Source: Kordia aestuariivivens (lineage in GTDB: Bacteria > Bacteroidota > Bacteroidia > Flavobacteriales > Flavobacteriaceae). Taken from it: a DNA stretch of 64,000 nucleotides. The notes beneath the pieces were generated by a model. It had not been told where the DNA came from and ran no database searches. It worked only from the letters and a program-made list of their open reading frames with translations. Below are positions 1 through 64,000 of this stretch, in pieces (the stretch's first letter is position 1; each line of letters opens with the position of its first letter). The stretch spans positions 124,001 to 188,000 of the forward strand of contig NZ_JACGWS010000001.1 of assembly GCF_014397005.1 (NCBI RefSeq). The letters are read 5' to 3'. The position numbers and the translations under genes are program-made.

Positions 1-1
1 A

Positions 2-3000
2 ATCGATTTAACAGCCGCTCATACAGCTGGAGAAACTTGGTTAACTGTATCTGCAGATTATACATACAATGATTTGGCCGATACGTTAACGCTAGAATAT
101 TGGGATGCCGATGCTGGAGCTTGGGTGTCATGGGAACAATTTGGACCTTCTGGAGATCAGCCAACAGATAATTTTTGTGGCGGAATTAGAGATTCTTTCA
201 CGAGTATCGTATTAAATATTGCATCTTTTACAGCAACACAACAATCTGGATTCAGATATCGTATTTCATTTTTAGATGATGGTGGAGCTGGTGGAGCTGC
301 TTACGAATGGGGATTTTGTTTTGACGCTCCAACAATTACTTCTGCAACACCACCTTCATGTCCAGATCCTTCTGCATTAGGAGCATCAAACATTGATGGT
401 TTCTCTGCTGATTTAGCATGGACAGAAGCAGGAACTGCTACACTATGGAATATTGAAATAGTAGACATTACTGGTGGAGGAACTGTAACAGGAACGGCTA
501 CATCAACTGGTGTTGCAAATCCTTTTAGTCAAACAGGATTAGATCCTTCAACTAATTATGAATTTTATGTACAAGCTGATTGTGGAGTAGATGGTACTTC
601 TGCTTGGGTTGGACCTTTTGCATTCTCAACAACAGTTGCATGTCCAGATCCTTCTGCACTAACCGCAACAAATATAATGACCACTTCAGCTGACTTAGGT
701 TGGACTGCTGGCGGTTCAGAAACACTATGGGATGTTGAAATCGTAGACATTACTGGTGGAGGAGTTGCTACAGGAACAGCAACTGCTACTGGAGTTGCAA
801 ATCCATACAATGCTACTGGTTTAGTAGATAGCAATGCTTATGAATTTTATGTAAGAGCCGATTGTAATCCTAATGGAACTTCTACTTGGGTTGGACCATT
901 TGCCTTTGTAACATCGTGTACTACATTTACTGCACCATATACACAAGATTTCGAAAACGGAGGAACAGTTCCAGCGTGTTGGACTCTTGGTGGTGATGAA
1001 AACTGGTTGTTTAATACAGCTGGACCAAACCATGTTGGTAACGGTGGAACACTTTCTGGAAGCACGGCTTCAGGAGGCTATTATGCAGTAGTAGATGATT
1101 CTACACCAGATGCAGCGAATGCACAATTAGACTCACCATTTGTAGATGTATCTGGATTAACAACACCTGCTTTATCTTTCTATGAAATTAGTAATAATGA
1201 AGGACAGCCAAATGCAACATTAACTGTTAGTGTTTGGGATGGAGCTGCATGGAATGTAGTAGGAACATATAATACAAATACTGCTGGATGGGAGCAGAAA
1301 ATAATAGACTTAAGTGGATTAACATTCACAGGACCTGCACAAGCAAGATTCTCAGTGGCAGATTCAGGATCATTCTATGATGATATCGCTATCGATGATG
1401 TTACTTTTGACGAAGCACCTTCTTGTTTTGATCCTTCTGCATTAGGAGCAACAAGTATTGATGGTTTCTCTGCAGACTTAGGTTGGACAGAAAACGGAAC
1501 TGCTACACTATGGAATATAGAATTAGTTGACATTACTGGAGGAGGAACTGTAACAGGAACTGCTACATCAAGTGGTGTTGCAAATCCTTTTAATCAATCA
1601 GGATTAGATCCTTCAACTAATTATGAATTTTATGTACAAGCTGATTGTGGACCAGGTGGAGTTTCTGCATGGGTTGGACCTTTTGCATTCTCAACAACAG
1701 TTGCGTGTCCAGCTCCTTCAGCATTAAATGCTACAAATGTTTTAAGCACTTCTGCAGATCTTGGATGGACTGCTGGCGGTTCAGAAACACTTTGGGATGT
1801 TGAAATCGTAGACATTACTGCTGGTGGAGTTGCAACAGGAACAGCAACTGCTACTGGCGTTGCAAATCCATACAATGCTACAGGCTTAACAGATGCAAAT
1901 ATTTATGAATTTTATGTAAGAGCAGATTGTGCCGCTAATGGAACATCTACATGGGCTGGACCATTTAACTTTATAACAGCATGTAATACATTTACAGCAC
2001 CATATACAGAAGACTTCGAAAACGGAGGAGCAGTTCCAGTTTGTTGGACACTTGGAGGAGATGAAAACTGGTTGTTTAATACAGCTGGGCCAAACCATGT
2101 TGGTAACGGAGGAACACTATCAGGAAGTACGGCTTCTGGAGGCTATTATGCCGTAGTAGATGATTCTACGCCAGATGCTACCAATGCACAATTAGACTCA
2201 CCATTTGTAGATGTATCTGGATTAACAACACCTTCTTTATCTTTCTACGAAATTAGTGATAACGAAGGATTTTCAAATGCAACCTTAACAGTAAGTGTTT
2301 GGGATGGAGCTGCATGGAATGTAGTAGGAACATACAATACAAATACCGCAGCAGGATGGGAACAAAAAGTGATTGATCTTAGTGGATTAACATTTACAGG
2401 GCCAGCGCAAGCGAGATTCTCAATTGCAGATTCTGGAGAGTTCTATGATGATATCGCTATTGATGATGTTACTTTTGACGAATTACCGACATGTTTAGCC
2501 CCATCAATGCTAACAGCAACAAATATTACAGATGCTAGTGCTGATTTAGGTTGGACAGAAAATGGTACAGCTACACTATGGAATATAGAACTAGTTGATG
2601 TAACAGCTGGTGGAGTTGCAACAGGAACAGCAACTGCTTCTGGCGTTGCAAATCCATACAATGCTACTGGATTAGCGCAAAATAATGACTATGCATTCTA
2701 TGTACAGGCAGATTGTGGACCAGGAGGACTTTCTGGTTGGGTTGGACCTTTTGCATTCAGTACGTTGGAAACATGTCCAGCACCTGGTGCATTGACAGCT
2801 ACAACGATTACGGAGACAACTGCTGATTTAGGTTGGACAGAAAACGGAACAGCTACTTCTTGGAATATCGAGTTAGTAGATATTACTGCTGGTGGAGTTG
2901 TAACAGGAACAGCAACTGCTTCTGGCGTTGCAAACCCTTATGGAGCAACTGGTTTAGTTGGAGACAACACGTATGAGTTCTATGTGCAAGCAGATTGTGG

Positions 3001-3718
3001 AGTAGATGGTGTATCTGCATGGGCAGGACCATTTACATTTGCTACACCGTATGTAGCATTACCGCCAGATTGTACGAATGGAACATTCTTAGATTCAGGA
3101 GGACAGAGTGGAGATTATTCAAGTGGAGAAAATATTACCTATACAATTTGTCCAGATAACCCAGCTACTGAAACAATAGAAGTTGAGTTTACTGCATTTA
3201 ATACAGAAAACAATGGTGCAGCTGCTTGTTATGATGGATTAACAATACATGATGGTCCAGATGCATTATCAGCAACAATTGATCCTCCAGGAGGTGGAAC
3301 AATTTGGTGTTGGGATAGAAATGACGTTCCAGCTGCAGGTACAGGTGACTTACAAGGAATGATGATCGAATCTACGGATCCTTCAGGATGTTTAACATTC
3401 GTATTTACTTCTGATGGATCAGTTGTAAGAGATGGATGGGAAGCTATGGTAAGCTGTAACCCACTATCTACGATTTCTTTTGAAAATGGACGTGCTTTCA
3501 CATTCTATCCAAACCCAGTTGATAACAAATTGACATTGGTAGCAGGAAAAAGAATCGAAAACGTAACGTTTTACAATATTTTAGGAGCACAAGTATTAAC
3601 AACTTCTCCTAATAGTTTATCAAAAGATGTCGATACATCTGCATTAACATCAGGAACGTACTTTGTACAAGTAACTGTTGAAGGTGTAACAGATACGATT
3701 AAGATTATTAAGCAATAA
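2..3718 (+). CDS. T9SS-exported multidomain surface protein (5' end outside window)
   Basis: This is the C-terminal 1,238 residues of a large secreted adhesin-like protein. The frame is open from base 2, so the gene starts before the window; the in-frame TTG at 74 is not a credible start. From N to C it has a jelly-roll-like end, then three pairs of fibronectin type III-like domains (each opening C-x-x-P and containing a W-N-I-E or W-D-V-E strand). Two MAM/choice-of-anchor-type domains (about 917-1417 and 1982-2485, ending I-A-I-D-D-V-T-F) separate the pairs. A CUB-like cysteine-bounded domain follows (3071-3457). The end, from about 3496, begins F-Y-P-N-P-V and finishes I-K-I-I-K-Q, the usual type A T9SS sorting signal. 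It is expected on the cell surface or secreted; the ligand is unknown. Confidence 0.9.
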   Translation: MDLTAAHTAGETWLTVSADYTYNDLADTLTLEYWDADAGAWVSWEQFGPSGDQPTDNFCGGIRDSFTSIVLNIASFTATQQSGFRYRISFLDDGGAGGAAYEWGFCFDAPTITSATPPSCPDPSALGASNIDGFSADLAWTEAGTATLWNIEIVDITGGGTVTGTATSTGVANPFSQTGLDPSTNYEFYVQADCGVDGTSAWVGPFAFSTTVACPDPSALTATNIMTTSADLGWTAGGSETLWDVEIVDITGGGVATGTATATGVANPYNATGLVDSNAYEFYVRADCNPNGTSTWVGPFAFVTSCTTFTAPYTQDFENGGTVPACWTLGGDENWLFNTAGPNHVGNGGTLSGSTASGGYYAVVDDSTPDAANAQLDSPFVDVSGLTTPALSFYEISNNEGQPNATLTVSVWDGAAWNVVGTYNTNTAGWEQKIIDLSGLTFTGPAQARFSVADSGSFYDDIAIDDVTFDEAPSCFDPSALGATSIDGFSADLGWTENGTATLWNIELVDITGGGTVTGTATSSGVANPFNQSGLDPSTNYEFYVQADCGPGGVSAWVGPFAFSTTVACPAPSALNATNVLSTSADLGWTAGGSETLWDVEIVDITAGGVATGTATATGVANPYNATGLTDANIYEFYVRADCAANGTSTWAGPFNFITACNTFTAPYTEDFENGGAVPVCWTLGGDENWLFNTAGPNHVGNGGTLSGSTASGGYYAVVDDSTPDATNAQLDSPFVDVSGLTTPSLSFYEISDNEGFSNATLTVSVWDGAAWNVVGTYNTNTAAGWEQKVIDLSGLTFTGPAQARFSIADSGEFYDDIAIDDVTFDELPTCLAPSMLTATNITDASADLGWTENGTATLWNIELVDVTAGGVATGTATASGVANPYNATGLAQNNDYAFYVQADCGPGGLSGWVGPFAFSTLETCPAPGALTATTITETTADLGWTENGTATSWNIELVDITAGGVVTGTATASGVANPYGATGLVGDNTYEFYVQADCGVDGVSAWAGPFTFATPYVALPPDCTNGTFLDSGGQSGDYSSGENITYTICPDNPATETIEVEFTAFNTENNGAAACYDGLTIHDGPDALSATIDPPGGGTIWCWDRNDVPAAGTGDLQGMMIESTDPSGCLTFVFTSDGSVVRDGWEAMVSCNPLSTISFENGRAFTFYPNPVDNKLTLVAGKRIENVTFYNILGAQVLTTSPNSLSKDVDTSALTSGTYFVQVTVEGVTDTIKIIKQ
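359..3045 (+). repeat. In-gene tandem repeat, period 1065-1068 bp (FN3-FN3-anchor module)
   Basis: The module starts at the cysteine codons at 359, 1424 and 2492, giving periods of 1065 and 1068 bp (355 and 356 codons; the extra codon is an added Ala before G-W-E-Q). The first two units are complete. The third has only the FN3 pair before the CUB-like domain. DNA identity is high over long stretches, which points to recent duplication or ongoing gene conversion. Confidence 0.85.
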
Positions 3719-3740
3719 TCAATCTTTTAAATAATAATAT

Positions 3741-3769
3741 AAAAGCCACCAAATTTGGTGGCTTTTTTT
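3741..3769 (+). terminator. Rho-independent terminator of the T9SS gene
   Basis: Arms AAAAGCCACCAAA and TTTGGTGGCTTTT form a near-perfect hairpin followed by a T run, 23 bases after the stop codon at 3718. Confidence 0.85.
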
Positions 3770-3850
3770 ATGTGATTAATTTAGGGTGTCGAAATATGAT
3801 TCTATTCTATTTTTAAAAACTAATAAAAACTAGGCAGCACAATAGAAACT

Positions 3851-3882
3851 AAAAGCGAACCAAAACAGTTCGCTTTTTTTTT
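3851..3882. terminator. Bidirectional hairpin terminator
   Basis: Arms AAAGCGAAC and GTTCGCTTT flank the loop CAAAACA, with a run of nine T on the + side. On the - strand it lies directly after the stop of the peptide gene at 3889, so it probably ends that transcript. Confidence 0.7.
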
Positions 3883-3888
3883 ATAACA

Positions 3889-4113
3889 TTAATTGATACC
3901 ACGACTAACACACCAAGTCGTAATTTGGCAACCATTCGTAGCACACAAGTCACTATATGGAATTGTGTAATCAGTTGTTGTATAGCAACTATCTGTTTCT
4001 GGACAAACACCACAAGAACCAGATCCACCAATAATATGCGTTCCGCTAAAATTTGAAATGGCTTGTTTGTTAAGATTTAGATTTTTAAGACTTTTGAAAC
4101 TCTTTTTTTTCAT
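3889..4113 (-). CDS. Cys-rich natural-product precursor-like peptide (leader K-S-L-x-L-N-K)
   Basis: A 74-residue peptide with two parts. The N-terminal half is basic (starting M-K-K-K-S-F-K-S-L-K-N-L-N-L-N-K) and leads to a double glycine in H-I-I-G-G at about residues 27-31. The C-terminal part has six Cys and many Ser/Thr. The leader resembles those of Bacteroidota peptides annotated as class I lanthipeptide or GG-type precursors; that is recognition of a pattern, not proof of modification. No lanthionine synthetase, protease-transporter or radical SAM maturase is seen nearby. Five such peptides occur in this window, so maturation would have to act in trans. Confidence 0.7.
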   Translation of the reverse strand: MKKKSFKSLKNLNLNKQAISNFSGTHIIGGSGSCGVCPETDSCYTTTDYTIPYSDLCATNGCQITTWCVSRGIN

Positions 4114-4263
4114 AATTATAAATTTTGATTAAACGTTCTTTAAATGTAGAAAAAATCTTTCCGTAAAGCGAATAATTATAATCGGGATTCATAAAAACAG
4201 TATAGTAAGTTGAAGCGTTTTTTTAATCTCTGATAGTAAAAGAGAACGACTTAAATTTTGAAT

Positions 4264-4422
4264 TTAATTCCACGTTCTTAAATAGATTTTTGCTTGTGTA
4301 TCTAACGAAAAAATAGGATCTCTATTTTTATTGCGAAGTTCATTATCAATAGCAAAAATATACGCAGCGCGAGCGTAAAACTGTAATTGTTTGGTGAAGT
4401 GATTTTCACTAAAGTAGAATAA
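4264..4422 (-). pseudogene. Decayed coding remnant (C-terminal fragment, no start codon)
   Basis: A 52-codon open frame with protein-like composition (for example F-Y-A-R-A-A-Y-I-F-A-I-D-N and A-K-I-Y-L-R-T-W-N) runs into a TAA at 4264-4266. It is closed upstream by TAG at 4423-4425 and has no ATG, GTG or TTG start near its beginning. It lies between the outer-membrane barrel and the precursor peptide, on the same strand. It reads like the tail of a larger lost gene, whose family I cannot name. The rest of 4114-4490 holds only AT-rich sequence and the hairpin at 4434. Confidence 0.4.
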
Positions 4423-4433
4423 CTAAAAAACAG

Positions 4434-4464
4434 CAAACCGATATCTAAATAAGATATCGGTTTT
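4434..4464 (-). terminator. Hairpin terminator of the outer-membrane barrel gene
   Basis: Arms AACCGATATCT and AGATATCGGTT with loop AAATA lie 26 bases downstream of the - strand stop at 4491. A T-rich tract follows on the - strand after three bases. Confidence 0.6.
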
Positions 4465-4490
4465 GCCACTATAATTGTAAAATATATAAA

Positions 4491-4964
4491 TTAGAATTGA
4501 TATCTAATTCCAAGTGCAATATCAAAATCCAAATCATCACTATAATTATCATCAAATCCAAGTTCTGGACGCACATCAAGTGAGATTAATAATGGAATGT
4601 CAAAATTGTACTCAATACCAACATTTCCTGCAACCAATGCAAATGATCCGTTTCCTGCTGGAGTATCATACGATCCAACTCCTGCACCAGCACCTAAATA
4701 CCAATTAAAATTTCCGTCTAGTGGACGTACCCATTGGTACAATCCGACTAATTTAAAAGCATCTACATTGTCTCTGCTTCTAAATCCTAAATCGAATTCC
4801 AATCGATTGTTTTGGTTTAAATGTCTTTGGTACGAAATCTCAGCACCCAATCCGTCATTATCACCAAAACGAAGTCCGATGGCATTTTTTGATATTTGTT
4901 GCGCGCTTAATGATGACGTAATAGCTAAAAAGCTTATAACTAATAGTATTTTAATATTTTTCAT
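4491..4964 (-). CDS. Outer-membrane beta-barrel protein
   Basis: A 157-residue protein with a clear signal peptide (M-K-N-I-K-I-L-L-V-I-S-F-L to S-L-S-A-Q). Alternating beta strands follow, and the last residues are I-R-Y-Q-F, the C-terminal aromatic signature of barrels assembled by BamA. At this size about eight strands are expected, like small OmpW/OmpX-type barrels. The function is unknown; a role in envelope integrity is plausible. It is monocistronic, with its own hairpin downstream. Confidence 0.75.
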   Translation of the reverse strand: MKNIKILLVISFLAITSSLSAQQISKNAIGLRFGDNDGLGAEISYQRHLNQNNRLEFDLGFRSRDNVDAFKLVGLYQWVRPLDGNFNWYLGAGAGVGSYDTPAGNGSFALVAGNVGIEYNFDIPLLISLDVRPELGFDDNYSDDLDFDIALGIRYQF

Positions 4965-5068
4965 AATGTTGTCTTATTTATTTGGTTATAATACAAAAGT
5001 AGGTATTTGTCATCAATATATTTTGCTCATATCATTTAATCATTGGCTCATATAAATTTTTCATATAA

Positions 5069-5101
5069 TTTGTTCAGGACATTATACTTTTACTAACTTT
5101 G
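5069..5101 (+). promoter_or_regulatory. Bacteroidota-type promoter for the AraC gene
   Basis: TTTG at 5069-5072, a 21-base spacer and TAACTTTG at 5094-5101 match the Bacteroidota primary sigma pattern. The ATG of the regulator is 74 bases downstream. Confidence 0.6.
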
Positions 5102-5175
5102 ATTTACGTTTTTTTTACTTTTGGAAAGCTTATAAATATGTAAATTTCTATTTCGATTAAAACGACAAATGGCCT

Positions 5176-6213
5176 ATGAAAACGATTCGTATTACAGCAG
5201 AAGATACCGCAGGCACTGTGGCGCAAATTCAAGAAGCTATTGGCGGAAAAATTATTGAAAGATGGGGAGAACATATTCTTGAAGTCAATAATGATATTGC
5301 TAAAGGCAGTATTCACTTCATTACCTTCGAATGGGGCGGAAGTTTGCTCGAATATAATATCACTTTTTTTGAAGAGATAGAATTGGTTATGGATGCCTCC
5401 GAATACAATCCAATTCATTTTACATATTGTCTAAAAGGATTTTGTAAACATCGTTTTCACGATGAAACAGAACAAAGAACTTTGGAAGAGTTGCAACCAT
5501 CAATCATTACATCTAAAAGTGGTGGATACAATCATGGATATTTTCCAAAAGATATATATCTGCATATCAACGTCGTTCAAATAAGTAGAGTAAAATTTAT
5601 CAGAAAACGACTCAATGACGCTTCTATCTTAAACCAGAAATTATACAAAGTATTCCACGATTCGTATCATGAAAATCGTTTTGTCTACTTAGGAACTTAC
5701 AATCTGAAACTAGCAGAATTGATTGATTCTTTAAATCATATTGAACAAAAAGGAATGATTCGCATAATGTTGATTGAAGGTATTGTGTATCAAATTCTGT
5801 CTTTACACATGATTCAACATGATAAAGATGTAAAAACGGAACAAAATGCAACGCCAATTTTGTTTGAAGAGTTAGAACTTGTGAAGGAAATTGCAGAAGA
5901 AATTTCAGAAGAAGTTTCCAAAGAATATACGTTGGAGCAATTATCAGAAAAAAGTGGATTAACGCAAGTCAAGCTTCAAGAAGGATTCAAGCATTTATAT
6001 GCCCGAACTGTTACAGAATACATTCGTCATGTACGTTTGGAAAAAGCAAGAGATTTGATAAATGACGAAGAGAACAATCTTAATATTTCTCAAATTGTGT
6101 ATACTATTGGGTTGAGTAGTCGAAGTTACTTTTCTAAAATATTCAAGCGTAAATATGGCATCAGTCCAAGTCAATTTTTAAAGAATAAGCAAAAGGCAAA
6201 AATTATAGCTTAA
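5176..6213 (+). CDS. AraC-family transcriptional regulator
   Basis: A 345-residue regulator whose last 100 residues form a two-helix-turn-helix AraC domain (L-E-Q-L-S-E-K-S-G-L-T, then the second HTH with S-S-R-S-Y-F-S-K-I-F-K-R-K-Y-G-I-S-P-S). The N-terminal 240 residues are typical of the Flavobacteriia group with an unassigned sensing region and show no obvious cupin. It is presumed cytoplasmic. The target is unknown. Its stop codon overlaps that of the convergent cardiolipin synthase by four bases (6210-6213). Confidence 0.9.
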   Translation: MKTIRITAEDTAGTVAQIQEAIGGKIIERWGEHILEVNNDIAKGSIHFITFEWGGSLLEYNITFFEEIELVMDASEYNPIHFTYCLKGFCKHRFHDETEQRTLEELQPSIITSKSGGYNHGYFPKDIYLHINVVQISRVKFIRKRLNDASILNQKLYKVFHDSYHENRFVYLGTYNLKLAELIDSLNHIEQKGMIRIMLIEGIVYQILSLHMIQHDKDVKTEQNATPILFEELELVKEIAEEISEEVSKEYTLEQLSEKSGLTQVKLQEGFKHLYARTVTEYIRHVRLEKARDLINDEENNLNISQIVYTIGLSSRSYFSKIFKRKYGISPSQFLKNKQKAKIIA

Positions 6214-7631
6214 AGTAGCGGACTAAAAATACGAGCAGCACCTTCTAGCAATTTTACTTTTAATGGGCGTTTTTTAAAATCTTGATAATCTAACTGTTTA
6301 CAGTTTTCGATTTCTGACTCAAAATCAGTTGCTATTTCTTTTGCTATTTTGGCATCATAAACCAATGTGTTTGTTTCGTAATTGTGCTCAAAACTTCGGT
6401 AATCAAAATTTCCTGAACCTATAGAAACAATCTCTTTATCAATAATAATAAGCTTGCTATGTGAAAACTTTTTCAAGATGTGAATTTTCACTCCTGTACG
6501 TAACAATTCTTGAAAATTTGAAAACATACTATACTTTGCTAATTGTGAGTCACTATTTTCGGGAACCATAATTCTAATATCAATACCTTGTAATGCAGCT
6601 ATTTTTATAGCTTCTAGTAATGATTTATTCGGTATGAAATAAGGGTTTTCAATATAAATGCTTTTATCTGCCGCGCTGATCATTGCTAAATATTGATGTA
6701 AAATGGATAAGTTTAAATGATCTGGTCCGCCAGAAACAATCTGAACCAAACTGTCGCCCGCTTTTTCTTGTTTTGGCACATAGTTTTCCGAAGTCAGCAA
6801 TATGTCGTTACTTGCGTGATAATAATCTTTAATAAAAATTCGATGCAAATGATCTACAATATATCCTTTGAGTTGCACATGCATATCACCCCAAACTCCT
6901 AATGGATTTTTTGAAGAAATATATTTATCAGAGATGTTTACGCCACCAGTAAACCCTAATTTTCCATCAATTATTAGAATTTTTCGATGATTCCGATAAT
7001 TTAATGTAGATAAAATGGTATTAAATTTTAAAGGCAAAATGGGGAAAATTTCCACACCTATTTTTTTGAGTTGCTTCCTTCGTTTTTGACTTAAACCAGA
7101 ACTTCCAAAAGCATCATATAACATACGAATTTCTACTCCTTCTGCAATTTTCCGTTCAAAAATGTCAAAAATTCTATTTAGTATTTCTCCTTTTTCTAGA
7201 ATGTAATATTGTGCATGGATGAATTTTTCGGCATTTTCCATCGCTTTAAAAATCGTATCAAAAGTTTCTTGACCATTTTTAAGTAAAACAACGTCATTGC
7301 CTTCCAGCGCAGGAAAGTCAGAACTTGCTTTTAGTAAATCATTGATTTTTGAATATTTGATATCTGCAAACGGATGTTCGTCTTCCGTAATATTTTCCGT
7401 AATATTTTCAAAGTCATACAAACGACGTTTTGCATTGTAATTAAGACTAAAAAATTTAAATTTTTTTCGGTTGATGCCAAATATTACATACAATACAATG
7501 CCAACAATTGGTAGTATAATTACAATTAATAACCAACCAATAGAACGCGCAGGTCGGTTTCCATATAGTAATATGTTGAAGATCGCCCAAGCTAGGCTTA
7601 TAATATATATGGAATAGAAACTAATAAGCAT
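6210..7631 (-). CDS. cls: Cardiolipin synthase (phospholipase D family)
   Basis: A 473-residue membrane enzyme that condenses two phosphatidylglycerols into cardiolipin. Two N-terminal transmembrane helices (about residues 5-23 and 33-53) precede two PLD catalytic motifs. The first is H-R-K-I-L-I-I-D with a following G-G near 215, and the second is H-S-K-L-I-I-I-D with G-S-x-N-F-D-Y-R near 390. Both HKD signatures are intact and the length is normal. The start codon shares its A/T base with the stop of the upstream SRAP-like gene (TAATG), so translation is probably coupled. Confidence 0.93.
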   Translation of the reverse strand: MLISFYSIYIISLAWAIFNILLYGNRPARSIGWLLIVIILPIVGIVLYVIFGINRKKFKFFSLNYNAKRRLYDFENITENITEDEHPFADIKYSKINDLLKASSDFPALEGNDVVLLKNGQETFDTIFKAMENAEKFIHAQYYILEKGEILNRIFDIFERKIAEGVEIRMLYDAFGSSGLSQKRRKQLKKIGVEIFPILPLKFNTILSTLNYRNHRKILIIDGKLGFTGGVNISDKYISSKNPLGVWGDMHVQLKGYIVDHLHRIFIKDYYHASNDILLTSENYVPKQEKAGDSLVQIVSGGPDHLNLSILHQYLAMISAADKSIYIENPYFIPNKSLLEAIKIAALQGIDIRIMVPENSDSQLAKYSMFSNFQELLRTGVKIHILKKFSHSKLIIIDKEIVSIGSGNFDYRSFEHNYETNTLVYDAKIAKEIATDFESEIENCKQLDYQDFKKRPLKVKLLEGAARIFSPLL

Positions 7632-8260
7632 TACGAAGCAATTCTTTGTATTTTGAACTTCGTCAAATAGGGTTTTGAAATAATATGTAGAATGTCTTCA
7701 GAAGCCGTTTTTGGGCTCAGCCAAATATTCTTGAACAGTAACGGGATTTCTAGTGGCATATAATTATATAAGTTTTGTTTAGAAGACAACAAATCATTCA
7801 TTTCGGTATTAATTACGGAACATGTAACAAAACCATCTTCTAAAATATTATAAATTCCAGCAAGTGCAAAAGGTGCAGCATTTTCTTTTTCTACAAGATA
7901 TGTTTCAATTTCTGTATCTACAATATGATGGATGTAAAAACCAGTTGCTAAAATTAAACAACGGCGTTTTTCAAGTGCTTCTTTGTATAATACATTTCTG
8001 GAAATTTCTTCCTTATTCGTATGTAAAGTGGTTTTTAGTTTTTGAAACTTTCGCCAATCACCTTGAAAATCTTGCGGAAGAATTCCCCAAATACCTTCTG
8101 TAATAGCATTGGGTTCATCCATGGTAATAATAGCAATCGATTGTTCTTTCAGTCCATCAATGACCAGTTGTGGTTTGTAAATATTTGGGTATTTCAATGA
8201 AAGTCCAAAAGTGAGTTCAAGAGAAGTTTTGCTCGCGGTATTTGATAATTTATAATTCAT
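7631..8260 (-). CDS. Degenerate SRAP (YedK/HMCES-like) family protein
   Basis: A 209-residue protein with the fold pattern of SOS-response-associated peptidases: T-L-H-T-N-K-E-E-I near 78 (canonical N-A-R-x-E), R-C-L-I-L-A-T-G-F-Y at 100-109, and Y-N-Y-M-P-L-E-I near 165. Active family members shield abasic sites in ssDNA through a covalent bond to Cys2 and use a Glu and a His. Here residue 2 is Asn, the Glu after G-F-Y is replaced (G-F-Y-I-H-H), and the His before R-M-P is replaced. A catalytic role of the usual kind is therefore unlikely. It may be a divergent paralogue with a structural or regulatory role. It is coupled to cls. Confidence 0.75.
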   Translation of the reverse strand: MNYKLSNTASKTSLELTFGLSLKYPNIYKPQLVIDGLKEQSIAIITMDEPNAITEGIWGILPQDFQGDWRKFQKLKTTLHTNKEEISRNVLYKEALEKRRCLILATGFYIHHIVDTEIETYLVEKENAAPFALAGIYNILEDGFVTCSVINTEMNDLLSSKQNLYNYMPLEIPLLFKNIWLSPKTASEDILHIISKPYLTKFKIQRIAS

Positions 8261-8565
8261 GGTCTGTGTGGTTATGAGCTAATAGGTATGTTATTCGTTT
8301 ATATTTCTTTTTCTACAATCCAAAAGTAACACCATTCTTATGATTTTCTTGACGCAAATACCATTCGTATTAACTCATTTCGTTTAAAACTGCGCAGAAA
8401 AGCTTCAAAAATAGACTATTTACTACCGTTTTTTATCAGATTTCACCAACAACGATATTAAATGAGTTAACATTAAAATTGATGCAGCAAAGTCGCGCAT
8501 CGATCTCGCCATAAATTTGTAGCAAACAAAATCAAATAAATATTAGCCTTTAAAATATATACTAT
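8261..8565. other. Intergenic stretch with an 11-bp inverted repeat
   Basis: There is no gene. TTAACTCATTT at 8370-8380 and its exact complement AAATGAGTTAA at 8460-8470 bracket about 80 bases and could mark the ends of a small relic element. A TAAATTTG -7-type box lies at 8512-8519, upstream of the DUF1328 gene. Confidence 0.4.
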
Positions 8566-8727
8566 ATGTTACGTTGGACAATCACATTTATAATCATTGC
8601 ATTAATCGCCGGAGTATTAGGATTTACTGGAATTGCAGGGGCATCTGCAGGAATTGCTAAAATTTTATTCTTTATATTTTTAGCGCTTTTTGTAATCTCA
8701 TTAATTACAGGTAGAAAGCGAATCTAA
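8566..8727 (+). CDS. DUF1328 (YtjA-type) small membrane protein
   Basis: A 53-residue protein starting M-L-R-W-T-I, with two hydrophobic helices joined by a Gly/Ala-rich turn ([14 protein letters not shown]) and a basic C-terminus G-R-K-R-I. This is the conserved layout of the DUF1328 family, small inner-membrane proteins often linked to envelope or general stress. The function is not known. Confidence 0.85.
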
Positions 8728-8780
8728 ATCAATTAAATCAAGATAGAGTGCCTGCACCAATTGCTGTTACAAAAATATTT

Positions 8781-9086
8781 ATGATTGATAATGACAAAGA
8801 TCCATTTTATGATAAAGTAATAAAAGTGAAATATTACAACATGGACAATAAAAAATATGCTTTTAAAGCAGAAGGAAACTCGTTAAACATTAGCTATTTT
8901 CAAGGTGATACTGAAGTTCAAATTGGAAAAGCAGTACGATTAAATTACAACAATTACTATGTGATTTCATCTAAAGAAATGAATGGTGTTGGATATTTTA
9001 CAAAAGATAATGACTTTGTGATGGAATATTATGATCCCAAAACGGATGATACAAAAGTGTTGATCTTTGAAGATTTAAATTTCTAA
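8781..9086 (+). CDS. Hypothetical small protein, Lys/Tyr/Asn rich
   Basis: About 101 residues from ATG 8781 (M-I-D-N-D-K-D-P-F). A GTG at 8748 would add 11 residues and cannot be excluded. There is no signal peptide or membrane helix from the ATG; the composition and strand-like pattern suggest a small beta-rich fold. It sits 53 bases after the DUF1328 gene and 63 before an MscS channel, so it may be cotranscribed with membrane-stress genes. I recognise no family. Confidence 0.6.
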   Translation: MIDNDKDPFYDKVIKVKYYNMDNKKYAFKAEGNSLNISYFQGDTEVQIGKAVRLNYNNYYVISSKEMNGVGYFTKDNDFVMEYYDPKTDDTKVLIFEDLNF

Positions 9087-9149
9087 TCACAATTCAAAAG
9101 ACAAATATATTCTATAAAAAAAAGCATAATACACTAAAAGGAAAAGAAC

Positions 9150-10046
9150 ATGGAGCAAGGAGTACAAGCAACCACAGGGATCGTTATCGACAAACTAGAA
9201 AGTTGGTGGGTTTCATTGGTGGAAAATTTACCAAATATTGGAGTAGCAATTATAGTTTTAATACTAAGCTACTTTTTGTCAAGATTAGTATTTAAGACCA
9301 CTTTGAAACTAATTGACGGACGCGTAAAACAAAAAGCAGTTGCAAAGCTAATAGCGAGAGTTGTCGCGGTATTCGTTGTGCTAACTGGTTTGTTTTTAGC
9401 CTTGAGTGTATTAAATTTAGGTGAATCAATCTCAGGATTATTAACTGGAGCCGGAATTTCAGGTATTGTAATTGGTTTGGCCTTACAAGGAACACTTTCA
9501 AATACAATATCAGGTATTGTATTATCTTTTAGGAAAAATGTTCGCATAGGTAATTGGGTTGAAACCACTGGATATGCAGGAGAAGTTATTGACATTGCGT
9601 TAAACTATTTAGTCTTAAAAGAAGCTGATAATAACATCGTGGTTATTCCGAACAAAACTATTTTAGAGAATCCAATAAAAAACTATTCATTAACGACACG
9701 AATGCGTGTTATGATTGATTGTGGCGTTGGATACGAATCTGATTTGGAAGCTGTGGAAAAAATCACAAAAAATGTCATTGCAAATTCTTTTGAACAAATA
9801 GAAAGTACTGAAAATGTAGAGTTTTACTATACCGAATTTGGCGGAAGCTCTATTAATTTTTTATGTAGATTTTGGATTGATGCCGAAAACTCTCTAGAAC
9901 AACTAAAAGCAAAAAGCAAAGCGATCATGAAAATAAAGCAAGCATTTGAAAAGGAAAACATCAACATTCCTTTCCCAATTAGAACCTTGAAATTCAATGA
10001 TCAAACCCTAAAAGTTTCCAAAGCAGAAGAAGCTTTAGAAACATAA
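9150..10046 (+). CDS. Small-conductance mechanosensitive channel (MscS family)
   Basis: A 298-residue MscS protein. Three N-terminal transmembrane helices are followed by the Gly/Ala-rich pore-lining TM3 (G-I-S-G-I-V-I-G-L-A-L-Q-G-T-L-S-N). After it comes the beta domain (R-I-G-N-W-V-E, V-V-I-P-N-K) and an alpha/beta cytoplasmic vestibule. It opens on membrane tension to release solutes during hypo-osmotic shock. Length and motifs are standard for the family. Confidence 0.93.
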   Translation: MEQGVQATTGIVIDKLESWWVSLVENLPNIGVAIIVLILSYFLSRLVFKTTLKLIDGRVKQKAVAKLIARVVAVFVVLTGLFLALSVLNLGESISGLLTGAGISGIVIGLALQGTLSNTISGIVLSFRKNVRIGNWVETTGYAGEVIDIALNYLVLKEADNNIVVIPNKTILENPIKNYSLTTRMRVMIDCGVGYESDLEAVEKITKNVIANSFEQIESTENVEFYYTEFGGSSINFLCRFWIDAENSLEQLKAKSKAIMKIKQAFEKENINIPFPIRTLKFNDQTLKVSKAEEALET

Positions 10047-10070
10047 ATTATACTATAAAACTCTTAAAGA

Positions 10071-10107
10071 AAGTGTAGCTAAAAATGTTTTGGCTACACT
10101 TTTTTTA
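10071..10107 (+). terminator. Terminator after the MscS gene
   Basis: Arms AAGTGTAGC and GCTACACTT are followed by a T run, starting 25 bases after the stop codon. Confidence 0.85.
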
Positions 10108-10148
10108 TATACATTTGAATTAATTAATAACTCATAAAATACACTGTT

Positions 10149-10685
10149 ATGATTCTGCCTAAAGAACAACTATTATATACCTTATTACTGGTTGTGATTA
10201 TGATAATTATAAGTTTAATCATAAAAAAAGCAATTCGAAAATTTAGTTTTGTACAAGCAATTGAAATTAACAGACGAAAGGTGATTTTTAATATTTGCTA
10301 TTTTATTATTTATCTTTTTTCAGGATTTATCTTGGCGATCATTTGGGGCGTAAAATTTCAAGAATTTACAATTTTCATCTCTTCAGTATTAGCAGTTTTA
10401 GGAGTCGGATTCTTTGCGCAATGGTCTATACTTTCAAACCTTACGGCAAGTTTTATTCTGTTTTTTTATCATCCAATTCGAATTGGACATCGAATCAAAA
10501 TCATTGACAAAGATTACAATTGGGTAGGTGAAGTTAAGAACATTACAGCGTTTTACTTCTTTATAGAAACAGATGCTGGCGAAAATATCTCATTGCCAAA
10601 CTCTTTGGTGATGCAGAAAGGAATCGAAATTCTAGCAAAAGAAGCGTCTGTTCAGAAAGAACAAGAAGAATTATACAAAGAATAA
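10149..10685 (+). CDS. Short MscS-family membrane protein
   Basis: A 178-residue protein with three hydrophobic helices in the first ~110 residues and an MscS-like beta domain (P-I-R-I-G-H-R-I-K-I, then I-S-L-P-N-S-L-V). It lacks the large C-terminal vestibule of the neighbour at 9150. Such short forms occur in Bacteroidota. It may be a channel or may regulate the neighbour; it lies between MscS and CorA genes in an ion/osmotic group. Confidence 0.8.
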   Translation: MILPKEQLLYTLLLVVIMIIISLIIKKAIRKFSFVQAIEINRRKVIFNICYFIIYLFSGFILAIIWGVKFQEFTIFISSVLAVLGVGFFAQWSILSNLTASFILFFYHPIRIGHRIKIIDKDYNWVGEVKNITAFYFFIETDAGENISLPNSLVMQKGIEILAKEASVQKEQEELYKE

Positions 10686-10729
10686 TACATTCCGTATATT
10701 TAATCATTCTGAAAATAAAACAATACAAC

Positions 10730-11821
10730 TTGCGAGCACCATATAAAAAGACGAAAAAACACAAAAAAGCAACAGCTTCTAAAAGTTTAGGAAAAGCTCC
10801 TGGAGAATTAATATATCTAGGTGAAAAGGAAAACTTAGAAACGCTGCTGGAAGTTCATGAATATACAACAGAAGCATACAGTACACACAAGACAAAACAA
10901 ATCACGAAAATATTTGATGTTAAAGGGAACAATCGTGTTACGTGGATCAATGTAAACGGACTCAACAAACCCGACGATATTAGAAAAATTGGAGAATATT
11001 TCAAACTACATCCGCTAATCTTAGAAGACATTGTAAATACCAATCAACGTCCTAAAATTGATGAATATGAAGACTATATCTTCATAGTTCTAAAAATGCT
11101 GTACCATAGCGAAAAAAGCGATGAATTGCTCACAGAACACATTTCTATCATCATTGGACAAGACTATGTAGTCACATTTCAAGAAACAGAAGAAGACATC
11201 TTTAACTCCATTCGTGAACGATTCAAAAATCAAAAAAGTCGATTGCGGAATTCGGGAGCAGATTATTTAGCTTTCTTGCTCATGGATGCGATCGTTGATA
11301 ATTATGCAGTTGTTATTGAAATGTTTGGATCTAAAGTAGAACAAACAGAAGAGGAATTGTTCTTAGAAAATTCGCGAGATGGAATCTCAAGAGACATTCA
11401 ATACCTAAAACAAGAATTATTACGCTTGCGTAGAAACATTTTGCCATCACGTGAAGTGGTCAGTCGCATTGTAAAATCAGAGTCAGCACTCATCACGATC
11501 AAAACACACGATTACATAAAAGATTTACAAGATCATGTGTTGCAAATCAACGATAACATTGACCTGTACAGAGAAATGGTTTGGGGATTAATGGATATGC
11601 ACATGACAACGATGAGTAACAAAATGAACAGCATTATGAAAGTGCTGACCATCATATCTACAATCTTTATTCCGCTTACCTTTATTGTTGGTGTCTATGG
11701 AATGAACTTTCAATACATGCCTGAACTTCAATACAAACATTCGTACTACATCTTATGGGGCATCATGATTGCTCTTTTTATAATACTCTTATTATTCTTT
11801 AGGAAGAAAAAATGGTTATAA
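10730..11821 (+). CDS. corA: Magnesium/cobalt transporter CorA
   Basis: A 363-residue divalent cation channel of the inner membrane. A long acidic and helical cytoplasmic region precedes two C-terminal transmembrane helices, with the signature Y-G-M-N at about 323-326 at the end of TM1, then M-P-E-L in the loop. It ends with a basic tail R-K-K-K-W-L, as in CorA pentamers. The start taken is TTG 10730; the frame stays open a little upstream without an ATG, so the exact start is uncertain. Confidence 0.93.
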   Translation: MRAPYKKTKKHKKATASKSLGKAPGELIYLGEKENLETLLEVHEYTTEAYSTHKTKQITKIFDVKGNNRVTWINVNGLNKPDDIRKIGEYFKLHPLILEDIVNTNQRPKIDEYEDYIFIVLKMLYHSEKSDELLTEHISIIIGQDYVVTFQETEEDIFNSIRERFKNQKSRLRNSGADYLAFLLMDAIVDNYAVVIEMFGSKVEQTEEELFLENSRDGISRDIQYLKQELLRLRRNILPSREVVSRIVKSESALITIKTHDYIKDLQDHVLQINDNIDLYREMVWGLMDMHMTTMSNKMNSIMKVLTIISTIFIPLTFIVGVYGMNFQYMPELQYKHSYYILWGIMIALFIILLLFFRKKKWL

Positions 11822-11884
11822 GAGTTTTTGAAATTCACAAACATCTTGGGCACACTAATTGCTCATAAAGTAAAAACACGTTTC

Positions 11885-12478
11885 ATGAAACTGCTTCTTT
11901 CCTTAGTATTGCTATTCTCGCTGCATACATTAAATGCGCAATTGTCTAAAAGTAAGATCACGAAGAATATACATGCTTGGCAGACAGAAAATGCTGAAAA
12001 ATATGTGCTAAAACTTCAAGGAACAGAAGTAGTTACAGCAATTACACGCTATCACCCAGAACGCCCTGAAGAAAAAAATGATCTCATTGAAGTGACATAC
12101 AAAGGCATGAAAATTCAATTAAAATTCACAAAACCTTTAAAAGAAACCTCAACGCATAGCGACAGTCTGCAAAAATACTTTAGCTATGTATCATTCAGTA
12201 AAATATACAACAACATACCTTCGAATGGTTGGAATGTGCATCCACAAACACCTTCAAGTAGTTTGCGTGGAAAAGGCGTTACATTCACATCCGAAAATGG
12301 AACATTAAGTATTTCTATTCATTGGTCTATCTATGCCATTACAGGCTACAAAGACTCTAAAAAGTGCAACGAAGCATTAGCAATGGCAGATAGTTCTGCG
12401 CCTGAAGAATGTTTCGTGCATGTTGCAAAAACACTTCCGTTAGAGGTTTTAATCACGAAAGTGTCTTTAGAAAACTAG
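11885..12478 (+). CDS. Exported hypothetical protein
   Basis: A 197-residue protein from ATG 11885, chosen because it places a standard signal peptide (M-K-L-L-L-S-L-V-L-L-F-S ending L-N-A-Q) at the N-terminus; a TTG at 11828 would bury it. The mature part is Lys-rich with two Cys near the C-terminus (S-K-K-C-N and E-E-C-F) that could form a disulfide. It is predicted periplasmic. I recognise no family. Confidence 0.7.
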   Translation: MKLLLSLVLLFSLHTLNAQLSKSKITKNIHAWQTENAEKYVLKLQGTEVVTAITRYHPERPEEKNDLIEVTYKGMKIQLKFTKPLKETSTHSDSLQKYFSYVSFSKIYNNIPSNGWNVHPQTPSSSLRGKGVTFTSENGTLSISIHWSIYAITGYKDSKKCNEALAMADSSAPEECFVHVAKTLPLEVLITKVSLEN

Positions 12479-12559
12479 CGGAATAATTCATTGGATACAT
12501 ATCACGTTTGTGTTATATTTAGAAGAAATAAAAAAGGTATATACTAACAATTCTTCCAA

Positions 12560-13063
12560 ATGAATCACATAATTCAACATACAATCCGTCAATTGCAAGA
12601 AGTTCAAACAGGAAAACCATGGATTGGAAGTACGTACTCGCGTAAATTGAATGAGATTGATGCAGCACTTGTTTTTACAAGACCTCTCAAAAATCTTCAC
12701 AGCGTTGCGGAAATAATATCTCATCTCACCTTATGGCGCAATGAATGTATCTTAAAAATTAAAACAGGAGAAGGAAGTAAAACTGATGATTGTAAAGAAA
12801 ACTGGTTGGACAATGATGAACTCAAAGCTATTGGTTGGGACACACTAAAATTCAATTATGACAATAGTCTTACACAACTCATCGATGTATTAAAACAAAA
12901 AGATGATCAGTTTCTTTCAGAAAAATATTATGACACAGACTTCAAAGGATATTATGAATATCACTTTGTCATAAACGGCATGTTACATCACGATCTATAT
13001 CACTTGGGGCAACTTGGACTCATTATCAAATATCTAAAAGAAGATCATAACGACGAACAATAA
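12560..13063 (+). CDS. DinB-family (DUF1572/DUF664-like) protein
   Basis: A 167-residue four-helix-bundle protein of the DinB superfamily. The metal-ligand positions are visible as His in I-I-S-H-L-T-L-W near residue 55 and H-H-D-L-Y-H-L-G-Q in the last helix. Family members bind a divalent metal. Some are thiol transferases (bacillithiol or mycothiol dependent), others are uncharacterised and damage induced. No substrate can be inferred. A second DinB-like protein lies at 30009. Confidence 0.8.
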   Translation: MNHIIQHTIRQLQEVQTGKPWIGSTYSRKLNEIDAALVFTRPLKNLHSVAEIISHLTLWRNECILKIKTGEGSKTDDCKENWLDNDELKAIGWDTLKFNYDNSLTQLIDVLKQKDDQFLSEKYYDTDFKGYYEYHFVINGMLHHDLYHLGQLGLIIKYLKEDHNDEQ

Positions 13064-13086
13064 AAAATTGCAGATCTGCCATATGT

Positions 13087-13110
13087 AAAGTCTTTTCGAG
13101 GGCTTTTTTA
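13087..13110 (+). terminator. Weak terminator after the DinB-like gene
   Basis: AAAGTC pairs with GGCTTT (one G-T pair) over a short loop, followed by six T. Confidence 0.5.
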
Positions 13111-13160
13111 ATTTACATTCATAAGATAGTATCCAAAAAAAGATAAAAACATAGAACAAA

Positions 13161-13187
13161 AAAAGAGCACTCAATTGAGTGCTCTTT
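13161..13187 (-). terminator. Terminator of the OmpA-family gene
   Basis: The perfect palindromic arms AAAGAGCACTCAA and TTGAGTGCTCTTT are followed on the - strand by a T run, 29 bases past the stop at 13216. Confidence 0.85.
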
Positions 13188-13215
13188 CGTTGGGCAATAT
13201 CAGTTTATTACAATC

Positions 13216-14829
13216 TTACTTTACAATAACAAACTCGATTCTACGGTTTGTATTGTGCTGTGCTTCAGAACAAGTAGTTCCACAATCTTCTTTTGGTTGT
13301 GTTTCTCCATATCCTTTGGAAACCAAACGCTTTGCATCCACTCCGTTAGCAATTAAATATGCTTTTGCAGCAGCAGCTCTTTTGTTAGACAACTTGTAGT
13401 TGTATGCAGCTTTACCTCTTGTGTCAGTGTGTGCGTTGATCTCAATTTTCATTTCTGGACTGTCATTCAATACGTCAATAATCTTGTTTAAAGATAATGT
13501 GGACTCATCTCTGATCACCCATTTATTAAAATCAAAATAGATGTCTTCTATTTTGATCATTAATTTTTCGTTTTCTTCTACGATTTCAGCTTTTGCTTGT
13601 GGCAACTTAATCGTCATTTTATGCTTAAAATCATCTCCTCTAAACGATTCAAACTCTTCATCAGTTTCTATGAAACCATCTTTAGAGGCATTTAATGTAT
13701 AAGAATTATAAGGTATTACAGTTGTTGTAAATACACCTTCGTTATCCGTAGTAATTTTGTCTACCACACGGCCGTAAGCGTCAACAATAGTTACTGTAGC
13801 GTTTGGCAACACCATATTTGTTTTATGATCTACAACGGTACCTTGTAATGATTGTGTTGTCTTTTCTCTTTTGAAGTAATAAATATCATTTCCACCTTTT
13901 CCACCATCTCTGTTAGAAGTGAAGAAACCAGAATTTGACTGATCCATTAAAAATCCGAAATCATCTTCAGGACTGTTTAAAGAACTTCCCATGTTTACAG
14001 GGTAGTTTAACTTTCCATTAATAATTTTACTTTCAAAAATATCTAAACCTCCTAAGTTATAGTGTCCGTTTGAAGAAAAATACAAAGCGCTATTGTCTCC
14101 CATTACATACGGGAATTTTTCGTCTTTATGTGTATTGATTTCGCTTCCTAAGTTTTTAGGAGCAGTATATGTTCCATTTTCATTAACTGTTACAGAAAAT
14201 AAATCGTATCCACCTTTTGATCCTGGAATGTTCGCAGAAAAGTAAATTGTTTTATCATCTGAAGATAATACTGGATTCTCAATTGCGTATCCTTCTACGT
14301 TGAATGGTAACATTTCAAAGTTTGTCCATTGATAGTTTATCAGTTCAGCTTTGAAAATCTTAAGATTATGCTGTCCGTTCTCTTCTACACTTCTTGTGAA
14401 GAAAACAACGTCTTGTGCATTTGACAATGCAACAGAACCTTCATGATGTTCTTTTGTGTTGATTGCTCTTGAGAAATTCACTAAATTTTTAATATCTCCT
14501 TTTTGATTCAAATCTCCACAGTATAAATTGTAGAAACCTTCGTTTTTGCTTCTTAAAGCTCCAATTCTTTTTGAAGAAGAAACAATTACTTTATCTCTGA
14601 AAAATGCAGTTGCATGCTCAGAATAAGGAGTATTAATATTAAGATTTTTGAATTCGTACATGAATCCGTTTGGATCCAATGCTTTGATTGCTCTGTTTTC
14701 AACTTCTTTAGTTGAAGTGTCTCCGAAATAATCACTAGTTTCAATCGCTGCCTCTGGCCCTTGTGCATTTGCGAAAGTCACTGTGAAAACTGCTAAAAGA
14801 ATCAGCAGCGTAGGTGTGAACTTTTTCAT
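13216..14829 (-). CDS. OmpA-family outer-membrane protein with PD40 propeller and CarboxypepD-like domain
   Basis: A 537-residue envelope protein. A signal peptide (ending T-F-A-N-A-Q) is followed by a WD40/PD40-like propeller region (repeated Y-F-S-S/N motifs such as I-Y-F-S-A-N and L-Y-F-S-S-N-G). Next come a carboxypeptidase-regulatory-like beta sandwich (about 335-405, L-Q-G-T-V-V-D) and a C-terminal OmpA domain (I-Y-F-D-F-N-K through N-R-R-I-E-F-V). The OmpA domain has the peptidoglycan-binding residues of N-A-H-T-D-T-R-G and K-R-A-A-A. This layout is common in Bacteroidota, where relatives such as PorE-type proteins anchor T9SS parts; a structural role is the safe call. Confidence 0.88.
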   Translation of the reverse strand: MKKFTPTLLILLAVFTVTFANAQGPEAAIETSDYFGDTSTKEVENRAIKALDPNGFMYEFKNLNINTPYSEHATAFFRDKVIVSSSKRIGALRSKNEGFYNLYCGDLNQKGDIKNLVNFSRAINTKEHHEGSVALSNAQDVVFFTRSVEENGQHNLKIFKAELINYQWTNFEMLPFNVEGYAIENPVLSSDDKTIYFSANIPGSKGGYDLFSVTVNENGTYTAPKNLGSEINTHKDEKFPYVMGDNSALYFSSNGHYNLGGLDIFESKIINGKLNYPVNMGSSLNSPEDDFGFLMDQSNSGFFTSNRDGGKGGNDIYYFKREKTTQSLQGTVVDHKTNMVLPNATVTIVDAYGRVVDKITTDNEGVFTTTVIPYNSYTLNASKDGFIETDEEFESFRGDDFKHKMTIKLPQAKAEIVEENEKLMIKIEDIYFDFNKWVIRDESTLSLNKIIDVLNDSPEMKIEINAHTDTRGKAAYNYKLSNKRAAAAKAYLIANGVDAKRLVSKGYGETQPKEDCGTTCSEAQHNTNRRIEFVIVK

Positions 14830-15017
14830 TTTAAAATTGGGTATTGTACTATTGTTAATAATCTGATAGCATAAAGATAAAGCAGCAAATCAGTTACCTG
14901 TATTTTATTAGTCAAAAGACATGGAAATTCGATGAGTAGTAAAATCCGAGGGATAAGTTAAGTGGAAAACAGGTATTTTCCCCTGTAAAATATGGTATTC
15001 CCTTGAATTATAAAGGG

Positions 15018-16538
15018 TTAGTGAATTTGGTTCATTTGGAGTAATTCGTCCAAGTAAATTCGTTGATTGGACAAGCGAGGAATTTTATGTTGACCACCAA
15101 GTTTATCTTTCTTTTTTAGCCAATCGTAAAATAATCCACGGCGAGCCACATGTAGTTTTAAACTATTCAAGGTTAAATTATTGAAGCGTTTTGCTTCGTA
15201 ATCAGAATTTATATTTTGGAGTGCTTCATCCAATAAAAAAGCAAACTCCTCTATATTCTCGGGCGCTTTTTTAAACTCAACAATCCATTCGTGCGCACCT
15301 TTTTCGCCATCATGCATAAAAATAGGTCCGGCAGTATACTCAACAATTTCTGATTTAGTAGCAACACACACTCTTTTCAATGCATCTTCAGCATTTTCAA
15401 TAATTAATTCTTCACCAAAAACATTAATGTGATGTTTGGTACGTCCCGTAACTTTAATGCGATGCGGACTTGTTGATGTAAATCGTATCGTATCACCAAT
15501 TTTATAACGCCATAAACCTGCATTTGTCGTAATAATAACGGCATAATTTTGTCCAATTTCAACGTCTGACAATGGAATTATTTTTTGATCTAATGTACGA
15601 TAGGTATCCATCGGAATAAACTCATAAAAAATACCATAATCGAGCATTAACAAGAGTTCATCAGAATCATTTCGATCTTGAATGGCAAAGAAACCTTCCG
15701 AGGCATTGTATATTTCGTAATACTTAAATTCTGGTTTTGGCAATAAATTTCGATACTGCTCTTCATACGGCGCAAAACTTACACCGCCGTGAAAATACAC
15801 TTCTAAATTTTCCCAAACTTCAAATAAATTTGCTTTCTGAGTTTGTTTCAACACTTCATTCAATAAGACAAGCATCCACGATGGAACACCCGCCAAACTC
15901 GTTACATTTTCGCGAAGTGTTTCTGTAATAATAGCATCAATCTTCACTTCCCAATCGCCCATTAACGACACTTTGCTGCTCGGTGTACTGCTAAATTCTG
16001 CCCAAAGCGGTAAATTATCAATCAAAATAGCGGATAAATCACCAAAATACGTTCCGTTTTGTTCGTATAATTCTTTGCTTCCGCCTAAACGTAAACTCTT
16101 TCCATTAAACAATTGTGAACCTTCATTATTATTCAAATACATACATAGCAAATCTTTACTAGCTGCATAATGACACAATTCTAACGATTCTTGACTAACG
16201 GGAATAAACTTACTTTTTGCGTTCGTTGTACCGCTCGATTTTGCAAACCAACGAATGGGCGTAGGCCAAAAAATATTCGATTCTCCTTTGCGGGAACGTT
16301 CAATCATAGGTTGAATGTCCTCGTAAGAAGTCACCGGAATTCGTTCTGTAAATGTTTTATAATTGGTAATCGATGGAAAATCATACTGTTTTCCGAGTTC
16401 TGTTTTATTCGCTTTAGTGATTAAAGACATCAATAATTCTAACTGCACCTCATTTGGGTTGCTTAAAAAAAACTCAATCTGATGGATGCGTTTTTTTAAG
16501 AACCAGGAAGCGATAGAATTTACTAATGGTATCGGCAT
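15018..16538 (-). CDS. GH3 auxin-responsive-promoter-family acyl-adenylating enzyme
   Basis: A 506-residue GH3-family protein from ATG 16538 (M-P-I-P-L-V-N-S-I). The upstream in-frame ATG at 16694 would add 52 residues unlike the family. Conserved ANL-superfamily features include the phosphate-loop-like S-S-G-T-T-N-A-K-S-K and Y-N-A-S-E-G-F-F, plus T-N-A-G-L-W-R-Y-K-I-G-D-T. Plant members ligate amino acids to jasmonate or auxin through an acyl-adenylate. Bacterial substrates are mostly unknown. It is divergent from the DUF2797 gene. Confidence 0.88.
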   Translation of the reverse strand: MPIPLVNSIASWFLKKRIHQIEFFLSNPNEVQLELLMSLITKANKTELGKQYDFPSITNYKTFTERIPVTSYEDIQPMIERSRKGESNIFWPTPIRWFAKSSGTTNAKSKFIPVSQESLELCHYAASKDLLCMYLNNNEGSQLFNGKSLRLGGSKELYEQNGTYFGDLSAILIDNLPLWAEFSSTPSSKVSLMGDWEVKIDAIITETLRENVTSLAGVPSWMLVLLNEVLKQTQKANLFEVWENLEVYFHGGVSFAPYEEQYRNLLPKPEFKYYEIYNASEGFFAIQDRNDSDELLLMLDYGIFYEFIPMDTYRTLDQKIIPLSDVEIGQNYAVIITTNAGLWRYKIGDTIRFTSTSPHRIKVTGRTKHHINVFGEELIIENAEDALKRVCVATKSEIVEYTAGPIFMHDGEKGAHEWIVEFKKAPENIEEFAFLLDEALQNINSDYEAKRFNNLTLNSLKLHVARRGLFYDWLKKKDKLGGQHKIPRLSNQRIYLDELLQMNQIH

Positions 16539-16669
16539 TGCGTATAGGTTATTCGGTTGTGATTTTAGTTGATAAAATATGGCTACTCGCAAAAAGTTTT
16601 TTACATTCGTAAACGATCTTCTTAGGAAGCAATCATACTTTAAGTGAATAAAAATAGCAAAAAACTTTA

Positions 16670-17464
16670 ATGATGTATCAAGGTGTTTTAACAAAAATGC
16701 AAACTGAATTTGGAAAACCTATTCAATATTACCTAAATTTTGAAGATGATTTCCTGAATATGAACCAATTACTAAATAAAACACTGACATTAAATTTTGA
16801 AAAATTTGAATGCCTAAATTGTCATTTAAACAAAGAAATTTACCGACAAGGATTCTGTAAAAGCTGTTTCTTCGAAATTCCAACTGCTGGCGATTGGATT
16901 ATGCATCCCGAATTGAGCACGGCACATTTAGATATAGAAGACCGTAATTTGGAATATGAGAAAAAAGTACAATTGCAACCACATATTGTGTATTTAGCGT
17001 TGTCAAGCGAAATAAAAGTTGGAGTTACACGTAAAGGACAAGTGCCTACACGTTGGATTGATCAAGGTGCAACAAAAGCCGTAGAAATTGTAGAAGTTCC
17101 CAACCGATATTTAGCTGGAATCACGGAAGTTGCCTTAAAGTCCTTTGTATCTGATAAAACAAATTGGCGAAAAATGCTTCAAAACTTAAATGCAGATGCA
17201 GATTTATTAGCGAAAAAAGAAGAACTACAACAATTCATCCCAGAAGAAGCAAAATCATACTATTTAAACAATAGAGAAGTGGTAGAACTTGAATTTCCGG
17301 TACTTTCTTACCCAGAAAAAGTAAAAAGCTTAAATCTTTCTAAAACAGCAACTTTTGAAGGTGTTTTAAAAGGAATCAAAGGACAATACTTAATTTTTGA
17401 AGACAATACTGTTTTCAACGTTCGCGGAAATGAAGGCTCGGTGGTGAATTTGGGAATTAGCTAA
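16670..17464 (+). CDS. DUF2797 domain protein
   Basis: A 264-residue protein with a zinc-ribbon-like C-L-N-C-H / F-C-K-S-C-F set near residues 43-67. The DUF2797 core follows (H-I-V-Y-L-A-L-S, I-K-V-G-V-T-R, R-W-I-D-Q-G-A). It is conserved in Bacteroidota; the I-K-V-G-V-T-R segment resembles GIY-YIG-type folds, but activity is unproven. The ATG at 16670 or 16673 may be used. Confidence 0.8.
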   Translation: MMYQGVLTKMQTEFGKPIQYYLNFEDDFLNMNQLLNKTLTLNFEKFECLNCHLNKEIYRQGFCKSCFFEIPTAGDWIMHPELSTAHLDIEDRNLEYEKKVQLQPHIVYLALSSEIKVGVTRKGQVPTRWIDQGATKAVEIVEVPNRYLAGITEVALKSFVSDKTNWRKMLQNLNADADLLAKKEELQQFIPEEAKSYYLNNREVVELEFPVLSYPEKVKSLNLSKTATFEGVLKGIKGQYLIFEDNTVFNVRGNEGSVVNLGIS

Positions 17465-17539
17465 ATTTTTCATTCTTGCGTGTCACATTGAGCGCAGTCG
17501 AGATGAAGGCAGGATCTAACTCAATACTCAAATCTATGC

Positions 17540-18160
17540 TTAACCAAGCATGTACTTCACCAACTGCACACAGCCAATCACAAATAGCAGCACACCAATC
17601 ACTTTATTGATGATAGCAGCAATATTCTGGACTTTATTTTTAATCAAAATACTAAACTTACTATATGCGTAAAGCGTTAAAAGTTTTCCTAAATACACAC
17701 CAGCAAAAAACACAAACAGTATTTTTAGTGAAGTATTCATATCTAGTTGAAAGGCGTTTTTATTCAAATACGTAATCATGAAGATCCAATACACCAATAC
17801 TGTCGGATTCAACAACCCAAGAAAAAAACCTGTAATATATTTAGACATTTTAAACTTTTTCTCTTGCGCTTCTTTCTTTTTTTTGAAGAATAAAAAAGCA
17901 CCAATTAAAAATAGTAAAATTGCAATCATGACTTGAATCCATTGATTCATATCAATAAATTCACCAACCACCATACTGCAATGTAGTGCGTAAAACGAAA
18001 TGATAATTTCTGCAATTCCAGCAGTCAGCGCAATCTTCATTGCGTTGCGCGCATCGACACGTAATGTGGTATTAATTACTGAAATATTAACCGTTCCCAA
18101 AGGAATAGCGCCTACAAACGTTACCAAAACACCAACTGCGAAGTATATTAAAAATTCCAT
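17540..18160 (-). CDS. LysE-family amino-acid exporter-like protein
   Basis: A 206-residue, six-helix inner-membrane protein of the LysE/RhtB type. The N-terminal G-A-I-P-L-G-T-V-N motif, a basic loop (F-K-K-K-K-E-A-Q-E-K-K) and L-N-P-T-V-L-V-Y-W match the family. The exported substrate is not predictable. A short dispersed repeat (17481-17510) separates it from the convergent DUF2797 gene. Confidence 0.85.
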   Translation of the reverse strand: MEFLIYFAVGVLVTFVGAIPLGTVNISVINTTLRVDARNAMKIALTAGIAEIIISFYALHCSMVVGEFIDMNQWIQVMIAILLFLIGAFLFFKKKKEAQEKKFKMSKYITGFFLGLLNPTVLVYWIFMITYLNKNAFQLDMNTSLKILFVFFAGVYLGKLLTLYAYSKFSILIKNKVQNIAAIINKVIGVLLFVIGCVQLVKYMLG

Positions 18161-18226
18161 GAGGTGTTGGTAGGAAGTTTTACGGTAACATTACATTTTT
18201 TTAAAATTAAAGTTGAAATCAAAGCA

Positions 18227-18268
18227 CTTCTCGATACAATTTTCTATCGAAAATCACTCGAAATGACG
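18227..18268. repeat. Dispersed intergenic repeat, short copy
   Basis: CTTCTCGATACAATTTTC followed closely by CACTCGAAATGACG matches the arms of the longer inverted repeat at 25554-25665. It lies between two - strand genes. Confidence 0.6.
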
Positions 18269-18288
18269 AATTGACAAAAAAACAAAAA

Positions 18289-20934
18289 TCAATTCACAGA
18301 ATCTTTCTTTTTCTCTTGTTCTTTTTTCTTCTTGCGATTGCCTAATAAATTGCCAAGCACGCTCGTTACTTTGTCGCCTGTAGAATTTGGAGTCGTTACC
18401 GTAGAATCTTTTTGCGTAGAACTTCCTTTAATCAAACCGCCCAAAATATCATTTACCGCATCGTTTCCTGTATCAATATTTCCTAAAGCTTCTTGCGCTT
18501 TCACTTTGGCTAATTTTGTAACTAAATCGGTGGTGGCGCTTGCTAAATCGGTAGTGAAATTTGGATTTGTAAAGTTTCCAGTAATCTTCGTAGACACAGG
18601 AACAGTGATGTTTTTTGCTTCTTCAGATTTAATCTCAGATAGCAATTTCGTTACTTCCGAGCCTAAATATTTTGCAGGAATTTCAAACGTTGCATCATAA
18701 TTTAACGATTGATCAAACCCATGACTTCCCGCAACGGTAATTTGAATGTCTTTATAATCAAACGAAAAAGGTTTTACACTTACCTTTCCATCATCAAAAG
18801 ATAACTTTGCTTTAATATTTTCAATATCAATCTTATTCAGATCAATAAAACTGAGTTTTTCATTAATCGTATTAAAGAAAGCTACGTTATTCGACTTCAA
18901 GGTTGTGGTGAGTAATTCTGCAAACGCATTTCCCGAAATAGTTTTCAAATTTGGTGTATAGCTTTCGCTTAAATCGCCTTTCAGTGAAATGATAGTGTTC
19001 AGTTTTCCGTCTAACGCTTTCGCGATTGGCGCAATGGTTTGAAGCAACTCTAATCCGTTAAATGATTTTGACAAATCGAACGAATTCAGATCTAAATCCA
19101 TCGCAAATGTTGGCGTTTCTTTTTTGGTAGAAACCAATCCATTCACCTTTATTTTTCCGTCAAAAAGATCGGAAGTTACATTGTTTAAAATTGCTTTGCC
19201 ATCATCTAAAAATAGACTTCCTTTTACATTATCTAGTTCAATATTATCGTAATATACCTTTTTAGAATTTACATTGATTGTACAATCTAAAAACGCAGGA
19301 ATTTTTAAGGCTTCACCTTTTTCAACTTCGGTATTTTTATTTTCGCTTCCTTCTGCGCTTGCAATCATAAAATCACTTACGTAAAACGCATTGGAATTTA
19401 CATTGAAATCTCCTTTTAGTTTATCTTCATTAAACAGAAAACCCAATAAATTTTCAATAGTTCCAGTGGCGTTAAAATCACTCTTTCCACTTTTTGCATC
19501 AAACTTTTTTAAGGAAATTCGTCCAGGGACAAAATCAATTGTTGCTTCCGAAATTTCCAACGGATTTACCACATCTTTCGAAGAAAACAAAAAGTCCGAT
19601 ACTTTTATATTTCCATTATTTTTAATACGTCCATATTTTTCATCTTGAATTGCCTTCATGTCAAAGCTCGTCGTGAGATTTGCGTCTAAAATTCCGCTCA
19701 ATTCTTTATTTAATTCAATAGGATATGCTTTTGAAATGTTGCCTAGATTCAACTTTCCAACCACCGTAGCATTTACTTTCGGATTTGTGGTCAACTGTGA
19801 AAGTGTTCCGTTTCCACGAAATGAATCTTCATCAATCTTAAAAGCTATGTTGTTAATACTAATGTAAGTATCTGCTGTTTTTCCTGTCGTATTTTTTAAT
19901 TGCGCATTAATATTGATGTTTTCAACACTTTTTGGCAAATCAGGATATTTAAAAGACGCATTGTTTGATGCAATTTTGATGTCTATATTCGGAATTCTTT
20001 TATCATTTGCAATTCCTTTGATTTCCCCAGAAACTTCAAAGTTTCCGGATGTTTTTACACCAGAAATATTCTTTGCATACGCTTCCGGAATCACGGCTAA
20101 AAAGTTTTTAAAATCGGAAGAAGGCGTTTGTAATTTCAACTGAATTTCTTGAGAATCAGGATTTATTTTTACAAAACCATCAAACGTTAATGGCAACTGA
20201 TTGATCAATGCTTCGTTTTCCAAAAATGTATAGGTATTCGTTGTCAAATCCATACCAATTAATGCATCCAAAGCAATTTGTTGCTGATTGATGTATTTCA
20301 TATCGTCAATGGCAAACGAAACTAATGCGTTTGTTTTTGTGTCCAATTCGGATGTCGCTAATGAAAAATCGCCAAAACCTTCATGCTGTAAATTTGCAAC
20401 GACTAGCTGTGTTTTACTTTTTGCATCATCATACGTAATGTCCGTGTTGAGGATATGATAATTGTCTATTTTGAATTTAAAATCGGAAGTTTCTTCAACC
20501 GTTGAAGCATCTTTAGGAGTTTCGTTCGGTTTTGCAATATCGTAATTTGCATTTCCGTTTGCATCAACCTGAATATTCAATTTTGCATCATCAATCGTAA
20601 AACTATACACCTGAATGGCTTCATTTGAGCCTTTAAAAAGTTCGCCAATTGCAGTCGTGACGGCAACTTCTTTTCCATAAAAAAGCGTATCGTTTTCAAA
20701 AGGTGCGTTATTAATGACTTCAACTTCTGTCAAAATAATGGAAGCTTTTGGGAAATTTCGAAAGAAACTTACATCTGCATCTGCAAAATCTACGCGTGCG
20801 TTTACATTTTCATTGATGGTTTCTTTCACCATGGCAATGATTTTGTCTTTAAACACAAAAGGAGCTGCAGCTAATAGAACGACACAAACTAATAAGGTAA
20901 TCCCCGTTATTTTTAATACTTTTTTGACTTTCAT
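18289..20934 (-). CDS. AsmA-family envelope protein
   Basis: An 881-residue protein. One N-terminal transmembrane anchor (V-L-K-I-T-G-I-T-L-L-V-C) is followed by a long periplasmic beta-rich body and a conserved AsmA C-terminal region. The last ~40 residues are basic and disordered. AsmA-like proteins form hydrophobic grooves for moving lipids between membranes; that role is from family knowledge. Length and layout fit the Bacteroidota form. Confidence 0.85.
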   Translation of the reverse strand: MKVKKVLKITGITLLVCVVLLAAAPFVFKDKIIAMVKETINENVNARVDFADADVSFFRNFPKASIILTEVEVINNAPFENDTLFYGKEVAVTTAIGELFKGSNEAIQVYSFTIDDAKLNIQVDANGNANYDIAKPNETPKDASTVEETSDFKFKIDNYHILNTDITYDDAKSKTQLVVANLQHEGFGDFSLATSELDTKTNALVSFAIDDMKYINQQQIALDALIGMDLTTNTYTFLENEALINQLPLTFDGFVKINPDSQEIQLKLQTPSSDFKNFLAVIPEAYAKNISGVKTSGNFEVSGEIKGIANDKRIPNIDIKIASNNASFKYPDLPKSVENININAQLKNTTGKTADTYISINNIAFKIDEDSFRGNGTLSQLTTNPKVNATVVGKLNLGNISKAYPIELNKELSGILDANLTTSFDMKAIQDEKYGRIKNNGNIKVSDFLFSSKDVVNPLEISEATIDFVPGRISLKKFDAKSGKSDFNATGTIENLLGFLFNEDKLKGDFNVNSNAFYVSDFMIASAEGSENKNTEVEKGEALKIPAFLDCTINVNSKKVYYDNIELDNVKGSLFLDDGKAILNNVTSDLFDGKIKVNGLVSTKKETPTFAMDLDLNSFDLSKSFNGLELLQTIAPIAKALDGKLNTIISLKGDLSESYTPNLKTISGNAFAELLTTTLKSNNVAFFNTINEKLSFIDLNKIDIENIKAKLSFDDGKVSVKPFSFDYKDIQITVAGSHGFDQSLNYDATFEIPAKYLGSEVTKLLSEIKSEEAKNITVPVSTKITGNFTNPNFTTDLASATTDLVTKLAKVKAQEALGNIDTGNDAVNDILGGLIKGSSTQKDSTVTTPNSTGDKVTSVLGNLLGNRKKKKEQEKKKDSVN

Positions 20935-21008
20935 AAATTCAGTTTTTACAGGTTCTAATTAAGTGAAATGTTAAAAAAATCACTGTTAAGAAGCTGATAA
21001 ATTTTCAG

Positions 21009-21035
21009 AGTAATACCAAATAGATTTAGTTGGTA
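21009..21035. repeat. Short inverted repeat related to the MITE-like ends
   Basis: AGTAATACCAAATA at 21009-21022 is identical to the left end of the element at 23987. TACCAA and TTGGTA (21014-21035) form a small hairpin that covers the last codons and stop of the transporter gene. Confidence 0.45.
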
Positions 21036-21742
21036 TAAACATCTAGATCTATCTCTTCTCCAATTTCCAAGCCAAAACGTCTTCTAAAGAAATAAACTAT
21101 CAAATATAAAAATGGTGTATCTACAAAAGCGACCAATACTTTAAAGATAAATCCGCTGATAAGGAGTCCTAAATAAATGTCCCAAGGTAAAATTCCAAAC
21201 GAACATAATAAGGTAATTACTGAAAATGTATCTACAAATTGAGAAGCGAAGGTGGAAAAGTTATTTCGTAGCCATAAATGTTTTCCTTTGGTTAGTTTCT
21301 TCCAAAAGTGATACAACTGAATGTCTACAAACTGCGCAAATAGATAGGAAATCATGGAAGCGAAAACCGCTAACGGCGCATTTCCGAATACTTTGGTAAA
21401 GGTTTCATCATTTACTGGTGAGTTTGGTAATGCCGGAACACTTTTCGAGATATAAATAATTCCTAAGGAGAAAAAAGAAGCAAAAATACCCGCAATCACC
21501 ACTTGATTGGCTTTCTTTTTACCGTAAATTTCTGAAATGGCATCTGTAATTAAAAACGTAATTGGATACGGCAACAATCCCACAGAAATTTTAAATAATT
21601 TTTCACCAAAAACTTCCATTTCAAACGGATACCAATAGAAAAACTTTTGAAAAATTAGATTTGAAACTACTAAAGAAGTAATGAATAATGCCGCTAAATA
21701 TAAATAGATTTTTGCGGCTAATTTTTTGTCAGCTACGGTCAT
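21026..21742 (-). CDS. Queuosine precursor transporter (YhhQ/VUT family)
   Basis: A 238-residue, roughly six-helix membrane protein. The family signature is visible in P-Y-P-I-T-F-L-I-T-D-A-I-S-E-I-Y-G and F-V-D-T-F-S-V-I-T-L. Relatives import preQ0/preQ1 for queuosine in tRNA. The extreme 3' end coincides with a repeat hairpin, so the last four residues may have been changed by a past insertion. A TATCTTTG box lies only a few bases upstream of the ATG. Confidence 0.88.
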   Translation of the reverse strand: MTVADKKLAAKIYLYLAALFITSLVVSNLIFQKFFYWYPFEMEVFGEKLFKISVGLLPYPITFLITDAISEIYGKKKANQVVIAGIFASFFSLGIIYISKSVPALPNSPVNDETFTKVFGNAPLAVFASMISYLFAQFVDIQLYHFWKKLTKGKHLWLRNNFSTFASQFVDTFSVITLLCSFGILPWDIYLGLLISGFIFKVLVAFVDTPFLYLIVYFFRRRFGLEIGEEIDLDVYTN

Positions 21743-21862
21743 ACAACAAAGATACTAAACTTTATACTACGGAATAAGTGTTCTCTTAAAACTTAGAATT
21801 TCAATTGTAGTCGTAATATATAAATCACGACTCGTTATTTATAAATGGCTGACTATAAGTGC

Positions 21863-21893
21863 TTTGATTTGAGTATTTCTGAATGTAGATTTG
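21863..21893 (+). promoter_or_regulatory. Promoter of the 53-residue precursor peptide
   Basis: TTTG at 21863-21866, exactly 19 bases, then TAGATTTG at 21886-21893: a full match to the Bacteroidota consensus. The ATG is 32 bases downstream. Confidence 0.75.
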
Positions 21894-21924
21894 CTCCAAT
21901 ATTAATCACAAAAATTTTATTATT

Positions 21925-22086
21925 ATGAAAAAACAAAGTTTAAAAAGTTTAAAGTTAAACAAGAAATCTATTTCAGCTATTGATAACTCTACTCAAACTA
22001 AAGTAGTAGGAGGATCTGATAATAGAGCCTGTGGTCATCCAATTTCTATTATATTAGGAGGTGGATCTTTATGCTGGTGTTTATAA
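21925..22086 (+). CDS. GG-leader natural-product precursor-like peptide
   Basis: A 53-residue peptide. The leader begins M-K-K-Q-S-L-K-S-L-K-L-N-K-K-S-I-S and ends at a double glycine (K-V-V-G-G, residues 26-30). The core is 23 residues with three Cys (A-C-G-H-P and L-C-W-C-L at the C-terminus). It has its own consensus promoter and a strong terminator, so it is a monocistronic unit. No maturation gene is adjacent: neighbours are a transporter and SppA. The product type is inferred from the leader only. Confidence 0.75.
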   Translation: MKKQSLKSLKLNKKSISAIDNSTQTKVVGGSDNRACGHPISIILGGGSLCWCL

Positions 22087-22110
22087 TACGTTGTCATACA
22101 GTTAATTTAA

Positions 22111-22142
22111 AAAAGCCTTTCCAGCAATGGAAAGGCTTTTTC
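22111..22142 (+). terminator. Terminator of the precursor-peptide gene
   Basis: Arms AAAAGCCTTTCCA and TGGAAAGGCTTTT lie 25 bases after the stop; the reverse orientation could also serve the convergent sppA. Confidence 0.85.
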
Positions 22143-22167
22143 TTGTGATTAAAAAATAACTAACAAT

Positions 22168-23934
22168 TTATTTAATCTCAATTTCATATGGCAACAATAA
22201 TTGTGGTCCTTGCATTTGTGTCATTTTCTTCATTTTTTGCAACATCATATAATGTTTGTCGCCCAATTCTTCTTTTAAGATATCTTCTTTTGTTTGAATA
22301 AATCCACCTGTATATTGATTTAAGATACTTTCTAAATCTTTTTCATATATAGGCAATTCTTTAATTTTATAGTCTGTCATTTCTGCGGCATCAGCGGCAG
22401 CTTGGATTGCCATATCTAATCCGCCAATTTCGTCTACTAAACCAATTTTAATTGCGTCATTTCCTGTCCAAACACGTCCTTGTGCAATAGAATCTACGGC
22501 AGTTTGTGTCATTCCACGCCCGTCAGCAACACGTTGTGTAAACAAATCGTAAATATCTTCAATGCCTTCTTTAATTAAAGCACGTTGTTCATCACTCATT
22601 GGTTCAAAAACACTATAACCAGCAGCATTTTTATTCGTGCCTACTTGTTCAGCATTAATTCCCATATCTTCTGCGAGTTTGTGCATGTTCGGAATGGTTC
22701 CAAAAACACCAATACTTCCTGTGATGGTATTTGGTTCGGCAAAAATCTTATCTGCGTTACACGCGATGTAATAACCGCCGGAAGCTGCCAAATCTCCCAT
22801 AGAAACAATAACGGGCTTTGTTTTCTTGGTTAATTCAATTTCTCTCCAAATCAATTCACTTGCCAATGCACTTCCACCAGGAGAATTTACACGCAATACA
22901 ATCGCTTTTACTTTATCATCTTCTCTTGCTTCTTTCAATGCTTTATTAATCACGCCTTGTCCAATGAATGTTTCATCACCTTCTGCATACATAATTTGTC
23001 CTTGTGCATAAATAACCGCGATTTTATCCTCACTTTTCTTTACTGTTGATTTTTTTCCAACATATTCAGCATATTCATAAATAGTTATTCTGTTGACATC
23101 GCTGTTTGCGCCTAACGCATTTTGAATTCCTGCTTCATATTCGTCTTCATAGCCAATTTTATCAATCAACTTAGACGTTAAGGCAAGTTTTGCGGTGCGA
23201 CCTGCTAATTCGTCTGCTAACGTATTTAGTTGTTCAGAAGTCATGTTTCTGCTTGCGCCGATTTCTTTTTTCATTTCATCCCAAATAGATTGTAAGAACA
23301 CAGAAATTTGCTCTCTATTCGCTTCGCTCATTTCTTGGTTTAAATATCCTTCTACGGCACTTTTATACTTTCCGTGACGAATCACTTCCATTTTTACACC
23401 GTATTTTTCTTGAAAATCTTTGTAATACATACGTTCCATTGCCAAACCTTTAAAGTCCAAGCCGCCAACAGGATTTACGTAAATGGTATCTGCCACAGAA
23501 TTTAAGTAGTAATCTTTTTGAGAATAATAATCTCCGTAGGAAACAATGAATTTGCCAGAATCTTTAAACGCTAGTAACGCATCACGCAACGCTTTTGTTT
23601 GCGCCATTCCAGCTTGAATTGAATTATTTTTGATAGAAATTCCGTTGATTTTACTATCGGTAGCTGCATAATTGATGGCGTCAATAATATTGAACAATCC
23701 ATCATATCGTGGTTCATTAGGGAAAAAAGCTAAATCGCCATAATCATACTTTCCAGCATAATCGTTAATTGGCATATCTAAGTTTAATTCTAAAACAGAA
23801 TTGCTTTTTACAACAACTATATCCTTATTTGAGCCAGCGCTCATAAAAATGAAAAAGATCAAAATGATAATGCACAAAGCAAAGAAAACTCCGATTCCGA
23901 CAACTGTAGAAAGTACACGTTTAAAAAAATTCAT
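22168..23934 (-). CDS. sppA: Signal peptide peptidase SppA, 67-kDa type
   Basis: A 588-residue membrane-anchored serine protease of family S49 with a tandem (N and C) domain layout. An N-terminal transmembrane helix is followed by the N-domain with the catalytic lysine (R-H-G-K-Y-K-S-A-V-E). The C-domain holds the nucleophile in A-A-S-G-G-Y-Y-I-A. It degrades cleaved signal peptides in the membrane. Length is normal for the long form. Confidence 0.93.
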   Translation of the reverse strand: MNFFKRVLSTVVGIGVFFALCIIILIFFIFMSAGSNKDIVVVKSNSVLELNLDMPINDYAGKYDYGDLAFFPNEPRYDGLFNIIDAINYAATDSKINGISIKNNSIQAGMAQTKALRDALLAFKDSGKFIVSYGDYYSQKDYYLNSVADTIYVNPVGGLDFKGLAMERMYYKDFQEKYGVKMEVIRHGKYKSAVEGYLNQEMSEANREQISVFLQSIWDEMKKEIGASRNMTSEQLNTLADELAGRTAKLALTSKLIDKIGYEDEYEAGIQNALGANSDVNRITIYEYAEYVGKKSTVKKSEDKIAVIYAQGQIMYAEGDETFIGQGVINKALKEAREDDKVKAIVLRVNSPGGSALASELIWREIELTKKTKPVIVSMGDLAASGGYYIACNADKIFAEPNTITGSIGVFGTIPNMHKLAEDMGINAEQVGTNKNAAGYSVFEPMSDEQRALIKEGIEDIYDLFTQRVADGRGMTQTAVDSIAQGRVWTGNDAIKIGLVDEIGGLDMAIQAAADAAEMTDYKIKELPIYEKDLESILNQYTGGFIQTKEDILKEELGDKHYMMLQKMKKMTQMQGPQLLLPYEIEIK

Positions 23935-23986
23935 AATATTTATATTTTTAGCAAAAGTATTTATTAATTGAACAACTAGAAAGTAA

Positions 23987-24146
23987 TACCAAATAAACTA
24001 CAAAATGCCGCATTAAAGACTTAGTTGTTTTTCAATGTAAAAACGCTGTGATTAAATGGCATAGCCGTAGTTACGGCATTTATGAACAAGGAATTTAGAT
24101 TGAAAAAGAACTAGACGACTTGTGGTGTTTTGTATTTTATTTGGTA
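23987..24146. mobile_element. MITE-like element, 160 bp, terminal inverted repeats
   Basis: The ends TACCAAATAAACTACAAAA (23987-24005) and TTTTGTATTTTATTTGGTA (24128-24146) are imperfect inverted copies (18 of 19 positions). The inside has no coding frame and contains further short inverted sequence (AAATGCCG at 24003, CGGCATTT at 24074). TA dinucleotides flank the ends. It lies in the 405-base gap between sppA and folK, whose remaining sequence holds only a TATATTTG promoter box at 24300-24307. Confidence 0.6.
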
Positions 24147-24339
24147 TAGGTGTGCCTTTATGTTAAAATGTTACACTTTTTATTAAATTAATCTGTGCTG
24201 AGCTTTCAAATAGGAAAAGCCGTTCTTTTTTTCATTTCATCAACAATTAAAAACATACCTAAACAGAAGTTTTTAATAATCCGATCCGTATATTTTGACT
24301 ATATTTGGCGCAGCTTTTTAAGCAAAGAAACCTATTCAA

Positions 24340-25482
24340 TTGCATCCAAACTTGTTACACACTACATATATATCTATAGGAAGTAATGTCGGCGACAGAC
24401 GCGCACTTATGCAGCAGACTGTGCAGAAGCTTTCTGTCGAAATTGGACGTGTGGTAAAAATTTCTGCTATATACGAAACACCTTCTTGGGGTTTTGAAGG
24501 TGGCAAATTTTACAATGCGTGTTTGTGTTTGCACACAGAATTGTCTCCTGCGGATGTAATGACAAAAATTCTGGAAATTGAAACCGCACTTGGACGCGTT
24601 CGAAACACTACAAAAGGTTATCAAGATCGAAGTATTGATATTGATATTATATTTTATGAAGATGAAACGCTGAAAACAGATTTGTTGCAATTGCCGCATC
24701 CGCTAGCGCATGAGCGTAAATTTGTCATGCAGCCATTGTGCGATATTGCACCGAGTAAAATTCATCCAACGTATAAAAAAACGGTTTCGCAACTCAATGA
24801 AATTCTTGCTGAAGGCGAAATTGAAAAAAGTACTGAAACCTTAGAAAATCCGAATGGTAAAAAAGATTTTTCTCGATTTAATTATATTGCCATAGAAGGA
24901 AACATTGGCGCAGGAAAAACCTCGTTAGCTACTAAAATAGCCGAAGATTTCAATGGAAAACTGATTTTAGAACGTTTTGCAGACAATCCGTTTTTACCAA
25001 AATTCTACGAAGATAACAGTCGCTATGCATTTCCACTAGAAATGTCGTTTTTAGCAGATCGGTATCAGCAAATTTCAGACGATTTATCGCAGTTAGACTT
25101 ATTCAAAGATTTCATTGTTTCAGATTACGACATCTTCAAATCCTTGATTTTTGCCAAAGTAACCTTGCAACAAGACGAATTCAAACTGTACCGAAAGCTA
25201 TTCGATATTATGTACAGTGAAATTCCAAAGCCAGATTTGTACGTCTATCTCTACCAAAATACGGATCGTTTATTGCGCAACATCAAAAAACGTGGACGCG
25301 ATTACGAACAAAAAATTCCTTCTGAATATCTAGATAAAATCAACAATGGCTATTTAGAATTCATCCGAACACATACAGACTTAAACGTACGAATCATTGA
25401 TGTTTCTGATTTAGATTTCGTGGCAAACGCCAACGATTATCAAAAAGTTATTTCGGAAATTCATGAGGTTGTTGCAGGTTAG
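24340..25482 (+). CDS. folK: FolK-deoxynucleoside kinase fusion protein
   Basis: A 380-residue bifunctional protein. Residues ~8-155 are HPPK, which pyrophosphorylates 6-hydroxymethyl-dihydropterin in folate synthesis (I-S-I-G-S-N-V-G-D, S-I-D-I-D-I-I-F-Y, P-H-P-L-A-H-E-R). After a linker, residues ~180-380 form a deoxynucleoside kinase with P-loop G-N-I-G-A-G-K-T-S, the E-R-F motif and a lid with R-x-x-x-R-G-R. The start is TTG 24340, 33 bases after a -7 box. It joins folate supply to deoxynucleotide salvage. The fusion is seen in Bacteroidota. Confidence 0.9.
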   Translation: MHPNLLHTTYISIGSNVGDRRALMQQTVQKLSVEIGRVVKISAIYETPSWGFEGGKFYNACLCLHTELSPADVMTKILEIETALGRVRNTTKGYQDRSIDIDIIFYEDETLKTDLLQLPHPLAHERKFVMQPLCDIAPSKIHPTYKKTVSQLNEILAEGEIEKSTETLENPNGKKDFSRFNYIAIEGNIGAGKTSLATKIAEDFNGKLILERFADNPFLPKFYEDNSRYAFPLEMSFLADRYQQISDDLSQLDLFKDFIVSDYDIFKSLIFAKVTLQQDEFKLYRKLFDIMYSEIPKPDLYVYLYQNTDRLLRNIKKRGRDYEQKIPSEYLDKINNGYLEFIRTHTDLNVRIIDVSDLDFVANANDYQKVISEIHEVVAG

Positions 25483-25553
25483 ACTACTTGGACACGCTTC
25501 GCTTTTGGAATTTTAGACTTTTTAGATTTTTCTCGCGCGCTCGATAGTTCTAA

Positions 25554-25665
25554 CGTCAGTTCGAGTGGATTTGTGAAACAAATTTGTATCGAGAACTCCT
25601 TTGAAATTAAATTCCTTCTCGATACAATTTTCTTCATTTCATTACGAAAACCACTCGAAGTGACG
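25554..25665. repeat. Long dispersed inverted repeat (112 bp)
   Basis: The left arm runs from CGTCAGTTCGAGTGG to TGTATCGAGAAC and the right arm from CTTCTCGATACAATTTTC to CCACTCGAAGTGACG. The two are imperfect complements and would form a long stem. It lies between convergent genes and may act as a two-way terminator. A partial copy is at 18227-18268. Confidence 0.65.
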
Positions 25666-25749
25666 ATCGTAATATCTAACAAATCCAAAGAGTCTAATGT
25701 TCTAAGGAGTCCAAAAACCTAAAAGATTCCCGCCTACGCGGAAACGAGT

Positions 25750-26280
25750 CTAAAGCGCAAGCTTCGAGAATACATCCCAAATCACAACACCAGCACTTAC
25801 AGAAATATTTAGCGAATGTTTGGTGCCAAATTGTGGAATTTCAATCACGTAATCACTTGCAGAAACCACTTCTTGTTGCACGCCTTTTACTTCGTTTCCG
25901 AAAATGAGCGCATATGTTTTTCCCGTTGAGGGATGAAAATCGTTGAGCATCACGGCATTTTCTGCTTGTTCAATAGAAGCAACTTTAACACCTTTTTCTT
26001 GGAGTTCTTGAACCAATTCCAGTGTATCTTCACGATATTCCCAAGCAACGGAATCTGTCGCGCCAAGCGCCGTTCTGTGAATATCTTTATTCGGCGGTTT
26101 TGCAGTGATTCCGCACAAATATACCTTCTCAATTAAAAAAGCATCACTCGTCCGAAACACCGAACCAATATTATTTAAACTGCGAATATTATCAAGAATA
26201 ATAATAATCGATGTTTTTTGTGATGATTTGAATTCATCGACACTTAATCGGCTTAGTTCACTATTTTTAAGTTTTCTCAT
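25750..26280 (-). CDS. TrmH/SpoU-family RNA 2'-O-methyltransferase
   Basis: A 176-residue SPOUT methyltransferase. The three motifs are present: motif 1 D-N-I-R-S-L-N-N-I-G-S-V-F-R-T-S-D, motif 2 A-L-I-F-G-N-E-V-K-G-V and motif 3 I-P-Q-F-G-T-K-H-S-L-N-I-S-V-S. It lacks an N-terminal substrate-binding extension, so tRNA is likelier than 23S rRNA, but the target site cannot be told. Confidence 0.88.
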   Translation of the reverse strand: MRKLKNSELSRLSVDEFKSSQKTSIIIILDNIRSLNNIGSVFRTSDAFLIEKVYLCGITAKPPNKDIHRTALGATDSVAWEYREDTLELVQELQEKGVKVASIEQAENAVMLNDFHPSTGKTYALIFGNEVKGVQQEVVSASDYVIEIPQFGTKHSLNISVSAGVVIWDVFSKLAL

Positions 26281-26362
26281 AGGTAATTCGTGAGATTTCC
26301 TTGAATTTAATTAAATTCGCAATTAACAATTTCTGCAAAAATAACACTAAAAATAGCAAACA

Positions 26363-28972
26363 TTGGCAAAAAGCACCGCGAAAAAAGTAACTCCTTTAAT
26401 GAAGCAATACAATGGTATTAAAACCAAGTATCCAGATGCTTTGTTGCTGTTTAGAGTCGGAGATTTTTACGAAACTTTTGGCCCAGATGCCGTAAAAGCA
26501 GCCAATATTCTAGGAATTGTGCTCACGCACAGAAATAATGGTGGTGAAAATGTAGAACTCGCCGGATTTCCGCATCATTCCTTAAATACGTATTTGCCAA
26601 AACTTGTAAAAGCGGGCGAACGCGTTGCAATTTGTGATCAATTAGAAGATCCAAAACAAACGAAAAGTATTGTAAAACGTGGTGTTACGGAATTAGTTAC
26701 GCCAGGAGTTGCGTTTAATGATGAAGTGTTGCAAGCCAAAACGAATAACTTTTTGTGCGCCGTTCATTATGGAAAAAAACTCTTAGGAATTTCTTTTTTA
26801 GATGTTTCTACGGGAGAATTCATGACAACGCAAGGCAACGCAGAATACATTGACAAGTTGTTGCAAAATTTTAAGCCAAGCGAAATTTTAATTCCAAAAC
26901 AACGAAAGTTAGAATTTGCAGATACTTTTGGAACGAATCTTCATGTATTTTATTTAGAAGATTGGGTTTTTAAAGATGATTACGCACACGAAAAACTCAT
27001 CACACATTTTGATGTGAGTTCACTAAAAGGTTTCGGAGTGGAAGATTTAGCCGAAGGAATTATTGCTTCAGGTGCGGTTTTACATTACCTATCAGAAACA
27101 CGACATAATAAGTTACAACACATTACATCTATTGCGCGTATTGCGGAAGATGAATACGTTTGGATGGATCGTTTTACGGTCAGAAACTTAGAATTATACG
27201 CTTCTACATCGCTCAACGCGATTACTTTAATCAACGTCATTGATAAAACGATTTCACCAATGGGCGGACGTTTATTGAAACGTTGGTTGGCTTTGCCGTT
27301 GAAGAACAGTCAAAAAATAAAGCAACGTCACGAAGTTGTGAATTATTTGTTGCATCAACCAGAAGAATTAGGTAGAATACAACAGCACATTCGCCATATT
27401 AGCGATATTGAACGCTTAATTTCTAAAGTTGCCACGGGAAAAGTCTCGCCAAGAGAAGTCATTCAATTAAAAAATTCGCTCGAAGCGATCGTTCCCATAA
27501 AACAAATTACAAGCGCCAGTAAAAATGAAGCACTAAAAGTTATTGGCGATACCATTCATGAATGTGAATTGTTGCGTTCAAAAATTAAAGAAACTTTAAA
27601 CGAAGATGCACCCGTTAATATTTTAAAAGGAAGCACCATTGCTGATGGTTTTTCGGAGAAATTAGACGAATTACGCGCGATTGCATTTTCGGGAAAAGAT
27701 TACTTAGATAAAATGTTGGAACGTGAATGTGCAAGCACAGGAATTCCATCACTGAAAATAGCATCTAACAATGTGTTTGGTTATTATATAGAAGTTCGAA
27801 ATACGCACAAAGCGAAAGTTCCAGAGGAATGGACGCGAAAGCAAACCTTAGTAAATGCAGAGCGTTACATTACGGAAGAACTGAAAGAGTACGAAACAAA
27901 GATTTTAGGCGCTGAGGAAAAAATCATGCAAATAGAGCAGGAGTTGTTTGCAAATTTAGTCGTTTGGATCAATCAATATATAAAAGCGGTTCAGCAGAAT
28001 GCAAACATTATAGCAAAACTCGATTGTTTGTGCGGATTTGCAACGTTGGCGAAAGCTAATAATTATGTGTATCCTGAAATTGACGACACCTTTGATTTAG
28101 AGATTAAAGATGGACGTCACCCCGTAATTGAACAACAATTGCCCATTGGCGAAAGTTATATTGCCAATGATTTGTATTTGGATAGAGATGCACAACAAAT
28201 CATCATGATTACAGGGCCGAATATGAGTGGTAAGTCGGCTATTTTGCGTCAAACTGCATTAATTGTACTCTTGGCGCAGATGGGAAGTTTTGTGCCCGCA
28301 GCTTCCGCTAGAATCGGTTTGGTCGATAAAATATTTACGCGTGTTGGCGCGAGTGATAATATTTCTATGGGAGAATCTACATTTATGGTAGAAATGAACG
28401 AAACGGCTTCCATTTTGAATAATGTTTCCGAACGTAGTTTGATATTGTTAGATGAAATTGGTCGTGGAACAAGTACGTACGACGGAATTTCGATTGCATG
28501 GGCGATTTCAGAATATTTACACGAACATCCATCAAGAGCGAAAACCTTGTTTGCAACACATTATCACGAATTGAACGAAATGACCGAGATTTTTGACCGC
28601 ATCAAGAATTACAACGTTTCTGTGAAAGAAATGAAAGATACAGTATTGTTCTTGCGAAAATTGGTCAAAGGTGGAAGCGAACACAGTTTCGGAATTCACG
28701 TTGCGAAAATGGCTGGAATGCCGCAACAAGTCATTCACAAAGCAAATAAAATTTTAAAGCGTTTAGAAAAATCACATTCAAGCGAAGAACTCGCAGATGA
28801 TTTAAAAGGTGTTGAGAATGATATGCAGTTGAGTTTTTTCAATATGGACGATCCGTTATTGGAAGAAATTAAGCAAGAAATTCTCATGACAGATATTGAT
28901 ACTTTAACGCCTATAGAAGCATTAATGAAGCTCAATGAAATAAAACGCATGTTGCAGCGCAAAAAAAAGTAG
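26363..28972 (+). CDS. mutS: DNA mismatch repair protein MutS
   Basis: An 869-residue mismatch sensor. The N-terminal mismatch-binding domain has the Phe-x-Glu motif in G-D-F-Y-E-T-F, followed by connector, lever and clamp domains. The ATPase has P-loop T-G-P-N-M-S-G-K-S near 617, Walker [10 protein letters not shown] and T-H-Y-H-E-L. Length is normal for MutS1. The start appears to be TTG 26363 (M-A-K-S-T-A-K-K); there is no closer ATG at the domain edge. Confidence 0.96.
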
Positions 28973-29021
28973 TTGATTCTTAGTTGATTAAAAAATAATT
29001 CATTCTTTTTCTTTAAAACGC

Positions 29022-29060
29022 TTTGGTATTTAAAGAAATGTTTTAAATTTGCATCCGCAA
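29022..29060 (+). promoter_or_regulatory. tRNA promoter with start-site dyad
   Basis: TTTG at 29022-29025, 18 bases, TAAATTTG at 29044-29051. The box runs into TTGCATCCGCAA (29049-29060), a TTGC-N4-GCAA dyad shared with the tRNA-Asp promoter and the gene at 33443. Confidence 0.7.
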
Positions 29061-29094
29061 TACAGTAGTAGTATTGCATGTTCTTTAACACTAT

Positions 29095-29167
29095 GCGAAA
29101 ATAGCTCAGCTGGTAGAGCGTAACCTTGCCAAGGTTGAGGTCGCGGGTTCGAGCCCCGTTTTTCGCT
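29095..29167 (+). tRNA. tRNA-Gly (anticodon GCC)
   Basis: A 73-base cloverleaf: acceptor GCGAAAA pairs with TTTTCGC, the D arm contains AGCTCAGCTGGTAGAGC, the anticodon loop is TTGCCAA, and the T arm is GCGGGTTCGAGCCCCG. CCA is not encoded. Confidence 0.96.
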
Positions 29168-29182
29168 CAATATAATATCCAC

Positions 29183-29266
29183 GCTCGAGTGGTGGAATTG
29201 GTAGACACGTTGGACTTAAAATCCAATGGCCCTTGGGCCGTGCGGGTTCAAGTCCCGCCTCGAGTA
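29183..29266 (+). tRNA. tRNA-Leu (anticodon TAA)
   Basis: An 84-base class II tRNA with a long variable arm (GGCCCTTGGGCC). Acceptor GCTCGAG pairs with CTCGAGT, the loop CTTAAAA carries TAA, and the T arm is GCGGGTTCAAGTCCCGC. It follows tRNA-Gly by 15 bases in one transcript. CCA is not encoded. Confidence 0.96.
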
Positions 29267-29271
29267 CTAAA

Positions 29272-29308
29272 GCCCTTCTTAATCTTTTTGATTTTGAAGG
29301 GTTTTTTT
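29272..29308 (+). terminator. Terminator of the tRNA-Gly/tRNA-Leu transcript
   Basis: CCCTTC and GAAGGG arms enclose an AT-rich loop and are followed by seven T. Confidence 0.75.
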
Positions 29309-29740
29309 ATGCTTGAAAGTTTTTAAACAGGATAAAAGTCAAGAAATAATCACAAGCGATCTTTTTAATGACCAATATAGGTTCTTGATTTCCTATCGAC
29401 TTTGCTTACACTTATAATACTATCCGAATAATAAATCCGTTTTTCTAGTTCCACAATATCTAGCTTTAATACTACTTTTCTAGTTTCCTAAACCTTTACC
29501 AAACATAAATCTCATCCACGAAAATTCATGAAATTTCCTGCTGAGAGATATTATTTGGGGAGTTTTCTGTGATTTTAGCTTATTGTTTTTAAGACAACAT
29601 CTTTTGTTTTTATTTATTTGATTATCAATATTTTAAAACATTATTCTTGAACACGTATTTAATTAATCACGACTATCGTTTCTTTTAGGTTCATACATTG
29701 TTTATTAAGTTTGGATTATTAATTATTAAAACAAATCATT
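29309..29740. other. Gene-free AT-rich upstream region
   Basis: No coding frame is seen. A TAAGTTTG -7-type box at 29706-29713 is the likely promoter of the peptide at 29741; a T-rich stretch lies at the expected -33 position but is not TTTG. Confidence 0.5.
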
Positions 29741-29962
29741 ATGAAAAAAAAGAAATTCAAATCGTTAAAGCTTAACAAAAAAACAATTTCGTCAGCGCAA
29801 GCAGGGAGAGTTGTTGGAGCAACTGGTCCATGTGTAACAATTCCTATATTAATGTCCTATATTCTCGGTTGTGGTGGCGGTGATGATGGTGGCGCCTCTT
29901 TCGCTGTTGAGTGTCCATTTTCTAAAGGAACAATTGATGCTAGTAATGCTGGAGAGTGTTAA
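29741..29962 (+). CDS. Natural-product precursor-like peptide, Gly/Cys core
   Basis: A 73-residue peptide. The leader begins M-K-K-K-K-F-K-S-L-K-L-N-K-K-T-I-S-S and ends near V-V-G-A (a G-A, not G-G, processing site). The core carries four Cys, a hydrophobic segment (I-P-I-L-M-S-Y-I-L) and a G-C-G-G-G-D-D-G-G run. It opens an accessory locus with a DinB-like protein, a membrane AraC regulator and two more peptides. The product type is unknown. Confidence 0.7.
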   Translation: MKKKKFKSLKLNKKTISSAQAGRVVGATGPCVTIPILMSYILGCGGGDDGGASFAVECPFSKGTIDASNAGEC

Positions 29963-30008
29963 TCTTAGATAATTAATATTTTTTATTGAAAAACCTTGAA
30001 TACTAGAA

Positions 30009-30551
30009 ATGATTAATCAAATTATATCTCATCCTGAATATAGCTTTCAAATTGGCTTGATTGTTAGTGAAATCTATGATGTTAGAAATGATACTATGAG
30101 TTTAATTAAAAAACTATCCGCAGACGAATTGGATTCAGTTTTTGGTAAATTTAATAACAGTATTGGAACATTATTATTTCATTTCGCAGCATTGGAATTT
30201 AAATTTCAGTGTAATTACCTCTTCAAAAGAAAAGTGACTGTTGAGGAATACGATAAATATAAAATAGGATTGCCTCCATTGATGAGCGATAGACTTGTTG
30301 GTAAGAACGAATTAGAGTTTTACATACAAGAATTGAACGATACACGCAATAGGACTTTAGCAGCTTTAAAAACACTAAATGATGATTGGTTATTTGAAAA
30401 TGTTAAGGCTAGAGATGGAAGAGTACTTGGGAACAATTATTATTTTCTTAAGCATTATTTAATGCACGATGAGTTATGTCATCAGGGGCAAATAAAGATA
30501 ATGTTGAAAGTATTAAAAAAAGAAAGCAAAAGGTGTGAGCTTAAAAATTAG
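30009..30551 (+). CDS. DinB-superfamily protein
   Basis: A 180-residue helical protein with DinB-like ligand positions (H in L-L-F-H-F-A-A near residue 58; Y-L-M-H-D-E-L-C-H-Q-G-Q in the last helix). It begins 46 bases after the precursor peptide with no terminator between, so the two are probably cotranscribed. A metal-dependent transferase acting on the peptide is conceivable but unsupported. Confidence 0.7.
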   Translation: MINQIISHPEYSFQIGLIVSEIYDVRNDTMSLIKKLSADELDSVFGKFNNSIGTLLFHFAALEFKFQCNYLFKRKVTVEEYDKYKIGLPPLMSDRLVGKNELEFYIQELNDTRNRTLAALKTLNDDWLFENVKARDGRVLGNNYYFLKHYLMHDELCHQGQIKIMLKVLKKESKRCELKN

Positions 30552-30581
30552 TATTCAACTGTAAACATTTATTAAGTAGGG

Positions 30582-30608
30582 AAGAGCGGACTAAAGTTCG
30601 CTCTTTTT
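30582..30608 (+). terminator. Terminator after the DinB-like gene
   Basis: The ten-base arms AAGAGCGGAC and GTTCGCTCTT with loop TAAA are followed by T residues. Confidence 0.85.
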
Positions 30609-30674
30609 ATATTATTTAAAATTTTTGAGATACAAACTATCATTTTTGCTTAAAACATAGTATTTTTAGTTGCT

Positions 30675-32429
30675 ATGAAAAGATTGTATTTCCCCTTTGT
30701 TTTCTTTCTACTCACTTTTTGCATGCATGCCCAACTGACTTCAAGCGTACAAAATGATTCTCTGAGGAGTTTCACATTAGATTCGTTGAAAAAATTAGCA
30801 GTGTCAAACAGGTATAATAATCCGTTGCGCGCAAAAGCATATGCTTTGGAATTTTATAAAAAGGCTATTGCCAATCAAGATGTAAAAGCGACATACAACG
30901 CTGCGCATATAAATGCGATAATTTATAATGTATTAGATCAAAAAGATAGTGCGTATTATTTTGTTGATATCTCCATAGCTAAAGCGAAAGATGCAAATGA
31001 TCAACAACATTATGTCAATAGTTTACACTTAAAAGGTAATATCTATTATGATGCTGATTTGTATGATAAGGCGAGTGGAGTGCTCGCAGAAGTTTATAAG
31101 CTTGTTGAAAAGGGAAATAATGTTCAGAAATTAGCTGACATTCGACATAGTATTGCCTTGGTGAAAAAGCAAGTAGGGTTGCCAAAACAAGCTATAGAAT
31201 TAACAAAAGAGAATTTAGAGCTGTATGATAAAGGTACTTTAGATAAAGAATCACAGTCAATAAAGTATATTAATACGCTTTTAAACTTAAGTAGTATTTA
31301 TCTGCATTTAGCAGAAAGTTTCTTTGAAGATGAACCCCAGTATTTAGATTCGGTTGAAATTTATAATACCATAGGATTAGAAAAAAGTATTGCTTTAAAT
31401 GATTTGCAAGGGCATTCTATCTTTTTAACAATTGAAGGAATAGTTCATCAAAAAAGAGGTAATCTTCAAGATGCGTTTACTGATTTTATAGCTGCTGAAA
31501 AGCAAATAAAAGATTTAGGTTTCTACAATCAACTATCGGTACTATATCAATATGAAGGGAAAAACTTTTTTCTACAAAATGATTATGATAACGCTATCAA
31601 ATATCTATTAAAAGTAGATTCTATTGTTGCAAATAGTAATACAAGTTCTCCGTCAGTACAAGAAACATATATTCTATTAGCTAATTGCTATGAAAAGAAA
31701 AACGATCGCGAGAATGCAGTTAAGTATTTTAAAATTTTTGAAGAAAAGGATGCAAAGAATGATCTTTTAATTCGTAAAACAACAGAAAATTTATATAGAC
31801 AATATGATATCCCATCTTTAAAAAGTAAGATTGAAAAATATCGTAATGAATCCCAGAAAGAACAGCTAAAATCACAAACATTAATGTATGTGTGTTTGTT
31901 TTTAATCCTATTATCAATTATTAGTTTTTGGTATTATAAAAAACGAGAACGGATACAAAAGAAACGTTTCAATACAGTTTTAGAAGAATTAAAAGAAATA
32001 GAATTGAGTCAAAATAGCATTGCAGAAAAAAGTAGACAATCTTATACCATTACTGATGAGAACATTCAAAAAATACTAGATGGTTTAGCAAAGTTTGAAA
32101 AGAAGCAGTTGTATCTGCAAAAAAAATGTACGCTCAATTATGTAGCAAAAAAAATTAATACCAATAGTACATATTTATCAAAAACGTTACAATCGCACAA
32201 ACAAAAAAAGTTTGTACAATATATTACAGATTTAAGATTGAATTACGCATTGACGCAGTTAAAAAATGAACCAAGGTTTCGAGCTTACGATATTAAGTCC
32301 ATTGCAGCTGAACTAGGTTTTAATACTGCTGAATCATTCTCAAAAGCATTTAAGAGAAGAACTGGTTTTTATCCATCATTCTATATAAATAGTTTGAATA
32401 GCTTAAAAGAAAATGAAATAAATATATAG
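30675..32429 (+). CDS. Membrane-bound TPR-AraC transcriptional regulator
   Basis: A 584-residue hybrid regulator. A signal peptide (M-K-R-L-Y-F-P-F-V ... M-H-A-Q) leads to a periplasmic array of tetratricopeptide repeats (~residues 40-380). A single transmembrane helix (about 402-421, L-M-Y-V-C-L-F-L-I-L-L) and a short coiled region follow. The cytoplasmic AraC DNA-binding domain ends the protein (S-I-A-A-E-L-G-F-N-T-A-E-S-F-S-K-A-F). This one-protein sensor class is frequent in Flavobacteriia. It sits between precursor peptides and could sense an extracytoplasmic peptide, which is inference. Confidence 0.9.
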   Translation: MKRLYFPFVFFLLTFCMHAQLTSSVQNDSLRSFTLDSLKKLAVSNRYNNPLRAKAYALEFYKKAIANQDVKATYNAAHINAIIYNVLDQKDSAYYFVDISIAKAKDANDQQHYVNSLHLKGNIYYDADLYDKASGVLAEVYKLVEKGNNVQKLADIRHSIALVKKQVGLPKQAIELTKENLELYDKGTLDKESQSIKYINTLLNLSSIYLHLAESFFEDEPQYLDSVEIYNTIGLEKSIALNDLQGHSIFLTIEGIVHQKRGNLQDAFTDFIAAEKQIKDLGFYNQLSVLYQYEGKNFFLQNDYDNAIKYLLKVDSIVANSNTSSPSVQETYILLANCYEKKNDRENAVKYFKIFEEKDAKNDLLIRKTTENLYRQYDIPSLKSKIEKYRNESQKEQLKSQTLMYVCLFLILLSIISFWYYKKRERIQKKRFNTVLEELKEIELSQNSIAEKSRQSYTITDENIQKILDGLAKFEKKQLYLQKKCTLNYVAKKINTNSTYLSKTLQSHKQKKFVQYITDLRLNYALTQLKNEPRFRAYDIKSIAAELGFNTAESFSKAFKRRTGFYPSFYINSLNSLKENEINI

Positions 32430-32460
32430 GTCGTATTTATATAAATACGATTGTTTTTTC

Positions 32461-32491
32461 TTGGAATGTTTGACTTCATAAGTTAGTTTTG
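32461..32491 (+). promoter_or_regulatory. Promoter of the 60-residue peptide
   Basis: TTG at 32461-32463, 20 bases, TAGTTTTG at 32484-32491; the ATG follows 25 bases later. Confidence 0.55.
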
Positions 32492-32515
32492 AGTTAACAT
32501 AAACTTTTTATTACT

Positions 32516-32698
32516 ATGAAAAAACAGAAGAAACTAAATCTAAGAAAACTTAGTATTGCAAAATTGAGCAAGGTTTTATCCTTAAAAGGAGGAGATACAC
32601 ATGAGACAACCGTAACTGGTCCAAAAACAAGAACTAAACAACTTTCAAAAATACCTGAAGAATGTAATGTGTTCTCTGTAATCGCTGGTGCATGCTAG
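32516..32698 (+). CDS. GG-leader precursor-like peptide
   Basis: A 60-residue peptide. The basic leader (M-K-K-Q-K-K-L-N-L-R-K-L-S-I-A-K-L-S-K-V) ends in L-K-G-G at 24-27. The core is rich in Thr (H-E-T-T-V-T-G-P-K-T) with two Cys, one at the C-terminus. The leader is a divergent relative of the K-S-L-x-L-N-K type. It has its own promoter and terminator. Confidence 0.65.
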   Translation: MKKQKKLNLRKLSIAKLSKVLSLKGGDTHETTVTGPKTRTKQLSKIPEECNVFSVIAGAC

Positions 32699-32731
32699 GA
32701 AGTACACATTAAATTAAGTTGAAAACTTCAT

Positions 32732-32766
32732 AAATCTCCAAGAATTGAATTTCTTGGAGATTTATT
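32732..32766 (+). terminator. Terminator after the 60-residue peptide
   Basis: The thirteen-base perfect arms AAATCTCCAAGAA and TTCTTGGAGATTT enclose loop TTGAAT. Confidence 0.85.
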
Positions 32767-32852
32767 ATTCCATAGCATAAACGAAGGCAACACCGTAATC
32801 AAATCTTCTTTTGTTGTTGTACTTTAGTTAATTAACCAAAAACTTTATAATC

Positions 32853-33032
32853 ATGTTAAAAAACATCTTAGTTTTACAAGGAATTCAAATAGTAACTAAA
32901 TCTCAACAACAATCAATTCATGGTGGCGTAAGTAGCTGTATTAGCGATTGTAGACAAGATTTTGCCGATTGCAGAGAGGACGGAGCGCCTAATTGTTCAG
33001 CAAATTTAGCAGCTTGTAGAGCAACTTGTTAA
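32853..33032 (+). CDS. GG-leader peptide with symmetric six-cysteine core
   Basis: A 59-residue peptide. The leader (M-L-K-N-I-L-V-L-Q-G-I-Q) ends in I-H-G-G at 22-25 and resembles flavobacterial bacteriocin-type double-glycine leaders cleaved by C39-peptidase transporters. The 34-residue core has six Cys spaced 3-6-7-6-3, with an acidic G-A-P turn in the middle. This fits two amphipathic helices joined by three disulfides (a helical hairpin). No transporter is in the window. It may be a toxin, signal or defence peptide; the function is open. Confidence 0.75.
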   Translation: MLKNILVLQGIQIVTKSQQQSIHGGVSSCISDCRQDFADCREDGAPNCSANLAACRATC

Positions 33033-33442
33033 TACTGCACGTATCATAATTACGGTAAAACCGTAACACAAGTAATGTTTATTCTTATCCTTATCAAGAG
33101 ATATACTTTAATTTAGCACAAAACATATTGAGGTTTAGGGGAATCTCATTATAATAGTATTATTCTATTAGACAAAAGGGAGATCATTCTTATGACTACT
33201 CCCTTTTTTTTAGTGTTGCTGAGGAAACTTAGAGAAATATAAAAGTTAGTTATTTATTAAATTGAGAAATTAGGGGGTCTCATTTAGTAGTTAAAATAAC
33301 TTCCACAAACCTAAAAAGGGATTTCCCAAACTTTCTAAAGTTTTGAAAATCCTCCTAAATATCTTCACAAAAGTAAAAACTTTCTTATTTAGATTAAATA
33401 AAAATAATTATATTTGCACTCGCAATATGATAATATTATTTT
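33033..33442. other. Gene-free region with a terminator and a promoter
   Basis: It holds a small dyad TTACGG-N5-CCGTAA (33050-33066). A convincing hairpin with T run follows at 33174-33211 (arms AAAAGGGAG and CTCCCTTTT, with an inner TCAT/ATGA pairing), which ends the peptide transcript. The promoter box TATATTTG with the dyad TTGCACTCGCAA is at 33409-33425. Confidence 0.6.
33409..33425 (+). promoter_or_regulatory. -7 box plus TTGC-N4-GCAA dyad
   Basis: TATATTTG (33409-33416) overlaps the dyad TTGCACTCGCAA (33414-33425). The same composite is found at the two tRNA promoters (29044 and 46794). No TTTG lies at the usual -33 spacing here. Confidence 0.55.
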
Positions 33443-33607
33443 ATGTTTTTTTTAGTTGATACAGAGCCAGTTCAAAAAAAATCTAAGAAGAAAAAAAGGA
33501 AAGTGCCAGTAGCAAAAGACTGTAAAAGTAAATGCTGCGATAAATTTAAAAAGGGCAAGCGTTGTAAACGTTGCCCAATGTTTGATTTATTAAAAAAAGC
33601 TTCTTAA
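33443..33607 (+). CDS. Small conserved Lys/Cys-rich protein
   Basis: A 54-residue protein (start M-F-F-L-V-D-T). A basic tract K-K-S-K-K-K-K-R-K precedes a compact Cys set C-K-S-K-C-C-D-K-F ... K-R-C-K-R-C-P-M-F-D-L. Five Cys in 16 residues suggest a metal-binding knuckle, and the basic tract suggests RNA or DNA contact. Similar tiny proteins are widespread in Bacteroidota to my recollection, with no known function. Its promoter has the tRNA-type composite, suggesting growth-linked expression. Confidence 0.75.
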   Translation: MFFLVDTEPVQKKSKKKKRKVPVAKDCKSKCCDKFKKGKRCKRCPMFDLLKKAS

Positions 33608-33619
33608 AAGCTATCTTTT

Positions 33620-34798
33620 TTATTTAAAAGCGTTCAGTCCAGTAACGTCAAATCCAGTAATTAACAAGTGAATATCGTGTGTTCCTTCATAGGTAACTAC
33701 ACTTTCTAAATTCATCATGTGTCTCATAATTGAATATTCTCCACTAATTCCCATTCCGCCTAACATTTGACGTGCGTCACGAGCAATTTTTAAAGCCATA
33801 TCTACATTGTTTCGCTTTGCCATCGAAATTTGAGCAGAAGTAGCAGTACCATTTTCACGCATCACTCCCAATCGCCAAGCTAGTAATTGTGCTTTTGTGA
33901 TTTCAGTAATCATTTCGGCTAATTTCTTCTGTTGTAACTGAAACTGACCAATAGGTTTTCCAAACTGAATACGTTCTTTGCTATAACGCAACGCAGTATC
34001 GTAGCAATCCATTGCTGCTCCAATTGCGCCCCAAGCAATTCCAAAACGTGCAGAATCTAAGCATCCAAGTGGTGCTCCAAGACCCGATTTGTTTGGTAAT
34101 AAATTCTCTTTAGGAACTTTTACATTGTCAAAAATAAGCTCTCCAGTTGCAGATGCTCGTAATGACCATTTATTATGTGTTTCTGGTGTAGAAAATCCTT
34201 CCATACCACGTTCAACGATCAATCCATGAATGCGTCCTTCTTCATTCTTTGCCCAAACAACTGCTATTTGACAAAAAGGAGAATTTGAAATCCACATTTT
34301 AGCACCATTCAAAAGATAATGATCGCCCATATCTTTAAAATTCGTGGTCATTCCACCTGGATTTGATCCATGATCAGGTTCTGTCAAACCAAAAGATCCA
34401 ATCCATTCACCAGAAGCTAATTTTGGTAAGTATTTCTGACGTTGTTCTTCATTTCCATATTTCCAAATCGGATACATTACCAATGACGATTGTACAGAAG
34501 CCGTAGAGCGAACTCCCGAATCTCCGCGTTCAATCTCTTGCATGATCAATCCGTAACTAATTTGATCCAATCCAGCGCCGCCATATTCTTCTGGAATATA
34601 CGGTCCGAAAGCACCAATATCTGCTAATCCTTGAATGATTTGTGTTGGAAATTCAGCACGTTGTGCATAATCCTCAATAATAGGAGAAACGTCTCTTTTT
34701 ACCCATTCGCGGGCTGCGTCTCTTACTAATTTATGTTCATCTGTTAAAAGCTCGTCTAAATTGTAGTAATCAGGAGCCTGGAATAAATCTGGTTTCAT
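33620..34798 (-). CDS. Acyl-CoA dehydrogenase, glutaryl-CoA dehydrogenase type
   Basis: A 392-residue FAD enzyme from ATG 34798 (M-K-P-D-L-F-Q-A-P-D); an upstream ATG at 34852 would place the start almost at the predicted promoter. It has the FAD/substrate motifs F-G-L-T-E-P-D-H-G-S-N and W-I-S-N-S, R-Q-M-L-G-G-M-G-I, and the catalytic Glu in T-Y-E-G-T-H-D-I-H. The sequence is closest in style to glutaryl-CoA dehydrogenase (lysine/tryptophan breakdown), but acyl specificity is not proved. Convergent with the small gene at 33443. Confidence 0.88.
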   Translation of the reverse strand: MKPDLFQAPDYYNLDELLTDEHKLVRDAAREWVKRDVSPIIEDYAQRAEFPTQIIQGLADIGAFGPYIPEEYGGAGLDQISYGLIMQEIERGDSGVRSTASVQSSLVMYPIWKYGNEEQRQKYLPKLASGEWIGSFGLTEPDHGSNPGGMTTNFKDMGDHYLLNGAKMWISNSPFCQIAVVWAKNEEGRIHGLIVERGMEGFSTPETHNKWSLRASATGELIFDNVKVPKENLLPNKSGLGAPLGCLDSARFGIAWGAIGAAMDCYDTALRYSKERIQFGKPIGQFQLQQKKLAEMITEITKAQLLAWRLGVMRENGTATSAQISMAKRNNVDMALKIARDARQMLGGMGISGEYSIMRHMMNLESVVTYEGTHDIHLLITGFDVTGLNAFK

Positions 34799-34862
34799 TG
34801 ATTGTATTTTAATAGCATTTCTTAAACACTTAAATTTATGGCAACTCCACAAATAAGCATCA

Positions 34863-34894
34863 CAAAAGTAACCAATGAAATCTCACAAAACAAA
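34863..34894 (-). promoter_or_regulatory. Promoter of the acyl-CoA dehydrogenase gene
   Basis: On the - strand TTTG (34891-34894), 20 bases, TACTTTTG (34863-34870). It supports ATG 34798 as the start, with a leader of about 60 bases. Confidence 0.55.
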
Positions 34895-34903
34895 AACGAA
34901 TTG

Positions 34904-35617
34904 TTATAATTTTAAATAAAAAGCTTTTGTCAATGAAATGTAAGCTTCGGTATATTGGTGTCTTGCAGTTTCGATAACTAATTCTTCCGTAGTAGTTGTA
35001 GTTTTCTCAAACGAAAAGGTGAATAAACTCCGTTTAAAATCTGCTTTAGGGTTTCCTTTGACGTTACAGATTTTCTTTGGGAATAATCCGTTGGCTTCCG
35101 CCAGAGCGATAAAATGTTCCTGTTCTTTATAAGGTATAATGGTGTGAAACGTTCCAGATGGTTCCAATAACTTAGAAACACCTTCCAGTAATTCCTCAAA
35201 AGGCAATGCATCTGTAAATCGGGCAGTATCTCTTTGGGTACTTTCTGTTTTATAATTTTCGGTATAAAAAGGCGGATTTGACACAATCAAATCATATGTG
35301 TCATCAATCTCATCAACAAATTCATCCAATCCTGCGTGATAACAAAAAAGGCGATCGCCCCACGGCGAGTTTTCAAAATTGTCAACTGCCTGTTCGTACG
35401 CGTCGTCATCAATCTCAATAGCGTCAATCACTTCTGCAAAAGAGCGTTGCGCCAATTGCAAAGCAATCAAACCTGTGCCTGCGCCAATATCTAAAATTGA
35501 AAACGGATTACTGTCAACAGAAGTCCAAGCGCCCAGTAAAACGCCGTCTGTACCAACTTTCATCGCAGTTTTATCTTGATGAATCGTAAATTCTTTAAAT
35601 TGAAAGGGCTTGCTCAT
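34904..35617 (-). CDS. trmN6: tRNA1(Val) (adenine37-N6)-methyltransferase
   Basis: A 237-residue class I SAM methyltransferase. The SAM motif is D-I-G-A-G-T-G-L-I-A, and the N6-adenine catalytic motif N-P-P-F is at about 113. The N-terminal F-K-F/F-Q-F-K-E-F-T-I and M-K-V-G-T-D-G-V-L-L-G-A-W are typical of TrmN6/YfiC. It lies two bases downstream of rimM, in an RNA-modification/ribosome operon. Confidence 0.9.
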   Translation of the reverse strand: MSKPFQFKEFTIHQDKTAMKVGTDGVLLGAWTSVDSNPFSILDIGAGTGLIALQLAQRSFAEVIDAIEIDDDAYEQAVDNFENSPWGDRLFCYHAGLDEFVDEIDDTYDLIVSNPPFYTENYKTESTQRDTARFTDALPFEELLEGVSKLLEPSGTFHTIIPYKEQEHFIALAEANGLFPKKICNVKGNPKADFKRSLFTFSFEKTTTTTEELVIETARHQYTEAYISLTKAFYLKL

Positions 35618-35619
35618 AC

Positions 35620-36147
35620 TTATTCCAAATACAAATCAATCAAACCTTCAGGAGCTTCCACATGAATCGTTTTGCTTTCGCGGTCAACCTTCTTAATAAT
35701 TGCATCATTAATTGGAATTAAAATCTCAATCGTATCACGTACAATCTCCAATAATGGTTGCGAAGTCGAATCGTTCACGCCCGTAACTTTCCCAACAGTT
35801 CCAAAAGAAGCATCTTCCACCGTAAAACCAATAATCTCATGGTAATAAAACTTATTTCCTTCCAGCTTTGGTAAAAACTCTAATGGCAAATACAATTCAC
35901 TTTTCAGTAATTGATCCGCGCCTTCTTCCGTGTCAATATCTTCAAACTTCAATCGCAACAAATCAGATTTGTGCAGCGATGACTTTTCAATAAAAAATGG
36001 AATAAACTCGCGTCCTAGTTGAATAAATACTGCATCCAAATCTTCATACAAATCGGGTTGATCTGTATCTAATTTTGCAAGCAATTCACCTTTAAAACTA
36101 TACTTCTTAACAATCTTTCCTAAATAAAAACAATCTTCAATTCGCAT
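35620..36147 (-). CDS. rimM: Ribosome maturation factor RimM
   Basis: A 175-residue two-domain protein that binds S19 in the 30S head and aids 16S processing. The N-terminal beta barrel starts C-F-Y-L-G-K-I-V-K-K-Y-S-F-K-G-E-L. The PRC-barrel contains Y-Y-H-E-I-I-G-F and ends with the conserved I-P-I-N-D-A-I-I-K-K-V-D. It is downstream of rpsP, the standard gene order, but a strong hairpin separates them. Confidence 0.93.
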   Translation of the reverse strand: MRIEDCFYLGKIVKKYSFKGELLAKLDTDQPDLYEDLDAVFIQLGREFIPFFIEKSSLHKSDLLRLKFEDIDTEEGADQLLKSELYLPLEFLPKLEGNKFYYHEIIGFTVEDASFGTVGKVTGVNDSTSQPLLEIVRDTIEILIPINDAIIKKVDRESKTIHVEAPEGLIDLYLE

Positions 36148-36163
36148 ATCTTATCTCATAAAA

Positions 36164-36196
36164 AAAGCCTAGCAAATTTACAATTTACTAGGCTAA
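36164..36196 (-). terminator. Terminator or attenuator between rpsP and rimM
   Basis: On the - strand AGCCTAG and CTAGGCT arms, extended inward by A/T pairs to a very small loop, are followed by seven T. It may cut rimM-trmN6 transcription relative to rpsP. Confidence 0.75.
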
Positions 36197-36218
36197 AAAT
36201 TATATGTAAAACTATAAT

Positions 36219-36722
36219 TTATTCTTCTTCACCTGCAGGAGTTTCTCCAGCATCTTCAACTGCATCTTCTACAACAGGAGCGTTTGCAGCAATACGCGCT
36301 TCATTAACAGCTTTTTCAGCTTCCAAAGCTTTCGCTCTTGCGTCAGCTTCCGCTTGTGCTAATGAACCAATCTTACCTTCAACTTGTCCTTCTTTCTGAG
36401 CAATCCAAGTATTGAATTTCTCATCTGCTTGTTCTTGCGTCAAAGCACCTTTACGGATACCACCAAGTAAGTGATTCTTGTACATTGCTCCTTTATAAGA
36501 AAGGATGTTTCTTGCAGTATCTGTTGGTTGTGCACCATTTTGTAACCACTGTACTGTATTATCAACATTTAAGTCAATAGTTGCAGGGTTTGTGTTTGGA
36601 TTGTACGTACCTAATTTCTCTAAGTATTTACCATCTCTTTTTGATCTTGCATCAGCTGCAACGATCCAGTAAAAAGGTTTCCCTTTTTTACCATGTCTCT
36701 GTAATCTAATTTTAACAGGCAT
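36219..36722 (-). CDS. rpsP: 30S ribosomal protein S16
   Basis: A 167-residue protein. The first ~85 residues are the S16 core (M-P-V-K-I-R-L-Q-R-H-G-K-K-G-K-P-F-Y). A long Ala/Glu-rich C-terminal extension (from ~95 to the acidic end G-E-E-E) is usual in Bacteroidota S16. It is needed for 30S assembly. The leader contains a small GAGGT-TCTCG-ACCTC hairpin (36738-36752). Confidence 0.96.
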   Translation of the reverse strand: MPVKIRLQRHGKKGKPFYWIVAADARSKRDGKYLEKLGTYNPNTNPATIDLNVDNTVQWLQNGAQPTDTARNILSYKGAMYKNHLLGGIRKGALTQEQADEKFNTWIAQKEGQVEGKIGSLAQAEADARAKALEAEKAVNEARIAANAPVVEDAVEDAGETPAGEEE

Positions 36723-36769
36723 AAAAAATTAATTTATGAGGTTCTCGACCTCTGTTATTAATGAGTCGG

Positions 36770-36798
36770 CAAAGATACTAATATTTCTGAAAAACAAA
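36770..36798 (-). promoter_or_regulatory. Promoter of rpsP
   Basis: On the - strand TTTG (36795-36798), 17 bases, TATCTTTG (36770-36777), about 48 bases upstream of the start codon. Confidence 0.6.
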
Positions 36799-37046
36799 TA
36801 CTTATATTCTTTTTTTTGGGTATTCCCACATGAAAAATGTGGTCGTGCCTTCGCTAGTCGCTTTTTTAGTAAAACAAATTTGGTTAATAACTTCATACTT
36901 TTGCATAGTTAGTTTTACTAAAAAGAGCTCCAACACGCCGCTCAGTCACTAATACGGGTTTTGCGGTATGTTGATAACTCACTGCTAAAAACAGAAAAGA
37001 ATTTTGTAATTTTAACCATTGAAATTTCTCCTCACAAAAACACAAT
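36799..37046. other. Upstream region of dnaE with long inverted repeat
   Basis: CTTTTTTAGTAAAAC (36861-36875) and GTTTTACTAAAAAG (36912-36925) are inverted arms around a TACTTTTG -7-type box (36896-36903, + strand). The arms could regulate dnaE transcription. Spacing to the nearest TTTG is only 13 bases, so the promoter call is weak. Confidence 0.4.
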
Positions 37047-40000
37047 ATGTACTTAATATTTGATACCGAAACTACCGGATTACCAAAACGATGGGACGCA
37101 CCTATTTCAGACACGGATAACTGGCCTAGATGTATCCAAATTGCTTGGCAATTGCACGATGAACTTGGAAATGTTATCGAGCATCAAGATTATTTGGTAA
37201 AACCCGATGGTTTCAATATTCCGTACGATGCAGAAAAAATTCACGGAATTTCTACGGAATTAGCATCAGCAGAAGGAATTTCACTGCAAGAAATGTTAGC
37301 GAAATTTAATGTGGCGCTTTCCAAAGCAAAATTTGTTGTTGGACAAAATTTGAAGTTCGATCTCAACATTATGGGCGCAGAATTCCATCGGGGAAATGTG
37401 GCGAACAATTTGCAAGAACTTCCCGTATTAGATACCTGTACAGAAGCGACGGCGAGTTTATGTCAATTGCCAGGTGGACGTTTTGGAAAATTCAAACTGC
37501 CAACACTTACAGAATTACACAAATATCTCTTTGGAGTTGGATTTGGCGAAGCGCACAACGCAACCGCCGATGTAGAAGCAACCACGCGTTGTTTCTTGGA
37601 ACTCATCCGAAGAAAAGAATATACAATTGAGCAACTCGATGTAACACCAGATTACTTTGAGCGTTTCTCCGCGAACAATCCGGATACGATTCAACTCATC
37701 GGATTAAAGCACATCAATCTAAAAAAGGCATCTGAAAAAATTCGGCAACGTTTAGCCAAAACGCAACCATCAGGCGGAATTTCTCAGCAAGAACTAGAAG
37801 AGAATCTTCAAGCCTTGCAAGATGCACCATTTTCACACTTACACAACCATTCGCAATTCTCGGTATTACAATCGACATCAAGCATTCCCGATTTAGTAAA
37901 AGCAGCTTCCAAATACAATATGGAAGCAGTTTCTATTACCGATCATGCGAACATGATGGGCGCATTTCATTTTGTCTCAGCAGTCAGCAATCACAATAAA
38001 GGCGTGAAGGCACGCATCGCGGAAGCAGCAGAAAAAGGAGAAACAAGTGATGAAAACATTCTAAAACCTATTATTGGTTGTGAATTTTTCGTGTGTGAAG
38101 ATCATTTAGATAAAACTCGAAAAGACAACGGTTATCAAATCGTATTCTTAGCTAAAAACAAAAAAGGATATCACAATCTGGCAAAAATGTCGTCCATCGC
38201 GTATACGCAAGGATTCTATTACGTACCGCGAATCGACAAAAAAGTCATTGAAGAATACAAAGAAGATTTAATCGTATTTACAGGAAATCTCTATGGAGAA
38301 GTTCCAAGTAAAGTATTAAACATTGGAGAAGTGCAAGCGGAAGAAGCCTTGCTTTGGTGGAAAGAAACCTTTCAGGATGATCTCTATATGGAAATCATGC
38401 GTCACGATCAAGAAGATGAAAATCGTGTGAATGATGTGTTGGTAAAACTGGCTAAAAAGCATGAAGTTCAATTAGTTGCTACAAATAACACGTATTACAT
38501 TGCGCAAGAAGATGCAAATGCGCATGATATTTTATTATGTGTAAAAGATGGTGAAAAACAAGCAACACCAATTGGACGTGGACGCGGATATCGCTACGGA
38601 TTGCCAAATCAGGAATACTATTTTAAGTCGCCTGACGAAATGAAAACTTTGTTCAAGGATTTGCCAGAAGCAATTCTTTCCATTCAAGAAATTACAGACA
38701 AAGTAGAACCTTTTGAATTAGCGCGCGATGTATTATTACCAGCGTTTGATATTCCAGAAGAATTTCTATTTGAAGAAGATAAAGCAGATGGCGGAAAACG
38801 AGGAGAAAACAAATATTTACGACACTTAACGTACGAAGGTGCGAAAAAAAGATACGGCGAAATTACGCCAGAAATTGAAGAACGACTCGATTTTGAATTG
38901 GCAACAATTGAAAAAACAGGATATCCAGGATATTTCTTAATTGTAGAAGATTTTATCCGCGAAGCGCGAAACATGGACGTTTCCGTTGGTCCAGGTCGTG
39001 GATCTGCAGCAGGTTCGGTGGTTGCATATTGTTTGTGGATTACGAATATTGATCCGATGCTGTACGATCTACTTTTTGAGCGTTTCTTAAATCCTGATCG
39101 TGTGTCCATGCCCGATATTGATATTGACTTTGATGATGAAGGACGAAGTCGCGTGATGGATTATGTAATTGACAAATACGGTAAAAATCAAGTAGCACAA
39201 ATTATCACGTACGGAACTATGGCGGCAAAATCGTCTATTCGTGATACGGCGCGTGTATTAGATTTGCCATTAAGTGACGCAGACCGAATTGCGAAACTGA
39301 TTCCAAACGCAAAACTTGCGAAGATTTTTGGAAAATCGGAAGCAGAACTTAAATCAAAATTTAGAGCTGAAGAAGTGTTGTTGATCAATGAATTGATTAA
39401 TATTTCGGAAGAAGATGGTTTGGAAGCGGAAACCGTAAACATGGCGCGCGTGTTAGAAGGTTCAGTGCGTAACACCGGAATTCACGCTTGTGGAGTCATT
39501 ATTACACCAGACGATATTACGAAATTCGTTCCGGTTGCCTTGGCGAAAGATTCAGACATGTACTGTACACAATTTGATAACTCGGTTGTGGAAGATGCAG
39601 GTTTGCTAAAAATGGATTTCTTAGGGCTCAAAACCCTAACCTTAATAAAAGATACCGTTAAGCTTGTCAAATATAAACACGATGTTGATATCGATATTGA
39701 CAACATTCCGCTTGACGATGACAAAACATACGAATTATTCCAACGTGGTGAAACCGTAGGTGTATTTCAGTACGAATCGCCCGGAATGCAAAAACACATG
39801 AAATCGCTCAAACCGACAACGTTTGCAGATTTAATTGCAATGAACGCATTGTATCGTCCGGGACCAATGGAATACATTCCGAGTTTCATTCGACGAAAAC
39901 ACGGAGAAGAAGATATTGAGTACGATTTAGATGCTTGTAAAGAATATTTAGAAGAAACGTACGGAATTACAGTCTATCAAGAGCAAGTGATGTTGCTGTC

Positions 40001-41429
40001 GCAAAAACTGGCAGATTTTACCAAAGGTGAAGCCGATGTTTTGCGTAAAGCGATGGGGAAAAAGCAGAAAGCGGTCCTTGATAAGATGAAGCCAAGATTC
40101 ATTAAGCAAGCATCTGAAAAAGGACATGCAGAAGATAAACTAGAGAAAATCTGGAAAGATTGGGAAGCATTTGCAGCGTACGCCTTCAACAAATCGCATT
40201 CTACCTGTTATGCTTGGATTGCGTACCAAACTGCCTATTTAAAAGCACATTATCCTGCGGAATATATGGCGGCGGTACTTTCTAATAATATGAACGACAT
40301 TAAAACGGTTACCTTCTTTATGGAAGAATGTAAGCGAATGAAATTGGACGTTTTAGGCCCTGATGTTAATGAATCGTTTTACAAATTTGCAGTAAACGAT
40401 CAAGGTGCAGTGCGTTTTGGAATGGGCGCAATTAAAGGTGTTGGACATGGCGCTGTAAAAACCATTGTAAAAGAACGTGCGGAAGGAAAATACAAATCAG
40501 TGTTTGATCTTGCAAAGCGAATAGATCTTCGCGCAGCCAATAAAAAAGCATTTGAAAATTTAGCACTCGCTGGCGGATTTGACTCATTTGGCGATACACA
40601 CAGAGCACAATATTTCCTCACAGAAAATGATGGTATTACGTTTTTAGAAAAAGCGGTAAAATATGGTGCGAAATTTCAAGAGAATAAAAATTCTGCGCAA
40701 GTAAGTCTTTTTGGAGAAGCAAGTGATGTGCAAATAGAAGAACCAAAAGTTCCGCCATGTGAAGAATGGGGAACAATGGAGAAACTCGCACGTGAAAAAG
40801 AAGTCGTGGGAATTTATATTTCGGGACATCCGTTGGATGATTTTAAAGCCGAAATGGATTATTTCTGTAATGGCGATTTGACCTGTTTTTCACAAATGGA
40901 AAATTATCTAAATCGTGAAATATCTTTTGGCGGCGTGGTCACAGATGTGCAACATAGAGTTTCTAAAAACGGAAAAGGTTGGGCATTATTTACCGTAGAA
41001 GATTATTCGAATTCGTACGAATTCAGAATCTTTGGGGAAGAATATTTAAAGTTCAGGCATTTCTTTGTGCCAAACTCTTTTGTATACATCAAAGCGTTTA
41101 TCAAAGAAGGTTGGACAAACCGAGATACAGGAAAAAAAGGCGATCCGAGATTGCAATTTAACTCGATGCAATTATTGCAAGACGTGATGGAAACTGCGGC
41201 TCGAAAGTTAACAATTCAATTGGATGTAAATAAGCTAAAAGAGAAAAGACTAGATTTTATAAACGATATTTTGGAAACGCATAAAGGCGATAAAACCTTG
41301 CATTTTACATTATATGAACGAAAAGAAAAGATAAAACTACAAGCACCAAGTAAAAAACGAAAAGTGAATATTACGCAGGAATTGTTGGACGCGCTAGCGG
41401 AAGAAGATATAAAGTATAAGATTAATTAG
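37047..41429 (+). CDS. dnaE: DNA polymerase III alpha subunit with fused proofreading exonuclease
   Basis: A 1,460-residue replicative polymerase. Residues 1-~200 are a DnaQ-type DEDDh exonuclease (F-D-T-E-T-T-G-L-P, N-L-K-F-D-L-N, H-N-A-T-A-D-V-E). Then comes the PHP domain (S-H-L-H-N-H-S-Q-F-S-V-L from ~265) and the C-family polymerase with G-P-G-R-G-S-A-A-G and catalytic P-D-I-D-I-D-F near 689. An OB fold follows late in the protein (about 1290-1370). The exonuclease adds about 300 residues relative to E. coli DnaE, giving synthesis and proofreading in one chain. Confidence 0.95.
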   Translation: MYLIFDTETTGLPKRWDAPISDTDNWPRCIQIAWQLHDELGNVIEHQDYLVKPDGFNIPYDAEKIHGISTELASAEGISLQEMLAKFNVALSKAKFVVGQNLKFDLNIMGAEFHRGNVANNLQELPVLDTCTEATASLCQLPGGRFGKFKLPTLTELHKYLFGVGFGEAHNATADVEATTRCFLELIRRKEYTIEQLDVTPDYFERFSANNPDTIQLIGLKHINLKKASEKIRQRLAKTQPSGGISQQELEENLQALQDAPFSHLHNHSQFSVLQSTSSIPDLVKAASKYNMEAVSITDHANMMGAFHFVSAVSNHNKGVKARIAEAAEKGETSDENILKPIIGCEFFVCEDHLDKTRKDNGYQIVFLAKNKKGYHNLAKMSSIAYTQGFYYVPRIDKKVIEEYKEDLIVFTGNLYGEVPSKVLNIGEVQAEEALLWWKETFQDDLYMEIMRHDQEDENRVNDVLVKLAKKHEVQLVATNNTYYIAQEDANAHDILLCVKDGEKQATPIGRGRGYRYGLPNQEYYFKSPDEMKTLFKDLPEAILSIQEITDKVEPFELARDVLLPAFDIPEEFLFEEDKADGGKRGENKYLRHLTYEGAKKRYGEITPEIEERLDFELATIEKTGYPGYFLIVEDFIREARNMDVSVGPGRGSAAGSVVAYCLWITNIDPMLYDLLFERFLNPDRVSMPDIDIDFDDEGRSRVMDYVIDKYGKNQVAQIITYGTMAAKSSIRDTARVLDLPLSDADRIAKLIPNAKLAKIFGKSEAELKSKFRAEEVLLINELINISEEDGLEAETVNMARVLEGSVRNTGIHACGVIITPDDITKFVPVALAKDSDMYCTQFDNSVVEDAGLLKMDFLGLKTLTLIKDTVKLVKYKHDVDIDIDNIPLDDDKTYELFQRGETVGVFQYESPGMQKHMKSLKPTTFADLIAMNALYRPGPMEYIPSFIRRKHGEEDIEYDLDACKEYLEETYGITVYQEQVMLLSQKLADFTKGEADVLRKAMGKKQKAVLDKMKPRFIKQASEKGHAEDKLEKIWKDWEAFAAYAFNKSHSTCYAWIAYQTAYLKAHYPAEYMAAVLSNNMNDIKTVTFFMEECKRMKLDVLGPDVNESFYKFAVNDQGAVRFGMGAIKGVGHGAVKTIVKERAEGKYKSVFDLAKRIDLRAANKKAFENLALAGGFDSFGDTHRAQYFLTENDGITFLEKAVKYGAKFQENKNSAQVSLFGEASDVQIEEPKVPPCEEWGTMEKLAREKEVVGIYISGHPLDDFKAEMDYFCNGDLTCFSQMENYLNREISFGGVVTDVQHRVSKNGKGWALFTVEDYSNSYEFRIFGEEYLKFRHFFVPNSFVYIKAFIKEGWTNRDTGKKGDPRLQFNSMQLLQDVMETAARKLTIQLDVNKLKEKRLDFINDILETHKGDKTLHFTLYERKEKIKLQAPSKKRKVNITQELLDALAEEDIKYKIN

Positions 41430-41610
41430 TGAGACTCAACTTTGAGAAGCTTGTGCTGAACTTGATTCAGTATCTTGGGCAAACTCAAAGTTGTAAGTCG
41501 AACTAATCCCGCTGAAAAGCGGGATCTTGATTTTTGATTCGAGATATTTGTGAAGCCCGAAGGAAGCAATCAAAACTGTAAGTTGAACTAATTCCGCTGA
41601 AAAGTCTTGA
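41430..41610. repeat. Dispersed structured intergenic repeat (copy A, plus degenerate copy)
   Basis: GACTCAACTTTGAG and its partner CTCAAAGTTGTAAGTC form one stem; CCCGCTGAAAAGCGGG (41508-41523) forms a second. A weaker copy follows at 41554-41610. Related copies are at 45546 and 47055. The rest of the gap to 41749 holds a short fragment of a GTCATTCTGA-type repeat and no gene. Confidence 0.6.
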
Positions 41611-41749
41611 GAACGTCATTCTGAATTTGATCAGAATCTTGTCAAGTAGATTTTCAAGGATTATGTGAAATCGAATCAAGTTCGGTTTGACGAATTTTTA
41701 TAATTTTTCAACTTAGTAACGTAGTCTAATATTCTGTGACCATCAATTT

Positions 41750-42406
41750 ATGAAAAAAGAAAATCTCCTCGTTTTTGATATTGACGGAACGTTGCTTGAC
41801 AGCGAAAACGTCCATCAAACAGGATTTATAAATGCGCTTCACGCGATTGGCGTAGAATTCGTAAATACAGATTGGGAAAGCTACACACACTTAACCGATA
41901 GTTTTATCGCGAAGCAAAATTATGAAATTGATGTGAATCGTGGATTTTCAGAAGAAATGTTGCTACGGTTTGAAGCTGAATTTATGAAGTTAATTCGCGA
42001 TTGTAAAGTGACACAAATAGCTGGCGCGAATGTTTTTCTGCAAAGAATCTTAAACGAAACTAATTACGCAATTTGTTTTGCCACAGGTTCACTTTTACAA
42101 CCTGTATTGTTAAAATTAGATCGTGCTGAAATTGAGTACAATCAAACCGTATTGGAAGCTTCTAATAATTATTTTACACGCGAAGAAATTGTCAATTCTG
42201 CCATCGCGAAAGCAAAAACATTTCATAATGTCTCTACATTTAAAAGAGTTATTTCGCTTGGAGACGGAGTTTGGGATGTGAAAACCGCAAAAAATCTTGG
42301 AATAGAGTTCATCGGAATTGGCGAAGGAAATCAAGAAAAACTAGCTTCTCACGGCGTAAAACATCATTTTGAAAACTTTGAAAAATTTGATGTAACTTTA
42401 TTGTGA
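41750..42406 (+). CDS. HAD-family hydrolase (phosphatase-like)
   Basis: A 218-residue HAD-superfamily phosphohydrolase with motif I D-I-D-G-T-L-L-D-S-E at 9-18, motif II A-T-G-S, and motif IV S-L-G-D-G-V-W-D. The C1 helical cap suggests a phosphoglycolate phosphatase or beta-phosphoglucomutase-like enzyme; the substrate is not decided. Confidence 0.85.
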   Translation: MKKENLLVFDIDGTLLDSENVHQTGFINALHAIGVEFVNTDWESYTHLTDSFIAKQNYEIDVNRGFSEEMLLRFEAEFMKLIRDCKVTQIAGANVFLQRILNETNYAICFATGSLLQPVLLKLDRAEIEYNQTVLEASNNYFTREEIVNSAIAKAKTFHNVSTFKRVISLGDGVWDVKTAKNLGIEFIGIGEGNQEKLASHGVKHHFENFEKFDVTLL

Positions 42407-42630
42407 ATCAAAAGGATATAAGATAATTACTTATAGAAGTTGTATAAATAGCGCGTTCACTCATTCATAACCGATGTTTACTCAATGTAGTTTTTCTATG
42501 TATGCTTCTTGTAATAAATTTGAATATATAAAATAGTCAGCATTATGAAATGCGCATATTTGAAAGTTTCCATGCTTACCGAAATGATGATGATGCGTAT
42601 TCCATTTGACAAATTTAAAAACAATAAAAT

Positions 42631-43059
42631 ATGAAACAGATGAAAACAAAATTCACAGGTACACAAAAATTATGGTATGTTGCAATCTTCATGATTGTTG
42701 CATGTGCATTTAATCCAATGTATGGACAATCTGACCAAAAAACTTCAACCGAAGTTGCACAAAAAGAAAGAATTATTAAAGGTCTTATTAGTGATGAACA
42801 AGGTCCTTTGCCAGGTGTTAATATTACACTGAAAGGAACGAATATTGGAGTTGCTACAAATGTTAAAGGGGAATTTACATTTCCTAAAGCATTAAAAAAT
42901 GGTGACATTTTATTGGTTAGTTATTTAGGTTATAAAACGACGGAAGTAAAAATTAAGCCAGAAACTAATTTTGTAAAACTTGTCATATCTGAAGAAATAA
43001 TTGAGTTTATGGGCAGTTTGAATACAAATAAACGTTACAAGTCTAAGCGAAAAAATTAA
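42631..43059 (+). CDS. Exported stand-alone carboxypeptidase-regulatory-like domain protein
   Basis: A 142-residue protein. A signal peptide (ending F-N-P-M-Y-G-Q) precedes a single CarboxypepD_reg-like beta sandwich (I-K-G-L-I-S-D-E-Q-G-P-L-P-G-V-N, V-S-Y-L-G-Y-K-T). That domain normally forms the N-terminus of SusC/TonB-dependent receptors, but here nothing follows it except a basic tail. It may be a relic or a free-standing envelope domain. It is 28 bases before the transglutaminase-like gene. Confidence 0.75.
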   Translation: MKQMKTKFTGTQKLWYVAIFMIVACAFNPMYGQSDQKTSTEVAQKERIIKGLISDEQGPLPGVNITLKGTNIGVATNVKGEFTFPKALKNGDILLVSYLGYKTTEVKIKPETNFVKLVISEEIIEFMGSLNTNKRYKSKRKN

Positions 43060-43087
43060 TACGTATTCATATTATATTATTTTTTTA

Positions 43088-44101
43088 ATGAACACAATTA
43101 AATATATTTTTCTATTCATTTTTGTATTCCAATTGAATGCTCAAAAATCTGATTTTTCAACAATCACTTTTGAAAAAGCGGATAGAATTGCATTGGAATA
43201 CAAAAATGAAAAACTTACTAATTTACCTGAATTAGCGTATAAACTTACGTCAGATTTAACAACTGATGTGGAACGTTTTAGAGCTATTTTTAAGTGGGTT
43301 TGCAGTAATGTTGCGAATGATTATTATTTGTATTCAAAAAACATGCGCAAAAGACAACGCTATAAAAATGATAGCGTACGTCTTAAAGATTGGAATGATG
43401 AATTTAAAAAAGTAATCTTTCAAAAACTCCGTAGAAATAATAGAACTATTTGTACAGGTTATGCTTATCTCATTAAGGAATTGGCAAATTTAGCGAATAT
43501 AGATTGCGAAATTGTGCATGGTTTTGCCAAAACAAGTACGATAAATATTGAAACCTTAGATGTTCCTAATCATTCTTGGAACGCTGTTAAATTAAGCGGA
43601 AAATGGTACCTCTGCGATCCAACGTGGGCAAGCGGAATTCCAGACCCAGAATCGGCTCAATTTGAGTTTCAATTTAATGATGGATTCTTTCTGTCTGATC
43701 CAAATATTTTTGCCGTCAATCATTTTCCAGTGGATGAAAAATGGTCACTTTTGAATGACGATCAACCTTCATTCAATACGTTTTTAGATGCTCCGATTAT
43801 CTATAATAAAGCATATACGTATTTTAGCAATCATAATGCGCCAAAAAAATTGCATACGGATATTCGAAAAAATGAGCATGTTATTTTCAAATTACAATTA
43901 CTGAAATCTGTAAAAAAAGAAGATGTCAATCTTTTAATTGATACCACTTTTACTAGTAAAAAAATTCATCCTGAATCAATTTCAATTAAGGATCAATCGT
44001 TAACTATCGATTATACTTTTGATACCACAGGATATTACGATGTTCATCTGTATGTAAAAGATGATTTAATTTCTACCTACACAGTTGAGGTCAATAAATA
44101 A
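43088..44101 (+). CDS. Transglutaminase-like (cysteine-protease fold) exported protein
   Basis: A 337-residue protein with a signal peptide (ending F-Q-L-N-A-Q). The transglutaminase-like core has catalytic Cys in T-I-C-T-G-Y near 121, His in N-H-S-W-N near 162 and Asp in C-D-P-T-W near 176. The C-terminal ~120 residues form an Ig-like beta domain. Such proteins act as proteases or peptide cross-linkers in the periplasm or outside the cell. Substrate unknown. Probably cotranscribed with the preceding gene. Confidence 0.82.
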   Translation: MNTIKYIFLFIFVFQLNAQKSDFSTITFEKADRIALEYKNEKLTNLPELAYKLTSDLTTDVERFRAIFKWVCSNVANDYYLYSKNMRKRQRYKNDSVRLKDWNDEFKKVIFQKLRRNNRTICTGYAYLIKELANLANIDCEIVHGFAKTSTINIETLDVPNHSWNAVKLSGKWYLCDPTWASGIPDPESAQFEFQFNDGFFLSDPNIFAVNHFPVDEKWSLLNDDQPSFNTFLDAPIIYNKAYTYFSNHNAPKKLHTDIRKNEHVIFKLQLLKSVKKEDVNLLIDTTFTSKKIHPESISIKDQSLTIDYTFDTTGYYDVHLYVKDDLISTYTVEVNK

Positions 44102-44104
44102 AAA

Positions 44105-44431
44105 TTAAGGATTCTTAGTATCTAAATAATTTCCTAAATCTTCTAAAGAATCATCCCAGAATTGCTCATAAAATTTTAACCATTTATTGAGTTCTTTCAA
44201 AGGGTTTGTATTCACATTGCAAAATCGCTCACGACCTTTACTTTCAATATGAACCAAGCCAGCTTCTTCAAGTGTTTTAATATGTTTCGTAATTCCTTGT
44301 CGTGTAATATCGAACTGATTGGAGATTTGTGAAATAGATAATGCAGCACTTGCAATAACCAACGCGTGAAAAATATCACGCCTCGTTGGATCTGCAATTG
44401 CTTTGAATACTTGAGTGATTTTATCCTGCAT
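44105..44431 (-). CDS. ArsR-family winged-helix regulator
   Basis: A 108-residue winged HTH (A-I-A-D-P-T-R-R-D-I-F-H-A-L, then D-I-T-R-Q-G-I-T-K-H-I-K). It lacks the Cys pair of metal-sensing ArsR proteins, like the SdpR/YczG-type group paired with AHSA1 proteins. Its start overlaps the end of the AHSA1 gene by 11 bases. It is likely to repress its own operon through the dyads at 44874-44930. Confidence 0.88.
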   Translation of the reverse strand: MQDKITQVFKAIADPTRRDIFHALVIASAALSISQISNQFDITRQGITKHIKTLEEAGLVHIESKGRERFCNVNTNPLKELNKWLKFYEQFWDDSLEDLGNYLDTKNP

Positions 44432-44849
44432 GTATAGTTTCTTTTAAATAAGCGAGTAATTTAGTCAGGCAATTATCCCAACCGCCATTGAAACTTTCAA
44501 ACATTGCAATCGCTGTTTCACCTTTGTAATTGGCGATTCCGGAATGTTCTAAATGTAATTTTGTTCCTTCGGGAACCGTTTCTAATGTCCAGCTAACCGT
44601 AGTTTCAACATTCGTATCTGCTACTTCCCAAGTATAAACCAACGTATAAGGATCGGCGCTTTTTATCGTTCCTGTAATGGCTTCACATCCTTTTTCTTCC
44701 GTAGGGAAGAAGGTATATTGAAATCCTGTTTCTGCTTTAAAATTGGTTTTTATAAACCAAGTAGACAATTCTTCTGCTTTTGTGATAGCATTCCATATTA
44801 CATCAATTGGATGATTAAATACCTTTTCTTTTGTTATTAGATCTTTCAT
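44421..44849 (-). CDS. SRPBCC/AHSA1 domain protein
   Basis: A 142-residue START-like helix-grip protein (H-P-I-D-V-I-W-N-A-I-T, W-F-I-K-T-N-F, G-G-W-D-N-C-L-T-K-L-L). Many bacterial AHSA1 proteins are encoded with an ArsR regulator, as here. They have a hydrophobic ligand cavity; the ligand and function are unknown. First gene of the two-gene operon. Confidence 0.87.
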   Translation of the reverse strand: MKDLITKEKVFNHPIDVIWNAITKAEELSTWFIKTNFKAETGFQYTFFPTEEKGCEAITGTIKSADPYTLVYTWEVADTNVETTVSWTLETVPEGTKLHLEHSGIANYKGETAIAMFESFNGGWDNCLTKLLAYLKETIHAG

Positions 44850-44873
44850 AAAATTTAGAGATTACATTAATAC

Positions 44874-44930
44874 GCAACTAATTGGTTGCTAAATTACAAA
44901 ATATTCTTAAACATGCAACTTTTTGGTTGC
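44874..44930 (-). promoter_or_regulatory. Tandem operator dyads of the AHSA1-ArsR operon
   Basis: GCAACTAATTGGTTGC (44874-44889) and GCAACTTTTTGGTTGC (44915-44930) are two GCAAC-N6-GTTGC dyads 41 bases apart (about four helical turns), upstream of the operon start at 44849. The remainder of 44850-45161 is AT-rich, with a TATCTTTG box at 45000-45007 towards trxA. Confidence 0.7.
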
Positions 44931-45161
44931 TTATTTGAAAATTGTCGAAAATAATTGATAGAAGGAATAATGAAAATGGTGTAAAAAGTTTTAATTCAGT
45001 ATCTTTGACTATCTGAATACGATTAAATTAGTGATATAAAAAAAACCAATTGGCGTATAATCAAAACGAATACTTGCTGTGTAAGTTTTGGCAGAATATT
45101 TGACTAATATTGCATATATCACAAAAAATACATAAAATAAAAATTTAAAACATACATAATT

Positions 45162-45482
45162 ATGGCTTTAGAAATCACAGATGCTAACTTCGAAGAATTA
45201 GTAATGAATAGCGACAAACCTGTACTAGTTGACTTTTGGGCAGCTTGGTGTGGACCTTGTAAAATGTTAGGTCCTGTTGTAGAACAGATCGCAAATGAAT
45301 ATGAAGGGAAAGCTGTCGTAGGAAAGTTAGACGTTGATGCTAACCAACAATACGCTGCTCAGTTTGGAGTTCGTAACATTCCAACAGTATTAATGTTCCA
45401 AAACGGAGAATTAGTAGGACGTCAAGTAGGAGTTGCTCCAAAAAACGCATATACAGAAGCTATTGACAAGTTATTAGCTTAA
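45162..45482 (+). CDS. trxA: Thioredoxin
   Basis: A 106-residue cytoplasmic disulfide reductase with active site W-C-G-P-C at 29-33, cis-Pro in N-I-P-T-V and the conserved D-F-W-A. Standard length. Monocistronic with its own terminator. Confidence 0.96.
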   Translation: MALEITDANFEELVMNSDKPVLVDFWAAWCGPCKMLGPVVEQIANEYEGKAVVGKLDVDANQQYAAQFGVRNIPTVLMFQNGELVGRQVGVAPKNAYTEAIDKLLA

Positions 45483-45510
45483 GAAATAATATATTTCGAT
45501 ATAGAACGAT

Positions 45511-45542
45511 AAAGGTTTGGTGTATTGCCAAACCTTTTTTAT
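45511..45542 (+). terminator. Terminator of trxA
   Basis: Arms AAAGGTTTGG and CCAAACCTTT are followed by T residues. Confidence 0.88.
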
Positions 45543-45545
45543 TTT

Positions 45546-45622
45546 AGTGAAACTCAATTTTGAGAAGCCCAAAGGATGAACTCAAAATTGAGTTGAACTA
45601 ATCCTGCTGAAAAGCAGGATCT
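45546..45622. repeat. Dispersed structured intergenic repeat (copy B)
   Basis: AACTCAATTTTGAG and CTCAAAATTGAGTT form one stem, ATCCTGCT-GAAA-AGCAGGAT (45601-45620) the second. Same layout as copies at 41430 and 47055. The rest of 45623-45803 is AT-rich and holds no gene. Confidence 0.6.
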
Positions 45623-45803
45623 CAAGAATGTTTTTTGAAAGTTTCTATAAATTCTTAGAACTTATTTTTTAATCTAATATTGAAAAATCTGCAAGATGTA
45701 TTAAAAGGTAAGAAGTAATCCTTTTACTTTAATGCAAAGAACTATCGCTTAACATCAAAATCAGTATATTTCATGAAAATATACATCACTAAAGAAAACG
45801 CTT

Positions 45804-46733
45804 GTGAACTTACAACAAGAATTCAATAAAACTTCAGGATTTAAAAATCTAGAATTGCTTGCACAACAAGTAGTTGAAGGATTTATTTCAGGAATGCATA
45901 AAAGTCCATTTCACGGTTTTTCTGCGGAATTTGCTGAACATAAAATTTACAATTCTGGCGAAAGCACGAAACATATTGATTGGAAATTATTTGCCAAAAC
46001 AGATAAGTTATACACCAAAAAATACGAAGAAGAAACCAATCTGCGCTGTCATATCATTATAGATAATTCGTCGTCGATGCATTATCCAGAAGTGGAAGAA
46101 CCATCTATTGAGAACTTAAATAAAATAGGTTTTTCGGTATTGGCAACCGCTTCATTGATGAATATTCTTAAAAAGCAGCGTGATGCTATTGGATTGAGTA
46201 TTTATTCTGATAGTTATGATTTTTACGCACCTGAAAAAGGAAGCGAACGCCATCATCAATTGTTATTGAATGCGCTTGATAAAACAGTCACTACAAAGCG
46301 AATTAATAAAAAAACAGATACATACACCTATTTGCATCAGATCGCAGAGAAAATACACCGTAGAAGTCTTATTTTCCTTTTCACAGACATGTTTCAAGAT
46401 GGTGTTGCTGATGAAAAACTATTTGAAGCATTACAACATTTAAAATATAACAAACACGAAGTTATCTTATTTCACGTATTTGATTCTGAGAAAGAATTAA
46501 ATTTTGAATTTAATAACAAACCCAAACGCTTTGTTGATGTAGAATCGGGTGAGCATATCGATATTTATGCAGATACCGTACAAGAAAACTATCAAAAAGC
46601 AGTTGAGACTTATTTTCAGCAATTACGAATGAAATGTGCGCAATACAAAATAAAATATGTGACGGCAGATATTACAAAAGATTTTGAAAAAATTCTAACT
46701 ACGTATTTGGTTGAAAGACAAAAGTTTGCATAG
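45804..46733 (+). CDS. DUF58 domain protein
   Basis: A 309-residue protein with the DUF58 core near the N-terminus (S-G-E-S-T-K-H-I-D-W-K-L-F-A-K-T). A VWA-like fold carries the MIDAS-type D-N-S-S-S-M near 86 and T-D-M-F-Q-D. Usually encoded next to MoxR ATPases, but none is adjacent here. Start GTG 45804. Confidence 0.88.
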   Translation: MNLQQEFNKTSGFKNLELLAQQVVEGFISGMHKSPFHGFSAEFAEHKIYNSGESTKHIDWKLFAKTDKLYTKKYEEETNLRCHIIIDNSSSMHYPEVEEPSIENLNKIGFSVLATASLMNILKKQRDAIGLSIYSDSYDFYAPEKGSERHHQLLLNALDKTVTTKRINKKTDTYTYLHQIAEKIHRRSLIFLFTDMFQDGVADEKLFEALQHLKYNKHEVILFHVFDSEKELNFEFNNKPKRFVDVESGEHIDIYADTVQENYQKAVETYFQQLRMKCAQYKIKYVTADITKDFEKILTTYLVERQKFA

Positions 46734-46770
46734 GTTACTGTGAAAAAGTTCAAATTTTTATTGAAATATG

Positions 46771-46810
46771 TTTGCATAAATAGAATTGTGGTGTATATTT
46801 GCAACCGCAA
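46771..46810 (+). promoter_or_regulatory. tRNA-Asp promoter with start-site dyad
   Basis: TTTG (46771-46774), exactly 19 bases, TATATTTG (46794-46801), running into TTGCAACCGCAA (46799-46810). Confidence 0.8.
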
Positions 46811-46819
46811 TAAAGCAAC

Positions 46820-46893
46820 GGTTTGGTAGTTCAGCTGGTTAGAATACATGCCTGTCACGCATGGGGTCGCGGGTTCGAATCCCGTCCAGACCG
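46820..46893 (+). tRNA. tRNA-Asp (anticodon GTC)
   Basis: A 74-base cloverleaf: acceptor GGTTTGG pairs with CCAGACC, the anticodon loop CTGTCAC carries GTC, the T arm is GCGGGTTCGAATCCCGT, and the discriminator is G. CCA is not encoded. Confidence 0.96.
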
Positions 46894-46903
46894 CAAAAAT
46901 TGC

Positions 46904-46937
46904 AAAAAAGCTTCTTTTTATTAAGAAGCTTTTTTTG
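46904..46937 (+). terminator. Terminator of tRNA-Asp
   Basis: Arms AAAAGCTTCTT and AAGAAGCTTTT are followed by further T. Confidence 0.85.
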
Positions 46938-47054
46938 GCAAAATGATTTAGTTGTGTTGTTTGAGGTAAGTCCTTGATTTACCTTTGGTTTAGTAGTTAA
47001 ACCAATGAAAAGCTTTCCTTTTTTCTGTATAGAAAATTGGGATGCTTTTTTATT

Positions 47055-47382
47055 TTAGTGAAACTCAACTTTGCGCAGTCCGAAGGACGCACGCAAAGTT
47101 GCAAGTTGAACTAATCCCGCTGGATAGCAGGATCATGCACAATGTATTTCTACTTCTTAATATGTATTACTTTATCTCTTTTGAATTCAAATTTTTATAA
47201 ATCCGAAGGACGCACGCAAAGTTGCAAGTTGAACTAATCCCGCTGAATAGCAGAATCATGCATAATGTATTTCTACTTCTTAATATATATTCCTTTATCT
47301 CTTTTGAATTCAAATTTTTATAAATCCGAAGGATGCACGCAAAGTTGCAAGTTGAACTAATCCCGCTGGATAGCGGGATCTT
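47055..47382. repeat. Structured repeat with 123-bp tandem triplication (copy C)
   Basis: The block TCCGAAGGA...GTTGCAAGTTGAACTAATCCCGCT begins at 47079, 47202 and 47325, an exact 123-bp period. The first copy also has the upstream partner strand AACTCAACTTTGCG. Each unit ends with an imperfect CCCGCT-GGAT-AGCGGG hairpin. It fills most of the 547-base gap between tRNA-Asp and the DUF456 gene; no coding frame is seen. Confidence 0.75.
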
Positions 47383-47440
47383 TATGAATACACTCCAAAA
47401 ATTTATTTTTATTTATAAAGAGTAATTTTTCTTCTAGTTT

Positions 47441-47941
47441 CTAAAAAATAACACCTTTATATTCCCAAAAGTCACTCAAAAAAAAGCCGAAATAAACAAT
47501 AGCGACAATAAACTTCAAGAGCGTAGAGAATAAGAAGCCTAAAAACGAGCCAAAAGCGGCTTTAAAGGCACTATCTACATCTTTGTTGGCAAATGCTAGT
47601 TCTCCGATCAACGCGCCTAAAAACGGTCCGATAATAATTCCAAAAGGTCCTAAAAATAACAATCCGAGAATTAAACCGATTGTAGTTCCGTAAATTCCAT
47701 ATTTGCTGCCGCCAAAACGTTTGGTACCAATGGCAGGAATGATATAATCCATCACAAAAACTAGGACAGCGATAAAAAGTGTAATGCCTAAAAATGTCCA
47801 GTTATTTGGAATTGCTTCTGTAAGATATAGAAACAACAAGCCGAACCAACTTGTAACTGGTCCGGGAATAATAGGTAAAAAGCTTCCAATGATTCCGAGT
47901 AGCATCAACAAAAAGCCAAGTATGGTAAAGAAAATATCCAT
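47441..47941 (-). CDS. DUF456 membrane protein
   Basis: A 166-residue, Gly-rich, multi-helix membrane protein (L-P-I-I-P-G-P-V-T-S-W, K-R-F-G-G-S-K-Y-G-I-Y-G, G-P-F-L-G-A-L-I-G-E). It matches the DUF456 pattern of repeated Gly-zipper helices. Function unknown. Divergent from blaI, whose operators begin about 50 bases from its start. Confidence 0.85.
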   Translation of the reverse strand: MDIFFTILGFLLMLLGIIGSFLPIIPGPVTSWFGLLFLYLTEAIPNNWTFLGITLFIAVLVFVMDYIIPAIGTKRFGGSKYGIYGTTIGLILGLLFLGPFGIIIGPFLGALIGELAFANKDVDSAFKAAFGSFLGFLFSTLLKFIVAIVYFGFFLSDFWEYKGVIF

Positions 47942-47992
47942 GTGTTAATTTCTCTGTGAGACGTTTTTAAAATGATATTGTTACAATTTTAT

Positions 47993-48057
47993 AACTAATA
48001 AGTTAGTTTAAACTAAAAATTTAGTTATATTTGTTTTATAGAACTAAGAGTTTAGTT
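47993..48057 (+). promoter_or_regulatory. Triple operator and promoter of the BlaI operon
   Basis: Three copies of AACTAA-N4-TTAGTT lie at 47993-48008, 48011-48026 and 48042-48057. The -7 box TATATTTG is at 48026-48033, between the second and third copies. BlaI-family dimers bind such dyads and repress; this is probably the autoregulatory site. The first dyad could also affect the divergent DUF456 gene. Confidence 0.75.
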
Positions 48058-48077
48058 GAAAAAACACGATTGAATAT

Positions 48078-48446
48078 ATGAAGCAATTAACGAAAGCAGA
48101 AGAGGAAATTATGCAAATTCTGTGGCAACTAGAAAAAGCAAATGTAAAAACCATCATTGAAAACTTTGCAGGTTCAAAACCTGCGTACAATACGGTTTCT
48201 ACCATTGTTCGAATTCTAGAAAGCAAAGGATTTGTAGGATATGAAAAAGTAGGGAAAGGACATATATACTTTCCGCTGTTAGCGCAATCAGAATATAGCA
48301 ATCAATCCATTTCTAAATTGGTGAATGGTTATTTTCAAGGATCTTTTAAAAGTATGGTATCGTTTTTTATGGAAAAAAATGACATCAGTACTTCGGAATT
48401 GGAAGACATACTTCAAGAAATCGAAAAAAATAACAAGAAATCATGA
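48078..48446 (+). CDS. BlaI/MecI/CopY-family repressor
   Basis: A 122-residue winged-helix repressor (L-T-K-A-E-E-E-I-M-Q-I-L-W, N-T-V-S-T-I-V-R-I-L-E-S-K-G-F) with a C-terminal dimerisation helix region that family members lose on proteolysis. Overlaps the M56 peptidase gene by four bases (ATGA), the standard sensor pair arrangement. Confidence 0.92.
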   Translation: MKQLTKAEEEIMQILWQLEKANVKTIIENFAGSKPAYNTVSTIVRILESKGFVGYEKVGKGHIYFPLLAQSEYSNQSISKLVNGYFQGSFKSMVSFFMEKNDISTSELEDILQEIEKNNKKS

Positions 48447-49936
48447 TTTTATATTTTGTTCAAGTCATTTCGTTTCAGCTACTATTTTTAGTAAGCTACG
48501 ATCTGTTTCTAAAAAAAGAAACATTTTTCAATTGGAATAGAGCATATTTAATCTGTTCGTCATTACTTTCTTTTATAATACCTTTTATTAAGATAGAAAG
48601 TTTTCAAAAAGCCATTCCACAAGAATATATTGTACTGTTGCCAGAAATTATACTCACGCCCGAAAAAGCAGTCGAAATTATTGCGCCTTCATGGAATTGG
48701 TATCTCATTATTGGAATCGCGATTAGTAGCATCTTATTTATATATAAAATTTCGCAGTTAGTCCGATTGAAATTGAAAGGAATTATTGTACATCAAGGAA
48801 GTTATAAAATCATCAAAATGCCAAACAGCACGATGGCTTTTTCCATCTTTAATTATGTATTTATCGGAGATGATATTGAAGAAGAAAAACTAGAAGACAT
48901 TCTTTCGCACGAATTGGTTCACATTCGTGAAAAACACTCACTAGACTTGTTGTATTTTGAACTCTTACGCATCTTGTTTTGGTTCAATCCGTTAGTATAT
49001 ATTTATCAAAAACGAATCTCCGAATTGCATGAGTTTATTGCTGATGCAACAGTTGTAAAGCATAAAAATAAATCCGATTACTATGAAAAATTGTTGACTG
49101 AAGTCTTTCAAACACAGCATTTTTCGTTCACCAATCAATTCTTTAAACATTCATTAATCAAAAAACGAATCAGTATGTTAACAAAACAAAAATCCCGAGA
49201 AATTTTAAAATTAAAGTACTTAGTGTTAATTCCAGTATTATTAATCACGCTATTGTATACCTCGTGTAATAATAGTACAGAAACGGATATTGACCCAAAA
49301 GCATCCATTGAGCAATTGGAAGCCAATGTCAAAACAACGTTGGATAATTTCAATACGTACAGTAAAAGTCTGAAAGGCATCGAAATATTGAGTGAAAAAC
49401 AATATGCAGAACTAGGCGACTTAATGCAAGTTTTCCTTGAAGCGCAACGCGCATTGAGTATTGCAAAAGGAAAAGAACCTGAAGCTTTATCAAAACTAGA
49501 AAGAAGTTATGAAGACTATCTAAAAGAAAGAAAGGCAAATATAGCCGAAACGAGTTCGTATGAAACTCTAGAAAAAGATGCTCTTGAATTCAAAATGATT
49601 GACAAAGCACCAACCTTTCCAGGATGTGAAGGAGAAGCTACTTTAGAAGCTTTGAAAGATTGTTTTTTACAAAATGTTGCTAAACATGTCAATAAAAATT
49701 TCAATTTAAAATTAGCAGAAGAATTAGACTTAAAAGGTGTGCAAAAAATGTTTGCTAAATTTGTTGTAGATAAAAATGGAGAAATTAAAGACATGCAAAT
49801 AAGAGCGCCACATCCTCAATTGAAAATAGAAGTGGAACGTGTATTAAATACGTTGCCAAAACTAACACCCGCCGAAAAAGACGGAAAACCAGTAAGTGTA
49901 AAATACATGTTGCCAATCTCATTTAAAATACAATAA
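48443..49936 (+). CDS. M56 (BlaR1-type) membrane metallopeptidase with TonB-like C-terminus
   Basis: A 497-residue protein. N-terminal transmembrane helices and a cytoplasmic/membrane zinc peptidase carry H-E-L-V-H near 155-159 and a downstream E-L-H-E-F-I-A-D-A (zinc ligand Glu). A further helix follows (L-V-L-I-P-V-L-L-I-T). The periplasmic end is a TonB-C-like domain (about 390-497, ending L-P-I-S-F-K-I-Q) in place of a penicillin-binding sensor. It presumably cleaves the BlaI repressor on an envelope signal. No beta-lactamase is nearby. Confidence 0.88.
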   Translation: MILYFVQVISFQLLFLVSYDLFLKKETFFNWNRAYLICSSLLSFIIPFIKIESFQKAIPQEYIVLLPEIILTPEKAVEIIAPSWNWYLIIGIAISSILFIYKISQLVRLKLKGIIVHQGSYKIIKMPNSTMAFSIFNYVFIGDDIEEEKLEDILSHELVHIREKHSLDLLYFELLRILFWFNPLVYIYQKRISELHEFIADATVVKHKNKSDYYEKLLTEVFQTQHFSFTNQFFKHSLIKKRISMLTKQKSREILKLKYLVLIPVLLITLLYTSCNNSTETDIDPKASIEQLEANVKTTLDNFNTYSKSLKGIEILSEKQYAELGDLMQVFLEAQRALSIAKGKEPEALSKLERSYEDYLKERKANIAETSSYETLEKDALEFKMIDKAPTFPGCEGEATLEALKDCFLQNVAKHVNKNFNLKLAEELDLKGVQKMFAKFVVDKNGEIKDMQIRAPHPQLKIEVERVLNTLPKLTPAEKDGKPVSVKYMLPISFKIQ

Positions 49937-49944
49937 TTTTTAGA

Positions 49945-51087
49945 ATGAATAGATTACTAATAGTATTCATTTCACTAACATTCATAAGCAAAGTCGGAGC
50001 GCAATCTTCGACTTTTGTTGTTGCGGATAGTTTATACCGTGTCGGAAACTTTTCAAAAGCAATAAAAGCTTATGAAAAGCTGGAAAATAGCAGTTATGCA
50101 AACACGCAAATTGCAAAGTCATACAAAGCCTTAGGAAACTCCAAAAAAGCGATTGTCAACTATGAAAAAGCCTTAGCTGTCGATTCTCTAAACACCCTTG
50201 TTTTATATGACTATGGGAAGTTATTGTTTTCGACAGGAAAACCTCAAAAATCCTTGACTATTTTTGAAAAGTTAAAAGCAAAAGATACGCTCAATCCAAA
50301 TTTTCATTATCAAATTGGCTTGGCGAAAGAAGCATTACAAAAAGAAGATTTCCTAAGCGCATACAAAACCGTTTTTCAACTCGATTCACAACATCAAAAA
50401 AGTATTTACAAGTTGATTGTGTATCACTTGAAGCATAAAGAATTTGAAAAAGCGGCAGCATTCATCAACGTAGGATTAAAAAATAATGCGGATGATGCAA
50501 AAGTTATCGGTTTCAATGCGCAATTGCTCTACGCATTAAAGCAACACAGAAAAGCATTGTTTTGGTTTGAAAAATTGATCGACCGTAAAAAAGCAACGCA
50601 ATATGTATATGAAAAAGCAGCTTTTTCGGCGTATCGTGTGGGGAAAATTCTAAAATCGATTGCCTATTATGAAGAAGCTTTAAAGCGCGATCAAGGAAAC
50701 TATTTTTACCATTCGCAATTGGCAAAATTATACTATCAAGATGGAGTTGTCAAAAAAGCAGAACATCATGCTTCACAATCAATTCTTGCAAAAATGATTG
50801 ATACTTCAGGCGATTATTACATTCTCGGGTTGGTTGCTTTTGATCGAAAAGAGCATGGTAGCGCCATGAAACTATTCAGTAGAGCATTGGAGGAAAATCC
50901 AGACTATGAAGCGGCGCAATTTCAATTGGCGTTATGTGCGGATAGTTACTATTCGGATTTAAAAGCAACCTTGAAAACGTACGAGCGTTTTTTAGAAAAA
51001 TTTCCTGAAGCAAAGCTCGATAAGCAGAAAATTATCCGAACGCGCATTCGTGAACTCAAAGCGGAAATACACTTAAAATCAGAATAA
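49945..51087 (+). CDS. Exported tetratricopeptide-repeat protein
   Basis: A 380-residue protein with a signal peptide (M-N-R-L-L-I-V-F-I-S to V-G-A-Q) and about eight TPRs (for example A-L-G-N-S-K-K-A-I-V-N-Y-E-K-A-L). It follows the M56 gene by eight bases, so it belongs to that operon. Its last six codons (H-L-K-S-E-stop) are the 18-bp sequence repeated at 53121, the left edge of the NACHT insertion. Confidence 0.88.
   Translation: MNRLLIVFISLTFISKVGAQSSTFVVADSLYRVGNFSKAIKAYEKLENSSYANTQIAKSYKALGNSKKAIVNYEKALAVDSLNTLVLYDYGKLLFSTGKPQKSLTIFEKLKAKDTLNPNFHYQIGLAKEALQKEDFLSAYKTVFQLDSQHQKSIYKLIVYHLKHKEFEKAAAFINVGLKNNADDAKVIGFNAQLLYALKQHRKALFWFEKLIDRKKATQYVYEKAAFSAYRVGKILKSIAYYEEALKRDQGNYFYHSQLAKLYYQDGVVKKAEHHASQSILAKMIDTSGDYYILGLVAFDRKEHGSAMKLFSRALEENPDYEAAQFQLALCADSYYSDLKATLKTYERFLEKFPEAKLDKQKIIRTRIRELKAEIHLKSE
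51070..51087 (+). repeat. Left 18-bp direct repeat of the NACHT insertion
   Basis: CACTTAAAATCAGAATAA, the 3' end and stop of the TPR gene. Identical to 53121-53138; the bases on either side differ between copies. Confidence 0.9.
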
Positions 51088-51193
51088 AATTAATTTTTAC
51101 ATACTTCTTCGTGGGAAAATTTCCAACAACACATGAAAATCATAGGTTTTTTCTTATATTTAGATATTTGGTTATTCTTAATACTATTTTTAA

Positions 51194-53101
51194 ATGCTTG
51201 ATATTATTTACGAAAAATTAATTACTACCGGGATTAAATTAATTAATCAAGAAATAAAAAGGTCAGATTTTAGTCCCAAATATTCACCGAAGGAATTACA
51301 AAAAGCAATTTTTAAGCATACTACATATATTAAAAATGAAACAAAACTTATTTCGTATAGAAAGACTAAAAAGAGTAAAAAAATAAGTGATGTATATATA
51401 GACATCGACATCAGTGTGAAGCCAAGAAGTGAATCCGTTTATGGGGCTTCACGAGAAAAATTTATTATTAATGAAATTATAAAGCACAAGGAAGAAGAGC
51501 TTGAATTTGGTCAATTGACACATATCATTTTAATGGGTGGTCCAGGTGCAGGAAAAACAACTACAGTAGGTCGTATTTGCAGACGTTTTTTAGGAGAGGA
51601 GCATAGTTTTGAGTTCAAACTTCCTATTTTAATCAAGTTGAGAGATATTCCTCAAGAGCTCACGATATATGGAAAGCTTGTAGATATTTTAGGACTAGAA
51701 TTTTATAGTAAGGATAAAACTTCAATTTTTAAGGATAAGATGCTCTCTAGAAAAATTGTCAATGCGTATTTGAATAGTTTAAATGCTATTCTGGTTATTG
51801 ACGGTTTGGATGAAGTAGAACCCAAAAAACTTAGTTTTTATAATGAAGAAATTAAAGACTTATTCAACTATTTAGATAATACGTTGGTTATTTTAACTTC
51901 TAGAAGTGCATCATTAAATTATTCATTTCCAAATTCTGAAAAGTATGAATTATGCGATTTAAGTGATGATCAAGTTGTTCAGTTTGTAAATAATTGGTTC
52001 AGTGAAGAAAAACATGAAGCACAAAATTTCTTAAGTAGCTTTAAAGAATCTCAATTTTATATTCATAATCTAAAAATACAACCATTAACTCTTGCTCACA
52101 TTTGTGGAATGTTCGAATTCACAGGGAAACTTTACGATAAGCCAAGAAATTTGTACAAAAGATTACTTAAATTATTGATTGAAGATTGGGATGCAAATAG
52201 GCAAATAAAAGAAAGGTCATTATATTTTGAACGGAAACAACAAAATACACAGTATTCAAAATTTGAAACAGACGACAAGATCAAGTTTTTGTCGCACTTT
52301 GCTTTTGATCTTAGCGTTAAATATGCAACAAGATCATACACTACTGAAGAATTTGAGGAATCCTATTTAAGAATTTATGAGAACCATAATTTACCGAGAA
52401 ATCAATGTGAAAAAGTTGTCAAAGAAATTGAAGCACATAATGGAATTATTATTAAATCGAGTATAGATACTTTTCTATTTTATCATAAAGTAATACAAGA
52501 AATTTTAGCAGCTAAGCACATTACAGGCTTGAAAAAGGTGCCAATTAATAAAATAAGCCATTCAAACATCTCAAATGAATTAGCAATTGCAGTTTGTATT
52601 GCTTCAGATTCAACAGATTGGTACATAGATTTTATATTTAATGAATTAGGTAAAATGAATCTGACAACTACATTTGTTTCAGAATTTTTAACAAGATTAA
52701 TTGATGAACAGCCTATTTTTAAAAGGACAAAAGTAATTCCTTTAAGCTTTATTTATATCTATGATTTATTATTAAGTAAAGGTGTCATAAAAATGTATGA
52801 TCGTACTGAGCATGAGGTTTTTAGAGACTTAAATACACAAGAGTTTAATAAGAAATTTAATGAAATTATTAGAAAGGCAAAAACTAATAATACAATTTAT
52901 AATTGTTTTTTAAACTTTGATAGATTTTTTCAAGCGAATTATATTTCTGGAGGTAGACTTTGTAAAGTAAGTATAAAGGCAGATGCTTATGAAGCATTTA
53001 TCCTAAATGAGCAAGAAGACTATATAAATTTTGATGATATAGAAGCCATGTTCCCTTTGTTAATTACTAGAGACCTATACAAAGAATACTTTGAAAAATA
53101 A
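51194..53101 (+). CDS. NACHT-domain NTPase (bacterial NLR-like, likely immune protein)
   Basis: A 635-residue STAND NTPase. A short N-terminal region (1-~95, rich in Lys, with no effector family I recognise) precedes the NACHT core: Walker A G-G-P-G-A-G-K-T-T near 114-122 and Walker B L-V-I-D-G-L-D-E-V-E near 199. Next come T-S-R-S sensor and winged-helix regions, and a C-terminal helical part lacking clear LRR, TPR or WD repeats. Bacterial NACHT proteins include phage-defence proteins. The insertion context supports an accessory role; the effector and trigger are unknown. Confidence 0.88.
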   Translation: MLDIIYEKLITTGIKLINQEIKRSDFSPKYSPKELQKAIFKHTTYIKNETKLISYRKTKKSKKISDVYIDIDISVKPRSESVYGASREKFIINEIIKHKEEELEFGQLTHIILMGGPGAGKTTTVGRICRRFLGEEHSFEFKLPILIKLRDIPQELTIYGKLVDILGLEFYSKDKTSIFKDKMLSRKIVNAYLNSLNAILVIDGLDEVEPKKLSFYNEEIKDLFNYLDNTLVILTSRSASLNYSFPNSEKYELCDLSDDQVVQFVNNWFSEEKHEAQNFLSSFKESQFYIHNLKIQPLTLAHICGMFEFTGKLYDKPRNLYKRLLKLLIEDWDANRQIKERSLYFERKQQNTQYSKFETDDKIKFLSHFAFDLSVKYATRSYTTEEFEESYLRIYENHNLPRNQCEKVVKEIEAHNGIIIKSSIDTFLFYHKVIQEILAAKHITGLKKVPINKISHSNISNELAIAVCIASDSTDWYIDFIFNELGKMNLTTTFVSEFLTRLIDEQPIFKRTKVIPLSFIYIYDLLLSKGVIKMYDRTEHEVFRDLNTQEFNKKFNEIIRKAKTNNTIYNCFLNFDRFFQANYISGGRLCKVSIKADAYEAFILNEQEDYINFDDIEAMFPLLITRDLYKEYFEK

Positions 53102-53120
53102 TTTACTTTTTATTATTACC

Positions 53121-53138
53121 CACTTAAAATCAGAATAA
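53121..53138 (+). repeat. Right 18-bp direct repeat of the NACHT insertion
   Basis: An exact copy of 51070-51087, in non-coding sequence after the NACHT gene. Confidence 0.9.
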
Positions 53139-53193
53139 TCGCAAGTAAATTGTTGCAAAATGTCTAAAAGTCGTATTTTTCAAGATATTTGTA

Positions 53194-53676
53194 GTGATGA
53201 AACAACTGTGGAAATATTGTCTAGTATTTTTTGTGTGTGTTTCTTGTGACTTGATTAATAGTTCTATTGTAAAAGAAGAAACTATTGTAGCGCAAGAAAA
53301 ACAGACCATTGATTTGGATACAGTTACCGAATTTCCATCATTCACAAGTTGTGATCATTTAGAAAGTGAAGCACAAAAAAACTGTTTCTTTCAAGCCTTA
53401 ACGGATCACATTTACGAGCGTTTATCACAAAATGAGCTTATGGTTTCTAAAGCCATTCACGATACCATTCAAGTAGAATTACACATCGATTCCATAGGAA
53501 TTATTAAGGTTGCCAACATTCAAAAAAAAGCATTTACAGCCAAGCAATTACCGAGCTTAGATAGTTTGATTCGTGCAAGCATCAATAGTTTACCTAAAGC
53601 ATCTCCTGCGAACAAAAGAGGCATTCCTGTAGCTACAAAATTCATGCTGCCAATTATATTACATGTTGAAGAGTGA
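53194..53676 (+). CDS. Lipoprotein with TonB-C-like domain, paralogous to the M56 C-terminus
   Basis: A 160-residue protein with a lipobox (V-C-V-S-C, Cys18). The rest aligns by eye with the C-terminal domain of the M56 protein at 48443: F-P-x-x-x-x-C, a second Cys in N-C-F-F / D-C-F-L, S-L-P-K-A-S-P-A-x-K-x-G-x-P-V, and K-F-M-L-P-I. It was probably the fourth gene of the sensor operon before the NACHT insertion. A role as a decoy or envelope partner of the sensor is inference. Confidence 0.75.
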   Translation: MMKQLWKYCLVFFVCVSCDLINSSIVKEETIVAQEKQTIDLDTVTEFPSFTSCDHLESEAQKNCFFQALTDHIYERLSQNELMVSKAIHDTIQVELHIDSIGIIKVANIQKKAFTAKQLPSLDSLIRASINSLPKASPANKRGIPVATKFMLPIILHVEE

Positions 53677-53752
53677 TAATTTTTTGTTGATTAATAGATA
53701 AAAAAATACGCATAAAGAATCCACAAAAAACAAATCAACAAAAAAACAATAC

Positions 53753-54499
53753 CTAAAACCGAATCGCTAATTTCTTCAACAATCGCAACACTTCCACATA
53801 CAACCAAATAATGGTCACTAATAATTCCCAAGTTGCAAACCATTCATACGTTTTATTGGCTTTTCCGATATACCGATCGATATAATCAAAATCGAGTAAT
53901 AGGCTCAAAGAAGCAAAAATGGCAACAACGACATTAAACGTAATCGCAAACCAAGAAGAACTCCATAAAAAAGAAATCACAATTCCGAAAAAACTTAGTA
54001 TAAAAGATACGATATAAATCACGAAAATTGCAGTCGTTACGGTAATCACAACACTTCTGAATTTTTGCGTCACTTTTATAATTTTGGTTACATATAAAAG
54101 CAACATAATCATAAAGGTTACCAACGTAATAATAACTGCTTGAAACGGTAAATCGGGAAAAATTTTATGAATATACGCACTAAATCCTCCAATAAACAAA
54201 CCTTTGGCAAGTGCATAAATAATAGTGAGTGGCATAACCCATTCGCGTTTCACAGAAATAAGAATACTGCATATAAGGGCAACAATAAGTCCACCAGTAG
54301 TAATCCACTTAACTTCCACACCATCATAAAATAATTTCCAAGAAACTCCGGCTGTTAAAGAGACCAATAGCAAACAAAACATGGATTTCAATACAACACC
54401 ACGAAGCGTCATTTTTCCTAGTTTTCGCTTTTTCCTAGAAGTATTCCAAAAATAAGTAGTAAATGCAGGATTTGAGGTGGACAATCCGAATAGACTCAT
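53753..54499 (-). CDS. Bax inhibitor-1/YccA family membrane protein
   Basis: A 248-residue, seven-helix membrane protein with N-terminal N-P-A-F and acidic residues late in the bundle (L-L-L-D-F-D-Y-I-D) typical of the YccA/BI-1 pH-gated calcium-leak family. In bacteria related proteins interact with FtsH. Monocistronic. Confidence 0.88.
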   Translation of the reverse strand: MSLFGLSTSNPAFTTYFWNTSRKKRKLGKMTLRGVVLKSMFCLLLVSLTAGVSWKLFYDGVEVKWITTGGLIVALICSILISVKREWVMPLTIIYALAKGLFIGGFSAYIHKIFPDLPFQAVIITLVTFMIMLLLYVTKIIKVTQKFRSVVITVTTAIFVIYIVSFILSFFGIVISFLWSSSWFAITFNVVVAIFASLSLLLDFDYIDRYIGKANKTYEWFATWELLVTIIWLYVEVLRLLKKLAIRF

Positions 54500-54562
54500 G
54501 AGCTGATTTTTGTTAAAAATAATAAAAAAATCTACTTCACGGTTTCAATCTCGTTAAATATT

Positions 54563-54574
54563 TGTAAATTTACA
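54563..54574 (+). promoter_or_regulatory. Palindromic operator candidate of the Xre-RES operon
   Basis: TGTAAATTTACA is a perfect 12-base palindrome 28 bases upstream of the antitoxin ATG. A related GTAA-AA-TTAC lies nearer the start. Confidence 0.45.
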
Positions 54575-54601
54575 TAGTATAATAGGTAAAATTACTAAAA
54601 C

Positions 54602-55015
54602 ATGGAAGCGCTAACCCTATCGAGCTATATTGATAATCGAAATGATTCGCCACAAAATAAACTCAAAATTATTCACGCTACCCGAACTGGCGTTACGCGA
54701 TCGCAACTCAAAAAATTTAGTATGCGCGTCGCTTTACCATTGACAAAGATTTCAGAAATTGTGCCTGCTTCGTATTCTACATTGTCCAAAAAACTGAGTT
54801 ATGATAAAGAAGTAAGTGAACGTTTATTTGAAATTGCAGAAGTCTATTCAAAAGGATTTGAAGTTTTTGGGGACGAAAAAAAGTTTGCACGATGGCTCAA
54901 TAAAAAAAGTAAAGTTTTGGGCGGACAAACACCTTTTTCACTACTTGATACAAGTTATGGCGTTAAATTGGTCATAGATGAAATTAGACGTATTGATTAC
55001 GGAATTTTTGCCTAA
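54602..55015 (+). CDS. Antitoxin, Xre/MbcA/ParS family
   Basis: A 137-residue antitoxin with an N-terminal Xre-type HTH (I-S-E-I-V-P-A-S-Y-S-T-L-S-K-K) and the C-terminal toxin-binding domain (F-A-R-W-L-N, G-G-Q-T-P-F-S-L-L-D-T). It neutralises the RES toxin and likely represses the operon. Stop and next start overlap (TAATG). Confidence 0.92.
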   Translation: MEALTLSSYIDNRNDSPQNKLKIIHATRTGVTRSQLKKFSMRVALPLTKISEIVPASYSTLSKKLSYDKEVSERLFEIAEVYSKGFEVFGDEKKFARWLNKKSKVLGGQTPFSLLDTSYGVKLVIDEIRRIDYGIFA

Positions 55016-55479
55016 TGATTGTATACAGAATTGACAGAGCAAAGCGTAAAAACAATTTGCTTTCAGGAATTGGCGCTGAAAAAATTGGCGGTCGCTGGAA
55101 CGAAATCGGAACGCGTGCCGTATATACTTCACAACACATTTCATTAGCGTATTTAGAAGTTGTAATGCATTTAGACATTACAGAAGATTTACCAAGTGAT
55201 CGTATTTTAGTACATGTTGAAATACCAGATGATGTTTCTGTGTACGAGTTTAAAAAACTACCTAGAAACTGGAATACCTTTCCGTACAATAGTAAAACCC
55301 AAGAAATATTTACCAAATTCGTTGAAGAAAACAAACATGCTGTATTAAAAGTACCTTCGGCAATTGTAAAAGACGAATTCAATTATATTCTCAATCCGCG
55401 ACATATAGATTTCCACAAAATTCAAGTTGTGAAAATTCAAAAATTCACCTTTGATTCACGATTATATAGCGAAAGTTAA
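55015..55479 (+). CDS. RES-domain toxin (NAD+ phosphorylase family)
   Basis: A 154-residue RES toxin with the invariant G-G-R-W-N-x-x-G-T-R-A-V-Y-T-S segment and the A-Y-L-E motif. Known members (MbcT, Xre-RES systems) deplete NAD+ when freed from the antitoxin. It looks intact. Confidence 0.92.
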   Translation: MIVYRIDRAKRKNNLLSGIGAEKIGGRWNEIGTRAVYTSQHISLAYLEVVMHLDITEDLPSDRILVHVEIPDDVSVYEFKKLPRNWNTFPYNSKTQEIFTKFVEENKHAVLKVPSAIVKDEFNYILNPRHIDFHKIQVVKIQKFTFDSRLYSES

Positions 55480-55486
55480 ACATTGT

Positions 55487-56770
55487 TTATCGATTATATG
55501 GTGTTTCATTAATCCAGTGAAAACCTCTATTAATCAACTTAAACTTCTTTAAATCGAATTGCTTTGCTTTGATAAGAATAGTATCATTCAAATGTGTTCC
55601 TTTCAAAGTCAAAATGCTGTCTTTCAATGTGTAGGTAAAATCGTAAGTATCGGTTGAATCGCTACGTTTTTTCATGTACATAGACTTTTGAATCGTATCA
55701 AATTCTAATTTAAAGTTAACACGATCTCCATTCATTTGATAAGCATAAATGTAACTTTCACGTTGAATTATAAAGCGTTTCCATAAGGTATCATCTGTAA
55801 TGAGTAGCGGAATTGTATCTTTATTTTTTTCAATATGCGTAATGTCATAAATTCCATGCATATATGGTTTTGGAGCATTTGGACCGTACGATTCATTCGC
55901 GGACATGGCTTGACTTATACATACATAAAAAAACCAACTAACTATATAGACTTTTAAGATAGTAGCTATAATATTAAAACTACGCTTTTTAAAATACTGT
56001 GGAAAACTACGTGGAATCGTAGCGGCTTTGGTAAAAAACACCGCAAAAATTCGTTTCCAATCCTGCATAAAAACAAAAAGCGCAAAAAGCAGTAAGTGAA
56101 ATGAAAAGAGTTTTACAGGAATATCATAACACATATTCATTGCAAAAATATTCATCATCACACCAAAACATACCAATCCGCCAAGTGTGCGTGTGCGTCT
56201 AAATATCAATAACAAACCAGCAAGAACTTCTGCAAAACCAGAGAACATTGTGTACGCTTTTGAAGCACCCATAAAAGTCCAAGCAATTCCCATTGGTGAA
56301 GAATCTCCATAAGATTGGACTAATCTTCCTAAAGAAGGAACTGGAAACTGTAGTGGAATTATTTTATAAAAACCATAACTAAACATGGAAAATATTAAAA
56401 AATACGCAAGAAATACGACCAAAATACGCAACAACTTTACATAATTTTTTCGGTTGCGATCAATAAGACTCCAAATAAGTGTTCCTAAAACGGCAATCAA
56501 AAAGTAACAAAAAATTTGCACATAATTATAAGTTGTATCTCCACTTCCAGTAAATCGATATGAACCTGAACTATCAATAAAAACATTAAGAATGTTTTCA
56601 CCTATATAAGGCACAAGGTTTAACCATATAAACTCATCTATCTTATTTATGATATTAGATAAGAAATCGAAAATATTTAGTGGAAATGGCGATGTGAATA
56701 AAAGTGTATAGATAAAGAAAAAACGGAATCCTATTTTTTGAAAAATTGTCCAAGGTGTATTTGCAGACAT
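55487..56770 (-). CDS. DoxX-like membrane protein
   Basis: A 427-residue multi-helix membrane protein. The central part has DoxX-like features (G-F-A-E-V-L-A-G-L-L-L-I-F-R-R-T-R-T-L-G). The C-terminal ~130 residues form a soluble beta-rich domain starting after one more helix. Function unknown; DoxX proteins are linked to redox or sulfur metabolism. Confidence 0.75.
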   Translation of the reverse strand: MSANTPWTIFQKIGFRFFFIYTLLFTSPFPLNIFDFLSNIINKIDEFIWLNLVPYIGENILNVFIDSSGSYRFTGSGDTTYNYVQIFCYFLIAVLGTLIWSLIDRNRKNYVKLLRILVVFLAYFLIFSMFSYGFYKIIPLQFPVPSLGRLVQSYGDSSPMGIAWTFMGASKAYTMFSGFAEVLAGLLLIFRRTRTLGGLVCFGVMMNIFAMNMCYDIPVKLFSFHLLLFALFVFMQDWKRIFAVFFTKAATIPRSFPQYFKKRSFNIIATILKVYIVSWFFYVCISQAMSANESYGPNAPKPYMHGIYDITHIEKNKDTIPLLITDDTLWKRFIIQRESYIYAYQMNGDRVNFKLEFDTIQKSMYMKKRSDSTDTYDFTYTLKDSILTLKGTHLNDTILIKAKQFDLKKFKLINRGFHWINETPYNR

Positions 56771-56866
56771 TTGGCGGTTATATTGGTTAGTCTTTTAAAA
56801 TTAGATTTTTTTTCTGAAAAGACTTACAAAGCATTAACTTTTTTTAGAAAATTAACGTCTTTTTAA

Positions 56867-57997
56867 TTACTTTTTAAATTCCCGTTGCTTCCAAGTATAA
56901 CTTGTAAAGAAAGATTTTAAGAATACAAAAACGGTAAAAAATGGATATAAAATTGAACTCAAAAACACATATATGAACCTGAATTTTTGTTGTGTAAATT
57001 GTAGTGTTTGAAATAATAAAAGCCCATCAATAATTAATTTTGAGCACCATAAAAGTAACATCACTTGCCATGAAATACTTGTAAATAGTAGTAAGAAAGG
57101 AGAAAGGCAGCAGATCAAATTCATTAAAATCACCATCACACCAATCAATTTTCCTGAAAGTAAACTATAATTTGCACTTTTAGAAGCCCAGCGGATGCGT
57201 TGCGAAATTAAATCTTGAAACCTAGGCACTGAAAACGTTTGTACCAAAGCTTCTCTCGATTTTAAATACAACACTTTTTTTGGCCATTTTTGCACAAACT
57301 TCTCTAGTAGAAATACATCGTCGCCACTAGCTATAGTATCATTTCCGGCGAATCCTTGTACGGCTAAAAACGCTTTTTTTTGATATGCCAAATTAGCGCC
57401 ATTACACATAAAAGGAATTTGCAATCCAAAACTTCCGATTGTTGTTCCTTGAAGGCTTAAAAAATCGAGCAATTGAAAATAACTAAAAAATGACTTTTCT
57501 TCTTTGTACGTAACTGGTGCAGCAATCATTTTTGGCTGCTTCAATACAATCTCTTGATTGAAAAGGTGAAGCCAATTTGGTGGTAAGATACAATCTGCAT
57601 CTGTGGTTACAATCCAATCATTTTGCAACTGTTTTATGGCGGTTCTAATCGCATCTTTTTTTGGCGAATTAGAAACGCGTTTATTTTTTAGAATGGTAAT
57701 AGTAATCGTTGGATTTTCTTTGCTGAAATTTTCTATAATCTGATAAGAATCATCTTCAGAAGCATCATCTACAAACCAGAAAGAAACCGCAGAAGTCGGG
57801 TAGTGTAACCGTTTTATAGAAGCTAATAAAGTGGGTAAATGTTGGGTTTCATCCCGAAAAGGAATAATTACAGAAAAATTTGTCACAGGTTTTGAAGACT
57901 GCAGTTTGACGGTTGAAACTTTCCGAAAACCATATACTAAGCTCAGAATTAATGCGCTATACACGACAATGATGCTATAAAGAATTGCGCTGATCAT
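56867..57997 (-). CDS. Family 2 glycosyltransferase (membrane)
   Basis: A 376-residue processive-type GT2: N-terminal helix, GT-A fold with V-D-D-A-S, D-A-D, G-D-D-V and the Q-R-I-R-W motif, then C-terminal helices. It would polymerise or transfer sugars at the inner membrane. The start overlaps the end of the next upstream gene by four bases, suggesting joint work on a polar lipid or polysaccharide. Confidence 0.9.
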   Translation of the reverse strand: MISAILYSIIVVYSALILSLVYGFRKVSTVKLQSSKPVTNFSVIIPFRDETQHLPTLLASIKRLHYPTSAVSFWFVDDASEDDSYQIIENFSKENPTITITILKNKRVSNSPKKDAIRTAIKQLQNDWIVTTDADCILPPNWLHLFNQEIVLKQPKMIAAPVTYKEEKSFFSYFQLLDFLSLQGTTIGSFGLQIPFMCNGANLAYQKKAFLAVQGFAGNDTIASGDDVFLLEKFVQKWPKKVLYLKSREALVQTFSVPRFQDLISQRIRWASKSANYSLLSGKLIGVMVILMNLICCLSPFLLLFTSISWQVMLLLWCSKLIIDGLLLFQTLQFTQQKFRFIYVFLSSILYPFFTVFVFLKSFFTSYTWKQREFKK

Positions 57998-59001
57998 GAG
58001 GTTATTGGCTTTTCTTCTGGAAAAGAAGGATTAAAATTGAATACAAAATAACTTCCCAAAATACTCGGAAGCACAAAATTTAAAATCCACATTAATGAAA
58101 CGACCGTCAAAATGTTCAATTCAGGAACGTTGAGGTAGCCAAATAACCAAACGGCAATACTTCCTTTGACAATCACATCAAAAATAAACAACATTGGAAT
58201 TAATGAACTAATCAAATACATGGCGGTAATTGCGCTCATCGTCGTTACATACGAAGTATTCAAGCCAAAAAGAAGCAGTAAAAAGTAAAATTGATGCGAA
58301 AATATCAAATAGCGAACGATGGAAATACTCAAGTTTTTTAGGTGAATAGTGTTGGGAATTTTTCGAATAAACCCTTTTAAGTTCTTCCAAGAATATCCTT
58401 TAATTTGAAATCGTTTTTGTTTGCTGCCAAGCAGAAAGAGTCCACTAAAAAGCAATACAATAACACACATGCGTAAAATTTTATACCAAGGCAACGCTAC
58501 ACCAAATTGATATATAAAAAAAACAAATCCAACAAGACCGAAACATAAAGTAGCGAACAATTGTGCACTGTTTCCGAGAAAATTTAACCCTACGATTTGC
58601 TTCCGTTGAGATTTTGGGAAATACAAAGCTTTTGCGCCGTATTCGCCAACTCTATTTGGTGTAAATAAAGAAGCTGTCAAGCCACCCAAACTCTGCGCTG
58701 TACTTTCCCAAAGAGAAATTTGTTTTAGATGTTTTACAAGCGTTTTCCACTTGAAAATTTCCAAAAACCAATTCAAACACGTTGCAAGTAAAAGCAAACT
58801 AATACGAGTAGGTTCAAAAACACGAGAAGCTTTCAGTTGCGTTACAAACGTATCAAAATCTAACTGTGAATTGTGAACTAACTTATCATAAATAAAATAT
58901 GCGGCACCAATAACTATGGTTAGTTTTATTACCAAAGAAAAGAATTGCTTAGTTTTGTGAGATACCGAAGTCTGCATGCTACAAAGTAAAGCATTTCGCA
59001 A
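57994..59001 (-). CDS. LPG synthase TM-region/UPF0104 flippase-like protein
   Basis: A 335-residue membrane protein with about eight helices and the family motif T-P-N-R-V-G-E-Y-G-A-K. It lacks the catalytic domain of MprF, so it may flip lipids or act with the coupled GT2. Confidence 0.8.
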   Translation of the reverse strand: MRNALLCSMQTSVSHKTKQFFSLVIKLTIVIGAAYFIYDKLVHNSQLDFDTFVTQLKASRVFEPTRISLLLLATCLNWFLEIFKWKTLVKHLKQISLWESTAQSLGGLTASLFTPNRVGEYGAKALYFPKSQRKQIVGLNFLGNSAQLFATLCFGLVGFVFFIYQFGVALPWYKILRMCVIVLLFSGLFLLGSKQKRFQIKGYSWKNLKGFIRKIPNTIHLKNLSISIVRYLIFSHQFYFLLLLFGLNTSYVTTMSAITAMYLISSLIPMLFIFDVIVKGSIAVWLFGYLNVPELNILTVVSLMWILNFVLPSILGSYFVFNFNPSFPEEKPITS

Positions 59002-59054
59002 AACAAATCTATCATGGAAGTCATTTTCACAATTATAGATCTAGTTCGAATTAG

Positions 59055-59630
59055 ATGAAGCAAGAGAAAAAGTCGTTAAAAACAGAAAAAATCATATTAG
59101 GAATTGATCCAGGAACTACCATTATGGGTTTTGGTTTGATAAAAATAATAGGCAAGGAAATGAAGTTTTTACAACTCAATGAATTGCAATTACAAAAATA
59201 TAGCGATCATTACTTAAAGCTAAAATTAATCTTTGAGCGCACCATTGAACTGATTGATACGTATCACCCGGATGAAATTGCCATTGAAGCGCCTTTCTTT
59301 GGGAAAAACGTACAATCCATGCTGAAACTAGGGCGTGCGCAAGGAGTTGCGATGGCAGCAGGCTTATCACGCGAAGTTCCAATTACAGAATATGCTCCGA
59401 AAAAAATAAAAATGGCAATCACCGGAAACGGAAATGCAAGTAAAGAACAAGTTGCCAAAATGTTACAAAGCTTATTAGGATTAAAAACATTGCCAAAAAA
59501 CTTAGATTCTATGGACGGTTTAGCAGCAGCAGTTTGTCATTTCTACAATGCAGGGAAAGTTGAGGTCGGAAAAAGTTACTCAGGTTGGGGAAGTTTTGTA
59601 AAGCAGAATGAAAAAAGGATAAAAAAGTAA
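59055..59630 (+). CDS. ruvC: Crossover junction endodeoxyribonuclease RuvC
   Basis: A 191-residue Holliday-junction resolvase with acidic catalytic residues in G-I-D-P-G-T-T, A-I-E-A-P-F-F-G and S-M-D-G-L-A-A-A. Standard length for Bacteroidota; forms a dimer. Confidence 0.95.
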   Translation: MKQEKKSLKTEKIILGIDPGTTIMGFGLIKIIGKEMKFLQLNELQLQKYSDHYLKLKLIFERTIELIDTYHPDEIAIEAPFFGKNVQSMLKLGRAQGVAMAAGLSREVPITEYAPKKIKMAITGNGNASKEQVAKMLQSLLGLKTLPKNLDSMDGLAAAVCHFYNAGKVEVGKSYSGWGSFVKQNEKRIKK

Positions 59631-59689
59631 AATAATTACCTTTACACTCATTCTTTAAAATTTGTTTTTAACCAAAACAGCAATACTTT

Positions 59690-60427
59690 ATGAGTCATCA
59701 AAAAGAACTTTGTAAAAATTGTGATGCTTCTGTTGACGGAAACTATTGTGCTACCTGTGGACAAAGGACAACGATTGCAAAAATCACGATAAAGGATACC
59801 TTTCAGGAAATTATGAATATGTTTTTTTCTGTCAATGCACCTTTGATGGTAACTTTAAAGTATGCAATTATAAATCCCGGAAAGTTATTTAGAGAGTTTA
59901 TACACGGGAAACGGAAAACGTATTACAAACCTGTTGCCTTTTTCATTCTAATGACTATTGTATATGTAATAGTGAATGCTATTTTGAAGTATGATCCAAT
60001 ACATAGTGAAATGATCAAAGATGCGACTGGAGACATGGAAAGTTTAGCATTTCGGTCAGGGAAATTTATGAGAAATAACATCACAAATTTTCTGTTCTTT
60101 TTTGTTTTTTCCTTTGGAATCTCTCTAAAACTGTTTTTTAGGAAGCATTATTCTCTAGCTGAATATTTCGCTGTTGCTTTTTATTTAACGGGAATGTACA
60201 CGTTGTTAATTTCATGTTTAATGTATCTTATCAGTGAAATTTCTGTTTATTGGCGACCGATTCCATTTCTAATTATGCTGTTGTACTTTTTGTATGCAAT
60301 TACCTCATTTTTCCAGAGCAAACAGTTCCTTATTTTTTTAAAAGGAATTATAGCCTATATTTTTGCGGTAGTCTTATATATCTTATTTAGTTTTGGGCTC
60401 TCAATGTTTATCATCTCTTTTTCTTAA
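59690..60427 (+). CDS. DUF3667 membrane protein with zinc ribbon
   Basis: A 245-residue protein: N-terminal C-K-N-C / C-A-T-C-G-Q zinc ribbon, the conserved N-P-G-K-L-F-R-E-F-I-H-G-K-R, then four to five membrane helices. Common in Bacteroidota; function unknown. It precedes hemW by two bases. Confidence 0.85.
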   Translation: MSHQKELCKNCDASVDGNYCATCGQRTTIAKITIKDTFQEIMNMFFSVNAPLMVTLKYAIINPGKLFREFIHGKRKTYYKPVAFFILMTIVYVIVNAILKYDPIHSEMIKDATGDMESLAFRSGKFMRNNITNFLFFFVFSFGISLKLFFRKHYSLAEYFAVAFYLTGMYTLLISCLMYLISEISVYWRPIPFLIMLLYFLYAITSFFQSKQFLIFLKGIIAYIFAVVLYILFSFGLSMFIISFS

Positions 60428-60429
60428 AA

Positions 60430-61554
60430 ATGGCTGGAATTTATATACACATTCCGTTTTGTAAACAAGCATGTCACTATTGTGATTTTCACTTTTCAAC
60501 TTCTTTAGGGAAGAAAAATGAAATGATTACAGCGATTCAGAAAGAATTATTTCTACGGAAATCAGAACTGGAACAAACTACAATTGAAACCATTTATTTT
60601 GGTGGTGGAACACCAAGTATGTTATCGTTTGAAGAAATAGAAGCCATTTTGGAAAGTGTCTACGAAAACTACACAATTACTGACAATCCAGAAATTACTT
60701 TAGAAGCAAACCCAGATGATTTAACGGAAGCAAAAATTAAAGAATTTTCAAAATCCAAAATAAATCGATTAAGTATCGGAATTCAGTCGTTTTTTGATAC
60801 ACATTTACAATTCATGAATCGCGCGCATGCGGGAGATGAGGCTATAAAATGTTTGGAAATTGCCACGCAATATTTTGATAATATTACCATTGATTTAATG
60901 TATGGAATTCCTAAAATGACCATGCAAGAATGGAAAGAAAATCTTGAAATCGCTTTTAGTTTTAACGTAAACCATATTTCAAGTTATGTGTTAACGGTTG
61001 AACCGAAAACGGCATTGGAAAAATTTATCCGACAAGGAACCTGTCCAGATGTTTCTGGATCTGAATCTTGGGCGCATTTTAGCATGCTGGTGGAAGAAAC
61101 CGAAAAGCAAGGATACATACAATACGAAATTTCTAGTTTTGGGAAACCAGGCTGTTTTTCAAAACATAATTCTTCCTATTGGAAAGGCGCAACCTATATC
61201 GGAATTGGTCCTGGAGCACATTCGTTTGATAAAAAATCAAGAAGCTGGAATGTTTCAAACAATCCGTTATACATCAAAAGCATTGCGAAAGACATTGTGC
61301 CAATCACCAAAGAAATACTCTCGTTAGACGATCAATATAACGAATATGTCATGACAGGTGTGCGTACAATTTGGGGAATATCGTTGGCATACATTCAAGA
61401 AGAATTTGGAGAAGTATATGTTCAACATACATTAAAAGTTGCCGCATCGCATCTACAAGAAAAAAACATTCAACTAGAAGCAAATATTATCAGAACAACA
61501 CAAAAAGGACAGTTTTTATGCGATGGAATTGCAGCTGATTTCTTTAGAGTTTAA
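60430..61554 (+). CDS. hemW: Radical SAM heme chaperone HemW
   Basis: A 374-residue protein with the radical SAM cluster C-K-Q-A-C-H-Y-C-D-F, the G-G-G-T-P motif and Y-I-G-I-G-P-G-A-H-S. The Cys before the cluster pattern and the C-terminal layout fit HemW rather than HemN. It loads heme into respiratory enzymes. Confidence 0.92.
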   Translation: MAGIYIHIPFCKQACHYCDFHFSTSLGKKNEMITAIQKELFLRKSELEQTTIETIYFGGGTPSMLSFEEIEAILESVYENYTITDNPEITLEANPDDLTEAKIKEFSKSKINRLSIGIQSFFDTHLQFMNRAHAGDEAIKCLEIATQYFDNITIDLMYGIPKMTMQEWKENLEIAFSFNVNHISSYVLTVEPKTALEKFIRQGTCPDVSGSESWAHFSMLVEETEKQGYIQYEISSFGKPGCFSKHNSSYWKGATYIGIGPGAHSFDKKSRSWNVSNNPLYIKSIAKDIVPITKEILSLDDQYNEYVMTGVRTIWGISLAYIQEEFGEVYVQHTLKVAASHLQEKNIQLEANIIRTTQKGQFLCDGIAADFFRV

Positions 61555-61633
61555 TTTAGAAAAATTTCTTAGAAAAACAGCTTTTTCATGCTTTAACAGT
61601 AGAAGTTGAAAAATCATTTCCTATTTTTGCAGT

Positions 61634-62383
61634 ATGATTTGCACTATTCAACGTAAGACCACAAAACATCAAATAGATTTATCAAAACCGTTAGATATTT
61701 CCATTCCATTACGCGCTTCTAAAGACAATGTTAATGCTTGGTATTTAGACGCACCAGAAATTTCGCCTATGCGCACAGATGAATGGGTTGGAAGTGTAAA
61801 AGAAGGCGGCGATGTCAACTTTAACAACATTTATTTCAATCCACATTCGCATGGAACGCATACAGAATGTGTTGGGCATATTACGGAAGAAGTATATTCT
61901 ATAAATCAACAGCTAACCCAATTTTTCTTTCATGCCGAAGTCATTACGGTAGTTCCTGAAAAAAAAGATGGCGATCATGTGATTTCAAAAAAACAATTGC
62001 AACATGTGATCGGAAATAAAAAACGAGAAGCTATTGTGATTCGCACGTTGCCAAATTTTGACGAAAAGAAAAGCAAACAATATTCGCATACAAATCCGCC
62101 ATACATAGAAGAAGCTGGCGCAGTATATCTTCGCGAAAAAGGAATCAAACATTTATTAATTGATCTTCCAAGTGTTGATAAAGAAAAAGATGATGGTGAT
62201 TTGTTAGCGCACAATGCATTTTGGAATACTTCAGGTGATATTCGTATGGATGCTACCATTACGGAGTTTATATATGTTGCAAACAGTATAAAAGATGGCG
62301 CATATTATCTAAACATACAAATTGCACCTTTTGAGAATGATGCTTCGCCAAGCAAACCTATTCTGTATAAAATAGAGAAATAA
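61634..62383 (+). CDS. Cyclase-family (kynurenine formamidase-like) metal hydrolase
   Basis: A 249-residue protein with the conserved metal motif H-S-H-G-T-H-T-E-x-x-G-H near 77, an R-T-L-P-N segment and L-L-I-D-L-P-S-V-D. Substrate not known; only kynurenine formamidase-like in fold. Confidence 0.85.
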   Translation: MICTIQRKTTKHQIDLSKPLDISIPLRASKDNVNAWYLDAPEISPMRTDEWVGSVKEGGDVNFNNIYFNPHSHGTHTECVGHITEEVYSINQQLTQFFFHAEVITVVPEKKDGDHVISKKQLQHVIGNKKREAIVIRTLPNFDEKKSKQYSHTNPPYIEEAGAVYLREKGIKHLLIDLPSVDKEKDDGDLLAHNAFWNTSGDIRMDATITEFIYVANSIKDGAYYLNIQIAPFENDASPSKPILYKIEK

Positions 62384-62399
62384 CTATGGAAGTAATTTA

Positions 62400-62792
62400 T
62401 TATTTTCCTCTTAAATTTTTTTGAATTTCTTTACTGATTTGATCCAACGTAGGAAACGATTCTAACTTATTACTAAAGTCTTTGAGTTGTTCTTGTACGA
62501 TACGCTTGATTTTATTTTCTAAAATTTCATCAATGGATTTTCCGTAATCGGGAAGTGGCTCTTTAGAATTTTTAATATTTATAGTCATATCTCCTTTTCC
62601 AGTAATTAACCATAAAGGATTGAGTTCTGGATACGTGTCGATTATACGCTCCAAAACATCACTTCCAACAGAAGCATTCGATTTAGATTGTTTACTAGTG
62701 TATCCATTGCCTACTTTTATTGAGATATCAAAGGCACGCATACTCATATTTTTATACTTGATAAATTCAATTATCCTGTCGATTATTTTCAT
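62400..62792 (-). CDS. Small HTH protein, copy 1 (phage-repressor-like)
   Basis: A 130-residue protein from ATG 62792 (M-K-I-I-D-R-I-I), the start that matches its paralogue; a longer frame to 62864 is unlikely. The N-terminal part is HTH-like (N-M-S-M-R-A-F-D, G-Y-T-S-K-Q-S-K-S), followed by L-N-P-L-W-L-I-T-G-K-G. A linker and C-terminal coiled coil follow. No peptidase (S24) domain. About 70 % identical by eye to the protein at 63045. Confidence 0.8.
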   Translation of the reverse strand: MKIIDRIIEFIKYKNMSMRAFDISIKVGNGYTSKQSKSNASVGSDVLERIIDTYPELNPLWLITGKGDMTINIKNSKEPLPDYGKSIDEILENKIKRIVQEQLKDFSNKLESFPTLDQISKEIQKNLRGK

Positions 62793-62868
62793 CTTATGTC
62801 GAAATAAATCTACAAAAATTAACAATTTGTAGTGTATAGTTTTTAAAAGTTGGTAAAACGTCACTTAA

Positions 62869-62877
62869 ACTGACAGT
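62869..62877 (-). promoter_or_regulatory. Palindrome ACTGACAGT upstream of HTH copy 1
   Basis: The same near-palindrome (reverse complement ACTGTCAGT) lies upstream of copy 2 at 63495-63503, at similar distances from the two starts (77 and 61 bases). Confidence 0.4.
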
Positions 62878-63044
62878 AAATCAGCACAAGCTTAGCAACT
62901 CGTAAATATACATAATTTAATAATACGTATAGCGTTTTTTCGGAAAAGACAGGAATTGTATACCGTTGATTCTCAATAGAATCATTTTTTATCGTGCAGT
63001 CTGACAGGAATAGTGATGAGTTTTGTTCTAGTAGAATGACCTTA

Positions 63045-63434
63045 TTAAGATCCTAATTTTTTCTGAATCTCTAAACTAATTTCTTCGATTGTTGGAAATG
63101 TATCTAATCTTTCGTTAATTTTTTTTAGTTGTCTTTCGACAATGCGTTCAATTTTGTTTTCTAAAATGTCATCAATAGATTTTCCATAATCGGGGAGTGG
63201 TTCGTCTGTGATCTCTATTTCCAAAATCATATTGCCTTTTCCCGTAACTAACCATAGTGGATTTAAGTCAGGATACTCATCGATTATACGCTCCAAGACG
63301 TTGCTACCTACGGAAGCCCTAGATTTTGATTGCTTGCTAGTGTAGCCATTTCCCACGCCTATTGACGTATCAAACGTCCGCATGCTCATATTTTTATGAT
63401 TCACAAAGAGGAGTATTCTGTCGATTATTTTCAT
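63045..63434 (-). CDS. Small HTH protein, copy 2 (phage-repressor-like)
   Basis: A 129-residue paralogue of the protein at 62400: same start M-K-I-I-D-R-I, the same R-A-S-V-G-S-N-V-L-E-R-I-I-D-E-Y-P and L-P-D-Y-G-K-S-I-D-D-I-L-E-N-K-I segments and coiled-coil end. A tandem duplication. Divergent from the gene at 63572. Confidence 0.82.
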   Translation of the reverse strand: MKIIDRILLFVNHKNMSMRTFDTSIGVGNGYTSKQSKSRASVGSNVLERIIDEYPDLNPLWLVTGKGNMILEIEITDEPLPDYGKSIDDILENKIERIVERQLKKINERLDTFPTIEEISLEIQKKLGS

Positions 63435-63494
63435 CGTTTTTGGAAATTACTCTACATAAAATTTCATTATATAGAAAATAGTTTGTAATATTAT

Positions 63495-63503
63495 ACTGTC
63501 AGT
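63495..63503 (-). promoter_or_regulatory. Palindrome ACTGTCAGT between divergent genes
   Basis: Centred between HTH copy 2 and the gene at 63572; the complement of the site at 62869. Confidence 0.4.
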
Positions 63504-63571
63504 TCTATGTTTTGTGGCATAAAATCGACACAAATATAACAATTACTAAATATATAAAGCTAAGAATAGGT

Positions 63572-63832
63572 ATGATACGTAAAGAACAACGTAGAAAGCT
63601 CAAAGAAATTTTAGGATATCATTACACAGATGGCGTCCTAAAAATCTTAAAAGAAAAGAAGGTAACAAGTAGAAACGGAAAGCCGTATGGCTCGTCAATG
63701 ATTCGGAATGTGTTTAATGGTCTTAATGAAAATGAAAACATAGAAAATGCCATTATAGAATTATTTATCCGTACACAAGAAGAGATTGAAGAAACTATCA
63801 AAGAAAGAAATCGAATATTAGGGATTTCATAA
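63572..63832 (+). CDS. Small DNA-binding-like protein
   Basis: An 86-residue basic, helical protein from ATG 63572 (M-I-R-K-E-Q-R-R-K-L); a TTG at 63512 would add 20 unlike residues. It contains V-T-S-R-N-G-K-P-Y-G-S-S-M-I-R-N-V-F-N, reading as a recognition-helix region, and an acidic C-terminal helix. Paired with two repressor-like genes, it is probably a phage-like regulator of the Cro or excisionase kind. Family not recognised. Confidence 0.65.
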   Translation: MIRKEQRRKLKEILGYHYTDGVLKILKEKKVTSRNGKPYGSSMIRNVFNGLNENENIENAIIELFIRTQEEIEETIKERNRILGIS

Positions 63833-63871
63833 TAGTTTGTTGCGCATAATTTTCTCTCTAAAATACATTTA

Positions 63872-63893
63872 ACTAAAATTAGTTTAGATTTGT
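63872..63893 (+). promoter_or_regulatory. Promoter box with adjacent AACTAA-AA-TTAGTT dyad
   Basis: TAGATTTG (63886-63893) is immediately preceded by AACTAAAATTAGTT (63872-63885). The half-sites equal those of the BlaI-type operator at 47993 but the spacer is two bases, not four. It lies upstream of the gene at 63936. Confidence 0.4.
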
Positions 63894-63935
63894 AGATGCA
63901 ATAATTAGGTATGATTGTTGTAAATGTCTCAATAT

Positions 63936-64000
63936 ATGGATATAGTTTTAGCAGTATTGATCGGAGGAATTGTCTCTTATTTTGTATACGATTTCATCGG
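63936..64000 (+). CDS. N-terminus of a membrane protein (cut by window end)
   Basis: ATG 63936 opens a frame starting M-D-I-V-L-A-V-L-I-G-G-I-V-S-Y, a likely transmembrane helix, that runs off the window. Nothing more can be said. Confidence 0.5.
   Translation, partial: MDIVLAVLIGGIVSYFVYDFI

What the first reader, a model, noticed from the sequence alone, without database searches (positions are those of the whole stretch)
47993..48057. Three AACTAA-N4-TTAGTT dyads around the promoter of a BlaI-M56 operon
Same 16-base dyad three times in 65 bases, one on each side of and one touching the TATATTTG box, upstream of a BlaI repressor. The half-site differs from the classical TACA/TGTA of BlaI.
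Basis: partly seen in the sequence, partly recalled or inferred. Interest (0 to 1): 0.55.

Follow-up and report, generated by a model that had tools for sequence, protein, structure and literature searches.

The report
Triple operator of a BlaI-type repressor
Three copies of a short palindrome sit on the promoter of a repressor-and-protease operon and look like the docking sites of that repressor; the same arrangement recurs in most sampled relatives that carry this repressor, so this is probably a self-regulating switch with a DNA code slightly different from the textbook one.

Summary
Confirmed. Three exact AACTAA-N4-TTAGTT dyads lie at 47993-48008, 48011-48026 and 48042-48057, around the TATATTTG box upstream of a BlaI-M56 operon. 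The 5.46-Mb genome has one further exact copy. Of 35 upstream regions of the window's BlaI group, 33 have at least one ACTA-N6-TAGT dyad and 31 at least two; 29 hold an 18-bp-spaced pair, usually running straight into TATATTTG. Of 60 family genomes, 31 of 33 with this BlaI and 0 of 27 without it hold the 18-bp tandem. In two genomes with extra genes first in the operon, the operator stays ahead of them. I conclude that these are autoregulatory operators of this BlaI repressor; binding is untested. The half-site differs from TACA/TGTA at its inner bases but keeps a common CTA-N6-TAG frame. A paralog in the same genome has TCTACAnnTGTAGA, and a published clostridial BlaI has GACTAT half-sites (PMC8457756). 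So this is a lineage-specific variant of a known kind of operator. The M56 partner carries a TonB_C domain and no recognised penicillin sensor; its signal is unknown.

The parts
47993..48008 (.). Dyad 1 AACTAATAAGTTAGTT; its right arm overlaps the expected -33 region
   Evidence: conserved 18-bp pair in relatives; the -33 placement is inference from spacing
48011..48026 (.). Dyad 2 AACTAAAAATTTAGTT, centre 18 bp from dyad 1, last T shared with the -7 box
48026..48033 (+). TATATTTG, Bacteroidota-type -7 box (consensus TAnnTTTG is recalled, not from a call)
   Evidence: the same octamer follows 17 of 29 conserved pairs
48042..48057 (.). Dyad 3 AACTAAGAGTTTAGTT, just past the expected transcription start, centre 31 bp from dyad 2
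   Evidence: a third dyad 24-36 bp after an 18-bp pair in 13 of 35 group I regions
48078..48446 (+). BlaI/MecI/CopY-type repressor (122 aa, PF03965)
   Evidence: 107.3 bits, cut-off 22.6; MecI structures E 6.6e-14
48443..49936 (+). M56 (BlaR1-type) metalloprotease with HELVH and a TonB_C C-terminal domain
   Evidence: PF05569 55.2 bits; PF03544 40.2 bits; HExxH at residue 156
49945..51087 (+). TPR-repeat protein, frequent third gene of the operon
   Evidence: found in 14 of the 20 group I loci
53194..53676 (+). Small probable lipoprotein (by eye) related to the M56 C-terminal domain; frequent last gene of the locus
   Evidence: 17 of the 20 loci; 27% identity to the M56 C-terminus, E 1e-13 in a one-against-one comparison; no Pfam family at E 0.001
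47441..47941 (-). Divergent DUF456 protein on the other side of the operators
   Evidence: 16 of the 20 loci

Best explanation
The three dyads are autoregulatory operators of the adjacent BlaI-family repressor. One winged-helix dimer binds each AACTAA-N4-TTAGTT. Dimers on the 18-bp-spaced pair cover the -33/-7 core promoter; a dimer on the third site lies over the start of the transcript. Repression is relieved when the co-encoded M56 protease, on an envelope signal, cleaves BlaI. Shown: the sites, their conservation, and their tie to this BlaI group. Inferred: binding, repression, order of occupancy, cleavage and the signal.
For: Exact clustered dyads. In the window's BlaI group 33 of 35 upstream regions have at least one dyad and 31 of 35 at least two, against 0 of 35 in the first 250 coding bases and 1.5% (at least one) in shuffles. 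In the two regions without a dyad (L044, L050) the operator lies further up, ahead of inserted first genes, 0.5 and 2.0 kb from BlaI. Pair period 18 bp in 29 regions, linker TTAA in 24 of 29. The 18-bp tandem is in 100 of 199 family genomes, reversed control in 4 of 199; of the first 60, 31 of 33 with the ortholog (60% identity or more) and 0 of 27 without it carry it, Fisher p 5e-15. All five BlaI genes of this genome have CTA-N6-TAG dyads upstream. Precedent: paired inverted repeats upstream of two Clostridium thermocellum blaI genes, by DAP-seq, with EMSA on single-repeat probes (PMC8457756, passages).
Against: No binding or expression data. 2 of 33 ortholog-bearing genomes lack an exact tandem (G031: one base off; G057: second dyad degenerate). 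The third dyad follows the pair in only 13 of 35 regions, so its role is uncertain. One genome has the operator between DUF456 and an M56 gene with no BlaI there (L148; its BlaI is at another operator, L149). The match of half-site to recognition helix cannot be separated from descent. The 18-bp pair usually makes a TTAGTTTAAACTAA palindrome across its junction, another possible binding unit.
Confidence: 0.92

Rival explanations
1. The dyads are bound by a different regulator (for example one that controls the divergent DUF456 gene) and BlaI is only a target.
For: The operators lie in a divergent intergenic region with a frequent DUF456 neighbour (16 of 20 loci); in L148 the operator lies between DUF456 and M56 with no BlaI gene.
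Against: The tandem tracks the BlaI ortholog (31 of 33 against 0 of 27); the main BlaI groups each have their own flavour and spacing of the same dyad frame (18, 20, 28/20 bp). Of the five loci without BlaI, four lack DUF456 too.
Confidence: 0.04
2. The unit is the junction palindrome TTAGTTTAAACTAA or a single 34-bp double site rather than separate AACTAA-N4-TTAGTT dyads.
For: Linker TTAA in 24 of 29 pairs, making the junction self-complementary.
Against: Dyad 3 stands alone; other groups keep the N6 dyad with 20- or 28-bp periods; the linker varies (TTGA, TCAA, TAGA, TGAA).
Confidence: 0.05
3. The repeats work as RNA (hairpin or attenuator) or are a chance feature of AT-rich DNA.
For: Dyad 3 should be transcribed; single exact dyads are not rarer or commoner than a reversed control genome-wide (4 against 5).
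Against: Dyads 1 and 2 lie upstream of the expected start. Dyad 3 does not form its own hairpin in the best structure and the fold is unremarkable (z -0.37). Cross-genome conservation excludes chance.
Confidence: 0.01

Closest known systems
BlaI/MecI operators of Staphylococcus (TACA/TGTA)
   Same: Repressor family (PF03965; MecI E 6.6e-14), dyads at the promoter, M56 protease gene next to it; CTA-N6-TAG frame shared with the mec operator as I recall it
   Different: Inner bases A/T instead of C/G; 18-bp period; M56 partner has a TonB_C domain and no recognised penicillin sensor; no beta-lactamase gene among the operon genes named here
CopY/CopR cop box (RNYKACANNTGTMRNY; PMC7253601, abstract and passages)
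   Same: Related repressors, with two operator copies upstream of the operon in pneumococcus
   Different: Window has no TACAnnTGTA and the protein scores 54.2 bits against the CopY_TcrY cut-off of 121.95
Clostridium thermocellum BlaI_1845 and BlaI_0696 (PMC8457756, passages)
   Same: GACTAT and GTCTAT half-sites hold CTAT after a varying outer base; two pairs of inverted repeats per target; small regulons (one and three operons) with self-regulation
   Different: Other inner and outer bases; BlaI_0696 repeats are reported five nucleotides apart (four between the arms here); regulons linked by the authors to a beta-lactam response

Membership tests
BlaI/MecI/CopY repressor family (PF03965) | Penicillinase_R profile over the curated cut-off | tested here: met
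   107.3 bits against 22.6, residues 4-116
BlaI/MecI/CopY repressor family (PF03965) | Binds palindromic operators at its own promoter | tested here: inconclusive
   Conserved dyads tied to the ortholog; no binding assay possible
Classical BlaI/MecI operator | TACA-N2-TGTA core | tested here: not met
   0 matches in the window; inner base A in 95% of group I half-sites
BlaI-type operators as sampled here | Symmetric CTA-N6-TAG frame upstream of the BlaI gene | tested here: met
   All three window sites; 136 of 163 BlaI upstream regions (88 of 94 family, 48 of 69 phylum)
BlaR1/MecR1 sensor-protease | M56 domain with HExxH | tested here: met
   PF05569 55.2 bits against 31; HELVH at residue 156
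BlaR1/MecR1 sensor-protease | Penicillin-binding sensor domain; NCBIfam BlaR1 cut-off | tested here: not met
   Pfam finds only Peptidase_M56 and TonB_C; blaR1_generic 36.4 bits against 400
BlaR1-BlaI proteolytic switch | Cleavage of BlaI at Asn101-Phe102 (S. aureus; PMC9834060, passages) | not testable with these tools
   By the alignment the N-F pair corresponds to F96-F97 here; F97 is kept in 34 of 35 group I proteins. Cleavage unknown

The most novel reading that the evidence does not exclude
The operon is a penicillin-independent proteolytic switch: an M56 protease with a TonB_C-type domain reads the state of the envelope or of TonB-dependent transport and cleaves BlaI. Its C-terminal domain may be cut free by a signal peptidase at a lipobox-like site right after the last hydrophobic stretch. 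BlaI subgroups in one cell are kept apart by a half-site code (AACTAA, AACTAT, TACTAT, TTCTACA) set by recognition-helix residues about 36-41, together with group-specific spacings.
Probability: 0.3. Interest if true: 0.65.

Novelty: new variant of a known kind. Interest (0 to 1): 0.36.

Why it matters
BlaI genes are common in this family (47 of 60 genomes have matches), but my literature searches turned up no defined operator for this group of bacteria. The conserved 34-bp double dyad gives a ready search string, a testable promoter and a route to the unknown signal. Five BlaI genes with graded operator variants in one genome are a natural set for studying how paralogous repressors avoid cross-talk.

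Tried and rejected
A wider regulon in this genome: the exact tandem of ACTA-N6-TAGT lies only before BlaI genes. The pattern RACTAA-N4-TTAGTY at up to one mismatch has 97 sites (exact ones included) against 245 for the reversed control, no excess. The fourth exact site (C13:19836) overlaps the stop-codon end of a 223-aa ORF and is taken as chance.

Trans targets in other genomes: I looked at 20 loci, picked mostly because they were second or odd sites, so not a random sample. 15 of 20 have BlaI in the locus. One (L148) has the operator before an M56 gene without BlaI. Two (L154, L153) have an operator plus TATATTTG or TATATTCG before a probable TPR-like protein and a 762-aa probable lipoprotein (my reading of translations, no family search). 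Two (L151, L156) have no such box right after the pair and look like chance.

Recognition code: on 68 representatives, helix positions rank high in mutual information with the half-site (38 third for the outermost base, 37 third for the next, 46 first for the inner base), but positions outside the helix such as 77, 62 and 23 rank as high or higher. On a tree built without the helix columns there are too few independent changes for a test. The second base changes twice and Y37 goes with it in the 1 supported pair. For the outermost base, N38 changed with it in only 0.6 of 5 supported pairs on average, which speaks against a simple one-residue code (its output was cut). The code stays a hypothesis. 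One BlaI class (G/AYTTTLK) has no CTA-N6-TAG dyad: 0 of 8 by text search, 0 of 9 by alignment.

Literature: 0 papers; 6 papers; (1 paper, which names BlaI once in a list of regulator families, passage). One search was wasted (its terms matched Paramecium and mecillinam). In PMC12578637 the 3 passages shown hold no BlaI repressor. Most subscription papers are not in the library, so absence from print is not shown.

Full report
What is there. The window holds three exact AACTAA-N4-TTAGTT dyads, centred 18 and 31 bp apart, upstream of a PF03965 repressor and an M56 protease gene. TATATTTG fits the Bacteroidota -7 consensus TAnnTTTG (recalled). Dyad 1 reaches into the expected -33 region, dyad 2 ends on the first base of the -7 box and dyad 3 lies just past the expected start. 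In order-3 Markov copies of the window the cluster never appears (0 of 300). Single exact sites are not rare in the genome (4, reversed control 5), so the evidence is the cluster and its conservation.

Conservation. I took the upstream 250 bases of 94 BlaI genes of the family set (94 of the 104 matches, the window's genome included; 10 were not fetched). They were sorted by best match to the five BlaI proteins of this genome. Group I is the window's: 35 regions, window included, 33 of them at about 60% identity or more and two at 53% and 42%; 33 of 35 have at least one dyad, 31 of 35 two or more, with 29 pairs at 18 bp. Group II: 30 of 34 and 23 of 34, period 20 bp in 23 pairs, half-site mostly AACTAT. 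Group III: 23 of 23 and 22 of 23, half-site mostly TCTACA, periods mostly 28 and 20. The other two paralogs are alone in their groups, with three and two dyads. The first 250 coding bases gave 0 in every group; shuffles gave about 1.5% with at least one in the three large groups. In group I the pair reads AACTAA-N4-TTAGTT-TA-AACTAA-N4-TTAGTT and usually runs into TATATTTG (17 of 29) or TATATTAG (5 of 29). A second species of the same genus keeps all three dyads (sequence printed).

Tie to the repressor. The 18-bp tandem, searched without any protein, occurs in 100 of 199 family genomes and its reversed control in 4 of 199. Among the first 60 genomes, whose BlaI content is known, it is in 31 of 33 with a group I BlaI (60% identity or more) and in 0 of 27 without. 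In two genomes a hydrolase-like plus a SnoaL-like gene, or a SnoaL-like gene alone (my reading of the translations), stand between operator and BlaI; the operator keeps its place ahead of the first gene. In one genome an M56 gene without BlaI has its own operator, beside DUF456 (L148); that genome's BlaI lies behind a second operator (L149).

Locus. In 20 group I loci the order operator, BlaI, M56, TPR protein, small TonB_C-like protein is frequent: M56 20 of 20, 18-bp tandem 19 of 20, small protein 17 of 20, divergent DUF456 16 of 20, TPR 14 of 20 (some loci may be cut by their ends). In the window a NACHT NTPase gene (51194-53101) stands between the TPR gene and the small gene; in the same-genus genome the matches to those two genes lie 62 bases apart (L162).

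How it works. In S. aureus BlaR1 cleaves BlaI at Asn101-Phe102, which lowers occupancy of the operator (PMC9834060, passages). Here the repressor fold family, the M56 HExxH and the phenylalanine at that place are kept, but Pfam finds a TonB_C domain and no penicillin sensor, so beta-lactam sensing is not expected. Repressor dimers on dyads 1 and 2 would block polymerase; dyad 3 probably tightens repression. All of this is inference from anatomy and family knowledge; the signal is unknown.

How different. The classical core TACAnnTGTA is absent. But CTA-N6-TAG is the common frame: 136 of 163 BlaI upstream regions have it symmetrically (88 of 94 family, 48 of 69 phylum; the 69 are those fetched of 113 phylum matches outside the window's genome), with outer and inner bases varying by group. 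The same genome's paralog L009 has TCTACAnnTGTAGA. [quoted passage not shown] So the window is a variant, not a new kind. The apparent match of half-site to recognition helix is suggestive: KPAYNTVST with AACTAA in 34 of 35 rows that have a dyad, 3 more rows having none; A-x-TT-[IV]-AT mostly with TTCTACA or CTCTACA; KVAYTTVMT with TACTAT in 11 of 13. It is confounded by descent, and the tree test does not support it.

Noticed in passing
window 48443-49936, residues near 275; loci L145-L184: A cysteine in a YTSC-type, lipobox-like setting follows the last hydrophobic stretch (judged by eye) of M56: present 117-119 residues after HExxH in 34 of 40 relative frames, one of the 40 being cut by its locus end, and in the window protein; a regex over 41 frames gives 32 lipobox-like, 3 AxA-like, 5 neither, 1 cut. 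Possible signal-peptidase release of the TonB_C domain; signal-peptidase cleavage of the BlaR1 sensor is described in PMC9834060 (passage).
   Followed up: partly
window 51194-53101: NACHT NTPase gene (PF05729; weak PADLOC mad8 match) sits inside an otherwise recurrent operon between the TPR gene and the small TonB_C-like gene; absent there in the same-genus genome (L162).
   Followed up: partly
window 47079-47374: Tandem array of a 123-bp unit, 2.4 copies, 95% matches.
   Followed up: no
L154 3013 and L153 2943: Tandem operators with -7-like boxes before a 635-aa probable TPR-like protein and a 762-aa probable lipoprotein, with no BlaI in the locus: possible trans targets.
   Followed up: partly
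L196, L206, L208, L211, L214, L218, L222, L224: BlaI class with a GYTTTLK recognition helix has no CTA-N6-TAG dyad in the 250 bases upstream; its operator is unknown (list read; counts).
   Followed up: no
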